A stretch of 42,073 nucleotides of DNA from Leifsonia sp. CL147 (GTDB taxonomy: Bacteria > Actinomycetota > Actinomycetes > Actinomycetales > Microbacteriaceae): assembly GCF_900114565.1 (NCBI RefSeq), contig NZ_FOTM01000026.1, positions 1 through 42,073 on the forward strand. Direction: 5' to 3'. Each line of letters starts with the position of its first letter. Position 1 is the first letter of the stretch. Shown here piece by piece: positions 1 to 42,073 of the stretch. The translations under genes and the position numbers were made by a program. The notes under the pieces were generated by a model that was not told the DNA's origin, ran no database searches, and worked only from the letters and a program-made list of their open reading frames with translations.

Positions 1-2
1 GG

Positions 3-749
3 CAGCGGGAGATCTCCTATGGTCTGGTGGAGCGGGCTGCGGCGGCGGGGTTCGACACGCTGTTCTTCACGGTGGACACCCCGGTGGCGGGGGCGCGGTT
101 GCGGGATAAGCGCAACGGGTTCTCCATTCCGCCGCAGCTGACGGTGGGTACGATCCTGAATGCGATCCCGCGGCCGTGGTGGTGGTTCGATTTCCTGACC
201 ACTCCGAAGCTGGAGTTCGCGTCGCTGTCCCAGACCGGTGGCACGGTCGGTGATCTGCTGAACGCGGCGATGGACCCGTCGATCGATTTCGAGGACCTGA
301 AGGTCATCCGGGGGATGTGGCCGGGGAAGCTGGTGGTCAAAGGCGTGCAGACCGTTCAGGATGCGAAGGCCCTGGTGGATGCCGGGGTGGATGGGATCGT
401 GCTCTCCAACCACGGCGGCCGTCAGCTGGACCGGGCGCCGGTCCCGTTCCACCTGCTCCCCTCGGTGGTGCGCGAGGTCGGCCGGGACACGGAGGTCGCG
501 ATCGATACCGGGATCATGAACGGCGCCGACATCATCGCCGCCTACGCCCTCGGCGCCAAATTCACCCTGATCGGCCGCGCCTACCTGTACGGGTTGATGG
601 CCGGCGGGCGCGCCGGTGTGGATCGCACCATCCAGATCCTCACCGACCAACTGGTGCGCACCATGAAACTGCTCCAGGTGCGCTCCCTCGCCGAACTCGG
701 CCCCCAGCACGTCACCCAACTCACACGCCTCCACCCCCTCCACCCCTGA
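3..749 (+). CDS. lldD: FMN-dependent alpha-hydroxy-acid oxidase/dehydrogenase, C-terminal part (5' end outside window)
   Basis: Oxidises an L-2-hydroxy acid, most likely lactate, to the 2-oxo acid (or to acetate, if a monooxygenase) using FMN in a TIM barrel. The frame is open from base 3, so only about 248 residues of a roughly 400-residue protein are present. Seen directly: the family signature SNHGGRQLD, which supplies the catalytic His and the substrate-carboxylate Arg, then the FMN-phosphate-binding segment around DTGIMNG and GRAYLYGL. The stretch [16 protein letters not shown] resembles the lactate 2-monooxygenase/LldD branch. The end is complete (TGA at 747-749), followed by a large hairpin facing a convergent gene. 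A GTG at 27 is internal to the conserved domain and is not the start. Exact substrate is not certain. Confidence 0.88.
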
Positions 750-764
750 CCCCCCGCGCCTGAG

Positions 765-840
765 CCCCACCGTCGAGTCCGCACAGATTGCACGCGAAAC
801 GCCGCGACAGCGTGCAATCTTCGTGGACTCGACGGTGGGG
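765..840. terminator. 76-base two-tier hairpin between convergent genes
   Basis: A perfect 16-bp outer stem (765-780 with 825-840, beginning CCCCACCGTCGAGTCC) encloses an 11-bp inner stem (785-795 AGATTGCACGC with 810-820), separated by a 4x4 internal loop. It lies between the stop of the hydroxy-acid oxidase and that of the SnoaL-like gene, which converge, so a bidirectional terminator is the simplest role. There is no T-run, so it would not be a classical intrinsic terminator. It could instead be a dispersed palindromic repeat. Confidence 0.6.
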
Positions 841-864
841 GGGTTAGGCGTCGGCGGAGGTGCG

Positions 865-1290
865 TCAGTTCGTGGCGGCTTCGAGCACTTTGGCGGTGTC
901 GACGAACTGCTCGAATCGCACGATCAGCCGTCCGCGCACGACGAAGTGGTGAGCGACGCGAACATTCAGCGGTTTCCGCGTGGTCCGGTGGATGGCGGTG
1001 TACCGGGCGAGGACGACGACGTTCTCACCGTCGACGATGTAGGTGTCGTCGTGTGCGGTCCAGTCCTGCCAGTCCTCTCCGAGCTTCTCCATCACGTGGG
1101 AAGTGACGCCCTCGGGGGTGCGATAGGTGCCGGCGAGGGGAAAGCCGGCCATCTCCGTCCACTCCACGTCGGGCGCCAGCGTCGCGCGCAGGGCGTCGAG
1201 ATCGCCGGCAGCGGAGGCGAGGTACTGACGCCGGACGACGTCGCGTGATTCCGACGACGTATCGCCCGCCGGGTTCTGGCTCAGCCCCAT
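865..1290 (-). CDS. SnoaL/NTF2-like fold protein
   Basis: A 141-residue protein of the cone-shaped alpha+beta NTF2/SnoaL fold, a family of small isomerases, cyclases and ligand-binding proteins. Seen: an N-terminal helix (VVRRQYLASAAGDLDALRATLAPDVEWTEMAGFPLAGTYRTPEGV in outline), then strands ending in AHHFVVRGRLIVRFEQFVDTAK, the usual layout. The ATG at 1290-1288 is chosen because it overlaps the last ten bases of the upstream metallo-beta-lactamase-fold gene, so the two are translationally coupled; a longer frame to 1641 runs antisense through that gene's body and is not real. No substrate can be named. The pairing suggests a shared small-molecule detoxification or modification step under MarR control. 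Confidence 0.82.
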   Translation of the reverse strand: MGLSQNPAGDTSSESRDVVRRQYLASAAGDLDALRATLAPDVEWTEMAGFPLAGTYRTPEGVTSHVMEKLGEDWQDWTAHDDTYIVDGENVVVLARYTAIHRTTRKPLNVRVAHHFVVRGRLIVRFEQFVDTAKVLEAATN

Positions 1291-2087
1291 GTCATCTCTC
1301 CCTTGGCCACCTTGGGTCCGATCTGAGCGGCGATCAGCATCCCGGATCCGGGGTAGCGCTGCACGAGGGCCTCCGTGACCGATGCGCCGTTGCTGGACTG
1401 CGCGAGAAGGTCCTCGAAAGCGAGCAGGTAGTCGCGCGTGTAGGCGATGGCCGTGGCGTCGTTCGCGCTGGCAGGTCGGCGGTGGCCGGCGACGACCAGC
1501 GCCGGCTCTCGGGCGGCCATCTTCTCGAGCGTGCCGACCCAGTCCGCCCGAAGCTCGGGAGTGGCGGTGTCCGCGGTCCACACATGCTCGTCCTGGAACA
1601 GGAGGACGCCGCCGAGGATGCTGCGGGATGGCGCGTGCCACAGATAGTGACGGTCCGGGAGCAGTTCCGAGCCACCGTGCAGCTCCAACTTCTCATCGCC
1701 GATGGCGAGGGCGTCGCCCGTGAACGGCTCCAGGTCGACGAGCCGGGTGGGCAGGTTCTGGCCGAGTGCCGCCCACGCCACGAGCTTGCCCTCGAAGGAT
1801 GCGCGGATGTGTTCGATCACCAGCGGCGTGGCGACGAGGGTCGCTGCGGGGAACGCGTCGGCGATGACCTCCAAGCCGAAGTAGAAGTCGGGGTCGGCGT
1901 GGCTGACGAACACAGTCGTCAGCTTCTTGCCGGAGTCGAGGATCGCAGCGACGAGTCGGTGCCCGTCCGCCCGGGTGAAGCCGGCATCGATCAGCACCGC
2001 TTCGGACTCGTTCGAGACGAGGACGGCCGACTTGTTCTTCGATCCAGCGGGAAAGTCGAGGTCGAACACATCGAAATTCAACGGCAT
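1281..2087 (-). CDS. Metallo-beta-lactamase-fold hydrolase with an altered metal-binding motif
   Basis: A 268-residue MBL-fold protein. The ATG at 2087 is preferred over a longer frame (to 2156) because an AAAGGGA ribosome site lies just upstream and the fold begins at once (MPLNFDVFDLDF, then the AVLIDAGF strand). The place of the family's HxHxDH zinc motif reads H63-A-D65-P-D67-F68, so the second and third histidines are Asp and Phe. Further His residues occur at LPDRHYLWH and VVAGHRRP. The gene follows marR and the 2163-2180 palindrome and overlaps the SnoaL-like gene by ten bases. MBL-fold enzymes hydrolyse lactones, thioesters and esters; whether this one binds one metal, two or none cannot be settled by reading. 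Confidence 0.85.
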   Translation of the reverse strand: MPLNFDVFDLDFPAGSKNKSAVLVSNESEAVLIDAGFTRADGHRLVAAILDSGKKLTTVFVSHADPDFYFGLEVIADAFPAATLVATPLVIEHIRASFEGKLVAWAALGQNLPTRLVDLEPFTGDALAIGDEKLELHGGSELLPDRHYLWHAPSRSILGGVLLFQDEHVWTADTATPELRADWVGTLEKMAAREPALVVAGHRRPASANDATAIAYTRDYLLAFEDLLAQSSNGASVTEALVQRYPGSGMLIAAQIGPKVAKGEMTWG

Positions 2088-2162
2088 GGGGAAATCCCTT
2101 TCAGAAGGTGCCCGGGCTGCAGAGCCCCGGCGCGGACCAGGCGGCCCGCATCGCACTCAACT

Positions 2163-2180
2163 TAGCTGACTAGTCAGCTA
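2163..2180. promoter_or_regulatory. Perfect 18-bp palindrome, probable MarR operator
   Basis: TAGCTGACTAGTCAGCTA is its own reverse complement. It lies 75 bases upstream of the MBL-fold start and 28 bases past the stop of the MarR gene transcribed toward it. MarR proteins bind palindromes of about this size, so it is the likely operator for the downstream pair. A second small palindrome, CCCCTAGGGG, follows at 2183-2192. Confidence 0.7.
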
Positions 2181-2208
2181 TTCCCCTAGGGGCGATCTTC
2201 TCCACGTT

Positions 2209-2703
2209 TTACGGCATCACCGGGAGCGACCGTGCTGCGCTCTCGCTGAGCTTCCGGATCATGGTCGAGAACGACGCCATCTCGTCATCGCCGAGAACGT
2301 CCACAAGGTGGCGTTCGATGTTACGCACGTGCACATTGCCGGCCTCGGTGACGGTCCGCGCACCGAGCGGCGTGAGCTGGATGAGCTGCACGCGCGCATC
2401 CCGTGCCGAGGGGGTGCGTGTCACCAGCCCCTGGGCCAACGCGCGCTGGACCAGCCTGGTCGCGCCTCCGGAGGTGAGTACGCGGGCTTGGGCGATCTCG
2501 CGAATGGGCAGTCCCTCCTCGCCCGCCCGTCCCACGAGGAGGAGCAGTTCGAACATGACGTGCGGGAGCCCGAGCCGCTCCTCCAGATCACGTCCCAAGA
2601 GGAACTCGAGTCGGTTGGCGGCACCGAGCAGCCGACCGAACGCCAGGACGCGTGGATCGTTCGCCGCCTCTGCGGCGCTGTGGAACCGGGTCTCATCCGC
2701 CAT
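2209..2703 (-). CDS. MarR-family transcriptional regulator
   Basis: A 164-residue winged-helix protein of the usual MarR length. The N-terminal dimerisation helix covers about residues 18-45. The winged helix spans about 50-110, with recognition-helix region LTSGGATRLVQRALAQGLV and wing SARDARVQLIQLTPLGA, followed by a C-terminal dimerisation helix. It precedes the MBL-fold/SnoaL pair on the same strand with a perfect palindrome between, so it probably represses that pair and is released by a small, often phenolic, ligand. The 70-base gap to the GntR gene on the opposite strand holds a divergent promoter. Fold assignment is firm; the ligand is unknown. Confidence 0.9.
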   Translation of the reverse strand: MADETRFHSAAEAANDPRVLAFGRLLGAANRLEFLLGRDLEERLGLPHVMFELLLLVGRAGEEGLPIREIAQARVLTSGGATRLVQRALAQGLVTRTPSARDARVQLIQLTPLGARTVTEAGNVHVRNIERHLVDVLGDDEMASFSTMIRKLSESAARSLPVMP

Positions 2704-2761
2704 GGGTCAAGACTAGGCGGAGCGACCAGGGTGGGAGCGGCTCGATGAAACATCCGACCAT

Positions 2762-2774
2762 TAGGCTGGTCGCG
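2762..2774 (+). promoter_or_regulatory. -10 element of a leaderless GntR transcript
   Basis: TAGGCT at 2762-2767 ends six bases before the GTG start at 2774, and no ribosome-binding site precedes it. This is the usual arrangement of actinobacterial leaderless mRNAs. The -10 sits inside a short inverted repeat, GACCA-N6-TGGTC (2756-2771), which could be an autoregulatory site. Confidence 0.55.
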
Positions 2775-3445
2775 TGGCTGTCACCGATGAGGCGATCCTC
2801 AAGATCAAGAACATGATCCTCTCCGGCGAGCTCGCTCCCGGCGACCGTCTCCCGCGCGAGCAGGAGCTCAGTGAGCGGCTCGGTCTCTCGCGCAGTTCCC
2901 TGCGCGAAGCCGTCAAAGCCCTCGAGGTGATCCGTGTGCTCGACGTGCGGCGCGGCGATGGAACGTATGTCACGAGCCTTGAGCCCCAGCTGCTGCTGGA
3001 GGCCATGTCGTTCGTCGTCGACCTGCACGACGATTCGTCCGTCCTGGAGATCTTCGCGGTGCGTCGCATCCTCGAACCGGCCGCCGCGGCTCTCGCCGCC
3101 GTCGCGATGACGGACGACGCAGCGGCTGCGCTCCGGTCGGAGGTGAACGCCGTCGACGTTTCGACCAGCATCGAGGGCCTGGTCGCGCACGACCTGGCCT
3201 TCCACGAGCTCATCAGCGAATCGTCGGGCAATGCCTATCTCGCGAGCCTGATCCATGGTCTCTCGAGCGGGACCGTTCGTGCACGGATCTGGCGAGGCCT
3301 GACCCAGGAGAATGCCGTCGAACGTACGTTGACGGAACACCACGCGATCGTGGATGCGCTCGAACGCAGAGACGCCGAACTCGCGAGGGCACTGGTGACG
3401 GTGCACATCGACGGGGTCGAATCATGGCTGCGCAAAGCGCTCTGA
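2774..3445 (+). CDS. FadR-type GntR transcriptional regulator (FCD domain)
   Basis: A 223-residue regulator of FadR-subfamily length. The winged helix-turn-helix covers residues 1-70 (GDRLPREQELSERLGLSRSS, then the RRGDGTYV wing). The all-helical FCD effector domain follows, with the four metal-binding positions visible as D140, H144, H190 (or H189) and H211. FCD regulators usually sense small carboxylic acids or sugar acids. The gene ends 15 bases before the convergent lactonase gene of the fucose operon. A perfect 17-bp palindrome of the type bound by FCD regulators lies between the -35 and -10 of that operon (6630-6646), so control of fuconate catabolism is the natural proposal. The start is GTG on a leaderless transcript. 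Confidence 0.92.
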   Translation: MAVTDEAILKIKNMILSGELAPGDRLPREQELSERLGLSRSSLREAVKALEVIRVLDVRRGDGTYVTSLEPQLLLEAMSFVVDLHDDSSVLEIFAVRRILEPAAAALAAVAMTDDAAAALRSEVNAVDVSTSIEGLVAHDLAFHELISESSGNAYLASLIHGLSSGTVRARIWRGLTQENAVERTLTEHHAIVDALERRDAELARALVTVHIDGVESWLRKAL

Positions 3446-3460
3446 CATCACGTCGCTGAT

Positions 3461-4333
3461 TCAGGGGCGGCCAGGGGACACCGGATCGCTGAGGGAGTAG
3501 GTCCTCACGGCGGTATTCCAGAGGATGTGCTTCTGCTCGGCAGCGCTGAGCTCGCCGATCCATTCCGCGTAGACGGCCCAGGCGCGCTGGTATCCCCCGA
3601 AGCGCACGGTGATCGGCCAGTCCCCTCCGTACATCAGGCGGGACGGTCCGAACAGCTCGAGAGCCGCATCCCACGCAGGTCTCAGAGCCTCAGCCGTGAA
3701 TGGCACGCCGGGAAGAGTAAGCCCAGACACCTTCGCCACGGTGTTCGGAAGAGCGGCGACGGCAGCGAACGACGAACGCCACGCGCGGAACGCATCCCGA
3801 CCCACCGGCGGCTTGGCCAGGTGATCCACCACGACGGTGAGCTCGGGAAGGGCGCGCACCACGTCGCCGGCCTGATCGAGATGGGCGGGCCACGCATCCG
3901 GGACCTCGAAGGCCAGTCCCCGGCGCGCCAGCGACGCCAGCGATGATCTGACCTCCGCGAGTTCGAGGAAGTCGGTCCGCGGGTCGTCGTGCACCAGATG
4001 CCGGACACCGCGAAAGGCCGGATGCTGACCCCAGCGATCGAGCGCCGCCTCGGCCGCCCTCGGCTCGTCGAGCGGCACCCAGCCCACCACGCCGGCGACC
4101 CACGCGTTCTGCTCCGCCACACCGAGCATGTAGCCGGTGTCGCGGAGCGTGTTCTCCGCCTGCACCAGGATCGCCGGCCCGATTCCGGCAGCGTCGAGTT
4201 CCGCTCTCGCTTGTTCGGCTGTGAAGGTCGAGTACAGCGCGCCGTGCTCGGGAGTCAGCCAAGCGTATTCGCCGGCGTCGAGATCCCACAGATGGAGGTG
4301 CGCATCGATGCGGCGCGTGGATGCGAGCGTCAC
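3461..4333 (-). CDS. Amidohydrolase-2 family sugar lactonase, probable L-fucono-1,5-lactonase
   Basis: A 290-residue TIM-barrel hydrolase. Metal-binding and catalytic positions are seen as H12/H14 in RIDAHLHLW, the His in GVRHLVHDD, the His in VVDHLAKPP and the Asp in MYGGDWPI, the pattern of COG3618 lactonases. In the oxidative L-fucose pathway this enzyme opens fuconolactone to L-fuconate. Its GTG start (4333) shares GTGA with the stop of the upstream aldo-keto reductase, so the two are coupled. The three genes of this operon are dehydrogenase, lactonase and dehydratase, successive steps, which supports the assignment more than sequence alone. L-galactonolactone or D-arabinonolactone are alternative substrates. 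Confidence 0.88.
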   Translation of the reverse strand: MTLASTRRIDAHLHLWDLDAGEYAWLTPEHGALYSTFTAEQARAELDAAGIGPAILVQAENTLRDTGYMLGVAEQNAWVAGVVGWVPLDEPRAAEAALDRWGQHPAFRGVRHLVHDDPRTDFLELAEVRSSLASLARRGLAFEVPDAWPAHLDQAGDVVRALPELTVVVDHLAKPPVGRDAFRAWRSSFAAVAALPNTVAKVSGLTLPGVPFTAEALRPAWDAALELFGPSRLMYGGDWPITVRFGGYQRAWAVYAEWIGELSAAEQKHILWNTAVRTYSLSDPVSPGRP

Positions 4334-5316
4334 GGGATCAGATCCCGGTCGCGAAGGTCGGCCCACAGCGCTTCGGGGATCGATGCACCCATCCGCTCCA
4401 CCGTCTGCCGGAGCTGCGCGGCGGAGGCGGCACCGGCGACGACGGTGCGAACGGCCGGGTCGCGCAGGGTGTACTGCAACGCGGCGGCCGGCAGTTCCAC
4501 GTCGTGCTCAGCGCACACGGCGGCGATCGCGCGTGCCCGCTCGAGCACCGCGGACGGTGCAGCCGCGTACTCGTAGCGGGCCGAGGGGCCGGGTGTGCTT
4601 CGTGCGAGCAGACCCGAATTGAAGACGGCCGCGTTGACGACGCCGATCCCGCGTCCGGCCGCCTCGGGAATCACCTCCTCCAGTGCCGGTTGCTCGAGAA
4701 GCGTGTAGCGGCCGGCGATCATCAGCAGGTCGAGTGCGTCGGTTCGCACGCCCGCGAGGAGCGCCGTCACGGACTTCGAGCCGATGCCGACGGCTCGCAC
4801 GAGGCCGTCGTCGCGGAGCGCGGCGACAGCGGGCACGCCGTCGGCGATCGCCGAATCGAGATCGAACTCGTCCGGGTCGTGAAGGTACAGCACATCCACG
4901 CGGTCGAGACCGAGACGGAGGAGGGAGTCTTCGAGGCTGCGGCGCACGCCGTCGGCACTGAAATCCCAGACACGTCTCAGGTCGTCCGGAACAGCGAACC
5001 CGTTCTCGTCGTCGTATCCGGCGCTGCCTCCCGGGTTGTCGACGAGCAACCGCCCGACCTTGGTCGACAGGACGAATTCGTCACGCGGCTTCGTCGCGAG
5101 GAACGCGCCCAGCCGGCGTTCGGACAGACCCAGGCCATAGTGCGGCGCCGTGTCGAAGGAGCGGATGCCCGCCTCCCAGGCGAACTCGAGCATCGCGTGA
5201 GCATCGTCGTCGCTCATCGCGCGGAAGAGGTTGCCCAGGTTCCCGCCGCCGAAGGAAAGCGGACCGAATGCGAGTGCCGGTGCACGGCGGGGACGGGGGA
5301 GAACGGATTCAGGCAC
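4330..5316 (-). CDS. Aldo-keto reductase, probable L-fucose (D-threo-aldose) 1-dehydrogenase
   Basis: A 328-residue AKR barrel. The tetrad is visible as D55 and Y60 (SFDTAPHYG), K86 (STKVGR) and H146 (LYLHDPDE). The long insertion between K86 and H146 is typical of the D-threo-aldose/L-fucose dehydrogenase and pyridoxal dehydrogenase branch. It would oxidise L-fucose with NAD(P)+ to L-fuconolactone. The GTG start at 5316 overlaps the stop of the fuconate dehydratase by eight bases; a longer frame to 5400 lies wholly inside that gene. Located second in the operon, between dehydratase and lactonase. Substrate rests on context. Confidence 0.88.
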
Positions 5317-6595
5317 GGACGCCCCAGTCGAATTCGGCGATGGATGCCTCGTGCATCTCAGCGCCGGACCCGGGCGTCGCCGGCGGCCAGTACCGCCCAT
5401 CGTGAACGTCGACCGGGACGACGAAGTGCTCGTGGAGATGATCGACGTACTCGATCATCCTGTCGTCGCTGGTGCCCGAAACCGCCAGGAAGTCGAACAT
5501 CGACAGATGCTGGACGACCTCGCACAGGCCGACCCCGCCCGCGTGCGGGCAGACGCGCACGCCGAACTTCGCCGCCAGCAGCAGGATCGCAATGTTCTCG
5601 TTGACGCCGGCGACCCGGCTCGCATCGATCTGGAGCACACGGAGCGCGTCCGCCTGCAGGAACTGTTTGAACATCACACGGTTCGCGCCGTGCTCGCCGG
5701 TCGCCACCGGGATCGGCGCGATCCCGCGAGCGATCGCAGCGTGCGCCAGAATGTCGTCCGGGTTCGTTGGCTCTTCCACCCAGGCGAGGTCGAAGGGTGC
5801 GAGGTCGGCGATCCAGTCGATCGCCTCCGCTGCATCCCACCGCTGGTTCGCGTCGACCGCCAGCCGGATCCCGGGGCCGATCGCTGCGCGAGCGATGCCG
5901 AGGCGACGAACGTCATCCGCCCGATCCGCTCCGACCTTGAGCTTGATCTGGGCGAACCCGTCGGCGACGGCCTCCCGGCACAGCTGGTCCAGTTTGGCGT
6001 CGTCGTAGCCGAGCCACCCGGGCGTGGTCGTGTAGGCCGGGTAGCCCGTAGCGAGAAGCTCCGCGCGGCGTGCGTCCCGGCCCGGTACGGCGGCGCGGAG
6101 GATCCCGAGGGCCTCCGCAGGGGTGAGTGCGTCGGTCAGGTAGCGAAAGTCGACGAGCGACACGATCTCCTCCGGCGTCATCGCCGCGAGGAGCTCCCAC
6201 AGGGGCAGACCCGCGCGCTTCGCCTTGAGGTCCCAGAGCGCGTTGACGACGGCCCCGATGGCCATGTGCATGACACCCTTCTCGGGCCCGAGCCAGCGCA
6301 ACTGGGAGTCGTAGACGAGGTCGCGCCAGGTCGTCCCCATGTCGCCGAGCAGTTCCTCCACGTCGCGTCCGAGCAGATGACCTTCGAGCGCCCGGATCGC
6401 CGCCACCTCGACATCGTTGCCGCGCCCGATGGTGAACACGAAGCCGTGACCGGCGAGGCCGTCGTCGCTGTCGGTGACGATGCGCACGTAGGCGGCCGAA
6501 TAGTCGGGGTCCGGGTTCATCGCGTCCGACCCATCGAGCATGGTCGAGGTCGGAAAGCGAACGTCGTAGGTGTCGATTGCTGTGATCGTGCTCAC
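5309..6595 (-). CDS. fucD: L-fuconate dehydratase (enolase superfamily)
   Basis: Dehydrates L-fuconate to 2-keto-3-deoxy-L-fuconate using Mg2+. The 428-residue protein keeps the catalytic set at numbering that coincides with that remembered for the characterised Xanthomonas enzyme: K218 and K220 (KLKVG), metal ligands D248 (DANQRW), E274 (VEEPTNPD) and E301 (TGEHGANR), then D324, H351 (CPHAGGVGL) and E382. This is unusually strong evidence for function from sequence alone. The start is GTG at 6595 with a GAAGGAA ribosome site. First gene of a three-gene operon whose promoter carries a FCD-GntR-type operator. Genes for handling the keto-deoxy product (dehydrogenase or aldolase) are not in the window. 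Confidence 0.95.
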
Positions 6596-6625
6596 GTGGG
6601 GTTCCTTCAGTGGAGGGTACGCATG

Positions 6626-6655
6626 AGCTTAGACATCCGATGTCTAGCCTGTCAA
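6626..6655 (-). promoter_or_regulatory. fucD operon promoter with GntR-type operator between -35 and -10
   Basis: Read on the minus strand: TTGACA (-35) at 6655-6650, then a perfect 17-bp palindrome with one central base (TAGACATC-N-GATGTCTA, 6630-6646), overlapping a weak -10 TAAGCT at 6631-6626, 18 bases from the -35. The palindrome would block RNA polymerase directly. Its form, with GAT/ATC arms around a single central base, is that of FadR/FCD GntR sites, and such a regulator is encoded at 2774-3445. LacI control is the alternative. Confidence 0.75.
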
Positions 6656-6763
6656 TCGACGGTAAGGCTGGCTCGTTTGCGGCAAATGAGCGGAGACCTC
6701 ACCTCATAGTTCGGATGTTCCGATGCTGCGGCAAACAGTCCGAGAACAAGCCGACCAGCTCGT

Positions 6764-7789
6764 TCAGAGCGTCAGCGCGGTCGAATCGCGGGGGACCACC
6801 CGGCACGGAACCTCATGCAAACCCGACACGTCCTCACCCTCGATAGCGCGAAAGAGCAGCTGCGCCGCCACGCGGCCCAACTCCTTCAGGTTCATGTCGA
6901 TGGTCGACAGAGGCGGACGGGACTGAGTCGCAATCGGTTCCCAGTTGTCGTGGCCCATGACAGCGATCTCGGCGGGCACATCCTTGCCTTCGTCGCGTAG
7001 CGCATCGATGACTCCACGGGCGATCTGATCCGATCCGCACAGGATGCCGTCGACCTCCGGATAGCGTGCGAGTATCCCTCGAGCGGCGCCGCGGCCCCAA
7101 TGCTCCGACCAAGCACCGTACATCGCCTCCCCGCCCAGTAAGGACAGTCCTGCGGCGTGGAGCGCCTCGGTCGCGCCGGTGACGCGATCGCGTGCGGCGC
7201 TGTAGGAGACGTCGCCGGCGATGTAGGCGATGCGGGTCCGGCCGCAGGAGATGAGGTGGTCCGCCGCCATCCGTCCTGCCTCGATATTGTCGCTCGCGAC
7301 CGATATGTCGCCGGGTTCCGAGGAGGGTGCGTATGCGTACACGACCGGGACTGGAAGCGTGTCGGCGAGCGGGGGGCGAGGGTTGGTCTCGTAGCCCACC
7401 ACGATCAGGCCGTCGATGCGGCGACTGAGGAGCGCGCGCACATGGTGCCGCTCGCGGATGGAGTCGCCGCGTGCATCGCATAAGAAGATCGATGTGCTGC
7501 CTGCGCCGAATGCGTCTTCAGCCCCCATCAGGATGGGGATGGAGAACCGGCCCTCCAGGTCGCCGGTGATCAGGCCGACCGTGCCCGTTCTTCCCGCCAT
7601 CAGGCTTTGCGCGATGGCGTTCGGTGTGAAGCCCACCTTGGCGGCGGCGTCGAACACGCGCTGCCGCGTACGAGCGGCGACCTCGGCGCGCCCGTTGAGC
7701 GCCTTGGATGCTGTCGCCATCGACACACCGGCCAGTTCGGCCACCTGCCCGAGCGTGGGAGCCGTCGAACCGGTCTTTGTCTTCGCCAT
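6764..7789 (-). CDS. LacI-family transcriptional regulator
   Basis: A 341-residue LacI/GalR protein of standard length. The N-terminal helix-turn-helix and hinge cover residues 10-65 (TLGQVAELAGVSMATASKAL, then the hinge near NAIAQSLMAGRT). The periplasmic-binding-protein-like effector domain follows, ending with GHDNWEPIATQSRPPLSTIDMN, the usual C-terminal segment. It is divergent from the ABC transporter/GH127 operon starting at 8005, across a 215-base region with several palindromes, and probably represses that operon and itself until a sugar binds. The same strand continues into the fuconate operon, but a separate promoter lies between them. Confidence 0.94.
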   Translation of the reverse strand: MAKTKTGSTAPTLGQVAELAGVSMATASKALNGRAEVAARTRQRVFDAAAKVGFTPNAIAQSLMAGRTGTVGLITGDLEGRFSIPILMGAEDAFGAGSTSIFLCDARGDSIRERHHVRALLSRRIDGLIVVGYETNPRPPLADTLPVPVVYAYAPSSEPGDISVASDNIEAGRMAADHLISCGRTRIAYIAGDVSYSAARDRVTGATEALHAAGLSLLGGEAMYGAWSEHWGRGAARGILARYPEVDGILCGSDQIARGVIDALRDEGKDVPAEIAVMGHDNWEPIATQSRPPLSTIDMNLKELGRVAAQLLFRAIEGEDVSGLHEVPCRVVPRDSTALTL

Positions 7790-7797
7790 CGAATCTC

Positions 7798-7819
7798 GCT
7801 TTCGTAACTTTTCGAAAGC
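7798..7819. promoter_or_regulatory. Inverted repeat at lacI start, candidate autoregulatory operator
   Basis: GCTTTCG (7798-7804) and CGAAAGC (7813-7819) form an inverted repeat with eight bases between. The right half also contains the self-complementary TTTCGAAA (7810-7817) with the central CG typical of LacI operators. It lies within 30 bases of the lacI start codon. Confidence 0.5.
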
Positions 7820-7856
7820 CTAACGCATTTGTTTCGGAATTGGTAGCTGGCCGTGC

Positions 7857-7904
7857 TTGACATCGTAAGCGCTCAGGGGCTGTAATAGCCGAAACCCCTT
7901 TCGG
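7857..7904 (+). promoter_or_regulatory. Promoter of the ABC transporter/GH127 operon with operator-like sites
   Basis: TTGACA (-35, 7857-7862) and TGTAAT (-10, 7881-7886) are spaced by 18 bases. Within the spacer, GTAAGCGCT (7865-7873) resembles a LacI/CcpA-type half-palindrome centred on GC. Just downstream, CCGAAA-CCCC-TTTCGG (7889-7904) is an inverted repeat. LacI bound at either site would block transcription. A 5' leader of about 110 bases precedes the start at 8005. Confidence 0.65.
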
Positions 7905-8004
7905 TTAGCGTCTAGACCAGAGGGTGAATACGTCAAGCCCGACTCAACGACGAGCTCCGCTCCGCTGGAGAAGCTCGCTCAACGAGGAGCACAGAGGAGA
8001 TGCA

Positions 8005-9300
8005 ATGACTATGTTCCAATCCCGCACGCGACGCCTTGTCGCTGCGGCTGTCGCAGGAGCGCTGGCTGTGTCGCTGGCCGCCTGTTCATCCGGAGGGAAC
8101 TCTTCCTCTGGAAGCCAAACCATCACCAAGACCGGCACGGACGACGGGTCCAAGCTCACGCTCTGGACACGGGCTCCGCTGGAGAAGCAGGCCAAGCTGT
8201 TGGTCGAGGCCTACAACAAGAGCCACAAGAACCAGGTGCAGCTCACCGTCGTCCCCAACGATGACTATGTCGCCAAGGTCGGCGCAGCGGCGGGCTCCAA
8301 CGGTCTTCCGGACCTGTTCGCTGCCGACATCGTCTACGTGCCGAACTGGGTCAAGCAGGGGCTGTTCCAGGACATCACCCCGGAGATCAACGGTCTGTCG
8401 TACAAGTCCTCCATCAACCAGGGACACCTGAAGGCCGGGACGCTCGACGGCAAGGAGCACGTGCTGCCGTTCGTGCTCGACCTGTCGATGATGTTCTGGA
8501 ACAAGGACCTCTTCAAGGCGGCTGGCCTCGACCCGAACAAGGCCCCGACGACCCTGAAGGAATTCGCCGACGACGCCAAGAAGGTCCAGGCGTTGAACAA
8601 GCCCGACACCTACGGCACGGCCACCGGTCTTGCCTGTGGCGGCTGCGAAGTGTTCACCTGGTTCCCGTCGATCTGGGCCGACGGCAAGCAGGTCATGAAC
8701 TCGGACGGAACGAAGTCGCTGCTCGACAGCAGCGCGGCGAAGGACGTCTACAGCACCTGGGCCGACCTGTGGAAGTCGGGCGCTGTCCTGCCGTCGTCGA
8801 AGGACGAGACCGGCGCGACCTGGACCGCGGGCTTCACTCAGGGCAAGGTCGGAATCCAGCCGTACCCGGCCAGCCTTCTGTCCTCCACGACCGGGTTCAA
8901 CGTGGGCGTGGCCGGCCTGCCCGGCCCCAACGGTGGCGCCTCCACCTTCGTCGGCGGTGACGGCATCGGTGTCTCGAAGGACTCGAAGAAGGCCGCTCAG
9001 GCATGGAACTTCCTCCAGTGGATGATGTCCACGGACGCGCAGGTCGGCGTGCTGGCCAAGGACCAGGACGTGGTGTCCCGCTCCGATCTCGCCAACAACC
9101 AGTACTCGGCGAAGGACCCGCGCCTGGTCACGATCAACCAGGTCGCAGGCAAGGGCGAAACCCCGTTCTCGCTGAACTTCCAGCAGGCATTCAACGCGCC
9201 GAACAGTCCGTGGCTGACCCTGACCCGCAACGCGGTTCTCAACAACAGCAACACCGTCGAGACCGACAACAAGCAGATCGACTCGGTTCTGTCCCAGTAA
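8005..9300 (+). CDS. Sugar ABC transporter substrate-binding lipoprotein
   Basis: A 431-residue extracellular solute-binding protein (family 1). The signal peptide and lipobox L-A-A-C place the lipidated cysteine at residue 27, followed by a Ser/Gly-rich linker. The mature part begins KLTLWTRAPLEKQAKLLVEAYNK, as usual for the family. The ATG at 8005 is chosen for its AGAGGAGA ribosome site; the frame continues to 7924 but without signal-peptide logic. First gene of the transporter/GH127 operon under the LacI promoter. Its sugar is unknown: a neighbouring beta-L-arabinofuranosidase suggests an arabinose-containing oligosaccharide, the adjacent fucose route an L-fucoside. No ATPase gene is present, so a shared MsiK-type ATPase is expected. 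Confidence 0.93.
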   Translation: MTMFQSRTRRLVAAAVAGALAVSLAACSSGGNSSSGSQTITKTGTDDGSKLTLWTRAPLEKQAKLLVEAYNKSHKNQVQLTVVPNDDYVAKVGAAAGSNGLPDLFAADIVYVPNWVKQGLFQDITPEINGLSYKSSINQGHLKAGTLDGKEHVLPFVLDLSMMFWNKDLFKAAGLDPNKAPTTLKEFADDAKKVQALNKPDTYGTATGLACGGCEVFTWFPSIWADGKQVMNSDGTKSLLDSSAAKDVYSTWADLWKSGAVLPSSKDETGATWTAGFTQGKVGIQPYPASLLSSTTGFNVGVAGLPGPNGGASTFVGGDGIGVSKDSKKAAQAWNFLQWMMSTDAQVGVLAKDQDVVSRSDLANNQYSAKDPRLVTINQVAGKGETPFSLNFQQAFNAPNSPWLTLTRNAVLNNSNTVETDNKQIDSVLSQ

Positions 9301-9306
9301 CACCCC

Positions 9307-9344
9307 GTGCCGCGGGCGAGCGCACGTCTGCTCGCCCGCGGCAC
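9307..9344 (+). promoter_or_regulatory. Strong intercistronic hairpin between binding-protein and permease genes
   Basis: A perfect 15-bp GC-rich stem (9307-9321, starting GTGCCGCGGGCGAGC, with 9330-9344) and an eight-base loop begin six bases after the binding-protein stop. No T-run follows. Such hairpins in transporter operons protect the upstream message or partly terminate, giving more binding protein than permease. Confidence 0.7.
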
Positions 9345-9372
9345 ACTTCCACGTTCCACGAAAGGCATCACC

Positions 9373-10299
9373 ATGACCGCGAGTGCGACGGTGGGTTCCG
9401 CTCCCGCCCGTCCCAAGCGCCCTAACCGTCGGAGGCACCTCGGCCGCCGTTTCCAAGGTTGGGCCTACGCAACGCCAACTGCGCTATTCGTCCTCCTGCT
9501 CTTCATCCTTCCGCTGCTTCTCGTACTGCAGATGTCGGCATCGAACTGGCCGCTGCTCGGCGGCAATCAGGGCGTCAACTTTCCCAAGAACTACACTGAC
9601 GCGCTGAACAACCGTTTCTTCATCGACTCAATGGTGTTCACGCTGACCTACACGGTCGTCACCACCATCATCCTGCTCGGTCTCGCGCTCGGTCTGGCCA
9701 TGCTCGTGCAGGAGTCGACCCGCTGGAAGGGATTCCTGCGGACGGCGTTCCTCGTCCCGAGCGCACTCGGGCTGGCCTCGGCGTCGCTGCTGTTCTACGT
9801 CCTCTATTCGCCGATCGCCGGCCCGTTCGCCGACCTGATGAAGTCGTGGGGCTTCACCTTCCTCGGCACCCCTGCCGGTGCCCTGTGGTCGACGGTGTTC
9901 CTCATCGTCTGGCGTTTCGCCGGCTTCTACATGCTGCTCATGCTCGTCGGTCTGCAGGGGATCCCGGATGAGGTGTACGAGGCCGCCCGCATTGACGGGG
10001 CCAATCGCTGGCAGCAGTTCCGGGGCGTCACGTTGCCCTTGCTGCGGCCCACGCTCGCGCTCACCACGGTTCTCTGCGTGACCGGCTCCCTGCTCGCGTT
10101 CGAGCAGTTCTACATCCTGACCAAAGGCGGCCCGGACAACTCCACGATCACCGTCGTGCAGTTGATCTACAGTGTCGCCTTCCAGGGACCCAACAACCTC
10201 GGCGTGGCCGGTGCCCTCTCGGTCATCGTGCTCATCGCCTTGGTCATCATCAACGTCGCCCAGATCCGGGCCTTCGGAGAAAAGGAGGGGGCGGTATGA
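9373..10299 (+). CDS. Sugar ABC transporter permease (MalF-like)
   Basis: A 308-residue inner-membrane permease. An Arg-rich cytoplasmic N-terminus (RPNRRRHLGRR) precedes about six membrane helices. The EAA loop that contacts the ATPase reads YEAARIDGANRWQQFRGV, with the family's usual A-x-x-DGA core. The ATG at 9373 has a GAAAGG ribosome site and follows the intercistronic hairpin; an upstream GTG at 9307 lies in the hairpin and is rejected. The stop shares ATGA with the second permease gene, so both subunits are coupled for equal synthesis. Confidence 0.94.
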   Translation: MTASATVGSAPARPKRPNRRRHLGRRFQGWAYATPTALFVLLLFILPLLLVLQMSASNWPLLGGNQGVNFPKNYTDALNNRFFIDSMVFTLTYTVVTTIILLGLALGLAMLVQESTRWKGFLRTAFLVPSALGLASASLLFYVLYSPIAGPFADLMKSWGFTFLGTPAGALWSTVFLIVWRFAGFYMLLMLVGLQGIPDEVYEAARIDGANRWQQFRGVTLPLLRPTLALTTVLCVTGSLLAFEQFYILTKGGPDNSTITVVQLIYSVAFQGPNNLGVAGALSVIVLIALVIINVAQIRAFGEKEGAV

Positions 10300-11195
10300 G
10301 CACCCAGACCATCGGCGAAGGAACGCTGGAGGGTCACGCCCACCGCGCCGCGGCAGGTCGCACGTCGAGTTCGCGGGTCGCAGGCATCGCGGTACGCACG
10401 CCATTCTGGGTGCTCACCGGCGGTCTCGCCCTGATCTTCCTGTACCCCCTGCTCTGGACCGCCGTGTCATCGTTCGCCCCGCTGGCCGGAACGAACCAGA
10501 CCAAGGGCTGGGGTGTCGGCAATTACGTGTCGCTGGCGAACTACCAGTCCGGTATCTGGGTCTACATCGGCAACTCGCTGTTCGTTTCATTGCTGACCGT
10601 CTTTCTGACACTGCTGGTCTCGCTGCTGGGAGGCTATGCCTTCGCCCGCTTCAGGTTCCCCGGGCGCAATGTGCTGTTCATGGCGACACTGGCGATCTTG
10701 ATGGTTCCGTACGCCACCCTGCTGATTCCCCTCTACGTTCTGCTGAACCTTGTGGGTCTGTCCAACTCCCTCGTGGGAGTGGCGCTGGTGCTGACGATGT
10801 TCCAGCTGCCGTTCGCGACCTTCATGATGCGCATCTCCTTCGAGGCCGTGCCACGCGAACTCGACGAGGCCGCGATGGTCGACGGCTGTTCGACATTCCG
10901 CGTCCTCTGGCGTGTCCTTATCCCGGCGGTCAAGCCCGGGCTCGTCACGGTGGGGCTGTTCGCGTTCCTGGCCGCATGGAACGACTTCATCGCCCCCCTC
11001 ATCCTCATCAATGACACCAACCGGATGACGCTGCCGCTGGCGATCTCCAACCTCCGCGGGCAGGTGCAAGGCGTCGTCGACTATGGGGCCACGGAGGCCG
11101 GCGTGGTCGTGCTCGCGGTGCCCTGCATCCTGCTCTTCCTGATCCTGCAACGACACTACGTGCGCGGATTCATGTCCGGCGCGTTCAAGGGATGA
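10296..11195 (+). CDS. Sugar ABC transporter permease (MalG-like)
   Basis: A 299-residue permease with six predicted helices. The EAA loop reads DEAAMVDGCSTFRVLWRV, followed by LIPAVKPGL, typical of the MalG/CUT1 group. It begins in the ATGA overlap with the first permease and ends in an ATGA overlap with the GH127 gene. With the binding protein it forms the import system; the energising ATPase must be encoded elsewhere, which is common for CUT1 systems in actinobacteria. Confidence 0.94.
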   Translation: MSTQTIGEGTLEGHAHRAAAGRTSSSRVAGIAVRTPFWVLTGGLALIFLYPLLWTAVSSFAPLAGTNQTKGWGVGNYVSLANYQSGIWVYIGNSLFVSLLTVFLTLLVSLLGGYAFARFRFPGRNVLFMATLAILMVPYATLLIPLYVLLNLVGLSNSLVGVALVLTMFQLPFATFMMRISFEAVPRELDEAAMVDGCSTFRVLWRVLIPAVKPGLVTVGLFAFLAAWNDFIAPLILINDTNRMTLPLAISNLRGQVQGVVDYGATEAGVVVLAVPCILLFLILQRHYVRGFMSGAFKG

Positions 11196-13126
11196 CCATG
11201 ACGATCACCGACTCCAACAGACGTCTCAACGCACCCGTCGCTCCGGCCGACCCATCACGTGGCACCCTGCGTCCGCTGGGGCTCGGAGAAGTCCGTATCA
11301 CCGGTGGATTCTGGTCGCGCATGCAGAGCGTGAATGTGACAGGAACCCTCCCTCACATCTCGCATTGGCTCGAGCGCGAGGGATGGCTCCCCAACTTCGA
11401 TCTCGCGGCTGCCGGAACGCTCACATCCGACAATCGCCGGGGCCGCGAGTTCTCGGACTCGGAGGTGTACAAGTACCTCGAGGCTGTCGCGTGGCAACTG
11501 GGCCGTGACGACGATCCGCACCTGGAGAAGCAGTTCCGCGACACGGTCACCCGCTTGGCCGCGGCTCAAGAACCGGACGGGTACCTCAACACGAACTTCG
11601 GCCGGCCCACGCAGGACCCACGGTGGTCGGACCTCGCCTGGGGACACGAACTCTATTGCGCCGGCCACCTCTTCCAAGCCGCTGTCGCTCGCATCCGTAC
11701 TCGACCGGGCAGCGACGACGGCCTCATCGAGATCGCTGTGCGATTCGCCGATCTGATCTGCGAGGTGTTCGGAGCTGACGGCATTCAGTCCGTGTGCGGT
11801 CACGCCGAGGTCGAGACCGCTCTTGTCGAGCTGGGCCGGGCCACCGGTGACAACCGGTACATCGAGCAGGCGCGCCTCTTCATCGAACGTCGAGGCACTG
11901 GGACCCTGCCGGACATCGAATGGGGTCGCTCCTACTATCAGGACGACATGCCCATCCGTCAGGCCGAGGTGATGCGCGGTCACGCGGTGCGTGCCAACTA
12001 TCTCGCGTCGGGCGCAGCGGACGTAGCGACCGAGACCGGCGACACCCAACTGCTCGGCGCCTTGACGACGCAGTGGGACAACACGGTGGCGCGACGCACC
12101 TACGTGACCGGCGGCCAAGGCTCCCACCACCAGGACGAGGCGTTCGGCGACGACTTCGAGCTGCCGCCGGACCGCGCCTACTCGGAGACGTGCGCCGCGA
12201 TCGCCTCCGTACAGTTCAGCTGGCGGATGCTCTTGGCCACCGGGGGCAACCGATACGGCGACCTGATCGAGCGCACGCTGTTCAACGTGGTCGCGACTTC
12301 TCCGTCCGCCGACGGGACGGCGTTCTACTACGCGAACACCCTGCACCGCCGTACGCCGGGCGAAGCCGCCGACCCCGATACGGTCTCACCGCGCGCGGAG
12401 GCGTCGTTGCGGGCCCCGTGGTTCGAGGTCTCTTGTTGCCCACCCAACGTCGCGCGCACGCTGGCGAGCCTCGACGCGTACATTGCAACGGCGGATGCGG
12501 ACGGCGTGCAGATCCATCAGTTCGCTCCCGCGTCCATCACCACGCTTCTGGACAACGGCGAGGAGGTCGCGCTCGCGATCGAGACGGACTATCCGCGTTC
12601 CGGGTCGGTGAACGTCCGCGTCATGCGCGACGCCACCGAGGAGTGGACGTTGCGACTTCGTGTTCCGAGCTGGGCCGGCGGAGCGCAGTTGACCGTGAAT
12701 GGCAGCGCCGAGGACGTCGGGCCGGGTTACGCACGCGTCAGGCGTCGATTCACCGCCGGGGACACCATCACACTGGACCTTCCGATGACTCCTCGCTTTA
12801 CGAGCCCGGATGCGAGGATCGACGCGGTGCGAGGATCGGTCGCCGTCGAGCGTGGCCCAGTGGTGTATGCGCTCGAGTCGAACGACCTGCCGACGGGCTG
12901 GCGCGACGTCTCTGATGTCGTGGTCGACTCGTCGACGCCGCCACAGGATATCGGCGACCGCGTGGTGGTACGCGCCGCGCGCCGCGTCGATCCCGCCGAA
13001 CCCTGGCCGTACGGAGAACACGATTCGGGCGCCTTCGGGGATGAGTCCTCTGTCGCCCTGATCCCGTACCACGAGTGGGCTGAGCGGGGCCCCTCGTCGA
13101 TGCGCATCTGGATTCCGTCCCGATAG
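11192..13126 (+). CDS. GH127 beta-L-arabinofuranosidase
   Basis: A 644-residue glycoside hydrolase of the DUF1680/GH127 family, which releases L-arabinose from beta-L-arabinofuranosides such as those of plant hydroxyproline-rich glycoproteins. An (alpha/alpha)6 barrel fills most of the protein and beta-sandwiches the C-terminus. The zinc/nucleophile set is visible as E332-x-C334 (YSETCAA) and C415-C416 (SCCPPN), matching the Glu/Cys and Cys/Cys pairs of the characterised bifidobacterial enzyme, in which one of the paired cysteines is the nucleophile. No signal peptide, so it acts in the cytoplasm on imported oligosaccharide. Coupled by ATGA to the permease; a second ATG two codons in is an equal start. 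A terminator follows at 13137. Confidence 0.92.
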   Translation: MTMTITDSNRRLNAPVAPADPSRGTLRPLGLGEVRITGGFWSRMQSVNVTGTLPHISHWLEREGWLPNFDLAAAGTLTSDNRRGREFSDSEVYKYLEAVAWQLGRDDDPHLEKQFRDTVTRLAAAQEPDGYLNTNFGRPTQDPRWSDLAWGHELYCAGHLFQAAVARIRTRPGSDDGLIEIAVRFADLICEVFGADGIQSVCGHAEVETALVELGRATGDNRYIEQARLFIERRGTGTLPDIEWGRSYYQDDMPIRQAEVMRGHAVRANYLASGAADVATETGDTQLLGALTTQWDNTVARRTYVTGGQGSHHQDEAFGDDFELPPDRAYSETCAAIASVQFSWRMLLATGGNRYGDLIERTLFNVVATSPSADGTAFYYANTLHRRTPGEAADPDTVSPRAEASLRAPWFEVSCCPPNVARTLASLDAYIATADADGVQIHQFAPASITTLLDNGEEVALAIETDYPRSGSVNVRVMRDATEEWTLRLRVPSWAGGAQLTVNGSAEDVGPGYARVRRRFTAGDTITLDLPMTPRFTSPDARIDAVRGSVAVERGPVVYALESNDLPTGWRDVSDVVVDSSTPPQDIGDRVVVRAARRVDPAEPWPYGEHDSGAFGDESSVALIPYHEWAERGPSSMRIWIPSR

Positions 13127-13136
13127 CGCACGGGCG

Positions 13137-13170
13137 ATTGGGGGCTGAGCGAGGTTTCTCAGCCCCCAAT
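13137..13170. terminator. Hairpin terminator between GH127 and MFS genes
   Basis: A perfect 13-bp stem (ATTGGGGGCTGAG, 13137-13149, with 13158-13170) and an eight-base loop begin ten bases after the GH127 stop. The genes converge, so it can serve both. The complementary arm begins with A/T bases on each side but there is no long T-run. Confidence 0.8.
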
Positions 13171-13256
13171 TGCCGGACCTTCCGCGTAGCGCCACCCCAG
13201 CAGCACCCCACCATCACGACCTTCCCCGACCCGACTCGATGGGGAGACGACACGAT

Positions 13257-14510
13257 TCATCGGCACCTCATCGCCTCAGGCTTCGGTCGCACCACGTCGG
13301 GATGGGCGCCATGGAGACGCCACCCATTTCGGACGGCGAGGGCGATCGTCGGGAGCAGGGTCAGCGCGATGATGATCGCACCGACGACGGACGGTCCGTG
13401 GATGCCGAGCGAGGTGGAGAGCGTGGCGCCGGCGATCGGGGTGCTGATCGCGGTGCCTGCGTTGAAGGCGGAGACAGCGAGAGCGGATCCCATCGGTGCG
13501 GCGTGACCGGCGTGACGGACGGCGAGATGGATGAGTACGCCGTTGGCGCTGAGCCCGGACAGTCCGAGGAGGACGACCAGGATCACCATCGGCGCCGAGG
13601 CGGCGGTCACTGCGATGAGCGCGATGAGCACCGTGGACACGGCGGGAGTGAGGATGGTGACCAGGCCCGGGTGCGCGTCGCCGAATCGTCCGCCGAGGAG
13701 CGTTCCGGCGAAGGAGCCGATCCCGAATCCGGTGAGGACGAGCGGGACGAAGCGGGCGGGGATGCCGGCCTGGTCGGTGAGGATCGGCGCGATGTAGGAG
13801 TATGCCGCGAGGACACCGCCGCTGGTGGTGAGACACGCGAGAAGTGCCAGCCAGAGCCGTCCGGAGCGCAACCCGTCCAGCGAGGAGCGGATCGGACCGC
13901 GCCCCTGCCCGGGGGAGTCCGTGGGCAGGACCCATGCGACCAGGAGGCCGACCGCGGCTGCGGCGATCGCGAGTGCCCAGAAGGTTCCGCGCCAGCCGAC
14001 GGCCTGGGCGATGAACGCGCCGAGGGGCACACCGAGCACCGTCGCCAGCGCGCCGCCTGCGCCCACCACGCCCATGGCCCGTGCACCCGATGCCGCGCCT
14101 GAGGCGCGCGTCGCGACGATCGCGGCCACGGCCCAGAACGCTCCGGTGGCCACGGCGGTGACGAAGCGGGCGACCAGGAGCACGGTGAAGTCCGAGCTGA
14201 GGGCCACCAGGACGTGTCCGGCCACGAAGACCAGCAGCGCGAGGATGAGGGTGATCCGGTTCGGCAGCCGCACGGTCAGCAGCGTCATCAGCGGAGCGCC
14301 GATGATCATCCCGACGGCGAAGACGGTGATCAGGCTTCCTGCGTCCGCGAGCGAGGTCTGCAGCGAGGCGGCCACTTCCGGGAGGATCCCGGCGATCACG
14401 AACTCCGTCGTCAGCATCAGGAACGTGCCGGAGGCGAGCACGTAGACCAGCAGCGGGAGACGGCGGGAGACGCGGGTCGCTCGAGGGGCGTCCATGATGA
14501 GGGCGGGCAT
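13257..14510 (-). CDS. MFS transporter, DHA1 drug-efflux type
   Basis: A 417-residue, 12-helix exporter. The early segment LTTEFVIAGILPEVAASLQTSLADAGSLITVFAVGMIIGAP is the typical first-two-helix region of arabinose-efflux/chloramphenicol-resistance-like DHA1 permeases (EFVIAGILPxIA), and RLPNRITLILALLVF is the motif-A loop. It is divergent from the MmyB-type regulator at 14642 across 131 bases, so it is probably under that regulator's control. The start ATG at 14510 has a GGAG site. Substrate unknown; sugar or drug export are both possible. Confidence 0.92.
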   Translation of the reverse strand: MPALIMDAPRATRVSRRLPLLVYVLASGTFLMLTTEFVIAGILPEVAASLQTSLADAGSLITVFAVGMIIGAPLMTLLTVRLPNRITLILALLVFVAGHVLVALSSDFTVLLVARFVTAVATGAFWAVAAIVATRASGAASGARAMGVVGAGGALATVLGVPLGAFIAQAVGWRGTFWALAIAAAAVGLLVAWVLPTDSPGQGRGPIRSSLDGLRSGRLWLALLACLTTSGGVLAAYSYIAPILTDQAGIPARFVPLVLTGFGIGSFAGTLLGGRFGDAHPGLVTILTPAVSTVLIALIAVTAASAPMVILVVLLGLSGLSANGVLIHLAVRHAGHAAPMGSALAVSAFNAGTAISTPIAGATLSTSLGIHGPSVVGAIIIALTLLPTIALAVRNGWRLHGAHPDVVRPKPEAMRCR

Positions 14511-14629
14511 GCGGTCTCCATCTCCGGCTGGTCGTGGGCCGGTTCAAGATGATCACGGGATGCCCCCGGGCAGGGAGGCCGCATCATTGGTGGTACTGGC
14601 GGTGACTCCCTCCTGCTGCCGGCGAAACC

Positions 14630-14641
14630 TAACATGCTGTT
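14630..14641 (+). promoter_or_regulatory. -10 element of a leaderless regulator transcript
   Basis: TAACAT at 14630-14635 lies six bases before the ATG at 14642 and there is no ribosome-binding site, as for the GntR gene at 2774. Transcription probably begins at the A of the start codon. Confidence 0.55.
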
Positions 14642-15550
14642 ATGGACGATCCAGCGGAGGTCCGGGAGTTCCTCACCACCCGTCGCGCCCGGGTCACGCC
14701 CGAGCAGGTCGGCCTGCCTGCCGGCACGAACCGGCGTGTTGCGGGCCTGCGCCGCAGCGAGGTCGCAACGCTCGCCGGGATGAGCGTGGAGTACTACACG
14801 CGGCTGGAGCGCGGCGCGATCAGCGGCGCATCCCCGCAGGTGCTCGACAGCCTCGCCCGAGCACTCCTGCTCGACGATGCGGAGCGGGCGCACCTGTTCG
14901 ACCTCGCCCAGGCCGCAAGCCCCGTCGCCCGGCCGCCGAAGCGGCGCAGCGCGACCGGCTGGAAGCCGCATCCCGGACTCCAGTGGGCGCTCGAAGCGGT
15001 GACCGCGGGGCCCGCGTTCGTCCGCAACGGGCGGATGGACCTGCTGGCGGTGAACCCACTGGCGCGTGCGTTCTACACCGAGCTCTACGGCGTGCCCGGA
15101 CAGGGCCCCAACATCGCCCGGCACCTGTTTCTCGATCCGCGTGCGCTGGAGTTCTACCCGGACTGGGAGAGCTCCGCCGACATCGTCGTCGCGATCCTCC
15201 GCACCGAGGCCACTCGAGACCGGCACAACAAAGAGCTGCACGACCTGATCGGGGAGCTCTCCACCCGCAGCGCCGACTTCCGGACCCGGTGGGGCGCCCA
15301 CAACGTCCGCCATCACGGCTCCGGGTTCAAATCCTTCCACCACCCCGTCGTCGGAGACCTGACCCTCGCGTATGAGGGCATGCAGCTGGAGGGCGACCCC
15401 GGTCTCACGATGACGATCTACACCGCCGAACCGGGCTCGGCCTCCGAGGACGCCATGCGGCTGCTCGCGTCCTGGGCAGCCAGCGAGCCGGCGACGAGCG
15501 CGACGAACACGACGAGCGCAACGAGCGCGATGCGGGAGGAGCACAGATGA
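14642..15550 (+). CDS. XRE/MmyB-type transcriptional regulator
   Basis: A 302-residue regulator. The N-terminal Cro/CI helix-turn-helix covers residues 5-70 (the family's VAGLRRSEVATLAGMSVEYY and RLERGAISGASPQVLDSLARAL pattern). A PAS-like MmyB ligand-binding domain follows (NGRMDLLAVNPLARAFY, FLDPRALEFYPDWE, VGDLTLAYEGMQL). MmyB-type regulators bind fatty-acid-like ligands and commonly control an adjacent oxidoreductase or exporter; here the divergent MFS exporter is the candidate target. The C-terminal Thr/Ser/Ala-rich tail (about 270-302) is low-complexity. Its stop shares ATGA with the broken cupin gene that follows. Confidence 0.93.
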   Translation: MDDPAEVREFLTTRRARVTPEQVGLPAGTNRRVAGLRRSEVATLAGMSVEYYTRLERGAISGASPQVLDSLARALLLDDAERAHLFDLAQAASPVARPPKRRSATGWKPHPGLQWALEAVTAGPAFVRNGRMDLLAVNPLARAFYTELYGVPGQGPNIARHLFLDPRALEFYPDWESSADIVVAILRTEATRDRHNKELHDLIGELSTRSADFRTRWGAHNVRHHGSGFKSFHHPVVGDLTLAYEGMQLEGDPGLTMTIYTAEPGSASEDAMRLLASWAASEPATSATNTTSATSAMREEHR

Positions 15551-15734
15551 CCGCGGCCGACTTCGACCAGCCCTTCGCGCGGCCATCCACGTCCCCGCCG
15601 GCACGAAGCACTGGCACGGCGCGAAGGCGGGCTCCTGGTTCTCCCACCTCGCCTTCATCACGCCGGGCGACGACGTGAGCAACGAATGGCTCGAGCCGGT
15701 GACCGACGAGGTGTACGGCGCGCTGCCGGGCTAG
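15547..15734 (+). pseudogene. Cupin-domain protein, internally deleted and frameshifted remnant
   Basis: The frame that starts at ATG 15547 (in ATGA overlap with the regulator stop) gives MTAADFDQPFA and then nonsense. From about 15582, in a different frame, the translation reads IHVPAGTKHWHGAKAGSWFSH and on through NEWLEPVTDEVYGALPG to a stop at 15734, the C-terminal strand set and end of a small cupin enzyme with its metal-binding H-W-H. The N-terminal cupin strands are missing, so this looks like an intact downstream partner gene that lost its middle. Homology of the fragment is by reading only. Confidence 0.75.
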
Positions 15735-15750
15735 TGTCCTCCACGGGCCT

Positions 15751-15804
15751 TACCATCGCTGCGTGACCAGCGAGGAACCGGAACGTGTCCAGCCTGCCCG
15801 GTGA
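15751..15804 (+). other. -10 box and short leaderless upstream ORF overlapping the channel start
   Basis: TACCAT (15751-15756) lies six bases before a GTG at 15763 that opens a 13-codon frame (VTSEEPERVQPAR, stop 15802-15804). That frame overlaps the potassium-channel start at 15785 in another frame. Either it is a short leader peptide coupling to the channel, or the true channel N-terminus begins here and a one- or two-base indel separates the frames. Confidence 0.4.
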
Positions 15805-16555
15805 CCACGCGCGGAAGCTCACGCAGGAGCGCTGGCAGCGCCTCACCGAATGGCCGCTCGTCCTCGCGGCGCTCGCCTTCCTCATCGCGTACGCCTGGAG
15901 CGTTCTCGCGGACATCCCCAGCGCGAAAGACCAGGTACAAGAAGCGGTCATGTGGGCGGCCTGGATCATGTTCGCGATCGACTACGTCGTGAACCTCTCC
16001 CTGGCTTCGCACCGCTGGCGCTGGTTCTGGACACACCTGCTCGACCTCTTCATCGTCATCCTGCCGGTGCTGCGGCCTCTTCGCCTGCTCCGGCTCCTCG
16101 CGATGGTCCGCCTGTTCCACAGGTTCGCGGGATCCGCGTTCCGCGGCCGGGTCCTGCTCTACGTGGGCAGTTACGGGACGGTCATCGTCGTCATGGCCGC
16201 TCTGGCGGTCCTGGATGTGGAACAGAACGTCGCAAGCTCCCCCATCCACAGCTTCGGGCAGGCCCTCTGGTGGGCCTGCGTCACCATCACCACCGTCGGG
16301 TACGGCGATATCGTCCCGATCACCCTCACCGGCAGGCTGATCGCGGTCGCACTGATGCTCGGCGGGATCGGCATCATCGCCACGGTCGCCGCCGCCCTCT
16401 CCTCGTGGCTGGTGCAGAACGTCGGTGCACGTGAGGCCCGCCAGGAGAACGTCACCCGCCAGCACATCGAGGAGCTCCGCCGCGACATCGCCGAGCTGAA
16501 AGAGCTTCTCGAGCGGAAGGCCGGCGTGCCCGGCACCTCCGAGATCGACCCGTGA
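15785..16555 (+). CDS. Voltage-sensor-like potassium channel
   Basis: A 256-residue ion channel of Kv/KvAP layout. Helices lie at about 24-42, 54-74, 85-96, 125-145 and 184-206. An S4-like helix carries spaced arginines (R97, R100, R103, R109). The pore loop has the selectivity filter TTVGYGD (169-175), and a C-terminal coiled coil (about 215-245, rich in Glu/Arg/Leu) probably assembles the tetramer. The GTG start follows GAGGAA, giving a plausible ribosome site, but the upstream leaderless frame at 15763 makes the N-terminus uncertain. Convergent with the wall-protein gene; two hairpins follow. Probable role is membrane-potential or osmotic adjustment. Confidence 0.93.
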   Translation: MSSLPGDHARKLTQERWQRLTEWPLVLAALAFLIAYAWSVLADIPSAKDQVQEAVMWAAWIMFAIDYVVNLSLASHRWRWFWTHLLDLFIVILPVLRPLRLLRLLAMVRLFHRFAGSAFRGRVLLYVGSYGTVIVVMAALAVLDVEQNVASSPIHSFGQALWWACVTITTVGYGDIVPITLTGRLIAVALMLGGIGIIATVAAALSSWLVQNVGAREARQENVTRQHIEELRRDIAELKELLERKAGVPGTSEIDP

Positions 16556-16561
16556 GTCCGG

Positions 16562-16594
16562 AGGAGATTCGAACGGGTCGCGTTCGAATCTCCT
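16562..16594. terminator. Hairpin after potassium-channel gene
   Basis: A perfect 14-bp stem (AGGAGATTCGAACG, 16562-16575, with 16581-16594) and a five-base loop begin seven bases after the channel stop. It ends in TT only, so termination strength is uncertain. Confidence 0.65.
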
Positions 16595-16609
16595 TCAGTA
16601 CTGCCATTC

Positions 16610-16637
16610 GAAGGAGATTCGACATCCGATCTCCTTC
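16610..16637. terminator. Second hairpin built from the same GGAGAT word
   Basis: GAAGGAGAT (16610-16618) pairs with ATCTCCTTC (16629-16637); two further pairs form after a bulged T, leaving a five-base loop. It repeats the stem word of the preceding hairpin, so this junction has tandem related palindromes. Confidence 0.55.
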
Positions 16638-16663
16638 CAATCCCGGCCCCGATGGACGGATGG

Positions 16664-16726
16664 TGTCTGCGGCGACTCGAAACGTGTGCGGTTGCTCGCG
16701 CCGCCGCACACGTTTCGAACAGGCGG
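16664..16726. repeat. Dispersed palindromic repeat, copy A
   Basis: A 15-bp perfect stem (16677-16691 with 16704-16718) and a 12-base loop, preceded by TGTCTGC. It aligns without gaps to 22741-22803, with about 47 of 63 positions identical by hand count, including the unpaired GTTGCTCGC (16691-16699). Both copies lie between convergent genes. A further hairpin (GGCGGTCG, 16722-16729, with 16743-16750) follows this copy. Confidence 0.65.
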
Positions 16727-16775
16727 TCGACCGGGCCTGCGCCGACCGCCGGTCAGGCGTGGTCGCGTCCCCTCG

Positions 16776-19700
16776 TCACAGCCGGAACCTCCGGCGAGCG
16801 ACGACCACCGCGACGAGCGCGGCGCCGAGGAGCACAAGCACTTCCGCAATCCACAGCAGCGGTGTGATGGCAATCCCTGTCTCGGCGAGCTGGCCACCCG
16901 CCGAGACGGTGGCGGTCGGAGGTTGAGCGCTGACGGCCGGAAGCGGGCTCCCACCGGGAGCGGCGGAAATCGCGGCAGTGGAGGCGTTCGAGTCGATCGG
17001 GGTGGTGGAGCCCGGTGGCGTTGCGCTGGCGACCGCCGTGTTCGTCAGCCCGGCGGCGACGTCGGCTTCCGTCACAATGTAGGTCGCGGTGCAGCTCTCC
17101 GCGGCAGCGGGCGCGAGCGTCGGGCTCGGGCAGGTGACGGCGGGAATCGTGCCTGTGCCGCTGAAGCTCGTCTCGGTCACCATGATGCCGGAGAGCGTCA
17201 CATTGCCGGTGTTTGTTATGGCAAAGGTGTAGGTGATGACCTCTCCGGCCAGCCCGAGCTCCGTCGCGCTCGCTCTCTTGAGGAGCGTCAGGCTCGGCGT
17301 CGCGGCAGCGTGAACGACGACTGTGGACGGTTGCGTGGTGACCGGGTCACCGGTCGGCGGGGTCCCGGTCGCGGTGGCCGTGTTGCTGACCGAGCCCCCG
17401 TCGACATCCGCCTGGGTCACCGTATAGGTCGCCGTGCAGACCTCTGAGGCGCCCGGCGCGAGGACCGGCTCGGGGCAGGTCGCAGCCGGGACGGTTCCCG
17501 AGCCCGTGAAGCTGGTCTCCGTCACCGTCACGTCCGACAGGTCCGTGTTGCCGGTGTTGGTCACCGTGAAGTCGTACGCGACCGTTTGCCCGGCGGCGGA
17601 CACCGTGGTGGGACTCGCCGACTTGGTGAGGGTCAGTGCCGGCGCCTGGGCCACCGGCACGACAGCCGAGGACGGCTGCGAGCTTGCGGTCGCGCCTCCC
17701 GGTGGAGCGTAGGTCACGTCGGCCGTGTTGCTGACCGAGCCGCGATCCACGTCCGCCTGCGTCAGCGTGTAGGTCGCCGTACAGCTCTCCTGTTCTCCGG
17801 GGGACAACGTCGTGGTCGGGCAGGTGATGGGCGACACCGTCCCGGAGCCGGTGAACGCGGTCTCGTCGACCGTCACGTCGGCCAGCGAGACGTTGCCGGT
17901 GTTGGTGATCGCGAAGGTGTAGGTGATCGCCTGACCTGCCACGTACGACGACGGCGCGGACGGCGAAGCGGACTTGACCAGGGTCAGGGCCGGTGCCTGG
18001 TCGACCGGTACGGTGGCCGTCGAGATCGGCGATGTGATCGTCCCGCCCGTCGGCGGCGTGCCGGTCGCGGTGGCCGCATCCTGGATCTCGCCGTGGTCGA
18101 GGTCGGCCTGGGTCACGGCATAGGTCGCGGTGAAGGTGGCCGTCTGGCCCGGTGCCAGGGTCGTGGATGCGCCCGAGCAGGTGCCGGCGGGGCTGCTCAG
18201 AGCCTGGCAGGCCGGCGGCGAGGCCAGCGCGCCCGCGGGCGCCAGCTGAGCGTCGTCCACGAAGACATCGGTCAGGGGAACCGCGGTGGTGTTGGTCACC
18301 GCGAAGCTGTAGGTGACCACCTGTCCGACGGCGCTGACCGGTGTGGCCGGGGAGGCGACGGTCTTCACGATCACCGGGGCGGCGTCGTCCGCCTGAAGGC
18401 CGGTGCGCGAGGACTCGGCCGGGGGCATCGCCGTCGTGCCGGCGCGAGCCGTCGTGCCCACGGTGTTCCACGCGACGGCGCCGGGCGTGGTCGTCGGGGT
18501 TGAGACGGTGTACGGGATGGAGAAGCTGTCGGGGCCGGCTCCTCCGGAGACGTCGACGGTTCCGGTGTAGGCGAACTTCAGCGCAGTGACCGACGAGAGG
18601 GGGGAGGGTGGCGTCGTGGTCCAGTCGTTCACACAGCCCGGGTTGACGGCCAGTACCTCCGGTCGGCAGGGGTTCGCCGCCGTCGAGTACGACACCGTCA
18701 CACCCGCAGGCACCGTCCCGACTCCGGTGAGCGTCACCGGGAACTGCGATCCGCGCGGCGACGCCGACGTCGCGAAGGTGTCGCCGACGGCAGGCAGCAG
18801 GTCGTAGATCACGGGATCGGTCAGGTTCGACTGACCCGTGTTGGTGAAGGTCAGGTCGTACGTGGCGGTTCCGCCGGCCGGGCTCACATTCCCGATGCCC
18901 CCGGCCGACACCGGTGCGGCATCCAGATTTCCTTGCACCGTCTTATCCACCGAGAATGCGGGGTTGACGGACGCGACCGTCAGCGGGAAGGACCCGCCGC
19001 AGTAGTTGCGGGAGAGGGGCGCGCCAGTGAAATCGAGGTCGGAGTCGGCCGTCGGGTTCGAGGGCGGGGTGATGCTGGTGCCGCTGTCGCAGCCGGCGAT
19101 CGGGGCGCCATAGCCGGCAGTGATGTCGTTCTGGTAGATGCCGGCGCAACCGACGCCCAGGTTCACCTGGAGACGGCTGCTGACACCGAGGAGGTAGTCG
19201 CCCGGCTGCGGGATGACGCTCGCCGGGATCACCCACTCGTACAGCGTTCGGCCGGTCCCGTTGACGTTCGGGGTGACGGTCGCCGCCTGGGAGGGTGCAA
19301 TGACCACCGAGCCCACTGTTCCGTCGGTGGGCGTGAAGCTCCACGATTGCGTGACACCGCTTGTGACCGTCGCGCCCGCCGGAGCGAGGTAATCGACGTA
19401 GATGGGCTGAGAGGGGGCGGCCGCGATCTCGAGGTTGTTGTACGGGTTGATGTTCTCGGTGCACGTCCCGGTCCCGTTGTAGCCGCCGTTGATCCCCGGA
19501 GCGAACACCGTTCCGGACGGCTCGGCGGCGCTGACGACCATGACGCTCGCTTTCGCCGTCTCGGTCGACACCAGCGGCGTGCTCGAGCCGACCAGGAAGG
19601 CGTCGGCCGTGGCCGTGTTCGTCAGCAGGGATGTGGTGGCCACCGTCGGCGCCGCGTAGCCCTTGACCACGAACTGCATCGTCGTGGCCGAGTTTCCGCC

Positions 19701-21086
19701 CTCCTCGGCGAACTGCGGGATGTCGATTTCCGCCACCGCCGGGGATGCCGGGATCACCCAGCCGGTCCCGGCCGTGAACGGGATGCTCGACGTACTGCCG
19801 TCGGTGTGCACCACCGAGATCGAATCGGAAACGGCCGGGGTGAATCCGCTCGAGACGATCACCGTCGGAATGAAAGCCGGTGCCGTGCAGAAAGGACCGC
19901 CCGGCGGCTGCGAGGAGTACACGCCGCCGGCGAAGTCGGTCAGGCACGGCACCGGGTCCTGGACGGCGAAGTCCACTCCGGCGCTGGTCCCCACGGTGGT
20001 CACGGTGATCGGGTACTGGACGGACTGCCCGCTGCGGTTCCAGTCGCCGGGATACGTGTACGGGTACGTCACTCCATTGAAGGTGTAGAACCCCGCGTTC
20101 GGCAGAGTCTGACCCTTGCCGGCCTTGCCCAGGAAGGGGTTGGGAACCGGCGACACCACCGAGGTGGTCAGTGTGGAGGACTGGCTGCCGGTCGTTCCGT
20201 CGAGGTAGGTCCATGACGCACTCGCGGTGTTGACGATGGTGTCGCCCGGAGCATCGGGCACGCCGCCGGTCGAAGCCGTTCCCGTGACGTAGATGTCCCA
20301 GCCCTGGGCGGAGCCGATCTGACAGGTCGTGCCGCCCGGGTCGGAGTAGGAGAAGGTGCGGGTGGGCGCGTCGTAGGCGATGGTCCCGGGCGGCGTGCCG
20401 CCGACGTCGTTGTTGTTGACGTCGCGAAGCGAGGTCGTGAAGCTCTGATAGGTGAAGTTCGCCGGGAGGGTGTCGGTGAAGGCGTACGCCGATGTCCCGA
20501 GCGAGCCCGGGCCTCCGCACTGGATGTCCAACAGGTATCTGAGCTGGGCCCCCGTACCGACTTGCGCCGGACCGTTCTTGACGATGCCGGCCCTCTTGGC
20601 AGCCGTCACGGTCAGGGTGGAGGGGCTTCCGGTGGCGGAGGCGAAGCCGGTGCCGGCGATCGTCGGCGTGAGGGTCGCGACGGTTCCGTTCAGGGTCGTG
20701 TAGTACGGGGCCGTGACCGCGATCGTGCACTGCGAGGTACCGGTCGAGACGTTCCCGTAGGCGTAGGTCACGGTGCCGCCCGAAACGGTCTTCGTCACCG
20801 TCGCGCACGAAGAGCCGCCGAACCACGATCCGAAATCGGTGGTGGCGCCATCGCCGGCGATCGTCGTCGTAGGGAACGTCACGGTCGTCGCGTCGCATCC
20901 GCCGGTCACGCTGCAGGTCACGCTCAGCGTGTAGGTTTCGGAGCCGCCCGCCGCGATCGTCGCAGTGGACGGGCTGATGCTCACGCTCGCGGTACCCGTC
21001 GCGGCGTTCGCGGCCGGCACGGAGAACCCGAAGGCCATCAGCAGCGCCAATGGCCCGATCCACATCCCCTGTTTCGATTTCCGCAC
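16776..21086 (-). CDS. Large repeat-rich cell-wall surface protein with LAETG sorting signal
   Basis: A 1436-residue secreted protein. The GTG at 21086 gives a clean signal peptide (MRKSKQGMWIGPLALLMAF, then ending near VPAANA) and has GGAG eight bases upstream; the frame continues to 21182 without a signal. The N-terminal two thirds are Thr/Ser/Gly/Pro-rich beta-sandwich (DUF11-like) segments. The C-terminal third holds four tandem repeats of about 110 residues sharing LTLxKSASP, YTFAITNTGN, CTATYTVTQADVD and SNTATATGTPP (DUF7507-like). The end is LAETG, a hydrophobic helix and RRRFRL, the sorting signal used by class E sortases of high-GC Gram-positives. No sortase gene is in the window. 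Probably an adhesin or stalk; ligand unknown. Confidence 0.88.
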   Translation of the reverse strand: MRKSKQGMWIGPLALLMAFGFSVPAANAATGTASVSISPSTATIAAGGSETYTLSVTCSVTGGCDATTVTFPTTTIAGDGATTDFGSWFGGSSCATVTKTVSGGTVTYAYGNVSTGTSQCTIAVTAPYYTTLNGTVATLTPTIAGTGFASATGSPSTLTVTAAKRAGIVKNGPAQVGTGAQLRYLLDIQCGGPGSLGTSAYAFTDTLPANFTYQSFTTSLRDVNNNDVGGTPPGTIAYDAPTRTFSYSDPGGTTCQIGSAQGWDIYVTGTASTGGVPDAPGDTIVNTASASWTYLDGTTGSQSSTLTTSVVSPVPNPFLGKAGKGQTLPNAGFYTFNGVTYPYTYPGDWNRSGQSVQYPITVTTVGTSAGVDFAVQDPVPCLTDFAGGVYSSQPPGGPFCTAPAFIPTVIVSSGFTPAVSDSISVVHTDGSTSSIPFTAGTGWVIPASPAVAEIDIPQFAEEGGNSATTMQFVVKGYAAPTVATTSLLTNTATADAFLVGSSTPLVSTETAKASVMVVSAAEPSGTVFAPGINGGYNGTGTCTENINPYNNLEIAAAPSQPIYVDYLAPAGATVTSGVTQSWSFTPTDGTVGSVVIAPSQAATVTPNVNGTGRTLYEWVIPASVIPQPGDYLLGVSSRLQVNLGVGCAGIYQNDITAGYGAPIAGCDSGTSITPPSNPTADSDLDFTGAPLSRNYCGGSFPLTVASVNPAFSVDKTVQGNLDAAPVSAGGIGNVSPAGGTATYDLTFTNTGQSNLTDPVIYDLLPAVGDTFATSASPRGSQFPVTLTGVGTVPAGVTVSYSTAANPCRPEVLAVNPGCVNDWTTTPPSPLSSVTALKFAYTGTVDVSGGAGPDSFSIPYTVSTPTTTPGAVAWNTVGTTARAGTTAMPPAESSRTGLQADDAAPVIVKTVASPATPVSAVGQVVTYSFAVTNTTAVPLTDVFVDDAQLAPAGALASPPACQALSSPAGTCSGASTTLAPGQTATFTATYAVTQADLDHGEIQDAATATGTPPTGGTITSPISTATVPVDQAPALTLVKSASPSAPSSYVAGQAITYTFAITNTGNVSLADVTVDETAFTGSGTVSPITCPTTTLSPGEQESCTATYTLTQADVDRGSVSNTADVTYAPPGGATASSQPSSAVVPVAQAPALTLTKSASPTTVSAAGQTVAYDFTVTNTGNTDLSDVTVTETSFTGSGTVPAATCPEPVLAPGASEVCTATYTVTQADVDGGSVSNTATATGTPPTGDPVTTQPSTVVVHAAATPSLTLLKRASATELGLAGEVITYTFAITNTGNVTLSGIMVTETSFSGTGTIPAVTCPSPTLAPAAAESCTATYIVTEADVAAGLTNTAVASATPPGSTTPIDSNASTAAISAAPGGSPLPAVSAQPPTATVSAGGQLAETGIAITPLLWIAEVLVLLGAALVAVVVARRRFRL

Positions 21087-21355
21087 CGTTGCGACTCCGT
21101 TCTCTGAGAACTGGCCGCGGCGCAACGGCTGGACCGCCGCCTCGGCTAAGGTCACCATGCTGACACGCGTTCCGCACGTCAATGACTTTCATGGCCGCTA
21201 TTCGGTCCGTAATCTGAAGAGGCCGCTACGACGTCTGTCTGCCGGCTGCGAGCCCGCGAAATCGCCGGTGATTCCGTCCGTCCGGGATCTCCGGGAACGG
21301 TCTATCGGGGCCGTGTCGGCGGGAGCTAGCATGAGCGCCACCCAGGAGGTGCGTC

Positions 21356-22714
21356 ATGACGACGATCGCGACCCCGCTCGACGAGAAGGAGCTGTACGAT
21401 GCCGGACACGCGGCCCGCTCGCAGGTTCCGCGGTCCAGCCAGGCCGACTTCACGCCTCCGCCGGGACGCGATCCGCTCGGGGTCCTGCGCAGGCAGCACG
21501 AGGACCGCCTCCCGGCGCTGATCGCCCTGCGCGTGGAGCGGATGAGCGCATCCGCGTTCGCGTTCTACCGGGGAACGGCGGCGATCCAGGCCGCCGACCT
21601 GGCCGGCGCGCCGACCGCGGGTGGGGATGTCGTGCTCTGCGGCGACGCTCACATCAGCAACTTCGGAATCTACCGGTCGCCCGAGAGCTCCATGGTCTTC
21701 GACATCAACGACTTCGATGAGGCGGCCGTCGGCCCCTTCGAGTGGGACGTCAAACGGATGCTGACGAGCGTCGTCCTCGCCGGTCGCTCGCTCGGGATCG
21801 GCCGTTCAGACCTCCGTTCGATCGTGCTTTCGGCATCCGCGATGTACCGCAACGCACTGGGCGAGGCGCTCGAGTCGTCGTTGTACCGGCGCTACTTCCG
21901 CATCACCAGCATGGCCGACCGGCGGATCCTGAGCCGGGACAGCGAGCGGATGATCAAGCACACCCTGAAGGAGTCGGAGAAGCGGACCAGCGAGCATGTC
22001 GCCAGCCACACCCTGGTCGAACGCGGTGAGGGGCTGCAGTTCGTGGAGAACCCGCCCGTGCTCACCCGGCTGGAGCCGGAGATCCGGGTGATCGTGGACC
22101 AGGTGTTCGAGGCGTACCGCGCGACGGTCCCGACGAACATCGCCCTGATGCTCTCCCAGTACACCGTCTTGGATGTCGCCCGGCGCGTGGTCGGGGTGGG
22201 CAGTGTGGGAACGCGGTGCTTCATCATCGCCCTCGGAGACGCCACCGGCGACATCCTGATCCTCCAGCTGAAGGAGGCCAGCGCCTCGGTCGTCCAGGAG
22301 TTCGGCGGGATCGCGCCCGTCGCGGGCTACCTCGACCCGGTGATCCTCGCGGAGCATCAGGGGTACCGCGTGGTCGGGTGCCAGCGCATCCTGCAGGCGG
22401 TGTCCGACCCGTTCCTCGGCTACCTCACCGTGGAGGGGTACAGCTTCTACATGCGGATGTTCCGCAACCGGAACGCGTCGTTCGAGATCGCGGACATGAA
22501 CGCCACGCAGTTCAGCGAGTACGCCCAGGCGTGCGCCACCGTGCTCGCACGGGCGCACGCGCGCTCGCCGAAGGCGAAGTTCGTCGCGGGATACGTGGGC
22601 ACGGGAGGCTCCTTCGTGCGCGCGGCGGCCGAGTGGGCCCATGCGTACGCCGCCCAGGCGGAGCAGGATTACGCGACCTTCGTCGAGGCCGCCCGGGCGG
22701 GCGTTTTCGAGTAG
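21356..22714 (+). CDS. DUF2252 family protein
   Basis: A 452-residue protein of the DUF2252 family, which has a protein-kinase/aminoglycoside-phosphotransferase-like fold; the biochemical function is not established. Seen: GDAHISNFGIY and the following VFDINDFDEA, which correspond to the catalytic-loop and metal-binding (DxD-like) positions of that fold, and FLGYLTVEGYSFYMRMFRNRN near the C-terminus. The ATG at 21356 has a strong AGGAGGT site. It stands alone, divergent from the wall-protein gene over 269 bases and convergent with the TetR gene at its end. Confidence 0.9.
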   Translation: MTTIATPLDEKELYDAGHAARSQVPRSSQADFTPPPGRDPLGVLRRQHEDRLPALIALRVERMSASAFAFYRGTAAIQAADLAGAPTAGGDVVLCGDAHISNFGIYRSPESSMVFDINDFDEAAVGPFEWDVKRMLTSVVLAGRSLGIGRSDLRSIVLSASAMYRNALGEALESSLYRRYFRITSMADRRILSRDSERMIKHTLKESEKRTSEHVASHTLVERGEGLQFVENPPVLTRLEPEIRVIVDQVFEAYRATVPTNIALMLSQYTVLDVARRVVGVGSVGTRCFIIALGDATGDILILQLKEASASVVQEFGGIAPVAGYLDPVILAEHQGYRVVGCQRILQAVSDPFLGYLTVEGYSFYMRMFRNRNASFEIADMNATQFSEYAQACATVLARAHARSPKAKFVAGYVGTGGSFVRAAAEWAHAYAAQAEQDYATFVEAARAGVFE

Positions 22715-22740
22715 GGCCCGCCCGGCCGACGGCCGGACGG

Positions 22741-22803
22741 TGTCTGCTGCTGTTTGGAACGTATGCCGTTGCTCGCCCGGCCGCAGACATTCCGAATCGG
22801 CGC
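22741..22803. repeat. Dispersed palindromic repeat, copy B
   Basis: Starts TGTCTGC and has a 14-position stem (22753-22766 with 22783-22796, two mismatches and one wobble) and the same loop word GTTGCTCGC at 22768-22776. Spacings from TGTCTGC to the loop (27) and to the right arm (40) are identical to copy A. It fills the 91-base gap between the convergent DUF2252 and TetR genes. Confidence 0.65.
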
Positions 22804-22805
22804 AA

Positions 22806-23537
22806 TCACCCGGCGCAGCGGGCGATGAGCTCCTCCGCCTCGACGCGGGCCGCCTCGATCTCGGGGGTCGTCAGCCCGAGGACGCGGAGGCAGGACGCGG
22901 CGATCGTGTCGTCGTCGGCCGGATCCGCGTCGCCTTCGCTGCGGAGTTGGATGACGACCTCCGCGAGCTGGATGAGCAGCGTGCCCAGGTGCCGCTCGTC
23001 CAGCACCGCGGCCACTTCGGCATGCGCGGCTGCGGCCCCGAGGCGTCCGTACGCCTCCCGGAGCCTGGCGCGTTCCGCCCGGAAGGCGTCGAAGCGCTCG
23101 TCCTGGATCTCGGGCTGCAGGTACAGGACGCCGATGTTGTGCGGGGTCGCACGCAGCGTCGCGGCATCCATGCTCGCGAGGGCATATAAAGCCCCGGCGG
23201 CGGCTGCGCGCCTGTCGTCCCCGCCGTCCGCCCCGAGCGAGACGTGCGACTCGATGATGCGGACGAACTCGTTGCTCGGCCGGACGGAGTTGCTCAGCAG
23301 CTCGACGAGGATCTCGTCCTTGCCCGCGAAGTGGTAGTACAGCGACTGCTGGCGAATGCCCACCCGGTCGGCGATCGCGCGCGTCGAGGTGCCCGAGAAC
23401 CCGGACTCGACGAAGAGGGCCGCGGCCGCATCCAGGATCTGCTCCCGAGCCGGCAGCCCGGAGGTCGCCGCCTCGGAGGTGCCCGCCTCGGCGCGGGGCC
23501 GGCCCGGTCTGCTCTGGCTGACGGTCGACGAACTCAT
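22806..23537 (-). CDS. TetR-family regulator of the urea/guanidine operon
   Basis: A 243-residue TetR regulator. A Pro/Arg-rich N-terminal tail precedes the helix-turn-helix (REQILDAAAALFVESGFSGT, then the recognition region DRVGIRQQSLYYHFAGKDE). The rest is an all-helical ligand-binding and dimerisation domain. Its ATG at 23537 shares ATGA with the stop of the allophanate hydrolase, so it is the last gene of the operon and made with it; a longer frame to 23588 overlaps that gene and is rejected. The probable operator is the 18-bp inverted repeat in front of the permease (32185-32202). Ligand may be guanidine, urea or a pathway intermediate. Confidence 0.9.
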   Translation of the reverse strand: MSSSTVSQSRPGRPRAEAGTSEAATSGLPAREQILDAAAALFVESGFSGTSTRAIADRVGIRQQSLYYHFAGKDEILVELLSNSVRPSNEFVRIIESHVSLGADGGDDRRAAAAGALYALASMDAATLRATPHNIGVLYLQPEIQDERFDAFRAERARLREAYGRLGAAAAHAEVAAVLDERHLGTLLIQLAEVVIQLRSEGDADPADDDTIAASCLRVLGLTTPEIEAARVEAEELIARCAG

Positions 23538-25252
23538 GCCATCGATTCTGACACCGTCTCGCGCCCGGTGGACGCCTCCGCCAGCCACGCGCGCCAGCCG
23601 CCGGACGCGGTGATGTCGACGGCACCCTCAGCGGCGACCGGTTCGCAGAGGAACCCCGCGACGACCCGGCCGTCGGAGAGCGTCACCCGGCCGATCGCCA
23701 TCGGCGAGGGCAGCGCGTCCACGAATCGGGCGAAGCCGGCGGCGGGCAGCCTCCAGAGCTCTCCCGCGATCGCGGCGCCTCCGGAGCGCACGCGCAGCAT
23801 CCCGGGCTTCGCCGGCGCCGTGTCGAGGGCGAACAGCCGGTACTCGGCACTCGTCGTGACCGATCCGGCGAACGAGCCGCCGGCCGCGACGAGCTGCGCA
23901 TTGAGCGGCTGACCGGTGAGGTGCGCGCCCACGACGAGCAGGTCGACGGCGGGCGAAAGCAGGCGTTCGGCGATCCGTGCGATCACCCCGTCGTGGAACG
24001 CATCGGCCGTGAGCATGACGCCGAACGGAAGCCCCGCCACGGAGCCCGCCGGGACGGCGAGCGAGCACAGGTCGAGGAGGTTCGCGAAGTTGGTGAAGCG
24101 GCCCATCCGGCTGTTCGCGCCGAGGGGATCCGCGGCCACCTCGGCGAGCGTCGGATGCCACGTGGTCGTCGGGGTCAGCAGGGCGTCGCAGCCGTCGAGG
24201 GCGCCACGCGCCTGAAGAGCGAGCCGGTCCAGCCGCTCGCGGTCCTGGAACAGCTCGACGGCCGTTCTGGATGCTCCCCCCAGGATGATCTGCGCGACCG
24301 AGGGATCGAGGTCGCCGCCGATCAGGTCGCGGCGCGCCTCGAGGTGGGTTCCGACCGCCGCGTAGCGCTCTGCGACGAAGGCGCCCTCGTAGAGGAGGCT
24401 CGCGGCGGCGAGCAGCGGCTCGATGTCGACCTCGACGATCTCGACCCCGGATGCGGCGAACTGCGCGACCGCCGCGCGGAACGCCTCCACCCAGTCCGGA
24501 GCCAGCCCGGTGAGGTGCGGAGCGGTGGGGATGGCGACCCGCGGCCGGGCGCGCAGGGCGTCGACCGTTCTCGCGGCCACCTCCGCCGGCCGGCGGGCGA
24601 GCGGGTCGAGGCCGTCGTCTCCCGCCAGGAGTTCTGCGGCCCGGCGGGCGAGCGCCAGGTCACGCGCGAACACCGTGACGCAGTCGAGGCTGCGGCACGC
24701 GGGCACCACGCCGGTCGCGGGGACGAGGCCGCGGGTCGGCTTGACGCCGACGATCCCGTTGAGCGCGGCGGGCACGCGGCCCGACCCGGCGGTGTCCGTT
24801 CCGAGGGCGAGGTCGACGATGCCGAGCGCCACCGCCACGGCGGAGCCGGAGCTCGAGCCGCCGGAGATCCGCTCGGGATCCCAGGCGTTGCGGACCGCGC
24901 CGTACGGGCTCCTCGTCCCGACCAGCCCGGTCGCGAACTGGTCGAGGTTGGTCTTCCCGATGACGACGGCGCCGGCCGCGCGGAGCCGTGCCACGGCCGT
25001 CGCATCGCGCTCCGGCCGGTAGGCGAAGCTCGGCGAGCCGGCGGTGGTCGCGAAGCCCGCGGCGTCGATGTTGTCCTTGACCGCGGCGACGAGTCCCGCG
25101 AGCGGGAGGGACTCGCCCGCGGCGACGCGCGCATCCACCTCGGCGGCTGCGGCGGCCGCATCCTCTTCTTCGCGCAGCTCGATCCAGATCTCGGGGCGGT
25201 CGGCGGCGCGGAGGCGCGCATACGCCTCGCGGACCCTCAGCAGCGAACTCAT
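23534..25252 (-). CDS. atzF: Allophanate hydrolase
   Basis: Hydrolyses allophanate (urea-1-carboxylate) to two NH3 and two CO2. A 572-residue amidase-signature enzyme with the Ser-cisSer-Lys triad visible as K59 (AAVKDNID), S133 (GGSSSGSA) and nucleophile S157 (GTDTAGS). After about residue 440 a smaller C-terminal domain follows (VVGAHLTGQPLNAQLVAAG onwards), found in allophanate hydrolases but not in general amidases. The start (25252) shares ATGA with the carboxylase stop, the end shares ATGA with the TetR start. It is the terminal enzyme of the operon's nitrogen-release pathway. Confidence 0.95.
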   Translation of the reverse strand: MSSLLRVREAYARLRAADRPEIWIELREEEDAAAAAAEVDARVAAGESLPLAGLVAAVKDNIDAAGFATTAGSPSFAYRPERDATAVARLRAAGAVVIGKTNLDQFATGLVGTRSPYGAVRNAWDPERISGGSSSGSAVAVALGIVDLALGTDTAGSGRVPAALNGIVGVKPTRGLVPATGVVPACRSLDCVTVFARDLALARRAAELLAGDDGLDPLARRPAEVAARTVDALRARPRVAIPTAPHLTGLAPDWVEAFRAAVAQFAASGVEIVEVDIEPLLAAASLLYEGAFVAERYAAVGTHLEARRDLIGGDLDPSVAQIILGGASRTAVELFQDRERLDRLALQARGALDGCDALLTPTTTWHPTLAEVAADPLGANSRMGRFTNFANLLDLCSLAVPAGSVAGLPFGVMLTADAFHDGVIARIAERLLSPAVDLLVVGAHLTGQPLNAQLVAAGGSFAGSVTTSAEYRLFALDTAPAKPGMLRVRSGGAAIAGELWRLPAAGFARFVDALPSPMAIGRVTLSDGRVVAGFLCEPVAAEGAVDITASGGWRAWLAEASTGRETVSESMA

Positions 25253-28200
25253 TCGTGGGCTCCGATCGAGAGGAGGATCTGGCCGGGCGCGACCTGATCG
25301 CCCGCCGACGCGTAGACGCCGGAGACGACGCCGTCGATGGGCGCCACGACCGGGGACTCCATCTTCATGGCCTCCAACGCCATGAGGCGGTCGCCGGCCC
25401 GGACGGGCGTGCCCGGCTCCACCGAGATCTGCCAGACCGTCGAGGTGAACGGCGCCGAGACCGGGATGGAGCCGTCGGGCACGACGATCTCGTCCACCGC
25501 CGCGGCGACCGCGGTCTGCTGCTGACGGTCGAACTCGCCCGACGCCCGCCACCGCGCCTTCTCGGCCTCGAACGCCGTCGTCTGACGCGCGCGGAACTCC
25601 GCGATCGAGTCGGCGTTCGCCGCGAGGAACGCCTCGTGCTCGGCGATCGCGAAGGTGCCGTCCACGGTCTCGACGTCGCCGCGTCCCGCATCCGTCTCGG
25701 CCCGGAGCTCCAGAAGTTCGTCCGCGCTGACCGGGTACCACTCGATCCGGTCGAAGAACCGCAGCGCCCACGGGCTCTCGGCGAACAGCCCGCCGCGGCG
25801 GAAGCGGTTCCAGACCTGGACCGTGCGGCCGACGAACTGGTAGCCGCCCGGTCCCTCCATGCCGTAGACGCAGAGGTACGCGCCGCCGATCCCGACCGAG
25901 TTCTCGGCGGTCCACGTCCGCGCCGGGTTGTACTTGGTCGTCACGAGCCGGTGCCGGGGATCCAGCGGCGTGGCCACCGGAGCCCCCAGGTAGACGTCGC
26001 CGAGCCCGAGCACCAGGTAGCTGGCATCGAAGACCGTGCGGTAGACGTCATCCACGGAGTCCAGGCCGTTGACCCGGCGGATGAACTCGATGTTGGAGGG
26101 TGTCCACGGCGCGTCGCTGCGCACACCGTTCATGTAGCGCTCGATGGCGAGGTGCGTGGCCGGGTCGTCCCACGAGAGGGGGAGGCGCACGGTCCGGGAG
26201 GGCACCACGAGCTCGGTCGTCGGCGGGATCTCGGCCTCGATCTCCCGCAGCAGCCCGGCCAGCGCCGTCGCCTTCAGCACGGAGGAGTCGGTGTGGATCT
26301 GGAGCGAGCGGATGCCGGGCGTCAGCTCCAGGACGCCCGGGGGCAGGTTCGACTGGAGGGTCGTCATCAGCGCGTGGATGCGCATCCGAAGTCCCAGGTC
26401 GAGGGTCATGTCGCCGTACTCGACGAGCACGTTGTCGTCCCCGTCGCGGCGGTAGGTGACGCTCGGCCGGGTGTCCGTCGCCTCCGACCGGCCGATCACG
26501 CCGTCGTCGCCGTCGCCGCCCGCGGAGCCGCCCGCCCCGCCGCCCGCGGAGAGGAGTGCCGTCGCGGCCCGCCGCTCGACGAGGGCCGCCGCGTCCGCCT
26601 CCCGGACGGGCACGAACCGGATCGTGTCGCCCGGCCGCAGCTGCCCGAGCTTCCACAGCTCGCCGCTCGCGACGACGGCGGGGCAGACGAACCCGCCGAG
26701 GGAGGGGCCGTCCGGCCCCAGGATGATGGGCGTGTCGCCCGTGAAGTCGATCGCCCCGACGGCATACGGGGTGTCGTGGATGTTCGAGGGATGGAGGCCC
26801 GCCTCCCCGCCGTCGTTGCGCGCCCATTCCGGCTGAGGGCCGATCAGCCGCACGCCCGTGCGGGCGGAGTTGTAATGGACCTCGTAATCCGTCGCGTAGA
26901 ACTCGTCGAGGTCGCGCCGGGTGAAGAACTCGGGGGCGCCGTGCGGTCCCTCGGTCACGCCGATCTGCCACGTGGAGGTGAGCGCCGGACGGCGGTCGAG
27001 CGGGGTCGGGCCCGGCACGGTGCTGAGCCGGGTGCCCGCCGGGAGCGCGGGATGCGGCGCATCCGAGTCCGGGGACCCGGGGCGCAGCACGTCGCCGGGG
27101 AGGAGCGCGCGGCCGGCATGTCCGCCGAACCCGCCGAGGGTGAAGGTGGAGGCGCTCCCCAAGTACAGGGGAACGTCGATGCCGCCGCGCACGGCGAGGT
27201 ACGTGCGCAAGCCCGGCCCGGCCGTCGCCCCGAGTTCGAGCGTCGAGCCGGCGGGGACAGCGATCGGCTCCCACAGCCCGACCGGCTCGCCGTCGAGGAG
27301 AGCCGGGATGGGCGCACCGGCGAGGGCGATGAGGGTCGGCGCCGTGAAGCGGAGCGTCGGGCCGGTTGCCGTGATCTCGAGGGCCGGCGCACCGGCCGGG
27401 TTGCCGACGGCGAGGTTCGCTTCGGAGAGCGAGACCGCATCCATCGGGCCGCTCGGGGGCACGCCGATCTGCCAGTAGCCGACCCGGCCGGGGAGGTCCT
27501 GCACGGTCGTCATCGCGCCCGCTTCGATCACCTCGATGCGGGGATCGGGGTCGGCGGTGACGTCGAGGGTCGACGTGGAGTGGGTGGCCGAGCGCAACGT
27601 CAGGTCGTCCGTCAGCGAGCGGAGCAGGCCGAGATTCGTGACGACTCCGTCGACGCGGCTCGCATCCAGTCCCTCCCGCAACAGGTCGAGCGCATCCTCG
27701 CGGGTCGGGCCGGCAGCGATCACCTTGGCGAGCATCGGGTCGTAGTACGGCGACACGTCGAGCCCGGTCTCGATCCAGCCGTCGACGCGCACGCCGCTCA
27801 GCGCAGGAGCGCCGAACCCCGGGAAGACGGCCTGCGTGACCAGCCCGGAGCTCGGGAGCCCGTGATTCGAGGGGTCCTCCGCGTAGACGCGCGCCTCGAA
27901 CGCCGATCCGGAGGCCTCGAAGGCCGTCGTGAAGATCGCCGGGTCGACTCCGTCGGCGCCGTCGCGGGCGAGCCGCAGCATGAGCTCGACGAGGTCGACG
28001 CCGTACGCCTCCTCCGTCACCGGGTGCTCGACCTGCAGGCGGGTGTTGACCTCCAGGAAGGACGCCTCCTCGCGCAGCGGGTCGTACACGAACTCGACGG
28101 TGCCGGCCGACCGGTAGTCCACGGAGGCGGCGAGCGCCTGCGCCGACTCGTGCAGCTGCCGCCGGATGCGATCGGGGAGCGCCGGCGCCGGCGCCTCCTC

Positions 28201-28920
28201 GATCACCTTCTGGTTGCGGCGCTGCAGGGAGCAGTCGCGGTCGCCGATGACGGCCACCCTCCCGTCGCCGGCGCCGAACAGCTGCACCTCGACGTGCCGC
28301 GCGGGTCGCACGAGCCGCTCGAGGAAGACGCCGGCCGAGCCGAAGTTCTTCTCGCCGAGCCGGGTGACCCGGTCGAATGCCTCGCGCACCTCCTCCACGG
28401 TGCTGCAGGCGTGCATGCCGATGCCGCCCCCGCCGCCGGTGGCCTTGAGCATGACCGGCAGGCCGATCCGCTCGGCGGCGGCGACGGCCTCGTCGGCGTC
28501 GACGAGCAGGCCCGTGCCCTCGAGCATCGGGACCCCGGCGAGGGATGCGAGCTCCCGGGCGGTGTGCTTCTGGCCGAAGGCGGCGATCTGGCCGGGGGTC
28601 GGCCCGATGAACGCGAGGCCCTCCTGTTCGACCCGCCGGGCGAAGTCCAGGTTCTCCGAGAGGAAGCCGTATCCCGGGTGGATGGCGCCGACGCCCAGGC
28701 GGCGGCAGGCCGCGAGGATCGCGTCGATGTCGAGGTACGACTCGCGTGCGGGCGCTGGTCCCAGCCGCACGGCCTCGTCCGCCTCACGGACGTGCGGGGC
28801 GGCCCGGTCCGCGTCGGAGTACACGGCGACCGTCCGGAGTCCCAGGTCGCGGGCGGTGCGGATGATCCGCCGGGCGATCTCGCCGCGGTTCGCGATCAGG
28901 ACGGTGTCGAAGGCGCTCAT
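25249..28920 (-). CDS. uca: Biotin-dependent urea/guanidine carboxylase
   Basis: A 1223-residue multidomain enzyme that carboxylates urea, or guanidine, with ATP and bicarbonate. In order: biotin carboxylase (VLIANRGEIARRI at the start, ATP-grasp loop GGGGIGM, EVNTRLQVEH near residue 290), then KipA- and KipI-like carboxyltransferase domains separated by a Gly/Ala/Asp-rich linker (AGGGAGGSAGGDGDDG), and a C-terminal biotin-carrier domain with biotinyl K1186 (LEAMKMESP). The ATG at 28920 shares ATGA with the preceding DUF1989 gene. The accompanying DUF1989 pair and APC permease are the signature of guanidine carboxylase clusters, where carboxyguanidine is made first; true urea carboxylase is the alternative. 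Confidence 0.94.
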   Translation of the reverse strand: MSAFDTVLIANRGEIARRIIRTARDLGLRTVAVYSDADRAAPHVREADEAVRLGPAPARESYLDIDAILAACRRLGVGAIHPGYGFLSENLDFARRVEQEGLAFIGPTPGQIAAFGQKHTARELASLAGVPMLEGTGLLVDADEAVAAAERIGLPVMLKATGGGGGIGMHACSTVEEVREAFDRVTRLGEKNFGSAGVFLERLVRPARHVEVQLFGAGDGRVAVIGDRDCSLQRRNQKVIEEAPAPALPDRIRRQLHESAQALAASVDYRSAGTVEFVYDPLREEASFLEVNTRLQVEHPVTEEAYGVDLVELMLRLARDGADGVDPAIFTTAFEASGSAFEARVYAEDPSNHGLPSSGLVTQAVFPGFGAPALSGVRVDGWIETGLDVSPYYDPMLAKVIAAGPTREDALDLLREGLDASRVDGVVTNLGLLRSLTDDLTLRSATHSTSTLDVTADPDPRIEVIEAGAMTTVQDLPGRVGYWQIGVPPSGPMDAVSLSEANLAVGNPAGAPALEITATGPTLRFTAPTLIALAGAPIPALLDGEPVGLWEPIAVPAGSTLELGATAGPGLRTYLAVRGGIDVPLYLGSASTFTLGGFGGHAGRALLPGDVLRPGSPDSDAPHPALPAGTRLSTVPGPTPLDRRPALTSTWQIGVTEGPHGAPEFFTRRDLDEFYATDYEVHYNSARTGVRLIGPQPEWARNDGGEAGLHPSNIHDTPYAVGAIDFTGDTPIILGPDGPSLGGFVCPAVVASGELWKLGQLRPGDTIRFVPVREADAAALVERRAATALLSAGGGAGGSAGGDGDDGVIGRSEATDTRPSVTYRRDGDDNVLVEYGDMTLDLGLRMRIHALMTTLQSNLPPGVLELTPGIRSLQIHTDSSVLKATALAGLLREIEAEIPPTTELVVPSRTVRLPLSWDDPATHLAIERYMNGVRSDAPWTPSNIEFIRRVNGLDSVDDVYRTVFDASYLVLGLGDVYLGAPVATPLDPRHRLVTTKYNPARTWTAENSVGIGGAYLCVYGMEGPGGYQFVGRTVQVWNRFRRGGLFAESPWALRFFDRIEWYPVSADELLELRAETDAGRGDVETVDGTFAIAEHEAFLAANADSIAEFRARQTTAFEAEKARWRASGEFDRQQQTAVAAAVDEIVVPDGSIPVSAPFTSTVWQISVEPGTPVRAGDRLMALEAMKMESPVVAPIDGVVSGVYASAGDQVAPGQILLSIGAHE

Positions 28921-29660
28921 GCGGCATCCGTTCCGGTGGTCGGTGCGGTGACGATCATCCGCAGCGGCGTGCAGTTGAAGTCGTTGCAGGGGTTGTTCAG
29001 CTGGGGGCAGTTGGAGACGATGACCAGCACATCCCGTTCGGCCCGGATCGCGACGCGCTTGCCCGGAGCCGAGAGCCCGTCCACGATCCCGAGAGCGCCG
29101 TCGGCCTCGACGGGCACGTTCATGAACCAGTTCAGGTTCGAGACGAGGTCGCGCGCGCCGAGACCGTACCGGGAGGCTTCGGCGAGGAAGTTCTCGCGGC
29201 AACCGTGCTGGTACTCGGTGTGCTGGCCGTAGCGGAGGGTGTTCGACTCCTTGGAGCACGCGCCGCCGATGGTGTCCTGGCGGTCGATCTCGTTGGCGAC
29301 CACCGTCATCAGCGGGTGTCCGAGGTTCGACCGGAGGACGGATCCCTCACGGATGTAGGCGTTGCCCTGCCAGGCGAGGGTGTCCGGCACCGAATAGCGC
29401 TCGTCCGTGTCGTGCGCGTCGTAGATCAGGCAGTCCGCCGATTGGTTGCCCCCGACATCCACGATGGTGAGGACATGACCGGCTGGGACGACCGCCGACC
29501 AGGGAGCGAGGGGAGCGACGGTGTCGTCCCGGACGACGGCTCCGGCGACGGCAGGGCCGGCCGGGTCGAGCACGGTCCCGTCGGCGAAGGGCGGAGCGAC
29601 GGGGACGGTCGTCCGGAGCGCGCGGTCGCCCGCGGTGCGGACGGTGGTGGTGATGGTCAT
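28917..29660 (-). CDS. DUF1989 urea carboxylase-associated protein 1 / carboxyguanidine deiminase subunit
   Basis: A 247-residue DUF1989 protein. Family positions seen: NQSADCLIYDAHD, SNLGHPLMTVV, GGACSKESNTLRYG, NLNWFMNVPVEADG and the Cys-rich NCPQLNNPCNDFNCTPLRM near the end. In characterised clusters, two such proteins together deiminate carboxyguanidine to allophanate, linking guanidine carboxylase to allophanate hydrolase. Start and stop are both in ATGA overlaps with neighbours, so the operon makes these subunits together. A longer frame (to 30260) is an antisense-free read-through of the neighbouring gene and is rejected. Confidence 0.9.
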   Translation of the reverse strand: MTITTTVRTAGDRALRTTVPVAPPFADGTVLDPAGPAVAGAVVRDDTVAPLAPWSAVVPAGHVLTIVDVGGNQSADCLIYDAHDTDERYSVPDTLAWQGNAYIREGSVLRSNLGHPLMTVVANEIDRQDTIGGACSKESNTLRYGQHTEYQHGCRENFLAEASRYGLGARDLVSNLNWFMNVPVEADGALGIVDGLSAPGKRVAIRAERDVLVIVSNCPQLNNPCNDFNCTPLRMIVTAPTTGTDAA

Positions 29661-30505
29661 AGTCCTCGCGCCTCCGCGTAGTCGATCGAGTTCAGGTAGG
29701 CACGGTTCACCTCGGGCGAGGAGGTGAACCGCGGGTCGTGCTCGCCGGTCGGCGCTCCCCGCAAAGCATGGATGCGCAGCGGCCCGACGACGTAGTCCGC
29801 TTGCGGGTCGAGTGGATGCGGCACGTTCGCAACCAGGATGAGGAGCGGCAGCTCCGCGATCAGCTCGACGAAGGTCCCGGGACCGGCCGAGCCGAGGAAC
29901 GTCAGAGCCCCGTCCTCCTCGACCCGCACGCCCTGGAAGAAGGAGACGCTGGGCGGGAGGTCCCGGGTCGTCAGCCCGTGCTTCGCCGCCGCGAGCGTGA
30001 ACAGGGCGCGCCCCGACGGTGAGGGCCCCTGCGGAGCGGACGATCCGTACTTCCGGGCCGAGAACGCATCCGTCGTCGTCCCGCAGAACGCGTCGTGCCG
30101 CCCGGACGTGTCCGCCGAGACCGTGGCGAGGATGCGCCCGTCGCCGGAGAGCAGCGGATGCCCCTCCCCGAGGTACGCCTGCCACGGGATCTTGAGCGTA
30201 TCGGCGACATTGAGCCGCTCCCACGGCTCCAGCGCGTTGTAGAGCACGACGTTGGCGCACGCGAGCCCGGTCGGATCGTCGAAGCGGATCCGCGTGCCCC
30301 GGGCGAGCACCTTGTGGGTGTAGCCCCCGGGCGCGACCGTCTCCGCCCAGGTGAGTGCGCCGGGGTCGACACCGTCGGGGATGTGCGGCGACGTCGACGC
30401 CGGCCGGAACGGCCGGTGCTCGGAGGTCAGGGCGGCCTGGGCCCGGGCGTCCGCCTGCGACGCGCGCACGCTGTCGGTCTGGTGGAGGTCGGCGAGGGAG
30501 GGCAT
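29657..30505 (-). CDS. DUF1989 urea carboxylase-associated protein 2 / carboxyguanidine deiminase subunit
   Basis: A 282-residue DUF1989 protein, the partner of the next gene. Seen: RFDDPTGLACANVVLYNALEP, ADTLKIPWQAYLGEGHPLLSG and DRHDAFCGTTT-like SGRHDAFCGTTTDAF, followed by SVSFFQGVRVEEDG. The conserved Cys and acidic positions parallel those of partner 1. First structural enzyme gene after the permease, 55 bases downstream of it, with an AGGAAA site. The paired presence of partners 1 and 2 is what distinguishes this cluster from a simple urea carboxylase/allophanate hydrolase pair. Confidence 0.9.
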   Translation of the reverse strand: MPSLADLHQTDSVRASQADARAQAALTSEHRPFRPASTSPHIPDGVDPGALTWAETVAPGGYTHKVLARGTRIRFDDPTGLACANVVLYNALEPWERLNVADTLKIPWQAYLGEGHPLLSGDGRILATVSADTSGRHDAFCGTTTDAFSARKYGSSAPQGPSPSGRALFTLAAAKHGLTTRDLPPSVSFFQGVRVEEDGALTFLGSAGPGTFVELIAELPLLILVANVPHPLDPQADYVVGPLRIHALRGAPTGEHDPRFTSSPEVNRAYLNSIDYAEARGL

Positions 30506-30560
30506 GGTGCGGGGTTTCCTATCCGTGCTGTCGATCAGGTGGTGCGCTTGGTGCGATGTG

Positions 30561-32153
30561 TCAGGCGAGCGACTCGGCGATCGAGCCTCCCGGCGCCGGC
30601 GTCTCCGCCACGACCGGCAGCTCGGCCGTCACCGGAAGGTGCCCCAGCTGGATCGCACCGTCGCGGGCACGGTTGCGCAGGTGCACGAGGTAGCCGGCCG
30701 CGAGGGTGGCGCCGATGAACAGCACCGCACTCCACTGCAGCCACCACGTCTTGCCGGTGAGGTCGTAGATCTCCGGGCGGGGCCAGGCGAGGTTGACGAT
30801 CATCCCGACCTGGTAGAGCACTGCCACGATGTTCAGCGGGATCCCCCAGCGGCCGAGCGTGAATGTCCGCTTGCCGCTCTCATCCACGCCGGACGGCATC
30901 CCGGCCCCGCCCTTCCGGAGCCGGGTGACGAGCAGAGGGACCGTCACGCCGAGGTAGGCGATGTAGAGCATGGCGATGCAGAGGCTGGAGAGAGCGGTGA
31001 AGATCGCGCTCTGGCCGAAGTTGAGCGCGAGGGCCAATGCAGCGCCGACGCCGACCACGATGCTGGTGGCGATCGGGGTCCCGGTGCGCGGCGACACCTT
31101 CGCGAGGGTGCGCCAGAACGGCAGGGAGCGCTCGCGCGCCATCGAGTACAGCATCCGGGAGCCGGAGGTCTGCACCGCGAGGGTGCAGGCGAACACCGCG
31201 ACGACCACGGCGACCAGGATGAGCCGGCCGAGCACCGGGCCCAGCCGTTCGGTGACGACCCAGGCGATGCCGCCGGCCGTGAGCTTCCCGTCCGTGAGGC
31301 TGGGCGCGGAGACGAGCGTCGCGACGATCAGCAGCGCACCGCCGAGTCCTGAGACGACGACCGCTCGCACGATGGTCTTCGGGATGGTGCGGCGCGGAGC
31401 ATGGGTCTCCTCGGCCAGTTCTCCGGCCGAGTCGAAGCCGACGAGGACGTAGGCCGCCATCAGCGAGGACGCCAGCCAGGCCCAGATGTACGGGTTGTCG
31501 CTCGGCGCCGCGCCCTGTGTCGTGAAGACGACGGACGCGCTCCGCCCGGGCAGCAGGAACAGCGCCACGACGACGACGGCCACGCCGATGATCTCCACGA
31601 GGACGCCGACGCTCGTCGTGATCGCCATCAGCCGCACGCTGACGATGTTCACCAGCGTGGTGATCGCGAGCAGGATGAGGCCGAGCACGACCGCGTTCTG
31701 GGCGCCGGTGGGCGAGGTGAGCGACGGGTCCGCGCCCGGCCCGCCGACGATCTGGAACCCGTCCCAGATCGAGGGGAGCACCGCCTGGACCGCGATCGCG
31801 GCGACGGCGACCGTCAGGATCTGGGCGATGATCATCACCCAGCCGGTGAACCAGCCGAACGTCGTCCCGGCCATCCGGCTCGACCACTGGAAGATCGCGC
31901 CGGAGATCGGCCAGCTCGCCGCGAGTTGGGCGAAGTTCAGGGCGACGAGCAGCTGGCCCGCGAAGACGAGGGGCCACGTCCAGAAGAACGCCGCCCCGCC
32001 GAAGCCGAAGCCGAGCCCGAAGAGCTGGAAGACCGTGGTGAGGATCGAGACGAAAGAGAAGCCCGCCGCGAACGACGAGAAGGAGCCGACACCGCGGCGC
32101 AGCTCCTGCGCGTAGCCCGACGGGGGAAGCGGTTGTGGATCGAGAGCACTCAT
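30561..32153 (-). CDS. APC-family permease, probable guanidine/urea-related importer
   Basis: A 530-residue amino acid/polyamine/organocation transporter with about 12 to 13 membrane helices. The first helix has the APC hallmark (SSFAAGFSFVSILTTVFQLFG), and SGAIFQWSSRMAGTTFGWFTGW and VGFDSAGELAEETHAPRRTIP are the conserved loops of the family's helix-2/3 and helix-6 regions. The ATG at 32153 is chosen for its GGAAGG ribosome site; the frame to 32183 begins with a TTG beside the operator. First gene of the nitrogen operon. Import of guanidine or a related cation follows from context only. Confidence 0.88.
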   Translation of the reverse strand: MSALDPQPLPPSGYAQELRRGVGSFSSFAAGFSFVSILTTVFQLFGLGFGFGGAAFFWTWPLVFAGQLLVALNFAQLAASWPISGAIFQWSSRMAGTTFGWFTGWVMIIAQILTVAVAAIAVQAVLPSIWDGFQIVGGPGADPSLTSPTGAQNAVVLGLILLAITTLVNIVSVRLMAITTSVGVLVEIIGVAVVVVALFLLPGRSASVVFTTQGAAPSDNPYIWAWLASSLMAAYVLVGFDSAGELAEETHAPRRTIPKTIVRAVVVSGLGGALLIVATLVSAPSLTDGKLTAGGIAWVVTERLGPVLGRLILVAVVVAVFACTLAVQTSGSRMLYSMARERSLPFWRTLAKVSPRTGTPIATSIVVGVGAALALALNFGQSAIFTALSSLCIAMLYIAYLGVTVPLLVTRLRKGGAGMPSGVDESGKRTFTLGRWGIPLNIVAVLYQVGMIVNLAWPRPEIYDLTGKTWWLQWSAVLFIGATLAAGYLVHLRNRARDGAIQLGHLPVTAELPVVAETPAPGGSIAESLA

Positions 32154-32184
32154 GGGAACACCTTCCGCAGGTGGAGCATCCAAT

Positions 32185-32202
32185 ACCTGTCAAGTGACAG
32201 GT
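32185..32202. promoter_or_regulatory. 18-bp inverted repeat, probable TetR operator of the urea/guanidine operon
   Basis: ACCTGTCA-AG-TGACAGGT has perfect 8-bp arms and a two-base centre, 32 bases upstream of the permease start. The gene list downstream ends in a TetR regulator, whose family binds sites of this size and symmetry. Confidence 0.72.
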
Positions 32203-32292
32203 GCGTTGATGCAATGCTCGATGCCCGCCGTTGCCCCCCGATTGCTCGCGTGTTAAGTTCAGGTTTCGTAGCATGCGATCGAGAGGACCTGC

Positions 32293-32616
32293 ATGACCGA
32301 CAGCCACGTACCATCGTTCGAGCTTCTCGCGGCCCAGCTGCTGGAGGACCCCGACCTGGATGTGTCGGTCACCGCGACCGGCCTCCACGTGCACGGGCGG
32401 CTCTTCGCCTACCTGGATGGGACCGAGCTCGCCGTCGACCTCCCGCCCCAGCGCGCCGACGACCTCGTCGAGCGTGGAGTCGCCACCTTCGTCGCGGCCG
32501 GGCGCAGCGAGGCGAAGGGCGCCTGGGTGCGCATCACCGACTCCCAGGACTGGCCGGAGCTCGCCGCTGAGGCGCACCAGTTCGTCGGGGAGCCCGCGGT
32601 CGGGAAGGACTCGTGA
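32293..32616 (+). CDS. Small TfoX/YjbR-like protein
   Basis: A 107-residue protein. The middle part (GRLFAYLDGTELAVDLPPQR, ADDLVERGVA, then KGAWVRI) resembles the strand-helix pattern of TfoX N-terminal-domain proteins, in which a short beta-sheet protein domain presents KLPxxRVDELVAxG. No enzyme residues are evident. The ATG at 32293 has a GAGAGGA site, and the stop shares GTGA with the following DUF2510 gene. Probably co-transcribed with it; function unknown. Confidence 0.75.
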   Translation: MTDSHVPSFELLAAQLLEDPDLDVSVTATGLHVHGRLFAYLDGTELAVDLPPQRADDLVERGVATFVAAGRSEAKGAWVRITDSQDWPELAAEAHQFVGEPAVGKDS

Positions 32617-33269
32617 CGCACGCGGGCGACGGTTCCGCGCCCGCGCCCGGCTGGTATCCGGACCCCTACGGCTCCGGAGTGCTCCGCTGGTGGGACGGTA
32701 TCCGGTGGAGCGAGCAGCTCGCTCCGGCGCCGTATCCCGGCGCGAGCTCCGGCGCACCGTACGTGACCCCCGAGCGCCGGCAGCTTCCGCCCGGCACCCC
32801 CGTCTACACGGTGTGGATCTGGCTGGTCGCTCTGCTGCCGCTGCTCGTCGGCATCGAGCTGTTCCTCATCCATCCTCAGTTGGGGTTCCGGGTGACACCA
32901 GACGGTTCCGCGGTCATGAACCGGGACCCGATCGCGATGCTCGGCGGCCCGATCTACTTCGTGGTCATCGCCTTCTCCTGGCTGCTGCAGGCCGCGATCG
33001 TGGTGTCCGCCTGGCTGGACTACCGCGAGTTGGGGCGCCGGGGCGTCGACCGTCCCTTCCACTGGGCGTGGGCGTTCCTCGCGACCGTCGCGTACCCGAT
33101 CGGCCGGACCGTCATCGTCCGCCGCGTCGCCGGTGGCCGCGGGGCCGCGCCCATGTGGGTCTCGATCGCCGTCGCCGCGGTGACGATCGTCCTCGCGATG
33201 ATCTGGTCCGCCATGCTGATCACCCAGATGCTCGACACAGTCATCCAGAACCTGCCCGTCGGCGCCTGA
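32613..33269 (+). CDS. DUF2510-containing membrane protein
   Basis: A 218-residue membrane protein. The N-terminus has a DUF2510 motif (APGWYPDPYGSGVLRWWDGIRWSEQ, about residues 11-35), a short WW-like domain frequent in actinobacterial membrane proteins. Helices lie at about 66-86, 112-133, 150-168 and 181-203. The GTG start overlaps the preceding stop by GTGA. Function unknown. The tRNA-Ser gene starts 70 bases after its stop. Confidence 0.85.
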   Translation: MTHAGDGSAPAPGWYPDPYGSGVLRWWDGIRWSEQLAPAPYPGASSGAPYVTPERRQLPPGTPVYTVWIWLVALLPLLVGIELFLIHPQLGFRVTPDGSAVMNRDPIAMLGGPIYFVVIAFSWLLQAAIVVSAWLDYRELGRRGVDRPFHWAWAFLATVAYPIGRTVIVRRVAGGRGAAPMWVSIAVAAVTIVLAMIWSAMLITQMLDTVIQNLPVGA

Positions 33270-33338
33270 CCGGCCGGATTCGGGTGGGCCGGGATCGTCC
33301 GTTATGATGGCTCTCGTGCGTCCGCTCGCGGTCGCGCT

Positions 33339-33430
33339 GGAGACGTCGCATAGTTCGGCCTAGTGCACCACCCTGCTAAGGTGGAGTCCCCGTAAGGGGA
33401 CCGAGGGTTCAAATCCCTCCGTCTCCGCCA
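33339..33430 (+). tRNA. tRNA-Ser (anticodon GCU), CCA encoded
   Basis: The 7-bp acceptor stem GGAGACG (33339-33345) pairs with CGTCTCC (33420-33426), then discriminator G and encoded CCA at 33427-33430. The anticodon stem is CCACC/GGTGG (33368-33372 with 33380-33384) with loop CTGCTAA and anticodon GCT at 33375-33377. The long variable arm (AGTCCCCGTAAGGGGACC) marks a serine tRNA, and the T-arm contains GGTTCAAATCC. A weak -10 (TATGAT, 33303-33308) precedes it. This gene is the integration site of the following island. Confidence 0.97.
33404..33429 (+). repeat. Left attachment site (attL), within the tRNA-Ser 3' end
   Basis: The last 26 bases of the tRNA before its final A are repeated exactly at 37461-37486. 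The repeat covers the T-arm and 3' acceptor strand, the part of a tRNA typically used by tyrosine integrases, and leaves the tRNA gene complete. Confidence 0.92.
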
Positions 33431-33879
33431 GTAAATATGCTGGTCAGGGTCACTTTCCAACCCCCCGACGGACCAGGATCCCCACAAAAGCCCCACAGTT
33501 CACGCCGTCTCCTCCGCTGGTTCATTGGGAAGCCAGTAAACCGCGGGCCCCACGACTGTGGGAAGTCGCTGTCAATGGATCGTCGCGTATGTCATCGAGT
33601 GGCAGCGGTGGCACGCGAATTGGAGGTCGGCGAACGGAGTAACCTCAGGCGCCCAGTGAGGTGACTGAATACTGCAATCGCCCAGGCGAATCCTTGAAGG
33701 TCCTTAAGCGAGGCGGCCGTTCTGTCCAACGCTCAAGGGGGATGGGCCTCGACCGTACTTGCTTAGTGCTGGCGAGTGGCAATCGCTTGGCCGCGTTTTC
33801 GCGGATCGCCCGCGGCTTCAGTGGCGATGCCGACGGTGGCGTCCGAGGCGGCTGCTATCTTCCGACATGGAGGGACCTA
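33431..33879 (+). other. Left end of the island, no convincing gene
   Basis: About 450 bases. It contains the CCCCACAAAA pair at 33480-33497. Two short frames (33437-33664 and a minus-strand frame 33302-33496 that runs through the tRNA) have no ribosome sites or recognisable content. Probably recombination-site flank and the promoter of the gene starting at 33880. Confidence 0.5.
33480..33497 (+). repeat. CCCCACAAAA pair near attL, candidate integrase arm site
   Basis: CCCCACAAAA-G-CCCCACA is two offset copies of one word with an 11-base period, 50 bases inside attL. Its near-identical counterpart is at 37351-37368, so both ends of the island carry the same doubled motif, as expected of integrase arm-binding sites. 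Confidence 0.5.
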
Positions 33880-34929
33880 ATGTTGAACGCACGCGAGTGG
33901 GCGACTCTGATTCTGCTCGCCCTCGGTGCGGCCCTCTTACTTACCTTGCCGAAAACTCGAGCCGTTGTCGTTGCGGGTATCCCCGGAATCCTCAAAGCCT
34001 TCGATTGGCGAGTGTCACCAGTCTTCGTGCTATTGATGGCATGGATTACCGCATGTCTCGCTCTGGCCTGGCGGGTGGGCCTCTTTGACTGGAGTTTGGT
34101 CAAGGATGCAGCATTCATCACTGCCACGCTCGCGATACCAATGACCTTTCGCATTGTGAACGCTCAGACCGGTTTGGTGATTGTCAAACGGCTCACTGCC
34201 GAGACTCTCGGCTTGACAACGCTGATCGCTTTCTACCTCAACGTCGCGCCATTTCCGCTGTGGGCGGAGTTAGTTCTGCAGCCGACGTTGGCTCTGCTTT
34301 TCGCGATGGCCGCGGTGGCCGGCACCAGAACCGAGTGGGCCCCTGCCCGTAAGTTGATCACCGTCCTGCTTGGGCTCGCCGGAATCGGCGCTCTCGCCTG
34401 GACGACGGCCTCCATCGCTCACGACTGGGCGTCGATGGACTGGGTCGCTCAGCTGCGGTCTTTCCTCATCAGCCTTTGGCTACCCGCGCTCTTGCTTCCG
34501 CTCTTCTATATGGAAGCGTTCCCGATGACGGCGGAAGTTCTGCTCAAGCGCGTCTCGTGGGTCGCTCCTGACCGAACGTTGAGGAGGCGAGTTCGTCTCG
34601 CTATCGTGCTAGGTCTCCATTTTCGAGTGAAGCTCGCGGCTCGCTTCACCGGAAGATACAACAGCGTCGGACGCCTGAGCACTTACCGCGAACGATTCGC
34701 TACATGCGTAGCTTCCGCGATGACGTGCGTCGCGATGACGCGGCCGAGCGAGCGCGCGTCAGCGCCCTCCGAACGAATAGCGGCGTATCTGGTGCGGACG
34801 CCTCAGGCGCCCAACGTGATCGGCGGGAGTTTCACGTTACGAAGGAACGTCTCCGCTGGATTAGCACCTGCGAAATGGGCCGCTACACCGGAAATGGGAA
34901 TCGATACTGGTCCGATGCTGACGGACTGA
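33880..34929 (+). CDS. Polytopic membrane protein of the island, 3' frame probably disrupted
   Basis: A protein of unknown family with about six or seven predicted membrane helices: roughly residues 9-26, 47-65, 77-93, 107-125, 130-148, 158-178 and 190-210. The ATG at 33880 has GGAGGGA five bases upstream, so the frame's longer start at 33661 is rejected. Up to about residue 273 (the STYRERF region) the sequence reads naturally; the remaining 77 residues look like an out-of-frame translation (poor hydrophobic pattern, many Ala/Pro/Arg). A one-base backward shift near 34698 instead leads smoothly into the next open frame. The protein is therefore either truncated here or one of two overlapping genes. 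No known domain. Confidence 0.6.
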   Translation: MLNAREWATLILLALGAALLLTLPKTRAVVVAGIPGILKAFDWRVSPVFVLLMAWITACLALAWRVGLFDWSLVKDAAFITATLAIPMTFRIVNAQTGLVIVKRLTAETLGLTTLIAFYLNVAPFPLWAELVLQPTLALLFAMAAVAGTRTEWAPARKLITVLLGLAGIGALAWTTASIAHDWASMDWVAQLRSFLISLWLPALLLPLFYMEAFPMTAEVLLKRVSWVAPDRTLRRRVRLAIVLGLHFRVKLAARFTGRYNSVGRLSTYRERFATCVASAMTCVAMTRPSERASAPSERIAAYLVRTPQAPNVIGGSFTLRRNVSAGLAPAKWAATPEMGIDTGPMLTD

Positions 34930-35225
34930 CCGATGCGATAGTCGATGCGCCCCGTTACGGACTTCCTGAGCAACACGGATTCGTCATTGAGACCAGTGCA
35001 AACGGCCAGGACTGGCGCGCGTGGCGGACTCTGCCCAGCGGTTGGGTACTTGGCATGGGTGGGGCCGGGTGGCGAAGCGAATGGGTTTTCGCGGGCGACA
35101 GTCCACCTAAGTCTTGGCCGGGGGGAGACGATCCACGGTGGGTCGACAACGTCACGAATCCCGACCTTCCGCCTGACTGGGAGCGAAACGATGAACCGAT
35201 CGTGAGGCCAGTGGAGTCGCTCTAG
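34704..35225 (+). CDS. Soluble protein or C-terminal domain of the preceding membrane protein
   Basis: A 173-residue frame, unrecognised. The N-terminal third is a charged helix (RSFRDDVRRDDAAERARV). The C-terminal part is Trp/Gly/Asp-rich (YTGNGNRYWSDADGL, NGQDWRAWRTLPSGWVLGMGGAGW, NPDLPPDWERND). It overlaps the 3' part of the previous gene by 226 bases. Its ATG has no ribosome site, while joining the frames at about 34698 gives the continuous RERFRYMRSFRDD, which argues for one gene of about 449 codons (33880-35225) broken by a frameshift, natural or from an assembly error. Programmed frameshifting is a weaker alternative. Confidence 0.55.
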   Translation: MRSFRDDVRRDDAAERARVSALRTNSGVSGADASGAQRDRREFHVTKERLRWISTCEMGRYTGNGNRYWSDADGLTDAIVDAPRYGLPEQHGFVIETSANGQDWRAWRTLPSGWVLGMGGAGWRSEWVFAGDSPPKSWPGGDDPRWVDNVTNPDLPPDWERNDEPIVRPVESL

Positions 35226-35370
35226 CAGCGCCAAAGCACGCGCATCAACGAGCGCCGCGTATCAAGCGGGCCCGTCCGAGTACTCGGTTGATTCGCCAGC
35301 AGCGAATCATGATTCCTGGATTGCGTCGCGACCCAATTCGGCGGACGCGGCGGCCTACCAAATGTCTTGG

Positions 35371-35408
35371 TTTTGCGATAGTTTTGCGACACCCTTCACA
35401 GTGAAGGT
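35371..35408 (+). promoter_or_regulatory. Repeats upstream of the AlbA_2 gene
   Basis: GTTTTGCGA occurs twice with an 11-base period (35371-35379 and 35382-35390). It is followed by an inverted repeat, CCTTCAC-A-GTGAAGG (35394-35408). These lie 61 to 98 bases before the AlbA_2 gene and look like regulator or self-binding sites. Confidence 0.5.
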
Positions 35409-35468
35409 GATGACAAAACTTCGTTGAAACCATGCGCACCCGTGTGGCCAAAGCGTTAGTGAAGGGCC

Positions 35469-37268
35469 ATGCAAAACTTAAGGGAAACTTCGATGGACCA
35501 CATTGCCGGAGTGTTGACAGAGATCGTTGCTGGGGCGATTACCGCTGACGACATGGAAACACTCGACATTGAGTTCAAGACCGACGGCCGGTCCCGAAAT
35601 GACGATCTCAAAAACATTGCGGATGCAGCGTCATGCATGGCCAATTCATCAGGCGGCACGATCGTCGTGGGAGTGGACGACCGAACAGCCGGGCCGAGTG
35701 CTTTCGTCGGCACGTCACTCGACCCAGAGCAGACACGACTCCGCATCTACGAGCTCACCAGTCCACCGCTCTTGGTCGAAGCAGAGCTCCGTACTACTTT
35801 TCCCGGCAACGTCCTCGTTTTGAGCGTGCCGAACAGTACGCAGGTTCACAGCGCGAACAACAAGGTTCCAACTGAACGAATCGACCAGCATTGCAAGCCG
35901 ATGACGAGCGACCGTATCGCAACCGTGACGTCGCAGAAAACTGGCCGAGACTGGAGTGTCCAGAGAAGCAACTGGCGCGCTGACCACGTGGATCCCGTCG
36001 CCATGCAGGTGGCAAGGGAAATGCTCGCGCGCTCCAATGATCTTGGGAAGCGTCGGCTCGCAGAAGCGAGTGACATAGAACTGCTCCGCGCGGTGGGCGT
36101 GGTGCTTGAGGACCAGTCACTCACGAACGCTGGCGCACTACTCTTCACTCGCGCATTCGACGACGTGACGCTTATCGCCTACACGCACCGGCGAACGCCC
36201 GCTGGACAGCTGACATCGAACGAACACCTCACTGGCCCGCTTGTCGTCGCTGTTCAACGCGTCTTTGATCTGATCGATGCGCGACTTGAGACCACGCCCG
36301 TCTCGATCGGCAAGGGCCAGCAACTTCATATCGCTGATCTTCCTGAAGCTGCTGTGCGCGAGGCTGTCGTGAACGGGATCATGCATCGTGAGTACTTCAG
36401 CATCGATCGGACAGCTGTCGAACACACTCTTACCCAATTGCGGGTCTCGTCACCCGGCGGATTTGTGCCTGGCGTAAGCGTCGATAATGTTCTGACGACG
36501 TCGTCCCGCACCCGAAATACAAATCTGGCCAATGCGATGCGCATGCTCGGTCTGGCTGAGACCGCAGGGTCCGGCGTTGACCGCATGTACGCAGAAATGG
36601 CGCGGGTTGGGCACGAACCTCCCCGATACGCTGCCGACCCGACACGGGTGGAAGTCACCTTGCTGGGTGGGGCTCCGAATACCGCGCTGGCGCGGTACGT
36701 GGCGACGCTGCCGCAAGAGGAGGCCGCCGACGCGGACACTATGCTCATCCTGTTGACTCTCTTGACGCGCAAGACGGTTAGTGCAGAAGAACTCATGCCA
36801 CTGCTGCAAAAGGCGTCTGTGGATGAGGCTCAATCAGTGCTCGCGCGTCTAAGCGGCGACGAGACCCCTCTGCTCGAGCCAACCCGGGAGACCGTTCGAC
36901 GCGCGCGCCCGAGATATAGGTTGCGAGAGGGGGCGCTGGCGGCCCTCGGGCCGGCTGTCACATACCGGCGCCGCACTACGGATCAGCTCGATCGCAAGAT
37001 CATCGAACTGGTGAACGAGACTGGCACGATCAACGCCCGGATGGTGAGGATCCTCTTGGACCTGGATACGGTTGGCGCGTCCCGGGTACTCGCCGACCTT
37101 GTTGAACGAGAAATCCTGATCAAGACGTCTGAGGCGACCCGCGGGCCGAGCGTCACGTACGGCCGCGGCGCAGCCTTCCCGTCAAAGTCAAAATCAAGGC
37201 CCGCAGACGGGCCGATTGAATCGCAAGAGCACGACCCGAATCAATTGCCGTTCGACGACCTCGAGTAG
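35469..37268 (+). CDS. AlbA_2 (Schlafen-like) protein with GHKL-type ATPase region and winged helices
   Basis: A 599-residue protein. The AlbA_2/Schlafen core is at about 20-135: ETLDIEFK, then DDLKNIADAASCMANSSGG and TIVVGVDD. The GHKL-type ATPase region of the RecG-like AlbA_2 group follows, with an N-box-like EAAVREAVVNGIMHREY (about residue 299) and G-box-like AETAGSGVDRMY (about 364). The last 150 residues look like winged helices. Relatives are variously annotated as transcriptional regulators or ATP-binding proteins, and AlbA_2 and Schlafen proteins occur in anti-phage islands; no function can be assigned. Start ATG at 35469 or 35493 (the latter after AAGGGAA). It is the island's best-conserved gene. 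Confidence 0.85.
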   Translation: MQNLRETSMDHIAGVLTEIVAGAITADDMETLDIEFKTDGRSRNDDLKNIADAASCMANSSGGTIVVGVDDRTAGPSAFVGTSLDPEQTRLRIYELTSPPLLVEAELRTTFPGNVLVLSVPNSTQVHSANNKVPTERIDQHCKPMTSDRIATVTSQKTGRDWSVQRSNWRADHVDPVAMQVAREMLARSNDLGKRRLAEASDIELLRAVGVVLEDQSLTNAGALLFTRAFDDVTLIAYTHRRTPAGQLTSNEHLTGPLVVAVQRVFDLIDARLETTPVSIGKGQQLHIADLPEAAVREAVVNGIMHREYFSIDRTAVEHTLTQLRVSSPGGFVPGVSVDNVLTTSSRTRNTNLANAMRMLGLAETAGSGVDRMYAEMARVGHEPPRYAADPTRVEVTLLGGAPNTALARYVATLPQEEAADADTMLILLTLLTRKTVSAEELMPLLQKASVDEAQSVLARLSGDETPLLEPTRETVRRARPRYRLREGALAALGPAVTYRRRTTDQLDRKIIELVNETGTINARMVRILLDLDTVGASRVLADLVEREILIKTSEATRGPSVTYGRGAAFPSKSKSRPADGPIESQEHDPNQLPFDDLE

Positions 37269-37350
37269 CGAGCTTGTGGTTTCAACTGGACAACGCCGCG
37301 CCGGTCGGTTTGTCGGAATGAAGCGTGCGGCAGCCGCCATTTCAAGGACG

Positions 37351-37368
37351 CCCCACAAAAACCCCACA
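37351..37368 (+). repeat. CCCCACAAAA pair near attR, candidate integrase arm site
   Basis: CCCCACAAAA-A-CCCCACA differs from the left copy (33480-33497) at one base and lies 92 bases inside the right attachment repeat, in the same orientation. Confidence 0.5.
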
Positions 37369-37460
37369 ACCGTGGTCAGCCGAGAAGGTGCTTGGTCAAC
37401 CGAGAGACGTGAAATTCCGCGGTTTCCGGGGCATCGCCGAGCGGCTTGAGGAGCGCCGTC

Positions 37461-37486
37461 AGGGTTCAAATCCCTCCGTCTCCGCC
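37461..37486 (+). repeat. Right attachment site (attR)
   Basis: Exact copy of the 26-bp tRNA-Ser 3' end at 33404-33429. The preceding bases (GCCGAGCGGCTTGAGGAGCG, from 37437) resemble a tRNA D-arm but no complete tRNA can be folded. Confidence 0.9.
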
Positions 37487-37496
37487 GATCGAAACC

Positions 37497-37524
37497 CCCG
37501 GAAAGTCAACGATTCCGGGTTTTT
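37497..37524 (+). terminator. Intrinsic terminator beyond attR, probably the original tRNA-Ser terminator
   Basis: CCCGGAA (37497-37503) pairs with TTCCGGG (37513-37519) across a nine-base loop, followed by five Ts. It lies ten bases beyond the tRNA-end repeat, just where a tRNA terminator would lie if the island were removed. The left copy has no such hairpin. Confidence 0.75.
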
Positions 37525-37973
37525 GTGTGTGCCGACTTCGATGATTCCGTCGACCTCGACCGCGTTCTCGGAGACGCGGATGCGTCGCCGCTCGAAGTCG
37601 ATGTCCTTGACCCGCAGGCCGTCCATCTCGGCCCAGAACAGGCCGGTGTAGCAGAGCAGGAGGACGATCGCCGCTCGGTCGCCCGACGCGGTGGCCAGGT
37701 CGTGAACCTGCTGGTGTGTGAGGTAGAGGTGCTCCTTCGGGACCTTGCGGGGCAGCTCGATCGCCAGAGCCGGGTCCTGCGTGATGCGCCGATCACGCAT
37801 CGCGATGTCCAGAATGCCAGCCAGCACGCCGCGCGCGTGGATCGCGACGGTCGGCGAGCTGACCTTCGACATCGTGGCGATCCAGGTCGGCACTTCGCTG
37901 TGACGGATGTCGCCAACGCGACGGCGCGCCCATTTCGGAGCGACGTGATTACTCCACGATCCTTCAGGCGGCC

Positions 37974-38381
37974 CTAGCGACGACGGCTTGAGATTTGCTG
38001 CGGACCGGCGGCGCCGATCTCCAGGGCCATCTTCCCCGCAAAGCAGGCAGAGGCCGCCCGGTCGGGGGCAGGGGGCACGTCATCGGCGAGGGGCACCCCG
38101 TGAACGGCGCGGAGCACGTACGCGTGCAGTCGCTCCAGGGCGCCCTCGTCCGGGCCGGCGAGCATCGCGGGCGCTATCTGCCCCAGCCGGACGAAGTACG
38201 CGGCCATCGCCTGCACCAGCACTCCGCGTTTGCCGTCGAACGCAGCATAGAGACTGCCGCGGCCGAGGCCGGTCGCGGCACTGATGTCGTCGACGCTCGT
38301 CCCGTTGTAGCCCGATGCGCGGAACTGCCGCTCAGCGGCATGGAGGACGTGTTCGCGATCGAAGCTTCGTGGTCTTGCCAT
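37974..38381 (-). CDS. TetR-family regulator, C-terminally truncated
   Basis: A 135-residue product against a usual 190 or so. The N-terminal helix-turn-helix is intact (MARPRSFDREHVLHAAERQF, then DISAATGLGRGSLYAAFDGK). The ligand domain begins normally and reaches CFAGKMALEIGA at about residue 125, then ends in GPQQISSRRR, encoded by integrase remnant DNA in another frame. The ATG at 38381 follows from the family's start; a longer frame to 38624 crosses the divergent promoter. It is divergent from an SDR gene with paired ATCAGTAC sites between. The loss of the C-terminal dimer helices would weaken repression, so the neighbouring operon may now be constitutive. Confidence 0.82.
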   Translation of the reverse strand: MARPRSFDREHVLHAAERQFRASGYNGTSVDDISAATGLGRGSLYAAFDGKRGVLVQAMAAYFVRLGQIAPAMLAGPDEGALERLHAYVLRAVHGVPLADDVPPAPDRAASACFAGKMALEIGAAGPQQISSRRR

Positions 38382-38410
38382 ATGGAGACGATAAGGCAGG
38401 TGGACGGTTT

Positions 38411-38456
38411 TTGACAAATCAGTACAGAACCGTGTACGTTCTTGACTGATCAGTAC
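38411..38456. promoter_or_regulatory. Two operator-like sites between truncated tetR and the SDR operon
   Basis: TTGACAAATCAGTAC (38411-38425) and TTGACTGATCAGTAC (38442-38456) match at 13 of 15 positions with a 31-base period. The second contains a perfect 10-bp palindrome, ACTGATCAGT (38445-38454). These are probable TetR-binding sites, and TTGAC may also serve as -35 elements. Confidence 0.62.
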
Positions 38457-38518
38457 GCGATAGTCTGGCCAGCCATTTCCAGCGCGACAGCGTTGCACCC
38501 ACAGCCGAAGGAACGAAC

Positions 38519-39334
38519 ATGCAGACATCCGCCCCAGTGGCCCTTGTGACGGGCGCTTCATCCGGGATCGGGCGGGCGACAGCTCTCGCCCTCGTCGACG
38601 TCGGATTCGCGGTGGTGGGCACAAGTCGCAACGCCGCGAACGCCGAGCCGCTCGCCGGAGCGACCCTCCTCGATCTCGACGTTGCCAGCGATGAGTCGGT
38701 CCACGCCCTCGTCGACGAGGTGCTCGAACGCTTCGGTCGGATCGATGTCCTGGTCAACAACGCCGGCGTGGGCGCGGTCGGCGCGGGCGAGGAGAGCTCG
38801 ATCACCCAGAGCAAGGACATCTTCGACATCAACGTTTTCGGTGCGATGCGGATGACGAACGCCGTCCTTCCTCACATGCGTGCCCAGCGCAGCGGCCGCG
38901 TGGTCAACGTCTCGTCCGTGCTGGGCCTGATCCCCGCCCCGTTCATGGCCGTGTACGCCGCGACCAAGCACGCTGTCGAGGGGTACTCCGAGTCCGTGGA
39001 CCACGAGCTCCGCGAGCACGGCGTCCGGGTGCTCCTGGTCGAGCCTGCCTTCACGAGCACGAGTTTCGAGGCGAGCAGCCTGGGACCCGACTCCCCCCTG
39101 CCGGTCTACGCGGCCCAGCGGAAGATCTCCCAAGACGTGCAGGCATCGGCGATGCGCACGGCCGACGCCCCTGAGGTTGTGGCGAAGGCGATCGTCGCAG
39201 CCGCCACCGATTCCAAGCCGAAACTGCGGTACACCGCGGGTTCGATGGCCGCACGCGTCAGCCTCCTGCACCGGTTCGTGCCCTCGCGCGTGTTCGACAA
39301 GCAGATCCGCAAGCTCAACCAGCTGGCCGGCTGA
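38519..39334 (+). CDS. Short-chain dehydrogenase/reductase
   Basis: A 271-residue NAD(P)-dependent SDR of the classical type. TGASSGIG (11-18) binds the cofactor, NNAG follows near 80, and the catalytic Ser (VSS, 132-133), Y146 and K150 (YAATK) are seen. The segment after the active site (PAFTSTSFEASSLGPDSPLPVYAAQRK) is like that of SDRs often annotated as oxidoreductases acting on lipophilic alcohols/ketones. First gene of the operon divergent from the truncated TetR. Substrate unknown. Confidence 0.93.
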   Translation: MQTSAPVALVTGASSGIGRATALALVDVGFAVVGTSRNAANAEPLAGATLLDLDVASDESVHALVDEVLERFGRIDVLVNNAGVGAVGAGEESSITQSKDIFDINVFGAMRMTNAVLPHMRAQRSGRVVNVSSVLGLIPAPFMAVYAATKHAVEGYSESVDHELREHGVRVLLVEPAFTSTSFEASSLGPDSPLPVYAAQRKISQDVQASAMRTADAPEVVAKAIVAAATDSKPKLRYTAGSMAARVSLLHRFVPSRVFDKQIRKLNQLAG

Positions 39335-39388
39335 TCCCGGATCCTGCACAGCACCTCGTCCGACCACTCCGGGAAGAGCTGAACCCAC

Positions 39389-40291
39389 ATGGATTTCGAT
39401 CACGTCACTTTCGACTTGCCGCACGGCACCTTCCACACACTCCAAGGTGGTGACCCCGCGGGCCAGCCGACGATGTTCTTGCACGGATTCCCGGACCATC
39501 CGCCGACCGCGAAGCCCTTCCTCGCCGAACTCGCCCGGCAGGGGCGGTACGTCGTCGCGCCGTGGCTTCGCGGTTACGCGCCGTCGCCGACCGCGGGGCC
39601 GTTCGACTTCGCATCCCTCACCGGCGATGTGATCGCTCTGATCGACCGGTGGTCTCCCGGTCGCCCCGTGGATCTGATAGGCCACGACTGGGGCGCGTTC
39701 ATCACCTACGATGCCACCGTCACCGCGCCGGAACGGATCCACCGTGCGGTCACGCTCGCCATGCCGCACCCGCTCACGTTCCTGAGCCGATCTCGCCCCG
39801 CTCAGCTCCGGAGGAGCTGGTACATGGGACTCTTCCAAGTGCCGGGAACCGGCAGGCTCGCCAGAGCCCGTGATCTCGCGCTCATCGACCGCCTCTGGGA
39901 GCAGTGGTCGCCGGGTCTCTCGCTCGACCCCGCTCTCCGCACGGAACTGCACGAGACCCTGGGGGCGAGCCTGCCCGCGCCCCTGAAGTACTACCGGGAG
40001 ATGCTGCGACCAGGCATGGTGAAGGCCGCCCGACGCCTCTCTCACCCGATCTCGGTGCCCCTGCTGCACATCCACGGCGCCGCCGACGGCTGCATCCTCC
40101 CCCCGCATGCCGACGACCGGCATCGATTCGCCGCCCCGCATGTGCGGGAGATCGTCGCCGACCGTTGTCACTTCCTGCACATCGAGGCCCCTGAAGCGAT
40201 CGCAGGGCGGATCGCGGCCTGGGCTGCGAGCAACGTGCCCGACCATCGCGGCGAGACCCCGGCGATGCCCATCCGGAACCCGAAAGGCTGA
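39389..40291 (+). CDS. Alpha/beta hydrolase, epoxide-hydrolase-like
   Basis: A 300-residue alpha/beta hydrolase. The oxyanion-hole motif HGFPD is at 32-36, the nucleophile loop GHDWGA gives Asp100, which rules out the Ser esterases and points to the epoxide hydrolase/dehalogenase branch, and the catalytic His lies in CHFLHIEAPE near 267-270. The start is ATG at 39389. It follows the SDR by 54 bases and precedes the flavoprotein by seven, in a probable operon. Epoxide or haloacid hydrolysis is possible; substrate unknown. Confidence 0.9.
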   Translation: MDFDHVTFDLPHGTFHTLQGGDPAGQPTMFLHGFPDHPPTAKPFLAELARQGRYVVAPWLRGYAPSPTAGPFDFASLTGDVIALIDRWSPGRPVDLIGHDWGAFITYDATVTAPERIHRAVTLAMPHPLTFLSRSRPAQLRRSWYMGLFQVPGTGRLARARDLALIDRLWEQWSPGLSLDPALRTELHETLGASLPAPLKYYREMLRPGMVKAARRLSHPISVPLLHIHGAADGCILPPHADDRHRFAAPHVREIVADRCHFLHIEAPEAIAGRIAAWAASNVPDHRGETPAMPIRNPKG

Positions 40292-40298
40292 CCGAACC

Positions 40299-41333
40299 AT
40301 GACTGACAAGCACGAGCAGCAGAACATGACTGCAACGACACCGCCCGACGCGAGCGACGCGCTGCCCGAAGGAGCCATCGACGTCGCCGTCATCGGCGGA
40401 GGCGCCGCAGGACTCAACGGTGCCCTGATCCTCGCCCGCTCCCGCCGTTCCGTCGTCGTGATCGACAGCGGCTCCCCGCGCAACGCACCCGCGGACGCCG
40501 TGCACGGCCTCCTCGCCCTCGACGGCACCCCACCGTCCGAGATCCTCCGACGGGGTCGGGAGCAGGTGCGCCAGTACGGCGGACACGTTGTGTTCGGCGA
40601 GGTGGTCACGGCCGAGCCTGCGGCACCCTCGACAGACGGAGACCTGCGATTCACTGTCACCCTCGCCGACGGCCGAAGCATCACCGCCCGCCGCATCCTC
40701 GTGGCCACTGGCCTCACGGACGTGCTGCCAGAGGTGCCCGGGCTCGCCGAGCACTGGGGGCACAGCGTTGTCCACTGCCCGTACTGCCACGGCTGGGAAG
40801 TGCGCGACGAGGCCATCGGCGTCCTCGCCACCGGACCGGTCTCCATCAGCCACGCGTACCTGTACCGTCAGCTGACCGAGGACCTGACCTACTTCACCCA
40901 CGGCACGAACCTGGATGAGGACAACCGCGCCCGCTTCGCCGCCCGCGGCATCCGCATCGTCGACACCCCGGTCACCGAGGTCGTCAACGACGCGCACGGC
41001 GCCCTTGCCGGGGTGCGCCTGGCCGACGGCCAGGTCGTGACTCGCAGCGTCATCGCGGTCCTTGCACCGATGCGAATCCGCGACCGTGGCCTGGAAGGAC
41101 TGCGCCTCCCGGTGCAGGACGTGCCCAACAAGGGCCGCAGTTTCGCCTCCGGTGCGGCCGGCATCACCGAGGTGCCCGGTGTGTGGGTGGCGGGCAACGT
41201 CACCGACCTGACCGCCCAGGTCGGCGCCTCCGCAGCGGCAGGCGCCCTGGCCGGCGCCGACATCAACAGAATGCTGGCTGCGGCGGACGCGGACGCCGCC
41301 CTGCACCTGGCTGGAACGGGTGAGACCCTGTGA
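40299..41333 (+). CDS. Thioredoxin-reductase-like FAD-dependent oxidoreductase
   Basis: A 344-residue flavoprotein. The FAD-binding GGGAAGLNGA begins near residue 33, and the redox-active disulphide reads C160-PY-C163 in HCPYCHGWEV, followed by the second dinucleotide-binding domain. A final FAD segment is seen (GVWVAGNVTDLTAQVGASAAAGA). It resembles thioredoxin reductase/GliT-type dithiol oxidases but is a stand-alone gene with no thioredoxin next to it. The ATG at 40299 is chosen to fit the fold; the longer frame to 40107 overlaps the hydrolase. The stop shares GTGA with the following dehalogenase-like gene. Confidence 0.9.
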   Translation: MTDKHEQQNMTATTPPDASDALPEGAIDVAVIGGGAAGLNGALILARSRRSVVVIDSGSPRNAPADAVHGLLALDGTPPSEILRRGREQVRQYGGHVVFGEVVTAEPAAPSTDGDLRFTVTLADGRSITARRILVATGLTDVLPEVPGLAEHWGHSVVHCPYCHGWEVRDEAIGVLATGPVSISHAYLYRQLTEDLTYFTHGTNLDEDNRARFAARGIRIVDTPVTEVVNDAHGALAGVRLADGQVVTRSVIAVLAPMRIRDRGLEGLRLPVQDVPNKGRSFASGAAGITEVPGVWVAGNVTDLTAQVGASAAAGALAGADINRMLAAADADAALHLAGTGETL

Positions 41334-41755
41334 TCGCTGGTGAAGAGACGCTCGATGGCACGTGGCCGTATTCCGCCCGCTTCAACGAGGCGGCCGGCTT
41401 CCGTCAGCATTATGTCGACGAGGGTCCCGAGCGTCCCGATCAGACGATCGTCATGCTGCATGGTGAGCCGACGTGGGGCTACGAGTGGCGCCACCTGATC
41501 GGGCCCTTATCACGTCGCCACCGCGTAGTCGTTCCCGATCACATGGGCTTCGGCAAGAGCGAGACACCGCAGGACCGCACGTACGACGCGAGCGAACACA
41601 TCCTCAATCTCGAATCGCTGCTCGTCGACACGCTCGACCTCACAAACATCACCCTGGTCCTCCGCGACTGGGGCGGCCCCATCGGAACCGGTTTCGCATT
41701 GCGTCATCCCGATCGGGTCTCGCGGATCTTCGCGGTGAACACCGTATTGCCGCTC
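41330..41755 (+). pseudogene. Haloalkane-dehalogenase-like alpha/beta hydrolase, cut by an IS21-type element
   Basis: The first 142 residues of an alpha/beta hydrolase that normally has about 300. HGEPTWGYEWRHLI, PDHMGFGKSETP and the nucleophile loop LRDWGGPIG (Asp113) are the haloalkane-dehalogenase pattern. At 41756 the frame enters the terminal repeats of an IS21-type element and ends at 41878 after 41 foreign residues. The C-terminal acid and His are lost, so the enzyme is inactive. The remaining 3' part would lie on the far side of the element, outside the window. Confidence 0.85.
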
Positions 41756-41762
41756 TGTCAAC

Positions 41763-41849
41763 GGCCACCAGAAATTGCCCATCGGCGGCCAGCAGAAGTG
41801 CCCGCTGGTGGCCAGTGGAAGTGCCCGTTCGCGGCCAGGAGTTCTGCCC
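41763..41849 (+). repeat. Four spaced repeats at the IS21-type end
   Basis: GGCCA-type words recur at 41763-41780, 41787-41803, 41810-41826 and 41833-41849, with periods of 24, 23 and 23 bases; the middle two differ at two of 17 positions. Multiple terminal repeats of this kind are the transposase-binding sites of IS21-family ends. Confidence 0.78.
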
Positions 41850-41888
41850 ATCGGGTTGTGGTGGCCCTGGCCGCGTGAGCGGTCTCGG

Positions 41889-42073
41889 TTAGGGCATGGG
41901 GGTCACCCCCGTGCCGGCGAGGGCTTGGGCGAGGCGGACGGACTCGCCGGTGGTCTGCGTGAGGTGGGCGTGGTGGAGGAGCCGGTCGACGGTCGCGGTC
42001 GCGAGGGTCTTGGGCATGAGCTCGTCGAACCCGGAGGGGTGCAGGTTCGAGCTGATCGCGATCGATCGTTTCT
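41889..42073 (-). CDS. istB: IstB-like ATP-binding transposition helper, C-terminal fragment
   Basis: The last 60 codons of IstB, the AAA+ ATPase that assists IstA transposase, running from the window edge to TAA at 41889. The end reads RSIAISSNLHPSGFDELMP, then LATATVDRLLHHAHLTQTTGES and LAQALAGTGVTPMP, a recognisable IstB C-terminus. The sequence lies inside the IS21-type element and points away from the interrupted dehalogenase. Its 5' part, with the Walker motifs, is outside the window. Confidence 0.88.
   Translation of the reverse strand, partial: KRSIAISSNLHPSGFDELMPKTLATATVDRLLHHAHLTQTTGESVRLAQALAGTGVTPMP

Follow-up and report, generated by a model that had tools for sequence, protein, structure and literature searches.

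A 4.06-kb island at a tRNA-Ser(GCU) gene was found in the window, which is the whole stretch of 42,073 nucleotides of Leifsonia sp. CL147 that was analysed. It is fairly probable that this island, at 33404-37486, is a non-autonomous CIME-type island, which would need the integrase of an ICE to move and would supply its host with one intact anti-phage gene of the Schlafen type. In the following, genomes are given as G numbers, with G000 for the genome of the window.

The complete tRNA-Ser(GCU) gene, the target of integration, was placed by ARAGORN at 33339..33430 on the plus strand. The left core repeat (33404..33429, +) lies inside its 3' end and consists of the last 26 bp of the gene before the final base. 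The right core repeat (37461..37486, +) is an exact second copy, as the sequence-only reading had stated. By comparison, the other nine direct-repeat families between 32500 and 39500 are all imperfect, and the tRNA used as a query found only two matches in the host genome (E <= 0.001), the tRNA and the right core. The interior has a GC content of 0.602, compared to 0.688 in the left flank and 0.677 in the right flank, and lies below every one of 153 overlapping 4030-bp segments outside the island (0.635-0.738); the difference in base composition claimed from the letters alone was confirmed. No match to PF00589, the Pfam family of tyrosine integrases, was found inside 33404-37486, and Pfam showed no transfer gene among the ORFs of the island.

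The tRNA-Ser(GCU) gene is present in all 28 genus genomes examined, and its 3' side is a hotspot in the genus. On the left of the tRNA, a relative of the DUF2510 gene keeps its position in 24 of the 27 genus relatives (it is absent in G003, G017, and G027). On the right, the contents vary among the downstream regions of the 27 relatives. In the 28 genomes, the tRNA 3' end (query 55-92) recurs as 14 short copies, 13 of them downstream on the contig of the tRNA and one on another contig. A repeat spread widely away from tRNA genes, which the earlier reading had named as a finding that would overturn it, was thus not observed. Eight longer partial copies, several of them elsewhere, resemble pieces of the tRNA or other tRNA-like matches.

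Each end of the island also carries a doubled CCCCACA motif. The left copy, CCCCACAAAAGCCCCACA (33480..33497, +), starts 76 bp past the start of the left core, and the right copy, CCCCACAAAAACCCCACA (37351..37368, +), starts 110 bp ahead of the start of the right core. Shuffling gave an expectation of 0.00 for a motif repeated near both ends. A degenerate form of the arm pattern occurred 17 times in nine of the 28 genomes, with no occurrence of the reversed control. Fourteen of these sites lie next to a copy of the core, either at tRNA-Ser(GCU) or downstream of it. Of the other three, one lies beside an exact core on a different contig (G001, contig C3) and one beside a degenerate core (G004); the third, in G007, is located about 30 kb past the tRNA, and no core could be recognised there. 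A chance repeat was rejected on the basis of the exact core, its sole matches in the genome, and these two controls.

The spacing of core and arm is fixed. With looser matching, the distance from core start to arm start was 74-77 bp in 8/8 window-type left ends (G000, G006b, G008, G010, G011, G016, G017b, and G018), and the distance from arm start to core start was 109-111 bp in 11/11 right ends with a recognisable core (G000, G001, G006b, G006c, G008, G009, G010, G011, G016, G017b, and G026). In the attP of a tyrosine integrase, arm repeats lie on both sides of a core, at a fixed distance from it. Because the island ends resemble this arrangement, the doubled CCCCACA motif is probably an arm site to which an integrase would bind.

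In a scan of genome contigs, the left-end pattern matched L. aquatica DSM 20146, L. shinshuensis DP-L11, Leifsonia sp. C5G2, and Leifsonia sp. Leaf336, and it was found in 3/398 genomes of a family sample, all three within the 10 genus genomes of that sample. The contig scan gave 14 stretches in all, which were four from Leifsonia, nine from Flavobacteriia, and one from Bryobacterales. The nine Flavobacteriia loci (L073-L076, L078, L080-L082, and L084) show the same order of parts, with a tRNA-like 3' end, then a hairpin, and then a doubled CCCCAC motif, CCCCACATAATCCCCAC. Since these matches come from another phylum, the doubled motif is not unique to Leifsonia, and it may be ancient or convergent. 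They were excluded from the counts of arms and ends.

Seven islands with both window-type ends were found in 7/28 genomes, ranging from 1.5 to 22 kb: G000 (the window island, 4.06 kb), G008 (3.26 kb), G010 (7.08 kb), G011 (1.48 kb), G016 (3.87 kb), G006b (about 22 kb), and G017b (about 17 kb). This count does not include G009 and G022, which have an ICE-type left end; G006c, which has lost its left arm; G018, whose right end was not found; G004, with a degenerate core; G007, with a left-type end without a core; and the elements of G015, G021, and G027, which have other ends. By BLASTN (E <= 1e-4), the first 43-100 bp of the window island are common to G006b, G008, G010, G011, G016, and G018. 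The last 134-137 bp, starting from the right arm, are common to G006b, G006c, G008, G009, G010, G011, G016, and G017b, and this conserved right terminal module (37351..37486, +) is also found in ICE-type elements. Apart from the ends, the window island matches the other elements by the core only. G006b and G008 have 186 bp of left end in common. The gene set had been proposed as a possible recurring unit; since the shared termini enclose different interiors, the recurring unit is instead the pair of ends.

The right ends most similar to that of the window island belonged to the hosts that are less related (rho -0.71, n=8, P 0.048; G017, which has no DUF2510 match, and G004 were omitted), and rho was -0.47 over 36 pairs, which are non-independent. 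This inverse relation weakly points to horizontal movement. At E <= 0.001 in 16 genomes, no PF00589 match was found inside any of the seven two-ended islands, and none was found beside any of the eight window-type left ends, including that of G018. Among the matches listed from open-licence literature, no title or abstract start describes this Leifsonia island family.

The absence of an integrase from the island, as first reported, holds for 33404-37486, but a remnant lies just outside the right repeat. This fragment (37519..38004, -) covers amino acids 75-236 of 409, with 79% identity to a 409-aa relative. It lies directly beyond the right core, with a hairpin like that of G001 in between, and it marks the left end of an older ICE-type element whose integrase is otherwise gone. 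Intact integrases at the same tRNA, 79-83% identical to the fragment, were found in G001 (413 aa) and G026 (409 aa), and both elements carry the same arm, 86 bp past the core start. In G026, the cores of the element are 53 kb apart, and its right end is of the same type as that of the window island. Ten of its ORFs were scanned, and the matches included a TrwC relaxase, a TraG-type coupling protein, ParB, an HTH protein, and the integrase; the relaxase, coupling protein, and integrase identify it as an ICE. Its right module aligns with that of the window at 72%, but only 45 bp are shared at E <= 1e-4, which counts against our explanation. In the same ICE (L169:43-3482), a DACNG-DACNH-DAC protein adjoins a HEPN_LA2681 protein, with no PADLOC match; these are a possible unlisted signalling defence pair.

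Also counting against our explanation, the genomes covered, one per species, showed no excision, transfer, or empty site, and the host genome yielded no intact cognate integrase at E <= 0.001. The only other integrase match of the host at this threshold was a 390-aa protein on C35 with 47% identity. It was rejected as the helper due to this low identity, the lack of a tRNA in the surrounding 16 kb, and the arm pattern, which occurs nowhere in the host genome but at the island. At least three other types of integrase use the same tRNA: those of G017 and G021, at 59% to the fragment, and that of G006, with 387 aa. Another helper is thus possible, which counts against a single one.

The order of elements in G008 matches that of the window: the island, a core, and then an integrase in broken pieces. 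In G011, the arm of the left end runs into a match to the end of the ICE integrase frame (79 bp including the arm, 88.6%), and G009, with its ICE-type left end, keeps a piece of integrase between its repeats. Integrase loss, the route by which CIMEs form, can thus give rise to such islands. These traces also agree with a second explanation, in which the island is what remains of an ICE after its integrase and transfer genes were lost in place, so that the ends persist by descent and no movement takes place now. The broken cargo gene described below and the truncated neighbouring integrase fit this explanation as well. We consider it rather unlikely, since the seven islands retain both ends at a fixed spacing around different interiors, no PF00589 gene lies beside any of the eight window-type left ends, and the similarity of the right module opposes host relatedness, although this last result is weak. 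The 8/8 left ends without an adjacent integrase also make it possible that the lineage stays integrase-less.

The preferred reading, that of a CIME-type island that may still move, was compared with known systems. The window island has attL and attR, with exact cores and arm motifs at both ends, and it lacks integration and transfer genes (no PF00589 match inside and no transfer gene by Pfam on the ORFs). With regard to an origin by deletion of an ICE or IME, the right module is common to ICE-type elements, and the island keeps no integrase sequence. With regard to cis-mobilisation by an accreting ICE, the tandem order with an integrase remnant was observed. CIMEs are described in reports on ICESt1-related islands of Streptococcus thermophilus (PMC5704250) and on TR1, beside the ICE TR2, in Streptomyces (PMC8369830). 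The Leifsonia islands are similar to CIMEs in keeping attL and attR without integration or transfer genes and in their tandem position with an ICE or its remains. Unlike CIMEs, they share termini around unrelated cargo across species of one genus, and their left ends are unlike those of the elements with an integrase, which would presumably mobilise them. An IME was rejected because there is no integrase inside.

The Pseudomonas phage-defence islands I23, I44, and I55, located at tmRNA or tRNA genes (PMC12595487), are likewise small, sit at an RNA gene between direct repeats, and carry defence cargo without autonomous transfer. However, they encode a tyrosine integrase, IntY, and the Leifsonia islands encode none. 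CALINs, which are integron cassette arrays without an integrase (PMC11389934), also combine cargo and recombination sites with an integrase encoded elsewhere. Their attC sites are folded, whereas the Leifsonia islands would use a tRNA core and presumably double-stranded arm-type motifs.

The sequence-only reading had proposed that the island is moved by a helper, like a satellite. The shared arms, the termini, and the ICE relatives make the integrase of another element the most likely helper, which retains the first part of this proposal; the second part, a phage satellite, found no support. A helper phage that packages and moves the island would suit its small size and its lack of transfer genes, and yet we find this very improbable. 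The scanned ORFs include no phage structural, packaging, or replication gene except for one labelled "DNA helicase" (phrog_12156), and this label corresponds to the AlbA_2-GHKL family of the 599-aa protein described below. The right end had no match in 50,697 phage records or in plasmid records, and its pattern occurred in none of the IMG/VR contigs. Satellites of the PICI, P4, and PICMI types were rejected due to the missing integrase and because PHROG, run on two island genes, showed no gene for replication or packaging interference.

The intact cargo gene (35469..37268, +) encodes a Schlafen-type protein of 599 aa, with a later ATG possible as the start. Pfam placed SLFN_AlbA_2 (PF04326) at amino acids 30-146 (55.3 bits against a cut-off of 25.3) and HATPase_c_4, a GHKL ATPase (PF13749), at amino acids 323-398 (60.1 bits against a cut-off of 26). 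One solved relative was found, PDB 3lmm (E 4e-31). The order of AlbA_2 and then a GHKL-type ATPase is that of bacterial Schlafen-type proteins (AlbA_2, GHKL, and wHTH; PDB 3lmm), so the architecture is one that is already described. The window gene is different in that it lies on its own island and not beside BREX, and no wHTH was detected by Pfam at E <= 0.1, which counts against our explanation. The AlbA_2 domain contains E30, E35, and D70/D71, with a spacing that we take to resemble the acidic triad of SLFN13. The aligned relatives are distant (about 25-31% identity), and those in phage and plasmid records (21 and 83 records, respectively) are all under 60% identity. In viral contigs, nine stretches fit the pattern of the AlbA_2 protein and none was confirmed.

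Based on its domains, the gene probably defends the cell against viruses, and its product is probably an anti-phage RNase that would be switched on during infection. The protein could instead be a regulator or a housekeeping ATP-binding protein, with the value of the island lying outside of defence. Plasmid relatives are annotated as ATP-binding proteins, RNA-binding-domain proteins, or a helicase, PADLOC gave only Argonaute-type profile matches to part of the protein (which we read as matches to a shared domain), and no experiment on its clade was found in the literature. We judge a role outside of defence to be unlikely. The resemblance to the SLFN13 triad argues against it, as does the content of the small two-ended islands: the AlbA_2-GHKL architecture (about 25% identity) occurs in two of the five and PADLOC-listed systems in two others. 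In addition, PMC12839542 reports Schlafen RNases beside BREX loci, combined with a minimal histidine kinase and a wHTH.

The remainder of the cargo is a single broken gene. Its N-terminal membrane part lies at 33880..34703 (+), and its C-terminal soluble part follows in another frame at 34704..35225 (+). The two frames form one protein of 443-463 aa in four relatives (G050, G271, G124, and G007). The copy in the window must therefore have either a break or an assembly error near 34.70 kb, and a break in one of the two cargo genes counts against our explanation. In the G198 relative, the membrane part bears a different C-terminus. The initial list of three genes was thus correct for the intact AlbA_2/GHKL gene, but the membrane and soluble frames had been counted as two. 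No AlbA_2 gene was found near the membrane-family relatives at 5/5 loci inspected, one of which is a 4.8-kb contig; G160, which also had matches, was left out. Given the single broken gene, this lack of association, and the described AlbA_2-GHKL architecture, the idea of an undescribed multi-gene system was abandoned. Judging from G198 and G050 (L160:7028-8773 and L159:6131-9411), the membrane family may be the membrane part of other defence-type loci. By eye, the G050 locus of this family lies near a TIR-like protein.

The cargo of the other islands was surveyed through their main ORFs. The five two-ended islands below 10 kb comprise two with PADLOC-listed systems, two with Schlafen-type genes, and one with nothing recognised. 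The G008 island has a HipA/HIRAN pair, listed by PADLOC as PDC-M03A and B, the G010 island has a CBASS cyclase, E1-E2, and a JAB-TIR-SAVED effector, and the G016 island has another AlbA_2-HATPase protein, about 25% identical to that of the window. Outside of the strict seven, PADLOC matched PDC-S73 in G018 and PycC and PycTM in G009. The suggestion of defence-type cargo, made from the window sequence, was upheld by the domain content and by these other islands. Beside the AlbA_2 gene of G016 (L054:12066-12896), a 276-aa protein appears Ntn-hydrolase-like by eye and has no Pfam or PADLOC match. The smallest island, G011 (1.5 kb), holds a 175-aa gene (L055:14873-15400), also with no Pfam or PADLOC match. 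Ten proteins scanned from the G006 and G017 regions showed rhamnosidase and transport genes in G006b and sialidase-like and transport genes in G017b. The sugar-use cargo of these long islands (L170-L173) shows that the end module also encloses genes other than defence genes.

The conserved ends serve as a search handle, since they enclose defence-type genes in 4/5 small two-ended islands, and the gene in the fifth, that of G011, thereby becomes a candidate single-gene system. For the window island, the following course of events is proposed. The island sits in tandem with, and upstream of, an older ICE-type element that survives as an integrase fragment. An incoming ICE would bring a tyrosine integrase of the kind that is intact in two Leifsonia species (G001 and G026). 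This integrase would act on the island ends, causing excision and integration elsewhere, either of the island alone in trans or together with the ICE. In the new host, the Schlafen-type protein would then give protection by cleaving RNA once infection is sensed.

It is a standing question how an island moves when it lacks a recombinase gene. Since the ends are known to the base, a helper ICE can be proposed, and seven two-ended islands share termini around different contents, movement by a borrowed integrase is open to testing with small DNA substrates. Tentatively, and with doubt outweighing confidence, we suggest that Leifsonia may harbour cassette islands that form a stable lineage without an integrase. 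The minimal mobile unit of this lineage would be an attachment module in two parts, of up to about 190 bp on the left and 137 bp on the right. It would swap whole immune systems or sugar-use clusters between its ends and would be moved in trans by the integrase of an ICE at the same tRNA, much like the cassettes of integrons.
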